This document shows positions 1-38,714 of a DNA stretch of 38,714 bases, piece after piece. Positions within the stretch are counted from its first letter, which is position 1. Each line of letters starts with the position of its first letter. This stretch comes from Vicinamibacteria bacterium. GTDB lineage: Bacteria > Acidobacteriota > Vicinamibacteria > Fen-336. The stretch covers positions 1 to 38,714 of the forward strand of contig JAFGSN010000198.1 of the NCBI GenBank assembly GCA_016934575.1, written 5' to 3'. The position numbers were made by a program, and so were the translations under genes. A model generated the notes under the pieces. That model was not told the origin of the DNA. It ran no database searches and saw only the letters and a program-made list of their open reading frames with translations.

Positions 1-1
1 C

Positions 2-139
2 CCGCGACACCCGATCGACGTCACTGTATCCGACGCTCTTGCGCCCTGGCGCGACGCGAATTCCGGAGGACCGCGCATGGATGCCGCTTCCGGCATCCGG
101 CGCGACGAACCTTCCTCTATAACGCCCGAAGTCGAGTAG
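2..139 (+). CDS. possible 3' end of an upstream gene (partial)
   Basis: One frame is open from the window edge to a TAG at 137-139 and reads about 45 residues with moderately GC-rich third positions. Nothing in it is recognisable. It could be the tail of a gene lying mostly outside the window, or chance: another frame is also open over much of this stretch. A perfect 8-bp hairpin (79-98) lies inside it, which argues somewhat against coding. Low confidence. Confidence 0.22.
   Translation, partial: PRHPIDVTVSDALAPWRDANSGGPRMDAASGIRRDEPSSITPEVE
79..98. other. perfect inverted repeat (8-bp stem, 4-nt loop)
   Basis: GGATGCCG (79-86), loop CTTC, CGGCATCC (91-98) form a strong GC-rich hairpin upstream of valS. 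No T-run follows, so it is not a canonical intrinsic terminator. It may end an upstream transcript or shape the valS leader. Confidence 0.4.
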
Positions 140-191
140 AATCACCCTTTCCGCGCCTCCGGGCGCGCGCTAAAGGAGGGCGTTATTCATC

Positions 192-2837
192 GTGAGTCCA
201 TTTGACATGTCGGCGATTCCGACGCACTTCGATTCCAAGGCCGCGGAAGAAAAGTGGGACCGTCTCTGGACCGAATGGGGCATCTATCGATTCGAAGAAG
301 ACTCGCACCGTGAGACTTTCGTCATCGACACGCCTCCGCCCACGGTCTCGGGCTCGCTCCACGTGGGCCATGTCTTCAGTTACACGCAAACGGACGTCAC
401 GGCGCGTTTTCATCGCATGCGCGGACGGAACGTTTTCTATCCGATGGGTTGGGACGACAACGGTCTTCCCACCGAGCGTCGCGTGCAGAATTATTACCAT
501 GTTCGTTGCGTTCCGGGCGTCGCGCCCCAGGCGGGCGCGTCACGACAAACCAGGGCCGGCGACGAGCAGCGCAAGGGCCCTCCGCGGTCGATCTCGCGTG
601 ACGATTTCATCGCCCTGTGCCTCGAGCTGACTCGCGAGGACGAGAAAGCCTTCAAGGCCCTGTGGCGGCGACTTGCGCTCTCCGTCGACTGGTCGCTGGA
701 GTACTCCACGATCGACGCGAACAGCCGTCGTATCGCCCAGTGGAGCTTCCTGGACCTGTTTCAAAAGGGCCAAGTCTACAATCTCGAGGCTCCCGCCATG
801 TGGGACGTGGACTTCGGCACGGCCGTGGCCCAGGCTGAGGTCGAGGACAGGATGACGCACGGCGCGTACCATCGCCTGCGGTTCGGCGTGCTGGGCATGG
901 ACCTCACGCTGGAGATTGCAACCACGCGACCGGAGCTGCTGCCGGCATGTGTGGGAGTGGCCGCGCATCCGGATGACGATCGTTACCGCTCTCTCTTCGG
1001 CAAGCAGGCGGTCTCGCCTCTGTTCCGCGTCCCGATCCCGATCTTCCCCACCGAACTGGCCGATCCCGAGAAAGGCACGGGCATTCTCATGGTTTGCACT
1101 TTCGGTGACGCCACCGACGTGCAATGGTGGCGCGAGCAAGGCCTCGCCCTCCGTCAGATCATCGGCCGCGACGGAAGGTTGCTGCCCGTTCGCTTCGGCG
1201 CGGAAGGCTGGGCGAGCCTCGATCCCGAGGCCGCCAACCGCTACTACGCGGCGCTCTCCGGCAAGTCGGTGCGTGATGCGCGCAAGGCCGTCGTCGAGCT
1301 GTTGCGCGACGCGGGGGCCTCCGCCTCGCACGATCATCGGCCGCCTCTCGCAAGCGATCCCGAGCCGATCGAGCATGCGGTCAAGTTCTTCGAGAAAGGC
1401 GATCGCCCGCTCGAGTTCGTGACGACTCGACAGTGGTTCGTGCGCGTGCTGGATCACAAGTCCGATCTGGTCGCGCTGGGAGAACGGATTCGATGGCATC
1501 CGGATTTCATGCGCGCGCGTTATCGTAACTGGACCGAGAATCTGCAGCTCGATTGGTGCATCAGTCGCCAACGCTTCTTCGGCGTGTCCTTCCCGGTCTG
1601 GTACCCGATTGACATGGAAGGACGCGCCGACCACTCGCGACCGATCTTGGCGTCCGCCGCCTCCCTTCCCATGGATCCGACGACGAGCGCTCCTCCCGCG
1701 TATCGCGAGGAACAGCGCGATCAGGCCGGGGGATTTCGCGCGGAAAGCGACGTTTTCGACACGTGGTTCACGAGCTCTCTCACTCCTCGGATCGCCGGCC
1801 GCCGTTTTCTCGATGAAACTGGGCATGCGCGGCTGTTTCCCATGGATCTCCGGCCCCAGAGTCACGAGATCATCCGGACATGGGCGTTTTACACGATCGT
1901 GAAGGCCTTTCTTCATGACAAGACGCTTCCCTGGCTGAACGTGGGGATATCCGGATGGGTGCTCGATCCTGATCGCAAGAAGATGTCGAAGAGCCGTGGC
2001 AATGTCGTGACGCCACTGCACTTGCTCGATCAGTACGGCGCCGACGCTGTTCGTTATTGGTCGGCTGGCGCCAAGCTCGGCGTGGATACCGCTTACGACG
2101 AAAAGGTTTTCAAGATCGGCCGTCGCCTGACCACGAAGGTTTTCAACGCATCCAAGTTCGTCCTATCGCAGACCGGACCGGACGGCGACGTCACGCGCCC
2201 GCTCGATCTGGGTTTTCTCGCGCGCCTGCGCGAGACGGCGGTGCGCGCGACCGCCGAGCTCGATTCCTTTGATCATGCCGCGGCGCTCGATCTCACGGAG
2301 CACTTCTTCTGGAATGGCTTCACCGACACCTATATCGAACTGGCCAAGGCACGCGCGCGCTCCGAGAACGACCCCGCGGGACGCTCTTCGGCCGTCGCCG
2401 CACTTCGTCTGGGCCTGAAAACGCTGCTGCGTCTTCTCGCTCCCTTTTTGCCATATGTGACCGAGGAGGCCTGGTCGTGGCATTTCTCCTCGACGGAAGC
2501 GAAGAGCATTCACATCGCCCCTTGGCCGGGAGACGACGATTTCGCGGGCCTTCCCGACACGAAGGATTGCGGAGCCGCCTTCGACGCCGCCATGGCGTTT
2601 CTAGAATCCGTACACCGCGCCAAGACCACAGCCGGCGCCTCCGTCGGCCGACATCTCAGCCGTCTATGCTGCGAGTCTCACCCGCGGACCGCGGCGTTGC
2701 TGCGACTCGTCGAAGGGGATCTCGTATCAGCGGCGCGCGTTGCGTCTCTCATGATCGAAGAGCGGGCGGATATCGCCGAGGGAAGCGTCGAAGTCGCAAG
2801 AATCGAGCTGGCCCCGCAGCTCAACCGCGATTCCTGA
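192..2837 (+). CDS. valS: valyl-tRNA synthetase
   Basis: Charges tRNA-Val with valine in the cytoplasm. It is a class Ia synthetase with the HIGH-type motif HVGH at residues 57-60, an editing (CP1) insert near 250 (TTRPE), and KMSKS near residue 597, followed by the anticodon-binding helical domain. The sequence GWDDNGLPTERRVQ after the first half of the Rossmann fold marks the shorter archaeal/actinobacterial/rickettsial ValRS type rather than the E. coli type. The length (881 aa) and the end of the protein show no C-terminal coiled-coil arm. Start: GTG at 192 with AAAGGAGG about 11 nt upstream; an in-frame ATG at 207 is the alternative. It stands alone, and the next gene is more than 200 nt away. 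Confidence 0.96.
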   Translation: MSPFDMSAIPTHFDSKAAEEKWDRLWTEWGIYRFEEDSHRETFVIDTPPPTVSGSLHVGHVFSYTQTDVTARFHRMRGRNVFYPMGWDDNGLPTERRVQNYYHVRCVPGVAPQAGASRQTRAGDEQRKGPPRSISRDDFIALCLELTREDEKAFKALWRRLALSVDWSLEYSTIDANSRRIAQWSFLDLFQKGQVYNLEAPAMWDVDFGTAVAQAEVEDRMTHGAYHRLRFGVLGMDLTLEIATTRPELLPACVGVAAHPDDDRYRSLFGKQAVSPLFRVPIPIFPTELADPEKGTGILMVCTFGDATDVQWWREQGLALRQIIGRDGRLLPVRFGAEGWASLDPEAANRYYAALSGKSVRDARKAVVELLRDAGASASHDHRPPLASDPEPIEHAVKFFEKGDRPLEFVTTRQWFVRVLDHKSDLVALGERIRWHPDFMRARYRNWTENLQLDWCISRQRFFGVSFPVWYPIDMEGRADHSRPILASAASLPMDPTTSAPPAYREEQRDQAGGFRAESDVFDTWFTSSLTPRIAGRRFLDETGHARLFPMDLRPQSHEIIRTWAFYTIVKAFLHDKTLPWLNVGISGWVLDPDRKKMSKSRGNVVTPLHLLDQYGADAVRYWSAGAKLGVDTAYDEKVFKIGRRLTTKVFNASKFVLSQTGPDGDVTRPLDLGFLARLRETAVRATAELDSFDHAAALDLTEHFFWNGFTDTYIELAKARARSENDPAGRSSAVAALRLGLKTLLRLLAPFLPYVTEEAWSWHFSSTEAKSIHIAPWPGDDDFAGLPDTKDCGAAFDAAMAFLESVHRAKTTAGASVGRHLSRLCCESHPRTAALLRLVEGDLVSAARVASLMIEERADIAEGSVEVARIELAPQLNRDS

Positions 2838-2867
2838 CGCACAATCCAACCGATTCCGTCTCGATCT

Positions 2868-2883
2868 TGTGACGATTCTCACA
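2868..2883. promoter_or_regulatory. candidate CRP/FNR-family operator
   Basis: TGTGA-N6-TCACA, a perfect match to the CRP core palindrome, lies 31 nt after the valS stop and about 185 nt before the lipoprotein start. Ten fixed bases are expected by chance well under once in a window this size. The flanks do not extend the symmetry. That it is bound by a CRP/FNR-type regulator and controls the lipoprotein gene is inference. Confidence 0.5.
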
Positions 2884-3008
2884 GGCGCCGTTCTTCTGTG
2901 TCCATGGTCACTGCTTTCAGAGCGCGATCCCGCCTATTCTTTTGGCGCCATGATCATGACGGTTCGCCGCAAGGATCGTTCAAGCAACATGCAAGCAGCC
3001 GGAGTCGT

Positions 3009-3027
3009 TTGCGCCGGAGCGGCGCAA
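3009..3027. other. hairpin in the leader of the PKD lipoprotein gene
   Basis: TTGCGCC (3009-3015), a 5-nt loop, and GGCGCAA (3021-3027) form a perfect 7-bp stem 41 nt before the lipoprotein ATG. No T-run follows. It could stabilise the leader or be an operator. Confidence 0.35.
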
Positions 3028-3068
3028 GCTTCAATCGGTTCCTTGCCGCCCGTTCCAGGAGGCATATT

Positions 3069-3821
3069 ATGAAGCACACGAATTGCGCCTTGACGCTTCT
3101 CGCCGCAGCGACCCTGGCGTTCGTCGCCTGCGGCGACGGAAGTCTGCCGTTCTCGTCGACCCCGACGGAAGCCGCGTTCTCGGCCCCGTCAAGCGTCTCG
3201 TCGCTTACGGCGACGTTCGACTGGTCGCCCGTCTCATCATCCGCGCTCGCCAAGAACGATTCAAAAACGGGCGGAACGACTTATGACACCTTTCGGTTCA
3301 CGGCCAAGGCGACGGGCGGCGTGCTTCCCTACTCATACCTATGGGACTTCGGTGACGGGGACCAGGCGAATGGAAATCCAGTGACGCACTCTTTCTATCG
3401 TTCCGGCGCTTACACGGTGACGCTCAAGGTCGACGACTCGGCGGGCGCGAGCACAGGCGATAAATCTCCCAAAGTCGAGATCGAGGTGAGCACGACGCCG
3501 TTCACGATGGAATGCGACGCCAACCCGACGACCGGCTCCGCGCCGCTTACGGTGCGCTTCCGCGCCTGGCCCGACGGCAACGAGGGACCGATCGAATGGT
3601 TCTGGGATTTCGGCGACGGCGCAACGTCCAGCACTCGATTGGCCGAGCACACTTACGCCGGATCCGCGGGTTTTGCGCCAAGCGACGCCTCTCCCAAGTG
3701 CGATCCTACGCCCGCGCCGAAACCCAGCGGACCGGCGACGTACCTAGCCATCGTCACCGCGACCGAAACGCAGGGTCATCGCCGGACGGTGAGCTGCAAG
3801 CAAAAAATCACATTGAAATGA
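3069..3821 (+). CDS. putative lipoprotein with two PKD domains
   Basis: The 250-residue protein starts at ATG 3069, set by AGGAGG at 3057-3062 with a 6-nt spacer; the reading frame extends further upstream but without a comparable ribosome site. Residues 1-20 form a signal peptide with a lipobox-like end (LAFVAC, Cys21; Phe at -3 is unusual), so membrane anchoring is likely but not certain. Two PKD-type immunoglobulin-like domains follow, each with the WDFGDG signature: about residues 75-140 (YSYLWDFGDG) and about 150-245 (EWFWDFGDG). PKD domains mediate binding at the cell surface or in secreted proteins. The gene appears monocistronic, between valS and the kinase promoter, with a CRP-type palindrome and a leader hairpin upstream. 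The ligand is unknown. Confidence 0.8.
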   Translation: MKHTNCALTLLAAATLAFVACGDGSLPFSSTPTEAAFSAPSSVSSLTATFDWSPVSSSALAKNDSKTGGTTYDTFRFTAKATGGVLPYSYLWDFGDGDQANGNPVTHSFYRSGAYTVTLKVDDSAGASTGDKSPKVEIEVSTTPFTMECDANPTTGSAPLTVRFRAWPDGNEGPIEWFWDFGDGATSSTRLAEHTYAGSAGFAPSDASPKCDPTPAPKPSGPATYLAIVTATETQGHRRTVSCKQKITLK

Positions 3822-3981
3822 TTGCCGAGCCTCGATAAGGCGTCGTCAAGGAGCGCGCCGCTGGTCACCGTCGCGTTCCTTATTTGATTAACTCCATCGA
3901 TCTCATCACGACTCCTCCGGAACGTCCAGCTCGGCCCTGCGCGCAAGTGGCTGTCGTTGAAGAACTTGACGGCACGCTGCG

Positions 3982-4011
3982 TTGACACGCGGCAAGACGC
4001 AATGCTACAGT
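3982..4011 (+). promoter_or_regulatory. sigma70-type promoter of the kinase operon
   Basis: TTGACA (-35, 3982-3987), an 18-nt spacer, and an extended -10 TGCTACAGT (TACAGT 4006-4011). Transcription would start near 4018. This rules out the GTG codons at 4010 and 4016 as starts of the kinase gene and favours ATG 4073. Confidence 0.6.
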
Positions 4012-4072
4012 GCCCGTGAAGGAGATCTCTCCGCGCGAGGCGGGTTATCAAGAAGATTCTTCTTGCTCTCCG

Positions 4073-6688
4073 ATGGACGACAGCACTCAATACGTCGAAC
4101 AGATGCCTGAGCGTATCGGGCGCTATGAGATCAAGTCGTGCCTTGGGTTCGGCGCCATGGGGGCGGTCTATCGGGCTTTTGATCCGCTGATCAAACGCAC
4201 GCTTGCCATTAAGACGATTCGATTGGACATCCCGCGTCAGAGTCCGCAGTACAAATCGTTCATCGAGCGTTTCTATCACGAGGCACGCATCTCCGGAACG
4301 CTTTCCCATCCGAACATCGTCACGCTTTACGACATCGGCGAGGAATCCGGCGTGCCTTTCTTGGCGATGGAGTTCGCCGACGGTGAGACGATTTCAGCCA
4401 TGATCGAGCATGGCGTTCGTTTCACGCCTGAACGTGTCGCCGTGCTCGTCAGCCAGATCGCGTCCGCTCTTGATTACGCTCACGGCAAAGGCGTGATCCA
4501 TCGTGACATCAAGCCGTCGAATCTCATTCTCTGCGAAGAAGACCGCGTCAAGGTCACTGACTTCGGAATCGCCAAGCTGGCGGACGCCGAGCTGACGCAG
4601 TCCGGCATGCTGCTCGGGACGCCGGCTTACATGTCGCCCGAGCAGGCCATGGGAGACAAGCTCGACGGCCGCAGCGATATCTTTTCTCTCGGGATCTGCG
4701 CGTTCGAGATGCTTTCGGGCGAACAGCCCTTTCCCGGCAACAATGTGACGGCGATTCTCTACAAGGTCGTTAATGTTGAACCCGTCGAGCCCGCGAATCT
4801 CGAAGTCCTGGGATTGCTGCCCGACAAATGGCGTGAGGTCTTCAATCGGGCGTTGGCCAAGAAACCCGACGATCGCTATCAGACGGCGTCCGCTTTCGTG
4901 CAGGGCCTCGAATACTGCCTCGGCTCCTGGTTCGGCCTGTCAATGGGCGAGGAAACCGCGCAGCTTGCCGCTCCCGCCGAGGCCATCGAAAGCACTGAGG
5001 CCATGCCTTCGCTTCCCGACGACGGGGAAACGGGCGCGGCCATGGAAGCGCTGTCGGCCGTCGAGAATGACGCTTCATCGTCGATCACATCCGCTCCTGC
5101 CCCGTCGATTTTTCCGGACGATGTCTCTCGGGATAAACGAATCGACAAGGAGAGGGTCGTCGCGGCGCCGCCCTCGCCTCCATCGCCCGACTCGGATGCG
5201 ACTTCCATACCAGAGGCGCCAGAGTCGCAGATCGAAAACGAACCGATCGTCGTGGCGCCTCCATCGCCCGATCCGGATGCGACTCCCATACCGACTCTGC
5301 CAGAGTCGCAGATCGAAAACGAACCGATCGTCGCGGCGCCTCCATCGCCCGATCCGGATGCGACTCCCATACCGACGCTGCCACAACTTCAATTGGAATC
5401 CGACGAGGAGCCCACGCTGCTCATGCCAAGCGCCTTGGCGGATGAGACCGAAACCATTGCCCTGAGCGCGGTCTCCGCCAAGGCGGTCAACCCGGGAGAT
5501 TCGGCGCAATCGACTCTGCCCGAAAACCGGATGGCAACGACGCCACCGCCGTTGGTTGAGCCGCGGAAAACGACGGCGCGGCCTCCCGCTCAATCGCAAC
5601 CGTCCACTTCGTCGGCCATGGAACCGAAGCGCAGGATTACTCAATCCATGCCTTCATCGGGCCGGTCTCCGCGCGCGACAGCTTCAATCAGGAAACCTGT
5701 CGCCCGCTCGCGCCCGCTCGCGCCCGCTCCCGCGCATGTCTTCCCGAAGCGCCGATCATCCATTCGCTTGGGCAAATCTTGGATCGTCGCCTCCGCCACG
5801 GGAGCGACGCTCCTGCTCGTGGCCGGCGGTTTTCTGGGGCTTCGGTTTCTCAGTGCGAATCGCGAGCGGCCACGCTCGCTCCCCGATCCGGCGACGGTCG
5901 TGACGCCGATGTCGACTCCGCCCACTCCTTCACGTGGAACTCTACGCGTCCTGAGCACGCCGTTGGGCGCCGACGTGTACATAAATGGAAAGCCGCGCGG
6001 TACGACGCCGCTCGTGCTCACGCTTCCGCTGGGGCTCTATGACGTTCGCATCTCGATGTCCAACCTCGCGCCGCAGCCGCACAAGGTCGAGCTTTCGTCC
6101 GAACAGCCCATGGTCGAATTGCATGCAAGATTCAGGATTCGTTCGTCGGGTCTTGCCACGATCGTCACCGATCCGACGGGCGCATCAATCACGCTCGACG
6201 GCCGTACCATCGGCAAAACTCCGATCCATGCCGTGAAGCTCGACGCTGGAGAACGAGTCGTCGAGATCCGGCTGGAGGGTTACCAGGTCCTGACTCGGCG
6301 GATCAACGTTGTCGCAGACCAGCGACAGGAGTTTTCGTACGTCCTCGATCCCATCGTAATCGCAACCCCAAGCCGACTTGTCGTGGACACCGAGCGTGTT
6401 TATTTTCCCCAGGACGTTGACATTCGTCCCAAGAAACTTTCGGGGCCGCATCCGGACTATCCCGACGCCCGCAAGCTCAAGGCGGGCGAGGCCGTGTCCG
6501 TTACAGTGTCTTTCGTGATCGACGCTGACGGCTCCGTCTCTGGAATCGAGGTCTCCGAATCAGGCGGCGCCGCTCTCGACAAAGCCGCCGTGAACGCCCT
6601 GAAGGAATGGCGGTTCGAGCCCGGCGTCAAGCGTGAAACGCGAGTCAGGGTCCGCGAAAGCCGGCGCTTCACCTTCAAGTCCGGATGA
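4073..6688 (+). CDS. transmembrane Ser/Thr protein kinase with PEGA and TonB C-terminal domains
   Basis: An 871-residue Hanks-type kinase with an unusual envelope half. Cytoplasmic kinase domain about residues 19-285: glycine loop GFGAMG (25-30), Lys47, HRDIKPSN (143-150), DFG (163-165) and SPE in place of APE (188-190), so it should be active. Residues 290-565 are an acidic, Pro-rich linker with 27-residue tandem repeats. One membrane helix follows (about 569-592), then two PEGA domains (about 621-757) and a TonB C-terminal-like domain (about 776-871). Start: ATG 4073, because a strong promoter covers the upstream GTG codons; no good ribosome site is visible. It overlaps the FHA gene by ATGA. 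Inference: it senses or touches an envelope component and phosphorylates a partner such as the adjacent FHA protein. Confidence 0.9.
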   Translation: MDDSTQYVEQMPERIGRYEIKSCLGFGAMGAVYRAFDPLIKRTLAIKTIRLDIPRQSPQYKSFIERFYHEARISGTLSHPNIVTLYDIGEESGVPFLAMEFADGETISAMIEHGVRFTPERVAVLVSQIASALDYAHGKGVIHRDIKPSNLILCEEDRVKVTDFGIAKLADAELTQSGMLLGTPAYMSPEQAMGDKLDGRSDIFSLGICAFEMLSGEQPFPGNNVTAILYKVVNVEPVEPANLEVLGLLPDKWREVFNRALAKKPDDRYQTASAFVQGLEYCLGSWFGLSMGEETAQLAAPAEAIESTEAMPSLPDDGETGAAMEALSAVENDASSSITSAPAPSIFPDDVSRDKRIDKERVVAAPPSPPSPDSDATSIPEAPESQIENEPIVVAPPSPDPDATPIPTLPESQIENEPIVAAPPSPDPDATPIPTLPQLQLESDEEPTLLMPSALADETETIALSAVSAKAVNPGDSAQSTLPENRMATTPPPLVEPRKTTARPPAQSQPSTSSAMEPKRRITQSMPSSGRSPRATASIRKPVARSRPLAPAPAHVFPKRRSSIRLGKSWIVASATGATLLLVAGGFLGLRFLSANRERPRSLPDPATVVTPMSTPPTPSRGTLRVLSTPLGADVYINGKPRGTTPLVLTLPLGLYDVRISMSNLAPQPHKVELSSEQPMVELHARFRIRSSGLATIVTDPTGASITLDGRTIGKTPIHAVKLDAGERVVEIRLEGYQVLTRRINVVADQRQEFSYVLDPIVIATPSRLVVDTERVYFPQDVDIRPKKLSGPHPDYPDARKLKAGEAVSVTVSFVIDADGSVSGIEVSESGGAALDKAAVNALKEWRFEPGVKRETRVRVRESRRFTFKSG
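5158..5390 (+). repeat. 81-bp tandem repeat in the kinase linker
   Basis: Two nearly identical 81-bp units (5221-5301 and 5302-5382) encode the 27-residue unit ESQIENEPIV...PPSPDPDATPIP. A degenerate partial copy precedes them (about 5158-5220). The period is a multiple of three, so copy number can vary without breaking the frame. The repeats lengthen the disordered linker between kinase domain and membrane helix. Confidence 0.85.
5701..5730 (+). repeat. three tandem decamers in the kinase gene
   Basis: CGCCCGCTCG occurs three times head to tail (last base of the third copy is C). The 10-nt period is not a multiple of three, so gain or loss of one unit would shift the frame just before the membrane helix. 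Confidence 0.8.
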
Positions 6689-7818
6689 TCGCCTTTCCCG
6701 AAATGGCTCAGATCGTCATTAATCCAACATCGGCCTCGCGACGAGAGATCTCGCTCCAGCATGCGGCTCTTGCGATTGGACGCGATCCCTCCAATGATCT
6801 CGTGCTGACCGACGCGATGGTCTCGCGTCGGCACGCCGTCATCGAGTTTCGCGGAGATCGATTTTTTCTCAGGGATTGCAGCTCGTCGAACGGCTCGCTC
6901 GTGAACGGCGATCGGATCACGGAATGCCGGCTGAAGGACGGCGACTTGATCGCCATGGGAGCGACCCGGATACTCTTTCAAGCGGAGGCGGAGGCCGACA
7001 CCGTCGAGTTCAAGCCGGAAGCCGAGATCGGCGGCCGGCGTTTTTGTCCGCAATGTCACGCCGTCTCACACGCGGAAGATCAATATTGCCGTCAGTGCGG
7101 AGCAACGATCATTTCCGGGCCGGCGGCCAAGATGCTCTGTTCCTTGTGCGGCAGCATCGTGATTCTTCCCGCCCGTTACTGTCATTCCTGCGGCACAGAG
7201 CTTTGCCGCGAGAACGATCGACTGGCCACGACACGTCCGCTCCATGTCGTCACGTCCTTGGCGGCGACCCCTCGTTCGTCCGTCTCCGGCGAATCCGTGG
7301 ATCCGACGCCTCACGTTATTCCCGCTGATCCCGAGCCGGGTTCCGCCCGCGACGATTCGCGCGTACTTGCCCTAACGGCGTCATTCATCGAGCCCGCCGG
7401 CGCCTGCCGCCGACTGGCAGCCGCCTCCATCGACGCGATCATTGTATTGCTCGGAATGCTTCTGCTGCTTTCTCCAGCCATCTACTTCTGGTGGCCGTTT
7501 GAAGTCGTGGATGTCTCCTACTTTCCCGTTCTGCTAACCTGCATCCTTGCCATGATCTCCTTGCTCCTGGGCGCCTTGTATCACGTCTATTTTTGGGGCG
7601 TTCACGGCGCGACGCCCGGCAAAAAGATGCTTGGCCTAGTCATTCAGACCAAGGACGGCGTCGTTCCCGTCGGCGTCGGGCGCGCGACGCTTCGGCTTTT
7701 CGGTTACGGCCTTTCCGCCGCCTCTCTCGGCATCGGATTCCTTCTGATCGCCTTTGCGGGTCATGGGCTGCATGACCATCTTGCGGGAACGCGCGTCGTC
7801 CGTCAGGATTTGTCGTGA
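6685..7818 (+). CDS. FHA domain / double zinc ribbon / RDD membrane protein
   Basis: A 377-residue protein in three parts. Residues 1-100 are an FHA domain with the phosphothreonine-binding residues GR (32-33), Ser47/His50 and Asn69-Gly70. Residues 120-175 hold two zinc ribbons, each with two CxxC knuckles (CPQC...CRQC and CSLC...CHSC). Residues about 234-377 are an RDD domain with three hydrophobic segments and the signature GATPGKKMLGL. FHA domains dock to phosphothreonine, and the gene overlaps the kinase gene by 4 nt (ATGA, 6685-6688), so it is the obvious candidate partner of that kinase. Start: the overlapping ATG; an alternative ATG lies at 6703. Its end overlaps lepB (GTGA). The transport or scaffold role of RDD domains is poorly known. 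Confidence 0.9.
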   Translation: MIAFPEMAQIVINPTSASRREISLQHAALAIGRDPSNDLVLTDAMVSRRHAVIEFRGDRFFLRDCSSSNGSLVNGDRITECRLKDGDLIAMGATRILFQAEAEADTVEFKPEAEIGGRRFCPQCHAVSHAEDQYCRQCGATIISGPAAKMLCSLCGSIVILPARYCHSCGTELCRENDRLATTRPLHVVTSLAATPRSSVSGESVDPTPHVIPADPEPGSARDDSRVLALTASFIEPAGACRRLAAASIDAIIVLLGMLLLLSPAIYFWWPFEVVDVSYFPVLLTCILAMISLLLGALYHVYFWGVHGATPGKKMLGLVIQTKDGVVPVGVGRATLRLFGYGLSAASLGIGFLLIAFAGHGLHDHLAGTRVVRQDLS

Positions 7819-8414
7819 GCATCAACGATACGTTCCATGCCGCGACGATTGAGCCGTCCGTACATTCCGAAGGGCATTACAGCCCTGTACAGCCTCGTCG
7901 CTTCTGGCGTCTTGCGCTGGACATCCTTCATGACATTTCGATCGCCGTCATCGTCGTCGTTCTGCTCGTTACGTTTGTTGGGCAGGCTTTTCGGGTCAAG
8001 GGCACGAGCATGCAACCGCTGCTCGAGGACGGCGAACGCATCATCGTCGACAAGCTGAGCTATCGCCTGGGGCCGATCCGGCGCGGAGACATCGTCGTCT
8101 TCTGGTATCCGCGAGATCCGAAGGTCTCCTTCATCAAACGCATCGTCGCTCTTCCGGGCGATTCCCTCGAGATCCGCGAAGGAGTGCTGTTCGTCAACAA
8201 CGAGCGTCTTCGCGAGGAGTTCTTGCGCGCGTCCTTCCGTGACGATGAGAACCTGGGGCCGGTCCTCGTTCAGAGCGGTCATTACTACGTCATGGGCGAT
8301 CATCGCAACGGCAGCAACGACAGCAGGAGTTGGGGTGAAGTCCCGGAGAAATACATCTATGGAAAGGCTTTCTTCCGCTTCTGGCCGCTCATGCGGCTCG
8401 GGCCGATCAAATGA
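7815..8414 (+). CDS. lepB: signal peptidase I
   Basis: Membrane serine protease that removes signal peptides from exported proteins. The 199-residue protein has one N-terminal membrane helix (about 40-57), the catalytic Ser65 in GTSMQPLL, the general base Lys108 in [12 protein letters not shown], and the late family motif [11 protein letters not shown] (161-171). It is short compared with E. coli LepB but of normal length for compact S26 peptidases. Start: GTG at 7815, which overlaps the preceding stop as GTGA; its own stop overlaps carA as ATGA. It is therefore translated as part of the kinase-FHA-lepB-carA chain. Confidence 0.95.
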
Positions 8415-9526
8415 ACGAAAAGGTCCCGCGGGCGGTTCTGGCTCTCGAAGACGGCCGGTTGTTCGAGGGCCGGTCCTTCGGCAGGCCGGGCGAGGCATGC
8501 GGCGAAGTTGTTTTCAACACCGCCATCACCGGTTACCAGGAGGTTCTCACCGATCCTTCCTACGCGGGACAGATCGTGGCGATGACCTATCCTCACGTCG
8601 GCAATTACGGCGTCAATCCCGAGGACGTCGAATCCGTCCGACCACAGGTCGCGGGCTTTGTCGTGCGCGAGATCTCCACTGTGAGCTCTTCCTGGCGCGC
8701 CTCGGGTGAGCTCAACCGTTATCTCGAACAGTTCGGCATCGTCGGCATCAGCGAAATCGACACGCGCGCCTTGACGCGCCACTTGCGCACACACGGCGCC
8801 AAACGCGGCGTCATTTCCAGCATCTTGCTCGATCGTGACGCCCTGATCGCGCGCGCGCGCGCGTCGCGATCCATGCTCGGACTCGACCTCGCCCGCGAGG
8901 TCACCTGCGTTGAACCGTACATTATCGAAGGAGAAGGCGCCGCCGCATCTCCGCTCCGTGTCGTGGCTTACGACTTCGGCGTCAAACGCAATATCCTGAG
9001 GATGATGGCCGCCGCCGGCTGCGAGGTGACGGTCGTGCCAGCCATGACCAGCGCCGAGCAGGTCCTTGCGCTGCGCCCGAACGGCGTTTTTCTCTCCAAC
9101 GGTCCGGGAGATCCGGAGCCATGCGCCTATGCGATCGAGGCAACGCGCCGATTGATGGCGACCGGCCTGCCCATCTTCGGTATCTGCCTGGGCCATCAGA
9201 TACTCGGTCTCGCCTGCGGCGGTCGCACCTTCAAGCTCAAGTTCGGCCATCGCGGCGCCAATCATCCCGTCAAGAATCTCGCCACCGGAAAGTTTGAAAT
9301 CACTTCCCAGAACCATGGCTTCGCCGTCGAGCCCAAGCTTTTCGAAGAGCATGATTTCGTGCTGACTCACGTCAATCTGAACGACGAAACCGTGGAGGGT
9401 TTTCGGCACAGAACGCTGCCGGTTTTCTCCGTCCAATACCATCCTGAGGCGAGTCCCGGGCCTCACGACAGCCACTACCTCTTTCGCGAATTCATCACTC
9501 TCATGCGCCAGCATCGTCGCGACTGA
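8411..9526 (+). CDS. carA: carbamoyl-phosphate synthase small subunit (glutamine amidotransferase)
   Basis: Hydrolyses glutamine and passes ammonia to CarB for carbamoyl phosphate, the precursor of arginine and pyrimidines. The 371-residue protein has the CPSase small-chain N-domain and a class I glutaminase domain with nucleophile Cys259 in GICLGHQ and His344/Glu346 in [12 protein letters not shown]. Start: ATG 8411 overlapping the lepB stop. It ends the four-gene chain and is followed by an inverted repeat (9529-9548). The partner carB is not adjacent: it lies 8.3 kb away on the other strand. A 16-bp alternating CG tract (8848-8863) lies inside the gene. Confidence 0.97.
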
Positions 9527-9528
9527 CG

Positions 9529-9548
9529 CTTCATTCGATTGAATGAAG
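9529..9548. terminator. hairpin after carA
   Basis: CTTCATTC (9529-9536), loop GATT, GAATGAAG (9541-9548): a perfect 8-bp stem starting 3 nt after the carA stop. No T-run follows, so it is either a non-canonical terminator or a 3'-end stabiliser of the kinase-carA transcript. Confidence 0.4.
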
Positions 9549-9677
9549 GCTTCCGCATCTGGTAATAAGTCGGCGGCCGGCCGGTCATCACCGCCAAGCC
9601 GTAAGCGTCCTTTGCCTTGACGTTCGAGACTCCAACGACGCATCCCCCCGCAGCCAACGTGAGATCGGTCGACCATA

Positions 9678-9704
9678 CTTGCCATCGTGGCGCAAAATGG
9701 CAAG
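9678..9704. promoter_or_regulatory. inverted repeat upstream of the GntR-type regulator
   Basis: CTTGCCAT (9678-9685) and ATGGCAAG (9697-9704) are perfect 8-bp arms 11 nt apart, ending 36 nt before the regulator start at 9741. The position suits an autoregulatory operator for a dimeric GntR protein. This is inference from symmetry and position only; it could also be a leader hairpin. Confidence 0.4.
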
Positions 9705-9740
9705 ACTTGGGCATTTCCGCGGCCACGCGAGGAGGACCGA

Positions 9741-10682
9741 GTGGGCATCATCATCAACCGCAGCGGCGGCGTAGCGGTCCACGACCAGCTCGTGACGCAG
9801 ATCGAGCTGAAGATCCTTGGCGGTCGTCTTCAGCCCGGAGAAAGGCTTCCCAGCGTTCGTTCGCTTGCCCGCCGGCTCAACCTGCACGCCAATACGGTCT
9901 CGGCGGCCTATCAAGATCTGCGCGCCGCCGGCCTTCTTCAGATACGCCGTGGCGCGGGCATCTACGTGGCGAGCGGGGGTCCCAAATCCTTCGAAGAAGC
10001 GCGCAGCCTCGACGAGATGATTCGCCTCGCGCTCCAGTTCGCGCTGCGTCGTGGATTCCGCGCCTCCGAGATTCGCGCCGCCGTCTCGCGCTGGATGGCC
10101 GCCGCTCCCCCGGAACGTCTCGCCGTCGTCGATCCGGTGCCCGAGGCCGCATCGCTCATCGCACGCGAAGTCGCTGACGTGCTCGACATGTCGGTGGCCG
10201 TCATCGATCCGGAGTCCCTGCGTGAAAATCCGCGCGCTCTTGATGGAGCGCTCGGCCTGGCGCTGCCCTACCATGTCGAGCGGCTGAAAGAGGCTCATCC
10301 CGACGCGACGTTCGAGGTGCTTCATCTCGAGGTGCGTGATGAGGATCGCGAGGCCGTGCGCCGCCTCCCGGCCGGATCGATCGTGCTCGTTGTCTCGTGC
10401 ACGCGGTTGCTGCTGCCTTTCGCTTCCGTTATTGTTCACAGCTTGCGAGGCGACGAGGTGCTGATCGAGACGGCGACGCTTCAGGATCGGTCCCGCTGGA
10501 AACGCCTGTGCGGTGCGTCCGATCTTGTTTTCGCGGACATCCTCTCTTTTCCGACCGTCCGGAAAGCGGGGCCAAAATGTATTCGAGAGTTCCGACTCGT
10601 CTCTCCGCTGACGATCGAAAACCTAAGCGCAGCGCTCGATTTCATCATTCCGCGCTCCGGCGCCGACGCCCGCGAGGATTAA
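9741..10682 (+). CDS. GntR-family transcriptional regulator (YtrA-like N-terminus)
   Basis: DNA-binding regulator of 313 residues. Residues 5-78 are a GntR winged helix, with LQPGERLPSVRSLARRLNLH (29-49) and the recognition helix plus wing up to GAGIYVA. The C-terminal 200+ residues are not an obvious FadR, UTRA or aminotransferase domain; the alternating alpha/beta look suggests a ligand-binding Rossmann-like domain. Start: GTG 9741 with GGAGG 5 nt upstream (9731-9735). The frame is open to GTG 9687, but that start lacks a ribosome site. An 8+8 bp inverted repeat lies just upstream. The pilus-like gene follows after 72 nt in the same direction, so it may be a target. The ligand is unknown. 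Confidence 0.85.
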   Translation: MGIIINRSGGVAVHDQLVTQIELKILGGRLQPGERLPSVRSLARRLNLHANTVSAAYQDLRAAGLLQIRRGAGIYVASGGPKSFEEARSLDEMIRLALQFALRRGFRASEIRAAVSRWMAAAPPERLAVVDPVPEAASLIAREVADVLDMSVAVIDPESLRENPRALDGALGLALPYHVERLKEAHPDATFEVLHLEVRDEDREAVRRLPAGSIVLVVSCTRLLLPFASVIVHSLRGDEVLIETATLQDRSRWKRLCGASDLVFADILSFPTVRKAGPKCIREFRLVSPLTIENLSAALDFIIPRSGADARED

Positions 10683-10754
10683 GAAGCTCAATCGCAGGCC
10701 CTCGAATGAAGCGCTCTCGGAGCTCGTTTGGCCGTTGACGGCGGCCGCGTTAAC

Positions 10755-12467
10755 ATGACCGACATGACAATCGCCTTGATTCTGAGCTTGCTTTCCGTCG
10801 CGACGCAGCCGCGCGCCTTTCCCGACGAGCGTTCGCTGCTCGACAGCCGTCTCGAGACGTTGCGTCGAATCCTGCCCGACGGCGCCACGGTCGAAGCGGA
10901 CGCCGCCCTGATTTCCACGTTCGCGTCGGAATCGCGTCTCTCCGTCATGGAGCTGAAGCCGGGGGCAATCCAGGAGGAAGGATCGCGCGGTATCGTGCCG
11001 ATCGAGCTGGTCGCGGCCGGAAGATTTCTGGACATCGAAGGCTTTTTCCGTCAAGTCGCCCTCTCCCATCGGCTTGTGGACGTCGCGCACCTGTCCCTCA
11101 GCGCAACGACCGGCGACGTTCTACGAGTGAAGGCGTCCCTGCGACTGCCGTTCCGGGTCGAGAAAGCGCCGCTGCCTCCGCCGCCCGACGGCTGGCGTAA
11201 CACGCTGCGCGGCGTGCCGCGTACGGTCGCCGACGCCTTTCTCCGCAATCAGGCCCTGGCTGTGTCCAAGTCCGAAGCCATCGTCATGTGGAGGCGTAGC
11301 CGAAGAAATCCGCGCCTCTTCCTGAGCGAGCTTGCGGCTGCGGTCCGCGATCGTCCCATCATCATACGTTTCGCGACGCTCAACGACGATTTTCGCCTGA
11401 GCGGCATGGCGGTCGGCGAAGCCACGATGCATTCGCTTGAAAGCCGCCTCGAGCGAGGCTTCTGTCGTCTCTCGGATTTCCTCGTGATGCGCCAGAGCGC
11501 ATGCCATCACTTCGAAGCCCGCGGCACGTGCCCGGTGGTCGGCGTTGACGCCGAGCTTCCTTTGCCCAACGAGGATCCGTTTTTGCAGGACGACTCTCCA
11601 TGTCAAATCGACCGCGATCCGGCGACCACGGTATTCGTCAAGGATCCCAATCCCAAGCGTCGTGGAAACGGCCCGCTCAGCCTGAGGCTGCGCGACGTCG
11701 ACGTCGCGGATGTCTTCATGATATTGCATCAGCTCACGCGCCAGGGTTTCTTGATCGACGAAGAAGTCAAGGGTCGAGTGAACGGCGATCTCAGCCGCGT
11801 CACGCTTGAGGAAGCTCTTGCCGTCATTCAGAAAGCCGACTTCATGATCTCGCCGCCCGCCCCGATTCGTCGCGTCTCGCTCTCCACCGGGGACCGATCG
11901 AGGCGAACCGCCGGAAAAACCGAGAAGACCGCCGAACGAACCGAGAAGGACTCCGGCCCGACCGTGAGCCTGCTTTTCAAGCGCGCCGATGTCCGGGACG
12001 TGTTGGCGACCCTGGCCGAGGTTGATGCCGGTTACGCCGCGCTTGGCCCTCAGGGATTTCTCGGCCGTCTCAGCCTGTGGTCGAGCGAGATCTCTCTGGT
12101 AAAAATGTGGCCGGCCCTGCTGGAGGCGTCCCGACTCACGGAGAAGATCGAGGACGGCCGCCGCCTTCTCGAGCGCAACCCAGGCTCCAACGAGGCGCTT
12201 CTGCCTGTCGCCAGCTCGCCGCCGCCTGCGCGACGCCTCGTTCTCGAGCCGCAGGAGATGTCGGTGCGGGAGATCGAACCCGTGGCGCTCGCGACCGCCG
12301 GCTCTGGTTGGCGCGTCTACTGCTATGGTCCAACGGGCACGCTCAAGTCGTATCGCGCCGGAGATCGTCTTGCCGACGGCAGCGTACGTTCCGTGGAATC
12401 CACGGACATCGTTCTCGTCACGGACGAGGGACCGCTCCGTATCGTTCTGCCGCCGTCACGACGCTGA
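10755..12467 (+). CDS. fused type IV pilus-like assembly protein (PilO-, PilN-, STN- and PilP-like regions)
   Basis: A 570-residue protein that reads like several pilus alignment proteins joined together. Residues 1-21 look like a signal peptide or short anchor. Residues about 28-133 resemble PilO (VPIELVAAGRFLDIEGFFRQVA..., then a short basic beta stretch). About 185-262 resemble the PilN periplasmic domain. About 305-365 and 400-461 look like secretin short N-terminal (STN) domains: LRLRDVDVADVFMILHQL and LLFKRADVRDVLATLAEV. About 500-566 resembles the PilP HR domain (GPTGTLKSYRAGDRLADGSV). There is no secretin barrel. No other pil genes are nearby. Start: ATG 10755; GTG 10728 would only add non-hydrophobic residues. 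Domain assignments are by pattern only; the STN and PilP calls are the firmest. It converges on the OmpA-like gene, 22 nt apart. Confidence 0.65.
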   Translation: MTDMTIALILSLLSVATQPRAFPDERSLLDSRLETLRRILPDGATVEADAALISTFASESRLSVMELKPGAIQEEGSRGIVPIELVAAGRFLDIEGFFRQVALSHRLVDVAHLSLSATTGDVLRVKASLRLPFRVEKAPLPPPPDGWRNTLRGVPRTVADAFLRNQALAVSKSEAIVMWRRSRRNPRLFLSELAAAVRDRPIIIRFATLNDDFRLSGMAVGEATMHSLESRLERGFCRLSDFLVMRQSACHHFEARGTCPVVGVDAELPLPNEDPFLQDDSPCQIDRDPATTVFVKDPNPKRRGNGPLSLRLRDVDVADVFMILHQLTRQGFLIDEEVKGRVNGDLSRVTLEEALAVIQKADFMISPPAPIRRVSLSTGDRSRRTAGKTEKTAERTEKDSGPTVSLLFKRADVRDVLATLAEVDAGYAALGPQGFLGRLSLWSSEISLVKMWPALLEASRLTEKIEDGRRLLERNPGSNEALLPVASSPPPARRLVLEPQEMSVREIEPVALATAGSGWRVYCYGPTGTLKSYRAGDRLADGSVRSVESTDIVLVTDEGPLRIVLPPSRR

Positions 12468-12489
12468 GCGCCGCGCTCGTCGCGGACGT

Positions 12490-13272
12490 CTATTCTGAAG
12501 GCGCGCCCGAATCCGCTCCAGTCATTTCGGACGCCTCCGCTTCCGGCGGCGATGCGCCGGGTTTTACGGTTTGTATCGGCCCAAGGATGATCTCGATGCG
12601 CCGGTTCTTCCGGCGGCCCTCGTCGGTTTCATTCGAAGCGCGCGGTTGATACTCGGAAAAAGCGTGCGCGACGAGATTTTTGGGACTCAGCCCGGAGCGA
12701 TCTTGAAGAAAGCGCACGACGTTGATCGCGCGCGCCGCCGACAGCTCCCAGTTCGTGGCGAAACGCCGAGCCAGCGCGCCTCGAATCGGCACGTTGTCCG
12801 TATGCCCCTGGATCTCGATCGCGCGGTCCCCCGCCTTCTTGAGCACGGCGCCGATTTTCGTGAGAACACGAATTCCGTCTTCTTTGATAAAGGCCTCTCC
12901 GGAATCAAAGAGCACCTCGTCGACCATTTCCACGCGCAGCTTGTCGCGGATTCGCTCCACTTCGACACGCCGGTCGTCGATCTCCTGCTTCAGCTCCGAG
13001 ACGAGCTCGTCCTGGGTCGAACGCAGAGCCGCCATCTCCTTCTCCTTTTCGGAGACTTGCCTCTGGAGGGCGGATCCGAGCGTCTCCAGCTCGTCACGGA
13101 CCGTCTCGAGATCGGCGACACGGCCCTTCAGGCGGCGGATCTCTTCGTCCTTCGCGCCCAGTTCCTGCTTCGCCACCACAAGCGATTCTTCTTGCGGCCG
13201 GTAAAGCCAGTAGTACAGGCCTCCGAACGCCGCGGCGAGCAGCAGTACGAAACCGAGAAACCACTTCATCAT
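12490..13272 (-). CDS. membrane-anchored coiled-coil protein with OmpA/MotB-type peptidoglycan-binding domain
   Basis: A 260-residue protein with an N-terminal membrane helix (about 4-23), a charged coiled coil (about 28-112) and an OmpA-like domain (about 113-231) with GHTDNVPI (156-163), NWELSAARA (174-182) and NRRIEI (223-228), which in this family binds diaminopimelate in peptidoglycan. The tail is acidic and Pro-rich. Start: ATG 13272, set by AGGAGG 5 nt upstream (13278-13283); the frame is open further back into the dehydrogenase gene but without reason. It lies 34 nt downstream of the 2-oxoglutarate dehydrogenase gene on the same strand. Likely role: tethering the inner membrane to the cell wall. 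It is not a true MotB, as no flagellar genes are present. Confidence 0.88.
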   Translation of the reverse strand: MMKWFLGFVLLLAAAFGGLYYWLYRPQEESLVVAKQELGAKDEEIRRLKGRVADLETVRDELETLGSALQRQVSEKEKEMAALRSTQDELVSELKQEIDDRRVEVERIRDKLRVEMVDEVLFDSGEAFIKEDGIRVLTKIGAVLKKAGDRAIEIQGHTDNVPIRGALARRFATNWELSAARAINVVRFLQDRSGLSPKNLVAHAFSEYQPRASNETDEGRRKNRRIEIILGPIQTVKPGASPPEAEASEMTGADSGAPSE

Positions 13273-13306
13273 CTCTTCCTCCTGATGGTTTTTCGATCGG
13301 ATTATG

Positions 13307-17005
<3,699 letters not shown>

Positions 17006-17063
17006 TGGGACTCGAGTCTATGCCCGTGAGTGTCGCGGTTCAACCGGAACGGCGCCCGCGCGC

Positions 17064-17836
17064 TTATGATGAATCGCGAAGAGCGAGCAGGCGCGTGATC
17101 TCGGGCAATGCTTCCGTAACCGCCGCTTCGCCCGCGCGGGCGAAATGCGGTATCCGCGCCGGCCTCATCCAGCCCGACTCGCCGATGAGCGGCGCGATGA
17201 CGAGGTCGGCGCCGCCTAATTCACGGCGCGTTCTACCGCGCAGGAGCGTCAGTCCCGCGCGCAGCGCGATGGCGACGAAGGATTCGGCCGCCGGCCACTT
17301 GGTTCCGCTGTTGCAGTCCAGGGCGACGACGATGCCGTTCTCCCCCGCCATCTTACGCGCCAGGCTGACAGGAACGACCTCGGTGACCTCTCCGTCGTAG
17401 AGTCGACGGCCGCAGAGCAGCATCGGCGGGAAAAAGCCCGGGAAGCTGCACGAGGCGCGCACGGCGTCGCGGAGATCGCCTTCGTCGAGGACGACGCCAT
17501 CGCCGGTCTCGACGTCGGTCGCCAGAACCCACAGACGGCAGCGTAAATCCTTGAAGCTCGTTTTCGGCAGAAACTCGTCGATCATCGCCCCGAGCTTCGT
17601 GCCGGAGAGAAGGCCGCCGCCCCATCCCCGAACCCACATCCATGGATGCAAGCCCGCGGCTCTTTCGATGAGCGCGTCGAGATCCGCGCCGCCGGCCCAA
17701 GCGGCCGCGGCCAGGGCTCCGCCGCTGACTCCGGCGACGCCCGAGATTTCGATGCCGTTTCGATCAAGCGCCCTGAGCGCTCCGACGTGCGCCGCGGCAT
17801 GCGCGCCGCCGCCCGAAAGGGCCAGGTAGAGCGGCT

Positions 17837-17840
<4 letters not shown>
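17064..17840 (-). CDS. patatin-like phospholipase (RssA/YjjU-like)
   Basis: A 258-residue alpha/beta hydrolase of the patatin family, expected to hydrolyse acyl esters of lipids with a Ser-Asp dyad. Visible: the glycine-rich oxyanion loop [12 protein letters not shown] (9-20), nucleophile Ser39 in GVSGG, and catalytic Asp149 in YDGE, where most relatives have DGG or DGA. There is no signal peptide or transmembrane helix, so it is probably cytoplasmic. Start: ATG 17840, which overlaps the carB stop as ATGA, so it is co-translated with carB although no metabolic link is apparent. Confidence 0.9.
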
Positions 17841-21025
<3,185 letters not shown>

Positions 21026-21418
21026 GCTCGCAACTGGTTTGGGAAAAGCGTTTCCTCGCCGCCGTCAAACCGGCCGAGGCGTCTCCTCCGAGTCCCGGAT
21101 TATGTCGCAGACGAGGCTCGTGTGCCACCGAGCGCTTAAAACCGTGATGTTACGAGCCTGAACGCAGCGCCGCACCCGTCGTTTACACAGAGATGCCAAT
21201 GAGTCGCGACGTATCCGTTTACGGCGCCCGCGCTCACAATCGTGTCGTGATCGCCGTCACCGGATTCCGGTCGTCAGCCTGCGGATGTGAGGCGTGGCAC
21301 ATAATTTTCGCGCGTATCGGCCGATGATGTCGCATGACGTCCAACGATTCCCTCGCGATCCCCTTCGGCTCACGCTCCCGAATCGCCCGGCACGCCTCGA
21401 ACGCGATCGGAGGCCCTG
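21026..21418. other. 393-nt divergent intergenic region
   Basis: It separates carB (-) from the small acidic protein and zeta-like gene (+), so it must hold promoters for both directions. A -10-like CATAAT lies at 21299-21304 on the + strand without a convincing -35. The 5-bp inverted repeat ACCGG-ATT-CCGGT (about 21260-21272) is weak. No ORF, tRNA or larger structure was recognised. Confidence 0.5.
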
Positions 21419-21637
21419 ATGAGTGAATCGCAGCCGGATCACAATTTCGACCTCTCCGACGATCGTCAGTGGGAGCAATGGTGCGAATGGGAACTCCAGT
21501 GCGGACGCGAACGTGTCATGGACGAAGAGGCGCGGCTTTACAGCATGGGCATCATCGACCAGGGCGGACGACTGGCCACGGACCGCCGTCCTTCGGAAAC
21601 GCACCCGCCCGTCTCTGCCTCTGAAGAGGCGCTCTGA
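21419..21637 (+). CDS. small acidic protein of unknown function, coupled to the zeta-like kinase gene
   Basis: A 72-residue, acidic, Trp- and Glu-rich protein (DDRQWEQWCEWELQC in the first third) with a polar, probably disordered C-terminal half. It has no signal peptide or membrane segment and I do not recognise it. The gene is supported by GGAGG at 21409-21413, 5 nt before ATG 21419, and by the TGATG overlap that places its stop on the start of the next gene. Position before a zeta-toxin-like kinase invites the idea of an antitoxin or chaperone. No similarity to the epsilon antitoxin is visible. Confidence 0.65.
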   Translation: MSESQPDHNFDLSDDRQWEQWCEWELQCGRERVMDEEARLYSMGIIDQGGRLATDRRPSETHPPVSASEEAL

Positions 21638-22725
21638 TGGCCTCGTCCGACTGCCGTCGCCCCGTGATGGTCGTCGTCGCCGGAGCGCCGGGGAGCGGTA
21701 AATCCGTTCTGTTTCCCGTGCATCGAACGGGATTCGACCACTTCAATTTTCACGAGCGCTGCGCGGAGTTGAACGACGGATCACGCGTCGCTCTTCCCGC
21801 CGAGGCGCGCACGCGCGCGCGTCGCGAACACGCCCGTTTCATCGCGGAGCACGTTCGTTACCGCCGCAGCTTCGCCGTCGAATCCAACCTCGTCGAGGAT
21901 GCCACGCTGCGCCACGCGCGCGTGGCGAGCCGGAACGGCTTCATCACTCGTCTCATCTATCTCCGCGCCGCCGACGTCGAAACGCTGATCGAGCGCGTCC
22001 ACAAGCGCAGCCTGGGAGGCGGCGCCGTCTTGTGCCCCGAACAGGTGGCGGAGTTGTATCGTGGCTCGATCGAGAAACTCGACGAGGCGAGCGCCGTTTT
22101 TGACAGCGTCACGATCTTCGACAACTCCCATCGCCCGACTCCCACAACCTCGCGGCCGAGAGGCGAGCGCGCCCATGCGTATCTCACTGCCGGCCTGAAC
22201 GCCTTTGAATCCGGTCGTTTCGATGAAGCCGTGGACGCTTTCCGTCAGGCGATTTTCCTGGACCGTGAGCTGGCCGACGCTTACCAACATCTGGGCCTGG
22301 CGTATGAACGCCTCGGGAACTGGCACCTCGCCCGCCACGTCTTTTTCGAGTTGGCGCGTCTCCGACCTGATGATCCAGCAACGTACTTTCAGCTAGGCAT
22401 GGCCTGCTTTGAGATCCATTCCTGGAAGGAAGCGGCGGAAGCTTTTCGGGACGTGCTTGCGCTCCGCCCAACGGACGCCGAGGCGCTTCAGCGACTGGGC
22501 GTCTGCTACAACGCGACCGGCGAGCCGGAAAAGGCCGTGCCGTTTTTGCTGCGCGCCATGTCGGCCAAACTCTCGGAGTTGCGCCCCGGCGACGCTTCCT
22601 CGCAACTCCATCTGGCGCTTGCTTGCTGTGATCTCTCCGCCTGGCCCGAAGCCCGAAGCGTTTTCGAAGAGATACGACGCATCCGCAACAGCGAGGCGAA
22701 CGGTGAAGTCAAAGGCGTCGTCTGA
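21637..22725 (+). CDS. zeta-toxin-like P-loop kinase fused to TPR repeats
   Basis: A 362-residue, two-part protein. Residues 8-165 are a P-loop kinase like zeta toxin/COG4185: Walker A GAPGSGKS (16-23), the RRSFAVESN strand (77-84) that corresponds to the family's FAFETT, an arginine-bearing lid region around LIERVHKRSLGGG (117-129), and the closing IFDNS (160-164). Zeta kinases phosphorylate UDP-GlcNAc or other small substrates with ATP. Residues about 180-345 are at least four tetratricopeptide repeats (ALNAFESGRFDEAVDAFRQA type), a protein-binding scaffold. Start: ATG 21637 overlapping the stop of the small upstream gene (TGATG). Neither the substrate nor toxicity can be read from the sequence. 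Confidence 0.85.
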   Translation: MASSDCRRPVMVVVAGAPGSGKSVLFPVHRTGFDHFNFHERCAELNDGSRVALPAEARTRARREHARFIAEHVRYRRSFAVESNLVEDATLRHARVASRNGFITRLIYLRAADVETLIERVHKRSLGGGAVLCPEQVAELYRGSIEKLDEASAVFDSVTIFDNSHRPTPTTSRPRGERAHAYLTAGLNAFESGRFDEAVDAFRQAIFLDRELADAYQHLGLAYERLGNWHLARHVFFELARLRPDDPATYFQLGMACFEIHSWKEAAEAFRDVLALRPTDAEALQRLGVCYNATGEPEKAVPFLLRAMSAKLSELRPGDASSQLHLALACCDLSAWPEARSVFEEIRRIRNSEANGEVKGVV

Positions 22726-22817
22726 TCGCGCATCGAATCCGCCGCGCCAGACGACCGCCCTTTCCGTCGACATGGCTCCATGTCCGGTCGCCTGTCTCTT
22801 TTTCGTTCGAAACGCCA

Positions 22818-22846
22818 TTGACCCGCTTCGTGTCTTCGTCTAAGAT
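22818..22846 (+). promoter_or_regulatory. sigma70-type promoter of the membrane protein gene
   Basis: TTGACC (22818-22823), a 17-nt spacer and TAAGAT (22841-22846). Transcription would start near 22853, about 70 nt before ATG 22923. This suggests the membrane protein gene is independent of the zeta-like gene. Confidence 0.55.
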
Positions 22847-22922
22847 TTCGCAACGAATGGTTTTCAGCGCCGATCGCCCCTCTCCACGGAGGTCGACGGC
22901 CTTACCGCGCAAGGAGGCGGCC

Positions 22923-23543
22923 ATGGAATCGATCAAACGCCTTTTCCGGGTCTTCGACGAGGGCGCTTTTTTCAAGTGGATCATCGTCGTCCTGTTCGCG
23001 CTCGGCGCCCTTCTGACGCTGCTCAACGCCGCCGCGCTCGATTTCCGCTTGCTCAAGCTCCTCAAGCACTCTTCCTTCTTCAACGGCGTTGGATGGATCG
23101 TCTTGTCCGGCGGCGTCCTTCTGGCATGCCTGGCGCAGATCGCGATCCTGCTGTTCCGCGGATCCTACGAGATTTCTCGTGTTCGCCAGCCGCGATACTC
23201 CATTCTCGCCCTGATAGCGAAGTCCATCCGCGCGGTCAGCGAGTCCTATCTCCTGCTCTTCGGCATTCTCGCGCCTTTCGCGTGTCTCGCCACATGGTTC
23301 GGCGGACTTGAAGTCTTGCCCAAGGTTCCCTATCCGATATTTTCCGCGGCGATCTTCTTCATCACGGAAAATGTGTTTCTCTCCGGCCTGCTCGTCTTCG
23401 TTTACGGGATCGTGCTTGCGCTGGCGCAACTCGTCGCCGCCTATTGCGTAGCGGAATTGATCGATCTGATGCCGGCGATTGCCGGCGACGTCGCGGCAAT
23501 CCGCCAGAGCAAGAACAGCGTCAAGACTCGCGGCGCTTCGTAA
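22923..23543 (+). CDS. integral membrane protein of unknown function (four helices)
   Basis: A 206-residue protein with about four hydrophobic helices (about residues 17-40, 52-78, 105-128 and 136-172) and a short amphipathic N-terminus rich in basic and aromatic residues. No family is recognised. Start: ATG 22923, fixed by AAGGAGG (22911-22917) 5 nt upstream and by a promoter at 22818-22846 that excludes most upstream starts. It has a helix-rich C-terminal tail. The short segment FACLATWFGGLEVLPKVPYP between helices is the most distinctive part. Confidence 0.8.
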   Translation: MESIKRLFRVFDEGAFFKWIIVVLFALGALLTLLNAAALDFRLLKLLKHSSFFNGVGWIVLSGGVLLACLAQIAILLFRGSYEISRVRQPRYSILALIAKSIRAVSESYLLLFGILAPFACLATWFGGLEVLPKVPYPIFSAAIFFITENVFLSGLLVFVYGIVLALAQLVAAYCVAELIDLMPAIAGDVAAIRQSKNSVKTRGAS

Positions 23544-23559
23544 AAAACCGATACGCGGT
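23542..23559 (-). terminator. possible terminator of the DUF6485 gene
   Basis: Read on the - strand, ACCG-CGTAT-CGGT is followed directly by six T (complement of 23542-23547). The stem is only 4-5 bp, so it is weak. It lies about 100 nt after the DUF6485 stop and at the end of the convergent membrane protein gene. Confidence 0.3.
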
Positions 23560-23660
23560 CGTCGTTCTATGACGCTCCCCCGCCGACTCCGTCCCGTGTG
23601 CGAATCGGCGTTTGATAAGCGTAACGGCGCGAAGTCGCGGAGACGTAAGGACGATCCCGG

Positions 23661-23873
23661 CTAGATCCGTCCGCTGGTCACCAATCGGGCGAAATGACGG
23701 AAGCTTCGATCATAAGTCTTCTCCGCGTCCTTGGGGAAGCAGCAGGCGGGCAGTTCGCGTGCGCGAAGATGATAGCGAAGGCACTCGCAGCAGTTGCCCT
23801 TGCGAGAGCAGGGCTCATACGAGCAGTTGCAGCGCTCCGTATTGATCTTCACATTGGAGCATCGTACGCTCAT
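23661..23873 (-). CDS. Cys-rich small protein, DUF6485 family
   Basis: A 70-residue protein with nine cysteines (5, 15, 17, 22, 28, 29, 31, 44, 45) in the pattern [21 protein letters not shown] and the following [18 protein letters not shown], which I recognise as the DUF6485 signature. The cysteines suggest metal binding (zinc or iron-sulfur), but the function is unknown. Start: ATG 23873 with AGGAGG 6 nt upstream (23880-23885), a strong ribosome site. It is transcribed divergently from the large membrane protein gene at 24000. Confidence 0.85.
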
Positions 23874-23999
23874 TCCTATCCTCCTCGACGTCGGTCTGGA
23901 TGAGACGCCTATCTTCCATCATTTGTCGCGCGCCGCAAACCATGAGAGAGTAGCGCGGTATTTCCGTTCCTTGCCGCCGCAACACACCGGTTTCCTTCA

Positions 24000-26192
24000 A
24001 TGCGCATCGCACGAATGATGATTTCACGTCCCTATCCGCTCGCGGGGATAATCTATTTCGGGCTCGCTCTTTTCTGGACTTATCCCGTTTCGCTCTCTCC
24101 GGCCGAGATGGCGCCCGATTACGGCGATCCTTTGCACCTCGCCTATCTGTATTGCTGGGTGAACCATCAGATCGTCCACGATCCGTTGTCGCTCTTTGAC
24201 TCCAACAGTTTCTATCCATATGACCGGTCGCTTGCTTTCACCGAGCATGTCCTGCCCGAGTCCCTGCTCGTTGCACCGTTTTACTGGGCCACCAGGAATC
24301 CAGTGCTCGTCTACAATGCCAGCCTGATTCTCGGGCTTGTGGCGTCGGCGCTGTCGATGTTCGCCCTTGTCCGGCATTCGATCGGATCCTCGAAGGCGGC
24401 CTTCCTCGCCGGTTTGGTTTACGCGTTCAGCGGCTTCTCGCTGGTCGAGGTCTATCGATCTCACGTCCTGCACCTCCAATGGTGGCCGCTGGCGCTTCTT
24501 TGCCTGATCCGGTTCGCTCAGTCCGGCACGGTTCGCGCGGCGGCGGGCTGCGCCGTTTTTCTCGCGCTCCAGGGACTCACATGCACTTACTTCCTCGTCT
24601 ACACGGTCGTCTTGTTCCCCTTTTGGATGGCCGCTGTGTATCTTGGATTCGGCCGTCGCCCCCGCGCCGTCGAGTTGGGACGTCTTATCGGTATCGGCGC
24701 GATCGCCGCCGTGCCGCTGGTCGCTTATCTTTGGCCCTATCTCGAAAACCACAAGCTGGTCACGACCGTGCGCGTGCTTGTCGAGGATTCAAACGATCTC
24801 TTCATCTTCCTCCGGCCCTCCAGTAAGAACATCCTTTGGGGATGGATTACGGCCTTTGGCGGCAGCCAATCCGGTCGCGAGTTCAAGGGATTCATCGCAG
24901 GCGCCTTGATGCTGGCCGGCGCGTTCAGGCTTTTTTGCTGGCGCCGTCTCGATCCGCCCGTGCGCGCCCTTGGCCTGATCGCGACGCTCACGTGTTTTGT
25001 TGGAATCACCTGGATGATGGGTCAGACGATGACCGTTGGAGGCCTTTCGATGGGTCCTGGCCCCTATCGATGGCTCAAGTCCGTTCCATATGCAGGAAGC
25101 CTCCGTCATCTTCCGCGCGTCAATACGGTCGTGTTGCTCGGCGGCGCCGCCCTGCTGGGCGTCGCGACACAGTGGCTGTTTCTGGGCATGGCGCGCGCGC
25201 CGCGTCGTATTCTCTTTATCGCTCTGGCGGTCATTATCCCGTTGGAGCACTGGCGCCCGCCGACCTTCGGTGTCGCCGTCCCCACGGGCGCTCACGTACC
25301 CGAGGTTTATCGCTGGATTGCCGAAAACGTCACGGGGCCCGTGGCCGACGTGCCGGTCTACGCGTCGCGTGGCGGCATGCGTATGCGCGCTCTTTACCTC
25401 TATCTATCGACCTTCCACTGGAGAAAGGTTCCGATCGGGCGCTCTTCATTCTATCCGCCGGGCCATTCATATCTAGCGGAGATCTTCGAGCGCTTCCCGG
25501 ACGAGACGTCGATTCATGTCGCGTCACGCATGGGTATCACGACGCTCGTTGTTCATCCTTTGATGTGGCCGGAAAAGGAGCGCGCCGCGCGGCTCCAATG
25601 GCTGCGTTCTCATCCGATGATCGTTGAGAAGCGTCGTTTCACAGACGCTCTTCCCTCCCGTTTCGATCGCTATGGGCTGGGACAAGAAGTCGTCTTCGAG
25701 GTCTTGCCGATTCTTGAAAACCATGCGATGAATCTCTGCACGCCTATGAATGAAATCGAGAGAGCGTCCTGGGGGCTCGTCTCGCCGCTGGGCGGCGACT
25801 TCGCCCTGGCGCGTGACGGTGACCCGGACACGGGATGGTGGAACGGCCGCCGCAAGCAGGATTCCAGCGATCGATTGCGCGTTGGATTCCGAAAGACCGA
25901 ACGGATTGCGGCGATCGTCATCGAACTGGGCAAATTCCGAGACTCCTTCCCTCGATCTCTCGCTGTCGAGGCGCATGATCCCGATCACGGCTGGATCGAT
26001 ATGGAGTTTGACGACGGGCCTGAAATGCGCTGGGAAACGCTCTCGAGCCTGCTTCGCGATCCATGGGGCGGCCGTATTGTGTTGCGTATTCCGCCGCGGC
26101 GGACGCGGAAAATCCGTCTTTCCCTGACCGAGGAATTCATCTTCGCGCCCTGGCACGTGGCCGATCTTCGATTGTATCGCGAATGCCGCTGA
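24000..26192 (+). CDS. polytopic membrane protein, GT-C glycosyltransferase-like, with C-terminal discoidin-like domain
   Basis: A 730-residue protein. Residues about 10-440 hold around ten hydrophobic helices, and the first large loop carries acidic residues (APDYGDPLHLAY) as in GT-C enzymes that use lipid-linked sugars. After a soluble part, residues about 590-730 look like a galactose-binding/F5/8 type C fold: ALARDGDPDTGWWNG is the usual start of such domains, and IRLSLTEEF falls near the end. No exact family is recognised, so the enzymatic role is inference. Start: ATG 24000 (ATG 24015 is the alternative). The next gene encodes a second protein of this kind, 118 nt downstream. Confidence 0.7.
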   Translation: MRIARMMISRPYPLAGIIYFGLALFWTYPVSLSPAEMAPDYGDPLHLAYLYCWVNHQIVHDPLSLFDSNSFYPYDRSLAFTEHVLPESLLVAPFYWATRNPVLVYNASLILGLVASALSMFALVRHSIGSSKAAFLAGLVYAFSGFSLVEVYRSHVLHLQWWPLALLCLIRFAQSGTVRAAAGCAVFLALQGLTCTYFLVYTVVLFPFWMAAVYLGFGRRPRAVELGRLIGIGAIAAVPLVAYLWPYLENHKLVTTVRVLVEDSNDLFIFLRPSSKNILWGWITAFGGSQSGREFKGFIAGALMLAGAFRLFCWRRLDPPVRALGLIATLTCFVGITWMMGQTMTVGGLSMGPGPYRWLKSVPYAGSLRHLPRVNTVVLLGGAALLGVATQWLFLGMARAPRRILFIALAVIIPLEHWRPPTFGVAVPTGAHVPEVYRWIAENVTGPVADVPVYASRGGMRMRALYLYLSTFHWRKVPIGRSSFYPPGHSYLAEIFERFPDETSIHVASRMGITTLVVHPLMWPEKERAARLQWLRSHPMIVEKRRFTDALPSRFDRYGLGQEVVFEVLPILENHAMNLCTPMNEIERASWGLVSPLGGDFALARDGDPDTGWWNGRRKQDSSDRLRVGFRKTERIAAIVIELGKFRDSFPRSLAVEAHDPDHGWIDMEFDDGPEMRWETLSSLLRDPWGGRIVLRIPPRRTRKIRLSLTEEFIFAPWHVADLRLYRECR

Positions 26193-26310
26193 TCTCTTCA
26201 ATCGCTCCTGGAACGTTTTTGACCGCCAAGGGGCCGGAGAACGCCCTCGGCTTGACAGGCTTGCTCGCTCTCTCACAGAATCCTCTCCGAGCCTTTCGAT
26301 TCTCTCAGTG

Positions 26311-28188
26311 ATGCCAAATCCGAACATCGCCGCGACCAGCTTCGCATATCTGATCTTCGCCCTCTTTGCGATCTTCGGCCCCGGGTTGGCCGTCCAGAGG
26401 CTGCTGCGTCTGCGGCTGGACCATGCTCTCGTGATTCCACTGGGCCTGGTTCTTTGCGCTGCAAGCTACTGGATCAGCGTCGTCACGGCCGCGCCGTGGC
26501 TCTTTATAGCGCCGATCCTGTTGATTGACGTCGCGCTTCTTCTTCCGCTCGGACCATGGCGCCTCGTCGCCGGTCCGTCGCTCAAGGGCGCGGTCCCTCC
26601 CTTTCTCGCGCTCGTCGTCGTTCTATGCGTCACGCAATTCCCCATGAATCGAATGAACCGCGACGGCTCTTTTCGTCTCGATCCGTCCGAGGCGGTCGAC
26701 GCCATGGCCCATGTCGGCATCACCTGGGAGACGACGCTGGGCCACCCGCCGCAGATTCCGGGCCTTTCGGGCATGCGGCTCGATTACCATTGCGGCGCAT
26801 ATTACGTTCGCGGCGCCGCCGTGCGCTGGGCCGGCGTTCATCCCTACGATATCCTCAATCGTTTTGATCCGACCCTCTGGTCGCTGATGCTGATCCTGAT
26901 CCTGCGAAACGCCGCATTCTTCATGCGAATGCCCCCAAGAGCCGTCCTCCTAGCCGGATGGATCCCTCTCGCGTCGGATTTCTCGTTTCTTCTCGGCCCG
27001 GCGCACCATTCACGATGGTGGCCAGCGCTCACGTTCGGCAGTCTTCATGAGAACATCTTCTTCGCCAACACTTTGACTCCCGCGCTCGTCATGGCGCTCG
27101 GCTCTTTGTTCTGCTTGTCGCATTACCGCGCATTCGGCGGCCGCGGCTGGATCGCGGCGGCGATGAGCCTTAGCCTTCTCTGCCCCTTTTTCAAGGTGTT
27201 CATCGCCGCGCCGTACCTTGTCGGCCTCGGCGCGGCCTGGCTTCTCTCTCGCAAGGACCGCCGACTCCTGGCGATCACGGCCCTTCCGTGTTTTCTCAGC
27301 GCGGCGCTGTTGTCTGTCGGACACGGAGGAGGCGCCGTATCGCTTCGGATCGCCCCCCTGGACGTCATCAACCATTCGCGTTATCTGATGGCTCTTCCTC
27401 CGCTTCATGGATGGCCGCTTGGCGCCTGGACCGTCTACTGGCTTGTCGCTTCTCTCGGCCTGCGGTGGCTCGGCATCATCCCCGCCGTGCGCATGCTTCG
27501 CGGAGGGCACGCGCCGTCTATCGCTGTCGGCGCGATGGCCCTCTCGGGTTGGCCGATCGCCCTGTCGATTCGTCTTGCCGCGGAACGAATCAACGAGGCG
27601 ATATACTTCATCGAGGTGAGCGGGCCTCTGCTCTGGCTCACGGCTCTTCCAGTGATCGCCGGCATCGTGGGGCGCTCCCGCCGCCGACTCGTTACGGCCT
27701 TCATCTTTTTGTCTCTCACGCTTCCGTCGACTCTCGAATACTATGGTCGTAAAGCATTCATACGCCCTGACCTCGTCCCGGCGCCGGTCATGCGCGCGAT
27801 GCGCGCACTCGAGATCGCGAGTCAGTCGGGCGACGTCGTCATCATGCGTCCCTACTCCCGTTATCCCCCGCCGCCGGTCGTCTTCATCGGAAGACGCGTT
27901 CCATTCACCGGCTATCTGCCCTATAAACGGCAATTCACCGCATCCGACCGCATCAGCGAACGCGATCGATTGGTCCGCCGGTTCTTCCGCTCTCGTACGC
28001 CGGAACAGGCGCTGTCAATCGCGCGCCGTTTGAACGCTCGTTTTGTCTACATGACCGGCGCCCAGAAGGTCGATTTCGACGACCGCTACGTTCTCGATCT
28101 GATCTACGAAGAAAGCGGCGAACGCGTCTACCGCATCTTGGACAGCGCGCCTCCAGCCGGCTCCGAAACAGGGAATCGCGTTACGTGA
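26311..28188 (+). CDS. polytopic membrane protein, possible GT-C-type glycosyltransferase
   Basis: A 625-residue protein with many hydrophobic helices from residue 10 to about 460 and a soluble C-terminal domain of roughly 150 residues (from about FIRPDLVPAP). An acidic-aromatic loop lies after the second to fourth helices (LDPSEAVDAMAHVGITWE, then MRLDYHCGAYYVRG). This layout is shared with uncharacterised envelope-glycan or lipid-modifying proteins. No motif proves a reaction. Start: ATG 26311, with GTG 26308 immediately before it. It follows the similar gene at 24000 and converges on nadK (22 nt apart). Confidence 0.65.
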   Translation: MPNPNIAATSFAYLIFALFAIFGPGLAVQRLLRLRLDHALVIPLGLVLCAASYWISVVTAAPWLFIAPILLIDVALLLPLGPWRLVAGPSLKGAVPPFLALVVVLCVTQFPMNRMNRDGSFRLDPSEAVDAMAHVGITWETTLGHPPQIPGLSGMRLDYHCGAYYVRGAAVRWAGVHPYDILNRFDPTLWSLMLILILRNAAFFMRMPPRAVLLAGWIPLASDFSFLLGPAHHSRWWPALTFGSLHENIFFANTLTPALVMALGSLFCLSHYRAFGGRGWIAAAMSLSLLCPFFKVFIAAPYLVGLGAAWLLSRKDRRLLAITALPCFLSAALLSVGHGGGAVSLRIAPLDVINHSRYLMALPPLHGWPLGAWTVYWLVASLGLRWLGIIPAVRMLRGGHAPSIAVGAMALSGWPIALSIRLAAERINEAIYFIEVSGPLLWLTALPVIAGIVGRSRRRLVTAFIFLSLTLPSTLEYYGRKAFIRPDLVPAPVMRAMRALEIASQSGDVVIMRPYSRYPPPPVVFIGRRVPFTGYLPYKRQFTASDRISERDRLVRRFFRSRTPEQALSIARRLNARFVYMTGAQKVDFDDRYVLDLIYEESGERVYRILDSAPPAGSETGNRVT

Positions 28189-28210
28189 TGACGCGCTCGC
28201 TCGCCGCGAT

Positions 28211-29113
28211 TCAAGCCGGAGTCTCGCGACGTTTCCCCGTCTCGCCCCAGCGCAGTTTGTTTCTGAGGACCTCGTAATATTCGCGTTTGGGCGCGCGCAC
28301 GAGCCGCAGCATTCTCGGGCTGCGAGTGACGCTCACCCGACCGCCGGGCGTCAGAGGGATGCTGCGCTGTCCGTCGAGAGTGACGTTGATCTCGACCTCG
28401 GCCGCCTCGATCCAGATCTCGACGCAGACGTCGTCGCCGAGCACCAGCGGGCGATGCGTCAGCGTGTGCGGGCAGATCGGCGTGATCACGACGGCATGCA
28501 GCGCGGGATGCAGAATCGGACCGCCGGCCGCCAGGCTGTAGGCGGTGGATCCGGTCGGAGAGGCGACGATGAGTCCGTCCGCGCGGAAGCTCGAAACGAA
28601 CAAGCCGTCGACGACGACGTCCAGCTCGATGATGCGCGACATGAGATCCGTACGGCTGACGACGACTTCGTTGAGAGCGTCGCCCTGTTCCTCGACGCCG
28701 GCGGCCGATCGAATGACGGCGCGCAGCATCCGCCGCTCCTCAAAAGGGTAGTCGCCCGCCAATGTGGCGTCGATGGCCGGCAGCAGCTCGGAGGGCATGA
28801 TCTCCGTGAGAAATCCGAGGCTTCCAAAATTGACTCCGATCACAGGAACTTCGTTTCGCTCGATGAAATGACTCGCCCTGAGCAGCGTGCCGTCCCCGCC
28901 CAAAACGACAAGCGCATCGGCCCGCCGGACGACATCGGGTCCTTCGGAGACGGCGCAAGGCTCGTCCAGCGAGCCATCGAGCAACGTCGCCGAACGCGTC
29001 TCCAGACACATCCGCGCTCCTCGCGCGCGTAAATGCTCCGCCAGCGCGCGCAACACGGGCGTGGCCTCGTTAAGCGCGGGGTGAGCGACGACTCCGATTG
29101 TTGTGATTCTCAT
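28211..29113 (-). CDS. nadK: NAD kinase
   Basis: Phosphorylates NAD to NADP with ATP or polyphosphate. The 300-residue protein has the GGDGTLL motif (72-78), NFGSLGFLTE, and the second-domain motif DGLIVASPTGSTAYSLAAGG that binds NAD. Start: ATG 29113, which overlaps the tlyA stop as ATGA; a longer frame into tlyA exists but is not needed. Pairing tlyA with nadK is common in bacteria. Length is typical of the family. Confidence 0.96.
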   Translation of the reverse strand: MRITTIGVVAHPALNEATPVLRALAEHLRARGARMCLETRSATLLDGSLDEPCAVSEGPDVVRRADALVVLGGDGTLLRASHFIERNEVPVIGVNFGSLGFLTEIMPSELLPAIDATLAGDYPFEERRMLRAVIRSAAGVEEQGDALNEVVVSRTDLMSRIIELDVVVDGLFVSSFRADGLIVASPTGSTAYSLAAGGPILHPALHAVVITPICPHTLTHRPLVLGDDVCVEIWIEAAEVEINVTLDGQRSIPLTPGGRVSVTRSPRMLRLVRAPKREYYEVLRNKLRWGETGKRRETPA

Positions 29114-29958
29114 GCCGAATCCACCGCGGCGGCTATCATCGCCTCCATTGCCGATTCCGGCAAGCGCTCGCCCTCGCATCGCTGAAAGTGGAGCAGGAAC
29201 TCTCGATTTCCCGAGGCGCCGGTGATCGGCGAGGCGCAGGCAGCGCGGACGATTGATCTCGGATCGTCGTTCACGAATCGAGCGACCCGTTCCAGCGCGC
29301 GTGCGTGCATCTTGGGGTCTAAAACGACCCCTCCGCGGCCCACGAGCCCGCGTTCAAGCTCGAACTGCGGCTTCACGAGCACGACGACGTCGGCGGCGTC
29401 GCACAGAACGCGCGATAGCGCGGGCAGTATCTTCATGGCGGAGATGAACGAAACGTCCACGACGGCCAGCGAGCAAGGCTCGGGAACGATCTCTGGCGAC
29501 AGATATCTGGCGTTCACGCCGTCGCGCACGACGACGCGCGGATCCTTTCGCAGTCGTTCATGGAGCTGGCCGCGGCCGACGTCCACGGCATACACACGGC
29601 ACGCCCCATGAATAAGCAGCACCTCCGTGAAACCCCCGGTCGAAGCGCCGATGTCGACGGCCACTCGATCGCGGGGATCGACGCGAAACGTCGCGAGCGC
29701 GTTTTTTAGCTTGAGCGCGCCCCGGCCGACATGGTCGGGTCCTTCGATGACCTCGATCTCGACCTCGTCGCGCACCGGCGTCCCGGCCTTGATACGCTCA
29801 AGCCCGCGCGCTCGTACCCGTCCTGCCAAGATCAGCGCCTGGGCCTTTTCCCGTGACTCCGCGAAACCATTATCGACGAGCCAGACGTCGAGTCGTCGTC
29901 TCGTCGAGGCAAACGACGATGCACGCCGCATCTGCTCCTGATGTTGCATGCGGCCCAT
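29110..29958 (-). CDS. tlyA: TlyA-family rRNA 2'-O-methyltransferase
   Basis: An S4-domain RNA-binding module (about residues 21-85, RRLDVWLVDNGFAESREKAQ) followed by a Rossmann methyltransferase domain (FtsJ-like) with SAM motif VDIGASTGGFT and the catalytic lysine in VLVKPQFELERG. Members methylate ribosomal RNA riboses (capreomycin target) and are often labelled haemolysin A. The protein has 282 residues from ATG 29958. An internal ATG at 29931 has AGGAG only 3 nt before it, and either could be used. It overlaps nadK by 4 nt. Confidence 0.93.
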   Translation of the reverse strand: MGRMQHQEQMRRASSFASTRRRLDVWLVDNGFAESREKAQALILAGRVRARGLERIKAGTPVRDEVEIEVIEGPDHVGRGALKLKNALATFRVDPRDRVAVDIGASTGGFTEVLLIHGACRVYAVDVGRGQLHERLRKDPRVVVRDGVNARYLSPEIVPEPCSLAVVDVSFISAMKILPALSRVLCDAADVVVLVKPQFELERGLVGRGGVVLDPKMHARALERVARFVNDDPRSIVRAACASPITGASGNREFLLHFQRCEGERLPESAMEAMIAAAVDSA

Positions 29959-30133
29959 GATCTTATCAGCATCTCATGGATTTGCATGGGAGTCGCCGGT
30001 TATCGTCTTCGGCGGCGTCCCGTGGTCATGGCGGCACGCGAGCGCAGCATGTACATCGACCAGTGTTGGCGAGGGCAGTCTCCGGTGCGCCGCATCGCCA
30101 AAATAGACGGGGTACTCGAAGACTCGCGCCGTG

Positions 30134-31756
30134 CTAGCGTTGCGACTCGGCTGGATGGTGAAACGCGTCTCGATGTCGTCGAAAGCCCAATCCGGCGAGA
30201 TAGAGGGCCGCGCCGCCGAGGACGATGGCGATCAGCGCGAGCGCGAAGTTACGGATTTCAAGATTCCTGATAATCAACCATCCAATCGCCGACAGCGTCA
30301 CCACGAACATGAACACCGCCGGAAAAAGCACGAAACGATTTCCCACGGCGCGATGCGACAGATATAAAAAAACTGTAAGAAGCGCCAGCGCCGCGAGCAT
30401 CTGGTTGGCGGCGCCGAAAAGCGGCCACATGGCCATCGTGCCGCCCTTATTGATCGCCAGGAGCGCGCCCGCCAACACGGTAACGAGGGTGGCGATACCG
30501 CGTCGCGTCAGCCAGGCTTCGTGGCGTGTCTTCTCGAAAAACTCCTGAAACGCGTAGCGGCCCAAGCGGGCCGAGGTGTCCAAGGTCGTGAGCGCGAAGA
30601 CGCTGATCGTCAGCGCCACGAAGGAGGCGCCGATCGCGACGGGGATGCCGATCGTGGAGCCGAAAGAGCCCAGGCTGCGCGAGAAAAGGGCGACCGGCCC
30701 ACCGTCCCGCAAAGCGGCCGTGTATCCATCCCGCGTCAGCATGGCGGCGGCGATCAGGGCAATGGTGGCGAGGACGCCCTCGAGCAACATGCTGCCATAT
30801 CCGATGATCTGCGCATCTCCTTCGCGGTCCAGTTGTTTGGCCGTCGTCCCCGAGGCAACCAACGAGTGGAAGCCGCTGATCGCCCCGCACGCCACGGTGA
30901 CGAACAGTATTGGGAAGAGCGCGCCGAGCTCCGGATCGGACCATCCGGCAAAGGCTTCGAGCTTGAGGGTCGGACGGTATAAAAGAAGGCCGACGAATCC
31001 TCCGATGAGCAGAACGTAGAGCAGGAACGAGTTCAGATAGTCTCGCGGTTGGAGCAGGAGCCAAACCGGGGTCACCGACGCCACGGATACGTACGCGAGC
31101 AACAGCGCCACCCAGGCATCGTACGATAGGGACAACGGAAAGCTCATCCCAAGCCATACGGCGACGAAAAGCGCCGCGACGCCGATCGCGGTCGCCAGGA
31201 GCAAACGGATTCTTCTTGCATACGTCATATACCCAAAAGTGATCGCGATCGGGATAAACAACGCCGACGCCGTGCCGGCCTCCGGGTGCGCCACGAAGGT
31301 GTTGGCGACGACAATGGTGAAAACGGCGATCACGAGCACGAGAGTGCACCACGCGAAAATCAGGAACACCTTCTTGCCGTTTCGTCCGAGGTAGTTTTCC
31401 GTGATGCTGCCGATGCTCTTGCCGTCGTGCCGCAAAGAAGTTGCCAGCGCGGTGAAATCATGGACGGCGCCGATAAAGATGTTGCCGACGACGATCCACA
31501 AAAGAGCGGGCAGCCATCCGAACGTGACGCCCAGGATGGGGCCGACAATCGGCCCGACGCCGGCGATAGAAGCGAAATGATGCCCCAGGACGACGCTCCG
31601 CCTTGTCGGCACGTAGTCCACGCCGTCGCCTCGCCGGTGGGACGGCGTGGGGCGGCTGTCAGAGATCCCAAGGCGGATGCGGATCCAACGCCCATAAGTG
31701 ACATATGCCGCCATGTAAAGGCAGCACACGACCAACAACGCCAGTGAACCAGGCAT
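30134..31756 (-). CDS. cstA: carbon starvation protein CstA (peptide/pyruvate transporter family)
   Basis: A polytopic inner-membrane transporter with about fourteen hydrophobic segments. The N-terminal signature GHHFASIAGVGPIVGPILG (about 58-76) and the later SGFHSLVASGTT are diagnostic for the CstA/BtsT family, which takes up peptides or pyruvate during starvation. At 540 residues it is shorter than E. coli CstA (701) and lacks the extra C-terminal part, like many family members. Start: ATG 31756 preceded by GAGG about 7 nt away; a TTG lies 2 codons before it. It is divergent from the radical SAM cassette. A 14-bp palindrome lies 53 nt upstream. Confidence 0.95.
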   Translation of the reverse strand: MPGSLALLVVCCLYMAAYVTYGRWIRIRLGISDSRPTPSHRRGDGVDYVPTRRSVVLGHHFASIAGVGPIVGPILGVTFGWLPALLWIVVGNIFIGAVHDFTALATSLRHDGKSIGSITENYLGRNGKKVFLIFAWCTLVLVIAVFTIVVANTFVAHPEAGTASALFIPIAITFGYMTYARRIRLLLATAIGVAALFVAVWLGMSFPLSLSYDAWVALLLAYVSVASVTPVWLLLQPRDYLNSFLLYVLLIGGFVGLLLYRPTLKLEAFAGWSDPELGALFPILFVTVACGAISGFHSLVASGTTAKQLDREGDAQIIGYGSMLLEGVLATIALIAAAMLTRDGYTAALRDGGPVALFSRSLGSFGSTIGIPVAIGASFVALTISVFALTTLDTSARLGRYAFQEFFEKTRHEAWLTRRGIATLVTVLAGALLAINKGGTMAMWPLFGAANQMLAALALLTVFLYLSHRAVGNRFVLFPAVFMFVVTLSAIGWLIIRNLEIRNFALALIAIVLGGAALYLAGLGFRRHRDAFHHPAESQR

Positions 31757-31808
31757 TCTCAACCTCGCCGCCGCCGAGCCTTCGAGTCGTCCAAATCGGA
31801 ACTTGCCT

Positions 31809-31822
31809 TATCGCCGGCGATA
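31809..31822. promoter_or_regulatory. 14-bp perfect palindrome upstream of cstA
   Basis: TATCGCC-GGCGATA is a perfect 14-bp palindrome 53 nt upstream of the cstA start. It could be an operator or chance in GC-rich DNA. Confidence 0.25.
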
Positions 31823-31900
31823 CGCTCGGACTTGAGCGCTGCGCCAGGCGCTTCACGGGCGGCAATTCAGATTCTATACGAATCCGTCCGATCCTGACGT

Positions 31901-31929
31901 TTGGCTATTCATTTACCAGTGAGTAAGAT
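31901..31929 (+). promoter_or_regulatory. promoter-like pair overlapping a palindromic operator
   Basis: TTGGCT (31901-31906), a 17-nt spacer and TAAGAT (31924-31929), each matching 4 of 6 consensus bases. The -10 lies inside the palindrome at 31917-31938, and the predicted start would fall just before ATG 31939, giving an almost leaderless transcript. Weak alone, stronger with the operator. Confidence 0.45.
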
Positions 31930-31938
31930 TACTCACTG
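31917..31938. promoter_or_regulatory. perfect 10+10 bp operator-like palindrome
   Basis: CAGTGAGTAA (31917-31926), GA, TTACTCACTG (31929-31938), immediately before ATG 31939. The words AGTGAGTAA/TTACTCACT are the kind bound by TetR-type dimers, and the site would cover the -10 box. No regulator gene for it is present in the window. Confidence 0.65.
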
Positions 31939-32061
31939 ATGCGTCAGATGTTCAGGCCCGGCAGGCTCCACCTGCCCGAGCAACGGATGTTCGTCTCCTT
32001 GCTGGTCGACGGCTTCCTACAGGCGACCCGGCCGACCTCGGGAAAGAAGCGGAGCTGCTGA
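31939..32061 (+). CDS. 40-codon ORF: RiPP-precursor-like peptide or TetR C-terminal remnant
   Basis: Encodes a basic 40-residue peptide beginning MRQMFRPGRLHLPEQ, continuing through a short hydrophobic stretch (FVSLLVDGFLQATRP) and ending in a single Cys. There is no ribosome site, but a palindrome and a -10 box sit directly upstream, so it could be read leaderless. Its stop overlaps the radical SAM start as TGATG (32059-32063). Two readings fit. It may be a precursor peptide for the two radical SAM enzymes that follow. Or the VSLLVDGFLQATRP part is the end of a TetR regulator whose body has been deleted, leaving its operator. I cannot decide from sequence alone. Confidence 0.45.
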   Translation: MRQMFRPGRLHLPEQRMFVSLLVDGFLQATRPTSGKKRSC

Positions 32062-33260
32062 TGAAGCGACCGGCATTCTTCCTGTGCTACTTCGAAACCA
32101 CCCGGAATTGCGACCAGGACTGCCCGAACTGCATGACCCGTCTCACGACCGAGCCGGCGCGCACGGAACTCACCACGGACGAGGCCAAGCGCCTGGTCCT
32201 CGACGAGCTCCTGGCCGTCTGCCCGAACGGCGCCGTTTCGTTTTCCGGCGGCGAGATCCTGCAGCGGCCCGATCACCTGGAGCTGATTGAACACAACGCC
32301 CGCAACGGGCTTTATACGTTCGTCAACACGAGCGGCGCCAGCCTGGATGCGGCGAGGCTGCGGGCGCTTAAAAACGCCGCGGCTGGTCGTCTGACCATGG
32401 GCTTCTCCCTTGATTCCGTGGATTCGTCGGTTCAGGCGAAATGCCGCTCCGGAGGACAGGAACAGTTCACGCGGTTGACACGGCTATGTGACGAGCACCA
32501 GGTGTCCTACTTCGTGCTGGTCACGATCTCCCGTCGCAATATGCACACACTGCAGCCGACTCTCGCATGGCTTAACGAAAGGAAGATCGCCGTCATCCGC
32601 TCGCCCTTCGTTCCCCGCGGCGCGGCGGCATCCTCCCGCGATCTGTGCTTCGATGCGGCCGACATGGAGCGGCATATCTCGCCGGCCCTGCGCAACCACC
32701 CGCTGAGTTACGTCAGCTTTACCCCTTTCTTCGCCGCCCCCGACGCAACCCACCTGAACGTGCTCGGCCAGAGCCTCTCTCTCGGGAGCCTGGGTTGCCA
32801 GGCCGGCCGTACGTTTATCGGCATCAACGCCGAGGGCGACGTGGCGCCCTGCGTTCATCTCCTGGACACGCCTGTCTGTTGCGGCAACGTTCGTGAGCAG
32901 CCTCTCTCCCGCATCATCGAGGAGTCGCCGATCATGCGCACGCTGCGCTCGCCACGCCCGGTTGGGGGCAAGTGCTCCCGTTGCCGTTACGGCGATTCCT
33001 GCCGCGGCTGCCGCTCGCTGGCGTACTACCATAGCGGCGACTACCTGGCGGAGGATCCGACCTGTTTCTTCATGCCCGAGACGGTGGAAACGCGAAGCAT
33101 CCATGAGGATCTGCAAACGAGGAACACGCGCGTGTTCCTCGACCATCTGGTGAATCATCGTCCCTGGAGCGACATCTTCGGTTCCGGAGGCCGCCTCGGC
33201 GTCGCCCTGCTCAATCTCAAGGCCAGATTCATGGAGCGAGTGGAAAGCTGGCTGCTATGA
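32061..33260 (+). CDS. radical SAM/SPASM domain protein
   Basis: A 399-residue enzyme that should cleave S-adenosylmethionine with a 4Fe-4S cluster. The cluster motif CDQDCPNC (C17, C21, C24; CX3CX2C) lies near the N-terminus, followed by GGE (63-65) and the barrel. From about residue 255 a SPASM domain follows with many cysteines (CQAG, VAPCVHLL, VCCGNV, KCSRC...CRGC, DPTCF), which would bind additional clusters, as in peptide-modifying enzymes such as PqqE and in sulfatase maturases. There is no visible RiPP-recognition domain. Start: ATG 32061, overlapping the stop of the 40-codon ORF. It ends overlapping the next gene (ATGA). Substrate unknown. Confidence 0.9.
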   Translation: MKRPAFFLCYFETTRNCDQDCPNCMTRLTTEPARTELTTDEAKRLVLDELLAVCPNGAVSFSGGEILQRPDHLELIEHNARNGLYTFVNTSGASLDAARLRALKNAAAGRLTMGFSLDSVDSSVQAKCRSGGQEQFTRLTRLCDEHQVSYFVLVTISRRNMHTLQPTLAWLNERKIAVIRSPFVPRGAAASSRDLCFDAADMERHISPALRNHPLSYVSFTPFFAAPDATHLNVLGQSLSLGSLGCQAGRTFIGINAEGDVAPCVHLLDTPVCCGNVREQPLSRIIEESPIMRTLRSPRPVGGKCSRCRYGDSCRGCRSLAYYHSGDYLAEDPTCFFMPETVETRSIHEDLQTRNTRVFLDHLVNHRPWSDIFGSGGRLGVALLNLKARFMERVESWLL

Positions 33261-34546
33261 GAATCCTGCTGGTCAAGCCCAAGTGGTTTGTGGCTGGCGG
33301 AGTGTACCGCTTCCTGACCCGGGTGACCTTCGCGCCGCTGCACCTGGGCATCCTGGCCGCGCTTTCACCCGGTCACGACATCACGGTGGTGGACCACGAC
33401 TGGGACGAGGTCCCGTTCAGCGGGGACTTCGACCTCGTGGGTGTCACCGCGACTTCGTATTCCTCGCAACGCGCCTTCGACATCGCGGACGCCTTTCGCC
33501 GAAGAGGCGTTCCCGTAGTCCTGGGCGGAGTGCACGCCTGCCTGATGCCGGAAGAATGCCTGCAGCATGCCGACGCCATCGTGATCGGGGAGGCGGAATA
33601 CGTATGGCGGCAAGTCCTGAAGGACGCGGCAACCGGCGGGCTGAAGAGAACTTACCGCCAGGACAAGCCAACCGACATGAAAGACGTGCCCATTCCCAGG
33701 CGGGATCTCCTCCGGCAGGACCCGCTGATCGGCACGATCCAGGCGACGCGCGGCTGCGACCACTCGTGCAGATTCTGCTACCTCCCCAGCGTGCCCTGGC
33801 ACAAGCATCGCCGTCGTGATCCCGACCTGGTCTACGAGGAGCTGAAGGGCATCCGGCAAAGGATCGTCTTCTTCGTTGACGACAACCTGTTCGCGGACGA
33901 GGACTATGCGATCGCCCTCTGCGAGAAGATCGCGCCCCTTAAAAAAGCCTGGTCCGTGCAGGCGCCCACCACCGTCACACGGAATCCGCGCCTGCTTGAC
34001 GCCATGCGGCGGTCCGGTTGTTTTTTCGTGCAGGTCGGTTTCCAGACCGTGCATCCCGATTCGCTGAAGAACGCGGGCGTCGCCCAGAACAAGATCGACA
34101 GCTACCGGGATGTCGTGAGGGACTTCCATCGACACGGCATGTCGGTTCAGGGCTTCTTCATCTTCGGCTTCGACAACGAGGACGCCCGGATCTTTGCCGC
34201 CGCGGAGAAGCACATCCGGCAGATGGACCTAGAGGACGCGCTGCTCTACATCTTGACGCCCTATCCCGGCACGCCGATCTTCGAGCAGCTCAAGCGAGAA
34301 GGTCGGTTGCTTGTGCACGAGCGGGACAAGTACGGGTGGGCCAACGCGGTTTTCCAGCCGGCGCGGATGTCGGCGGAGGAGCTGGAGAAGGGCGTTCAGG
34401 AGACCTACGGGCGTCTATATCACTTTTTCAGAAGGAGAGCGCCCTGGCAGATCCTGAAGCGTGCGCCGCTCTTCCTGCGGCACCCGCGCCTTCTCGGAAT
34501 CGTCTGGCGGGCCCTACACACGAAGGTGAACATCCTCGAAGCGTAG
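33257..34546 (+). CDS. B12-binding-type radical SAM protein
   Basis: A 429-residue protein. Residues 1-120 have the Rossmann-like cobalamin-binding fold of class B radical SAM enzymes (MRILLVKPKW, a VVLGGVHA strand-turn, IVIGEAE); the axial DxHxxG motif is not seen, so base-off cobalamin binding is expected. The radical SAM barrel (about 155-330) has the cluster motif CDHSCRFC (C167, C171, C174). The C-terminal region (330-429) is basic and helical. This family includes methyltransferases and C-C bond-forming or ring-contracting enzymes, so the reaction is open. Start: ATG 33257, overlapping the SPASM gene's stop. AGA/AGG codons are frequent here, unlike the neighbours. Likely a joint pathway with the SPASM protein. 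Confidence 0.88.
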   Translation: MRILLVKPKWFVAGGVYRFLTRVTFAPLHLGILAALSPGHDITVVDHDWDEVPFSGDFDLVGVTATSYSSQRAFDIADAFRRRGVPVVLGGVHACLMPEECLQHADAIVIGEAEYVWRQVLKDAATGGLKRTYRQDKPTDMKDVPIPRRDLLRQDPLIGTIQATRGCDHSCRFCYLPSVPWHKHRRRDPDLVYEELKGIRQRIVFFVDDNLFADEDYAIALCEKIAPLKKAWSVQAPTTVTRNPRLLDAMRRSGCFFVQVGFQTVHPDSLKNAGVAQNKIDSYRDVVRDFHRHGMSVQGFFIFGFDNEDARIFAAAEKHIRQMDLEDALLYILTPYPGTPIFEQLKREGRLLVHERDKYGWANAVFQPARMSAEELEKGVQETYGRLYHFFRRRAPWQILKRAPLFLRHPRLLGIVWRALHTKVNILEA

Positions 34547-34719
34547 CCGATACTTTCGCGTTCGTGGACAGTCTCTTCACTGGCATGCCGCGCCGTCGTC
34601 ACCGAGATCCTGCCGTTATCCGGTTGCTAGGAATTCTCGCGGCCCGGGAATATCGTGTCGCCGTCGTTGGTCTCTTCCATATACGGCAGAATACGTCGAT
34701 GGCTTGAGGCTGGATCCAA

Positions 34720-36123
34720 CTACGGCTTTCCGTCCTCGAGACGTGCGAGAAGGCGCTCGTGGATCGCGCCGAAACCGCCGTTCGAGAGGACGGCTACGCA
34801 ATCTCCCGAACGCAGGCTGCCCGACAAAGCTTCGATGATTCTTTCGGGTGTCGGCAGAAAAGACGCCTCGACTCCCTGCTTCCGAACGTCGGCGACAAGA
34901 TCCTCCTCGGAGATGCGCAACTCTTCCGGAACCTTTGCTCGCATGTGGGCGGCGGCGACGAAAACCCGGTCGGCAAGCGCCAGCGCATGAGCGAAATCCC
35001 GCTGGAACACGCGTGTGCGCGACGTGTACGATCGCGGCTCGAAGATCGCGATGAGCCGTCCGTCGCCGGCCTCCTGCGCCCGCAAGGCGCGCAAGGTCTC
35101 GCGCACCGCCGTCGGATGATGCGCGAAGTCGTCGTAGATCGCGACTCCGGCCGCGACCCCCCGCAGCTCGAGCCGCCTGCGCACGCCGTGAAACGATGGC
35201 AGCGCCGCGCGCGCCGCGGCGATCGGCACGCCGGCCGCGTGGACGACCGCCAGCGCCGCCAGGGCGTTGCGAACGTTGTGATCGCCGGGGCGATTCATCG
35301 TGAAGCAACCTTCGTCGCGGCTTTCGTGGATCAGGCGGAAGCTCCAGTTCGTTCCTTCGCTTCGCACGTCGACCGCGCGCCAATCCGCTTCGGATTCGAT
35401 GGCGAACGTTTCCACGCGACAGTAAGCGTGGCTCAAAATCTCGCGAACGGCTGGGCTCTCGTTCCCGGCGACGAGAAGCCCACGACGAGGAATGACGCTC
35501 ATGAGCCGCATGAAAGCGTTTTGCACGGCCGCAAGGTCGGGATAGATGTCGGCGTGGTCGTACTCGATGTTTCCTATGACGGCCACGTCCGGCAGGTAAT
35601 GCACGAACTTCGGACGCTTGTCGAAGAAGGCGCAGTCGTACTCATCCCCTTCCACGACGAAGACGTCTCCCGCTCCGTCGCGAAAGCTCCGTCCGAAGTC
35701 GATCGGCACGCCTCCGATTAGAAACGAGGGATCACGTCCCGCGGCTTCAAGCAGAAACGCGGCCAGGCTCGCGGTGCTCGTCTTGCCGTGCGTTCCGGCG
35801 AGGACGAGAGAAGTCTTTCCCCGGATGAATTCCTCGGCGACCAGCGCGGGCAGGCTCGTCATCCTCTGCTTGCGGTCAAGGACGACTTCCACCTCGGGAT
35901 TGCCGCGAGAAAGGGCGTTGCCCACGACCACGAGCTCCGCGTCTTCCGGCACGTTTTCGGCGCGATAGGGCGAGAGCACCGAAATCCCCAGAGCGGCGAG
36001 CTGCGACGACATCGGCGGATAAACGTTCTGATCCGAGCCGGAGACCTTGTGTCCGCGCGACTGGAGCAAACCGGCCAGCGAGGCCATGGCCGTGCCACAG
36101 ACTCCGCAAAGATGGACCTTCAC
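34720..36123 (-). CDS. mpl: UDP-N-acetylmuramate:L-Ala-gamma-D-Glu-meso-Dap ligase
   Basis: Re-attaches recycled murein tripeptide to UDP-MurNAc in the cytoplasm. The 467-residue protein (E. coli 457) has the Mur-ligase ATP loop GTHGKTS (110-116), then EYDHADIYPD and DDFAHHPTAV. The N-terminus, HLCGVCGTAMASLAGLL, is typical of Mpl rather than MurC. Start: GTG 36123, overlapping the ldcA stop as GTGA; the frame is open further upstream but without need. It is the last gene of the nagZ-ldcA-mpl operon. Confidence 0.94.
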   Translation of the reverse strand: MKVHLCGVCGTAMASLAGLLQSRGHKVSGSDQNVYPPMSSQLAALGISVLSPYRAENVPEDAELVVVGNALSRGNPEVEVVLDRKQRMTSLPALVAEEFIRGKTSLVLAGTHGKTSTASLAAFLLEAAGRDPSFLIGGVPIDFGRSFRDGAGDVFVVEGDEYDCAFFDKRPKFVHYLPDVAVIGNIEYDHADIYPDLAAVQNAFMRLMSVIPRRGLLVAGNESPAVREILSHAYCRVETFAIESEADWRAVDVRSEGTNWSFRLIHESRDEGCFTMNRPGDHNVRNALAALAVVHAAGVPIAAARAALPSFHGVRRRLELRGVAAGVAIYDDFAHHPTAVRETLRALRAQEAGDGRLIAIFEPRSYTSRTRVFQRDFAHALALADRVFVAAAHMRAKVPEELRISEEDLVADVRKQGVEASFLPTPERIIEALSGSLRSGDCVAVLSNGGFGAIHERLLARLEDGKP

Positions 36124-37043
36124 TCCGTTCCCGTCTCGAGGATATCGAGACGGGCCTCCCGTCCGCATTCAAGGCTGACTGCGACTCCGAGAGGGAGAGT
36201 CAATCCCTGCCTTGAAGTGTGTCCCACCGGGAGGTCGATCGCGATCGGTATCGACAAACCATCGAGCGCGTCGTCGATCACTTGTTCGAGCGTGTAATCT
36301 TCGGTTGCGGAAGGAGCGCACCTCGGCATCTCGCCGAATACGACGCCGCGCACGCCTTCGAACGCGCCCGCAAATCGAAGCTGACGCAGATATCGATCGA
36401 TACGATAGGGCGGCTCGTCGACGTCCTCCAGGAGCAGAATCGTTCCGTCGCGCGCGGCCAGTTTCCACGACGTTCCGCAGGCCGCGGCAAGAATCGACAG
36501 ACAGCCCCCTCTCAAGACGCCCGCCGCGCTTCCCCGCCGCAGCGTTCTGATCGGATCGACGTCCGGCCAGGGCTCGTCCGCGGCTCCGCATAGCGCGCGG
36601 AGAAAGCTCTCGCGATCGTAGACTCCGTCAGCCAGACCGCAGGCCGCCATGGGACCGTACATGCTGGCCAGCCCAAGACGGTCAAGCAGTAAATGCAGGT
36701 GAGTAATGTCGCTGTATCCGATGAACGCTTTGGGATGCGCGCGAAGCACCGCTGTGTCGATGTGATCGAGCAACTGCGCCGCGCCCGCGCCGCCGCGAGC
36801 GCAGACGATGGCGCCGACTCGATCGTCGCTGAAGAGCGCCATGATCTCACGAACACGCCTCGTTACCGAACCGGCCGTGAAGGCCGTCCGCTCGAGAACG
36901 CCGTCGGCGACTCGAACGCCGAAACCCAGGCCCTCGATCTCGGCAATCCCCCGCCCCAACTTCACTGTATCGACGGGCCCGGCGGGCGCGCACACGCCGA
37001 TCACCTGTCCCGGCAGAATCCCCCGCAGCCTCGCCTGATTCAT
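36120..37043 (-). CDS. ldcA: LD-carboxypeptidase (murein tetrapeptide carboxypeptidase)
   Basis: Cytoplasmic serine peptidase of the S66 family that removes the terminal D-Ala from murein tetrapeptides before reuse. The 307-residue protein shows the S66 triad: Ser111 in FIGYSD, Glu206 in LLLEDVDE and His275 in LPVGHTSRQG. Start: ATG 37043, overlapping the nagZ stop as ATGA. It sits between nagZ and mpl, which supply its substrate and consume its product. Confidence 0.95.
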   Translation of the reverse strand: MNQARLRGILPGQVIGVCAPAGPVDTVKLGRGIAEIEGLGFGVRVADGVLERTAFTAGSVTRRVREIMALFSDDRVGAIVCARGGAGAAQLLDHIDTAVLRAHPKAFIGYSDITHLHLLLDRLGLASMYGPMAACGLADGVYDRESFLRALCGAADEPWPDVDPIRTLRRGSAAGVLRGGCLSILAAACGTSWKLAARDGTILLLEDVDEPPYRIDRYLRQLRFAGAFEGVRGVVFGEMPRCAPSATEDYTLEQVIDDALDGLSIPIAIDLPVGHTSRQGLTLPLGVAVSLECGREARLDILETGTE

Positions 37044-38140
37044 GCGTGCGCGCCGTTCTCGGCGATACGTCTCGCCAGAGCGTGATGCTCCGACAGACCG
37101 GCGGCTCGCCGCGCGGCGCGCGGATCGGGATCCACATCATGCGCGCAATAACGCCTCTTGAGAGCACGGATTCTTCTCGCGGATTCCTCCAGGGAGTCCC
37201 GGCGCAGATCGCCCTTCTCGACTGCATGGATCAATCCTTCGACCGCGGCAGCCTGGGCGTCCGGCGTGTGACAGATGAGCAAGAGATCGCAGCCGGCCTG
37301 GGCGGCGAGAATCGCGGCGCGTTCCGCGGACCAGCTTGCGCCGACGGCCTTCATCTCGAGATCGTCGGAGACGATCACGCCGTCGTAGCCCATCTCGATG
37401 CGCAGGAGATCGTCGATCACTCGCCGGGATAGCGTGGCCGGGACGCCGTCATCGAGCGCGCTCACGACGATGTGCGCCGTCATGATCATGGCGACTTCGG
37501 CCGCGATGGCGTCGCGAAACGGGCGCAGCTCGACCGCGTCGAGGCGCTCACGCGCGTGCGTCAGACAAGGCAGATCCAGATGTGAATCCTTGTCAGTGTC
37601 GCCGTGGCCCGGAAAGTGCTTGGCGCAAGCGGCGACTTCTTCGTTCTGCAGCCCCCGGATCATGGCCGAGCCGATCCGGCCGACCAGTTCCGGATCGTCG
37701 CCGAAGGATCTATCGCCGATCACGGGATTGTTCGGATTGGAGTCCACGTCCATGACGGGCGCGAAGTCGCAACGAATGCCGCAGGACCGAAGCTCTCGCG
37801 CCAGCGCGCTTCCCATCTCCCGCGCCAAGCCCTCCGATCCCGTACGGCCGAGAGCTCGCGCCGCCGGCCATCTTGTCCATGGACCGTGAAGTCGCGCGAC
37901 ACGGCCGCCCTCCTGATCCACGCCGATCAGCAAGGGCGTCTCGTGCCCTGTCTCGCGTGCGATGAATTGCAGCTCCCTGACCAGATCGACAAGCTGCCCC
38001 GGTTCGTCCACGTTGCGTGCGAACAGAATGATTCCGCCGACGCCGTACTCACGTAATAGCTGCTTGACTTCGATCGACGGCCTGAGTCCTTCGAATCCGA
38101 TGACGAATCGCTGTCCGATGGTTCGAACGATTTCACGCAA
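37040..38140 (-). CDS. nagZ: beta-N-acetylhexosaminidase (GH3)
   Basis: Cleaves GlcNAc from GlcNAc-anhydroMurNAc peptides in the cytoplasm during cell-wall recycling. The 366-residue protein has the NagZ acid/base loop KHFPGHGDTDKDSH (174-187), the catalytic nucleophile Asp259 in SDDLEM, and QEGGRVARLHG near residue 76. The C-terminus (about 310-366) is basic. Start: TTG 38140 with GGGGAG 5 nt before it; no upstream ATG fits as well. First gene of the nagZ-ldcA-mpl operon. NagZ products can induce AmpC in some bacteria, but no such gene is seen here. Confidence 0.93.
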   Translation of the reverse strand: MREIVRTIGQRFVIGFEGLRPSIEVKQLLREYGVGGIILFARNVDEPGQLVDLVRELQFIARETGHETPLLIGVDQEGGRVARLHGPWTRWPAARALGRTGSEGLAREMGSALARELRSCGIRCDFAPVMDVDSNPNNPVIGDRSFGDDPELVGRIGSAMIRGLQNEEVAACAKHFPGHGDTDKDSHLDLPCLTHARERLDAVELRPFRDAIAAEVAMIMTAHIVVSALDDGVPATLSRRVIDDLLRIEMGYDGVIVSDDLEMKAVGASWSAERAAILAAQAGCDLLLICHTPDAQAAAVEGLIHAVEKGDLRRDSLEESARRIRALKRRYCAHDVDPDPRAARRAAGLSEHHALARRIAENGAHA

Positions 38141-38197
38141 TGGCGCTCCCCGCCTTGTCCATAAAAACCGTGTCGGTCTCGGGCATCTCCGGGTCGC

Positions 38198-38656
38198 TCA
38201 GTCGCCCCCCAGCCTGCGGCGCACGATTTCGTTGACCCTTTTTCCGTCGAAGCTTCCGCCCGTCTCTCGCAGCAGCTCCATCGCCGCTTTCATGACGCGT
38301 CCGAGATCCTTGAGGGACGAAGCGCCCGTCGCCGTCACCGCCCGCTTCACACACGCGTCGATGTCCTGATCGGAAACCTCCGCCGGCAGAAACTCGCGCA
38401 GGATACGTATTTCCGACAACTCCTTTTCGGACAGATCCGTCCTGCCTCCTTTTTCGAACTGGAGGGCCGAGTCCTCACGCTGCTTGACCATTGTCTTCAG
38501 GACTTGCAGGGACTCCGCATCATCGATCGCCGCGCGTTTCTCGATCTCGCGGTTTTTCAGCGCCGACTTGGCCATGCGCAGGACGCTCGTACGAAGCGCG
38601 TCCCTGGCCTTCATGGATGCGGTCAACTCGGATGCGATACGTTCCACGATATTCAT
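38198..38656 (-). CDS. GatB/YqeY domain-containing protein
   Basis: A 152-residue protein of the YqeY family, related to the tRNA-binding tail of the amidotransferase subunit GatB. The sequence has the hallmark ALRTSVLRMAKSALKNREIE near the N-terminus and ends in DGKRVNEIVRRRLG. The function is not established; a role in tRNA-linked quality control is likely from the domain. Start: ATG 38656 chosen as it fits the family length; the frame is open to ATG 38701 and no clear ribosome site helps. It lies 57 nt upstream of nagZ on the same strand. Confidence 0.88.
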   Translation of the reverse strand: MNIVERIASELTASMKARDALRTSVLRMAKSALKNREIEKRAAIDDAESLQVLKTMVKQREDSALQFEKGGRTDLSEKELSEIRILREFLPAEVSDQDIDACVKRAVTATGASSLKDLGRVMKAAMELLRETGGSFDGKRVNEIVRRRLGGD

Positions 38657-38714
38657 GATCGTGAAGGATAACGACCTCGCGCCTGACACGCAACCCGCCA
38701 TCGACGCGACCGGC

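Follow-up and report, generated by a model that had tools for sequence, protein, structure and literature searches.

The protein described here is most closely related to the alignment proteins of type IVa pili: each of its domains is homologous to one of PilN, PilO, PilP or the N0 domain of the secretin PilQ, and the equivalent of PilO Arg 169 is retained. In Pseudomonas aeruginosa PilO, the substitutions R169D and I170A are reported to lower both piliation and twitching (PMC5805733). A second point of comparison is GspB/OutB, an accessory scaffold of the type II secretion system (T2SS), whose HR (PilP-like) domain is reported to bind the secretin N0 domain and to aid secretin assembly (PMC9239104). 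The likeness lies in the presence of such a PilP/GspC-like domain in an accessory protein beside the core machine; GspB consists of one transmembrane segment and the HR domain, and PilO, PilN and N0 parts are not described for it there (PMC9239104). More distant resemblances extend to the periplasmic domains of GspL and GspM (PulL, XcpY, EpsL, EpsM, PulM), which share the ferredoxin-like fold of both N-terminal domains of the present protein, and to Amuc_1100 of Akkermansia muciniphila, from a different phylum, whose core fold resembles that of PilO (Z 8.1, rmsd 3.9 over 106 residues). GspL and GspM are separate, anchored T2SS proteins, unlike the fusion, and to our knowledge Amuc_1100 has no N0 or PilP part.

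The gene in question lies on a 38,714-nucleotide stretch of the genome of a Vicinamibacteria bacterium (the window), at positions 10755..12467 of the forward strand, and encodes a product of 570 residues. In comparison with the type IVa alignment proteins, this product unites four kinds of part in a single chain, in the order O-N-N0-N0-P, with the N0 part doubled and with two invariant cysteines; it lacks both a secretin barrel and a clear transmembrane anchor of the PilN/PilO type, and its gene stands outside the pil operon. All of the parts come from known families, but their combination in one, apparently exported, chain is new, and a search of the open-licence literature turned up no account of such a fusion.

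Domain architecture of the fusion protein

The reading frame is uninterrupted over positions 10755-12464, after which it ends in a stop codon, with alternative starts at 10728 (TTG) and 10764 (ATG). A preliminary description had recognised in the chain segments resembling PilO, PilN, two secretin-type STN domains and PilP, without a secretin barrel, and this reading is borne out by family profiles, column shuffles and fold alignments, with profile matches for every one of the regions. Sub-alignments of 18 homologues were compared by hhalign with PilN, PilO, PilP and PilQ profiles built from canonical loci within the phylum. All five regions matched their own counterparts, the 15 off-target pairs did not exceed 2.4%, and the observed score was reached in none of 60 column shuffles for any region. 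AlphaFold prediction on 14 sequences (mean pLDDT 80.2, pTM 0.61; the alignments used, A2 and A4, exclude the homologue from genome G004 and four far homologues) yields a pair of ferredoxin-like domains, a pair of N0-type domains and, at the C terminus, a beta domain, and structure alignment of the model returns the folds in the order derived from the profiles, although VIA-align Z values below 8 may reflect merely a common arrangement of folds. As to the barrel, a genome-wide search with PF00263 returns contigs C224 and C160 only, the fusion gene not being among the matches; the PilQ of contig C16, with its barrel truncated at the end of the contig, is likewise not recovered by this search. 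The dN/dS ratios of 0.09-0.28 in six homologue pairs (alignment A3 excludes L015, the DNA of which is 97.5% identical to that of the retained L014, and this pair was measured as L055/L056) indicate that purifying selection acts on the gene. The architecture is near certain, and the function is what we infer.

The PilO-like ferredoxin-fold domain (residues 20-138; 10812..11168, forward strand, as are all features of the gene) is the sole domain of the protein above its Pfam cut-off (PF04350, 32.6 bits versus a cut-off of 22, residues 24-124), and on single-sequence profiles no other part would be accepted. It matches PilO at 98.6% in hhalign, finds the PilO proteins of M. xanthus and P. aeruginosa in a PDB profile search, and aligns to structure 2rjz with a Z of 9.9 and an rmsd of 1.6 over 92 residues. 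Within it, Arg 106 (11070..11072) is invariant in all 18 homologues and corresponds in the profile alignment to Arg 169 of P. aeruginosa PilO (the numbering is deduced from the motif, whose Asp175-Phe176 pair likewise aligns); this conservation suggests that the surface contacting PilN and PilP is still in use.

The PilN-like ferredoxin-fold domain, with a long helix before it (residues 150-262; 11202..11540), sits inside the chain, after the PilO-like part, and is the weakest of the five regions in hhalign (60.9% against PilN, E 8e-5). A sequence-profile search of the PDB with this part gives no Pil match, and PilN is not among the matches listed for the full-length model in the structure alignment; the assignment therefore draws on profile-profile and fold evidence. 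Folded by itself (mean pLDDT 69), the domain aligns to PilO, XcpY, PulL and EpsL with Z values of 8.7-9.7 and to Thermus thermophilus PilN with a Z of 6.6 (rmsd 4.2 over 79); its best matches are PilO and GspL/GspM, and some ferredoxin-like folds with no relation to these (permutants of ribosomal protein S6 and designed proteins) reach close Z values.

The two STN, or secretin N0-like, domains occupy residues 300-378 (11652..11888) and 400-476 (11952..12182) and match PilQ N0 in hhalign at 96.4% and 96.8%, respectively. For the first, a full-length profile finds the N0 domains of GspD and PilQ in the PDB (E 1e-4 to 0.06), and the structural agreement is weak (Z 4.8 to InvG N0), with other middling scores that include a putative anti-sigma factor (Z 5.2). 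The second aligns to XcpQ N0 with a Z of 8.7 (rmsd 2.0, 75 residues) and to Neisseria meningitidis PilQ N0 with a Z of 8.5. Pfam detects both families below threshold in the window protein (GspD N0, 17 bits; STN, 11.7 bits), and the NCBIfam PilQ model TIGR02515 matches residues 307-361 at 9.2e-6, far below its whole-protein cut-off; in distant homologues the Pfam cut-offs are exceeded (STN 30.5/28.4 in L081; GspD_N0 28/27 in L084). The C-terminal beta domain, resembling PilP and the GspC homology region (residues 492-568; 12228..12458), matches PilP at 98.2% in hhalign and aligns to the GspC HR (3oss) with a Z of 5.9 and to PilP with 5.6 and 5.4. Sequence profiles of this part retrieve no PilP from the PDB, and the assignment is again one of profile-profile and fold evidence.

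STN domains occur in signalling proteins too, and the fusion could consist of domains put to a new use that has nothing to do with pili or secretins. The divergence of the sequence, the middling structure scores of the first N0-like domain with its anti-sigma factor match, and the want of pil linkage described below would all agree with such a history. The chain nevertheless combines four domain types that all derive from pilus proteins, and the PilO motif has been kept, so that this reading is considered very unlikely.

N terminus and conserved cysteines

Residues 1-18 (10755..10808) form a hydrophobic N-terminal segment that is probably a signal peptide. A Kyte-Doolittle scan finds a hydrophobic stretch of about 12 residues there, after which the PilO-like core begins almost at once, and gives no second strong candidate membrane segment elsewhere in the chain; for this reason the protein looks exported rather than anchored in the manner of PilN and PilO, and both export and cleavage are read from the sequence. 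The N termini of far homologues resemble classical signal peptides, with small residues where cleavage would be likely; some homologue starts were trimmed by hand, and the statements for L010, L016 and L081 apply to partial N termini. In family f1 the positive charges that are usual in signal peptides are missing from the N termini, which could instead be short anchors. A lipoprotein N terminus of the PilP kind is not present, as there is no cysteine within the first 200 residues.

Cys 250 (11502..11504) and Cys 283 (11601..11603) are conserved in every one of the 18 homologues, 11 of which have no other cysteine in the chain, and the two are presumed to form a disulfide. The far homologues L065, L081, L082 and L084 have another pair of cysteines, located in the second N0-like domain and after it.

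Distribution and origin

Full-length homologues at E<=1e-12 are found in 15 of 193 genomes of the class, the source genome included, and all lie within one order. Intact, collinear homologues occur in 13 of the 14 genomes of the source family (absent from G007, which is 63% complete), and the sister family has the fusion in two genomes out of three (absent from G014, 93% complete). Among 396 genomes sampled across the phylum, with at most three candidates per genome scored, matches spanning more than one domain type occur only in four source-family genomes and in G399, of another class; the other listed matches cover the PilO part alone or the N0 part alone, and the loci retrieved for them contain separate canonical PilO and PilQ genes. 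In the family of G399, 3 of 18 genomes (G399, G543 and G550) carry between them four homologues of the complete architecture, which share 22-26% identity with the window protein. Two diverged copies (L081 and L084) are present in G550. A fifth match in this family, in G545, was rejected as an ordinary PilQ on the evidence of its barrel-bearing sequence. An alignment-based scan of genome contigs returned 13 loci, all in Acidobacteria or Vicinamibacteria metagenome-assembled genomes. Homologues outside the Acidobacteriota were not reached by the genome-contig searches, and a first scan with the single protein returned none; one scan of viral contigs gave no match to the fusion, and no PHROGs family was found at E<=0.1.

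In a tree of PilO sequences, the PilO-like parts of the 18 homologues make up one side of a supported branch (97/88) that separates them from 21 canonical PilO sequences (canonical fragments of 110 residues or less excluded), a topology consistent with a single origin of the fusion in the sampled Acidobacteriota. The source genome is a draft of 247 contigs, in which misassembly, or loss of a stop codon joining neighbouring pil genes, might produce a chain of this kind. Such an artefact is refuted by the homologues, which show the same architecture in 18 aligned sequences from separate assemblies; the action of purifying selection also speaks against it, and its probability is negligible. Moreover, the domain order O-N-N0-N0-P differs from the operon gene order N-O-P-Q, and a simple read-through fusion of the operon therefore does not explain the gene.

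Genomic context and coexistence with canonical pilus genes

No match to PilN, PilO, PilP or PilQ profiles at E<=1e-4 is found beside the fusion in any of 19 contexts, whereas the control contig (L089) gives all four, and within the window the fusion is the only open reading frame that matches these profiles. For PilN, PilO, PilP and PilQ, the remark in the preliminary description that no other pil gene lies nearby holds for the window and for all 19 contexts. Two other multidomain genes of the window, as annotated by Pfam, join, each in a single chain, a Ser/Thr kinase domain to PEGA repeats and a TonB C-terminal domain (4010-6688, forward strand) and 2-oxoglutarate dehydrogenase E1 to an E2-type acyltransferase catalytic domain (13307-17005, reverse strand).

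Elsewhere in the source genome (G000), a canonical contig carries the end of pilN followed by pilO, pilP and most of pilQ, and there are 13 matches to the secretion/pilus ATPase family (PilB/PilT-type). A search of the genome for the partners PilQ, PilM and PilT accordingly finds canonical pilQ, PilB/PilT-type ATPases and a PilM-like protein, and the genome is not one without pilus genes. Two further secretin loci are present. On contig C160 (L091, 8000-26646) lies a T2SS-like cluster with a GspE/PilB-type ATPase, PilC-, PilM-, PilN- and PilO-like proteins, pseudopilins and a TPR-secretin (the PilN-, PilC- and pseudopilin labels being assigned by eye). On contig C224 (L090, 9337-11825), a small exported-looking protein, which may be LolA-like, is encoded immediately upstream of a TPR-secretin.

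With both of these loci in the source genome, and with at least three places matching the secretin family in 13 of 17 genomes of the order, the fusion could be a core part of a different machine, such as the T2SS-like system of C160 or the other TPR-secretin of C224. The profiles of the fusion, however, match the type IV pilus PilO, PilP and PilQ of the phylum, the C160 system has PilN- and PilO-like proteins of its own, and the fusion contexts contain neither a PilN/O/P/Q-like neighbour nor a blastp match to any of four C160 proteins. Membership of a different machine is on balance quite unlikely.

A canonical PilO distinct from the fusion is present in all source-family genomes but G009 (78% complete), or 13 of 14, and 12 of these 13 also carry the fusion. 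In the G399 family a PilO match above the cut-off is found in 17 of 18 genomes, and two of the three distant carriers, G399 and G543, have canonical PilM-N-O. The remaining carrier, G550 (87% complete), gives no match to PilO and no more than a weak one to PilM. A canonical PilO of ordinary strength was not found in G550, G015 or G016, and PilO is missing or weak also in G009 and G014; for G016, whose pil contig ends just upstream of or at PilQ, and for G014, whose contig ends inside PilQ, absence of PilO cannot be claimed. The G014 genome has a PilQ-type secretin and no fusion, which indicates that a secretin can be present without it.

These observations bear on the preliminary proposal of a condensed alignment protein. 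The domain content that it implied stands; a replacement of the separate parts does not agree with the canonical pilN-pilO-pilP-pilQ contig, the ATPases and the second system with PilM/N/O-like proteins in the same genome. That the fusion acts in place of separate PilN, PilO and PilP in a reduced pilus finds its one favourable case in G550, with two copies and no PilO match; given the incomplete state of that genome, and the canonical proteins in the source family and in G399 and G543, replacement is extremely improbable. An accessory or regulatory use fits better.

Proposed function

The reading that we favour, to which we give about an even chance, is that the fusion is a periplasmic protein, exported and stabilised by a disulfide, that serves as an accessory scaffold or assembly factor beside a type IV pilus (or T2SS-like) machine. 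It draws on the coexistence of canonical PilN-O-P-Q in the same genome, which points to an accessory role, and on the analogy with GspB/OutB. Also in its favour are the counterpart-specific domain matches and agreeing folds, the invariant Arg 169 equivalent, the conservation of the protein under purifying selection, the export-like segment and the cysteine pair. Export, cleavage, the disulfide, every protein contact and the machine served (type IV pilus or T2SS-like) are here what we infer; as the fusion is without genetic linkage to PilN/O/P/Q genes in the 19 contexts, its partnership with their products is read from domain ancestry alone.

The fusion may have been assembled from duplicated pieces of the alignment complex, namely a PilO core, a PilN core, two PilQ-type N0 domains and the C-terminal domain of PilP. 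In this model, pairing would take place between the two ferredoxin-fold domains of the fusion, or between these and PilN/PilO. Secretin N0 domains would be bound by the PilP-type domain, and the N0 domains of the fusion would in turn dock onto PilP-type domains, either those of the machine or, in a closed form, the one in the same chain. Working beside the canonical parts and not in their place, the protein would in this way serve as a bridge or a gate where the inner-membrane PilN-O-P ring meets the secretin. A more specific version, in which a single-chain, diffusible and disulfide-locked copy of the alignment module, of one origin and encoded apart from the pilus operons, toggles or templates the connection between inner membrane and secretin in the type IV pilus, is offered only tentatively, as an idea that is somewhat more apt to fail than to hold.

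The same domain content would suit a decoy or regulator, that is, a soluble mimic which competes for the PilN/PilO and PilP-PilQ contacts and thereby limits or times pilus/secretin assembly. Such a chain would offer the partner surfaces of each of the four alignment proteins, it has neither a barrel nor a clear anchor, and a stand-alone gene outside the pil operons would probably be expressed independently of them. Retention in 13 of 14 genomes of the family, the fixed architecture and the paired cysteines suit a structural role as well, and we consider a decoy or regulator unlikely.

Significance

Annotation pipelines are likely to label the fusion ‘PilO' or ‘hypothetical', because Pfam detects a single domain above cut-off. 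The contacts among PilN, PilO, PilP and the secretin N0 ring are hard to see, and the PilN-PilO-PilP complex is reported to have resisted crystallisation (PMC5805733). A natural single chain that carries all of these parts could be amenable to direct structure determination, which might reveal their pairing. We know of no regulator or assembly-chaperone class of this kind in any other pilus system, and if the fusion is indeed a regulator or an assembly factor, it would represent an unrecognised layer of pilus/secretin control in a large, poorly cultured soil phylum.

Follow-up and report, generated by a model that had tools for sequence, protein, structure and literature searches.

A patchily inherited pair of genes for SPASM and class-B radical SAM enzymes that may act on one small molecule

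The window, which is the whole 38,714-nucleotide stretch of Vicinamibacteria DNA that was analysed, contains adjacent genes for a radical SAM/SPASM enzyme and for a class-B (B12-type) radical SAM enzyme. The pair is co-inherited across MAGs from Verrucomicrobia, Proteobacteria, and Elusimicrobia, in which its distribution is patchy. It is proposed, with a probability of about 0.55, that the pair is a mobile, self-contained two-gene operon, the coupled enzymes of which act sequentially on one non-peptide small molecule. Both enzymes are oxygen-sensitive, and the occurrence of radical SAM enzymes in tandem usually signals difficult chemistry on a single substrate. A description of this enzyme pair was not found in the literature.

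Organization of the locus

The two enzyme genes overlap by ATGA, and a 40-codon open reading frame (ORF) is joined to the SPASM gene by TGATG, in which its stop overlaps the next start. Both junctions had been listed in the preliminary description of the locus, and both are present, with the short ORF in frame. The product of the first enzyme gene belongs to the radical SAM/SPASM superfamily, as it contains both motifs and its Radical_SAM and SPASM Pfam domains score above the gathering threshold. The identification of the second gene as B12-type is upheld, with a partial match to the B12-binding domain. The Rfam search gave no match.

Several other genes of the window have unusual features (Table 1). 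One serine/threonine kinase also carries PEGA domains and, in the same chain, a C-terminal TonB domain. A 1232-residue fusion joins the catalytic domain of a 2-oxoacid dehydrogenase acyltransferase (E2) to 2-oxoglutarate dehydrogenase E1, an architecture associated with actinobacterial KGD/OdhA. Two long ORFs have no Pfam match at 1e-5, and the product of the second resembles a multi-pass membrane protein.

Table 1 Features of the window and of related loci (positions in the window unless a locus is named)
Feature	Position	Strand	Basis
Serine/threonine kinase, PEGA and TonB chain	4010-6688	+	
E2-E1 fusion	13307-17005	-	
Long ORF, 730 aa	24000-26192	+	
Long ORF, 626 aa	26308-28188	+	
Weak sigma-70-like promoter: TTGGCT (31901-31906), 17 nt, TAAGAT (31924-31929)	31901-31929	+	sequence
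22-bp operator-like perfect palindrome CAGTGAGTAA-GA-TTACTCACTG	31917-31938	none	read from sequence
40-codon ORF MRQMFRPGRLHLPEQRMFVSLLVDGFLQATRPTSGKKRSC, accessory	31939-32061	+	coding-like codon use; homologue in L083
Likely Shine-Dalgarno GGAG of SPASM gene, 6 nt 5' of ATG	32051-32054	+	sequence
Radical SAM/SPASM enzyme, 399 aa	32061-33260	+	Pfam, invariant cysteines, AF2 model, Foldseek
Second perfect palindrome CGAGGAACAC-GCGC-GTGTTCCTCG	33118-33141		
Class-B (B12-type) radical SAM enzyme, 429 aa	33257-34546	+	Pfam, homologue alignment, AF2 model, Foldseek
Truncated class-B gene, locus L117	7051-7650	-	
GGR flavoprotein gene, locus L088	4064-5380		
GGR flavoprotein gene, locus L113	9280-10530		
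GGR flavoprotein gene, locus L114	9284-10438		
GGR flavoprotein gene, locus L115	8988-10142		

Distribution and co-inheritance of the pair

The MAG from which the window is derived has no close paralogue of the SPASM enzyme, and a search of 100 close relatives gave no match to the pair. A sample of 297 genomes from the phylum contained only generic SPASM homologues with at most 32% identity, and this set of approximately 30% identity has varied, uninformative neighbours. Matches in plasmid records were all below 60%, the best reaching about 31–35%, and an exact-word scan of genome contigs with the SPASM protein gave no match. A scan directed to conserved segments of the SPASM enzyme in 84,980 species genomes identified eight loci, seven of them orthologous. 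The search words were picked from an alignment with two artificial rows and the matches were then confirmed with the real SPASM protein; the reach of the search beyond the sampled groups rested on few conserved words. The SPASM enzymes of these loci are 75% identical to that of the window in Limisphaerales (L083), 72% in Verrucomicrobia (L085), 71% in Proteobacteria (L084), 59% in Planctomycetota (L086), 48% in Deltaproteobacteria (L088), and 45% and 43% in Elusimicrobia/Endomicrobiales (L087 and L089). Follow-up searches extended this set: the order of L083 contributed three relatives, the phylum of L087 six, and that of L084 one. The 17 SPASM relatives in other genomes share 38–75% identity with the window enzyme. 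Their incidence is low, with 5 of 320 genomes in the L083 order set, 8 of 248 in the L087 phylum set, and 2 of 331 in the L084 phylum set, most of the genomes being MAGs in which absences may be gaps. The window locus groups among loci of Verrucomicrobia and Proteobacteria in the tree, and this position, together with the patchy incidence, suggests horizontal transfer of the pair.

An orthologous class-B gene is positioned immediately 3' of the SPASM gene, on the same strand, in 10 of the 17 relatives, which together with the window makes 11 intact pairs. The class-B enzymes are 73–75% identical to that of the window in the close clade and 53–57% identical in Elusimicrobia. The distance between the two genes ranges from -4 to +93 nucleotides: five pairs (window, L084, L087, L089, and L118) have the ATGA overlap, L083 and L085 have junctions of +2 nucleotides, and L116, L119, L120, and L121 have junctions of 32–93 nucleotides. 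The overlap makes translational coupling likely in several loci. In one further relative, L117, an intact SPASM gene stands beside a truncated class-B gene with about 152 matching residues, apparently a decaying partner. Tree distances of the SPASM and class-B enzymes from the 11 shared loci are correlated (Pearson 0.98, Spearman 0.94), and this congruence indicates that the two genes travel together. The class-B orthologues are monophyletic with respect to outgroups with a support of 99; the SPASM clade is also separate from outgroups, with a lower support of 68.

The genes flanking the pair differ between groups of loci and include no other shared neighbour. Loci L083 and L085 have one downstream gene in common, probably because the loci are related. 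Neither a linked substrate gene nor a locus for a known product was found beside the pair. The CstA neighbour of the window, sought in the relatives for an empty-site comparison, reaches 46% at best. That two unrelated enzymes are adjacent by chance is scarcely credible: six SPASM relatives do not have the class-B partner, and a distant class-B homologue (L123, 42%) occurs by itself, but the intact adjacent pairs with congruent trees argue strongly against coincidence. The same recurrence bears out the earlier proposal of a small two-enzyme biosynthetic unit.

The six SPASM relatives without a class-B gene are L086, L088, L113, L114, L115, and L141. Directly 3' of the SPASM gene in L088 and L113–L115 is a gene for a flavoprotein of the GGR superfamily, the four proteins being 37–89% identical to each other; the SPASM gene and the flavoprotein gene form a second, different cassette. 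In L141, read on the reverse strand, a UbiE/COQ5-like methyltransferase gene immediately follows that of a 38% identical SPASM relative, and L086 has none of these partners downstream. Locus L084, which has the class-B gene, also contains a more distant, divergently transcribed GGR-like gene. The alternative partners of the GGR and UbiE types are suggestive of a small hydrophobic substrate.

The short open reading frame and the palindrome

The short ORF had raised the possibility of a RiPP-like pathway, in which the 40-codon ORF would encode the precursor and both enzymes would be its maturases. The TGATG coupling to the SPASM gene agrees with this explanation, as does codon use, which is coding-like with a GC3 of 0.90, a score equalled by 6 of the 60 ATG ORFs of 33–50 residues in the window, itself included. 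Furthermore, L083 has a homologous ORF of 40 codons in the same frame relative to the SPASM start. The two peptides have 13 identical residues among 27 aligned, eight of the 13 being retained through changed codons, and the frame-0 BLOSUM score of 54 exceeds those of all 2000 shuffles and of the other frames. The pS and pN values of the short ORF are 0.57 and 0.40, compared with 0.61 and 0.17 and 0.60 and 0.16 for the two enzymes; therefore, the constraint on the short ORF is weaker than that on both enzymes. In the branch that includes the window and L083, the short ORF is probably genuine.

However, L083 is the only one of the 17 SPASM relatives in which a homologue was detected. The short ORF is missing from the same-clade locus L085, which is the sister of L083 and has the same promoter block, from L084, and from the remaining loci, the upstream region of L141 having been inspected by eye only. 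A search of 17 cassette-family genomes for unlinked copies gave none that was convincing, the best other matches having E values of at least 0.06; the sensitivity of this search is limited, as even the true L083 copy had an E value of 0.28. Leader recognition domain, protease, and exporter were not seen linked to the pair when the neighbourhoods were inspected by eye. The conserved part of the peptide, PGRLxLP...LLVDxF, covers its start and middle, whereas the tail, the expected position of a core, diverges. The preliminary description had looked to recurrence of the pair with a conserved short ORF: the pair recurs, but almost always without the ORF, and no known product locus stands alongside. 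Since most relatives have no homologue of the short ORF, a RiPP pathway with this precursor is unsupported, and the ORF cannot be the general substrate of the enzyme pair. The modified-peptide pathway as first guessed is unlikely, and maturation of this particular peptide by both enzymes is improbable.

The operator-like palindrome noticed earlier is a perfect inverted repeat. When the 176-nucleotide upstream region was shuffled 3000 times under a dinucleotide model, a perfect 10-bp palindrome with a spacer of up to 8 arose in only 8 cases, and chance occurrence of the repeat there is unlikely. It is the sole such site in the 3.98-Mb genome, with up to two mismatches allowed. The whole 38.7-kb window has three distinct perfect 10-bp palindromes, compared with 0.75 expected; the other two are intragenic, and one of these lies within the SPASM coding sequence (Table 1). 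The operator palindrome was found upstream of none of the related loci. Because the motif is missing at other loci and elsewhere in the genome, no regulon could be drawn. The palindrome had been described as covering a -10 box, and TAAGAT is indeed at its centre; however, the TTGGCT/TAAGAT promoter matches 8 of 12 consensus bases and was not called by the promoter scan. A promoter-like block is common to L083 and L085 at their own loci. The ATG of the short ORF directly adjoins the 3' end of the palindrome, leaving no space for a Shine-Dalgarno sequence, and with TAAGAT as the -10 box, the transcript would be nearly leaderless. The palindrome and the 40-codon ORF appear to be local regulatory or accessory additions.

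Predicted chemistry of the two enzymes

The radical SAM cluster of the SPASM enzyme is bound by C17, C21, and C24 (CX3CX2C), and these residues, as well as all seven cysteines of the SPASM region (C246, C264, C305, C308, C314, C317, and C335), are invariant in 17 homologues. The C-terminal cysteines have the spacing CX2CX5CX2CX17C (2, 5, 2, 17), which is the motif of the haem synthase AhbD (PMC10452713), and the C246–C264 interval matches C256–C274 of AhbD. By contrast, the fourth AuxI cysteine, C223 in Methanosarcina barkeri AhbD, has no counterpart: in the alignment of the 17 homologues, no cysteine located between C143 and C246 is invariant. An open AuxI site has been described in CteB (PMC10452713), and the window enzyme may have a similar one. 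The SPASM enzyme would contain three Fe-S clusters, with AuxI ligated by at most three conserved cysteines. The best-scoring NCBIfam models for all 17 homologues are NirJ2, AhbD, and TIGR04053, far below the cut-offs: the window enzyme scores 144 bits against a cut-off of 500, and 142 against 500 for AhbD (TIGR04545). The window enzyme shares the radical SAM core and SPASM domain with AhbD, NirJ, NirJ2, and TIGR04053, but differs from them in these scores and in its coupling to a class-B gene.

The AF2 models of both enzymes have pLDDT values of about 80 and pTM of 0.83. In Foldseek searches with the SPASM model, the peptide and protein modifiers anSME and SuiB rank above the rest, with PqqE also near, and PqqE is first in a profile search of solved structures. 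The fold and auxiliary-cluster domain are the same as in the RiPP maturases SuiB, SkfB, and StsB; however, the window enzyme has no N-terminal recognition domain, and its locus no conserved precursor or linked transporter or protease. With C17 as the first cluster cysteine, the N-terminal extension is just 16 residues long, which leaves no room for an N-terminal RRE; no RRE-like domain was found within the enzyme, and the model shows no extra N-terminal domain.

The class-B enzyme binds its cluster by C167, C171, and C174 (CX3CX2C in the alignment of 11 homologues), and the radical SAM core is preceded by an N-terminal Rossmann-like domain, as is characteristic of the class-B architecture. Its match to the B12-binding domain PF02310 (34.4 bits, cut-off 32.1) covers residues 57–118, about half of the domain, and no DxHxxG motif was seen in the N-terminal domain. 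Cobalamin use is likely from family membership, yet it is only putative, because of the half-length match and the missing motif. AprD4 is the best structural match (TM 0.73), MgmA is the second-ranked enzyme, and TsrM is also near; a profile search of solved structures likewise places AprD4 first. AprD4, a 1,2-diol dehydratase, is not known to use B12, which adds to the uncertainty about cobalamin. The class-B enzyme differs from AprD4 in scoring 46 bits against a cut-off of 500 and in having no sugar-biosynthesis genes nearby. For each of the 11 class-B members, the best-matching NCBIfam models are those of HpnJ, BchE, and the ladderane enzyme, with which they share the Rossmann-like domain followed by the CX3CX2C core; however, the scores are far below the cut-offs (117 bits against 578 for HpnJ, TIGR03471), and genes for hopanoids or bacteriochlorophyll were not seen in the neighbourhood. 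Enzymes of this group are described as mostly forming or rearranging rings and not as methylating (PMC13142503). No named system fits the pair, in agreement with the earlier impression that it was not a recognizable one.

In the proposed pathway, the two enzymes would act in succession on one molecule. The SPASM enzyme, resembling AhbD, NirJ, and PqqE, would abstract hydrogen by a 5'-deoxyadenosyl radical, and the substrate radical would then be oxidized via the auxiliary clusters. The class-B enzyme, resembling BchE, HpnJ, and the ladderane enzyme, would form or rearrange a C–C or ring bond, or possibly act like a methylase. The most probable type of substrate would be a non-peptide small molecule, either tetrapyrrole-like or an isoprenoid or lipid, an assignment from distant similarity far below family cut-offs.

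Hopanoid tailoring by the class-B enzyme as a divergent HpnJ, the hopanoid cyclitol ether family, is very unlikely. HpnJ is the top NCBIfam model overall, and hopene cyclase scores above the cut-off in five genomes of the cassette family, all from the Limisphaerales search set; however, hopene cyclase is absent from most cassette genomes, having been undetected in the genome of the window and in all eight family genomes of the Elusimicrobia set. Subject to MAG incompleteness, its absence rejects hopanoids as the general substrate. A more serious alternative, although still doubtful, is that the target of the pair is a protein or a ribosomal peptide whose gene lies in another part of the genome, as for anSME or MgmA, in which case a linked precursor is not expected. 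The high structural ranks of anSME and SuiB, which run counter to a non-peptide substrate, and that of MgmA fit this alternative, as do the non-conserved neighbours, which such an enzyme would show. Against it stand the lead of NirJ2, AhbD, and TIGR04053 in the sequence-family ranking, the lack of space for a peptide-recognition domain, and the GGR-like and UbiE-like alternative partners.

The preferred reading remains sequential action on one small molecule. More tentatively, and at somewhat less than even odds, the pair may represent an undescribed, horizontally moving pathway to a new modified cofactor, pigment, or lipid in several little-studied bacterial phyla, in which the SPASM enzyme elsewhere swaps its class-B partner for a GGR flavoprotein or a methyltransferase. 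The locus also shows that a plausible short ORF near radical SAM genes misleads towards RiPPs unless relatives are compared. The two halves of the pair are similar to enzymes that act in the ring chemistry of porphyrins, hopanoids, and lipids, and a pair that moves between distant bacteria without other genes would offer a compact entry to an undescribed product.
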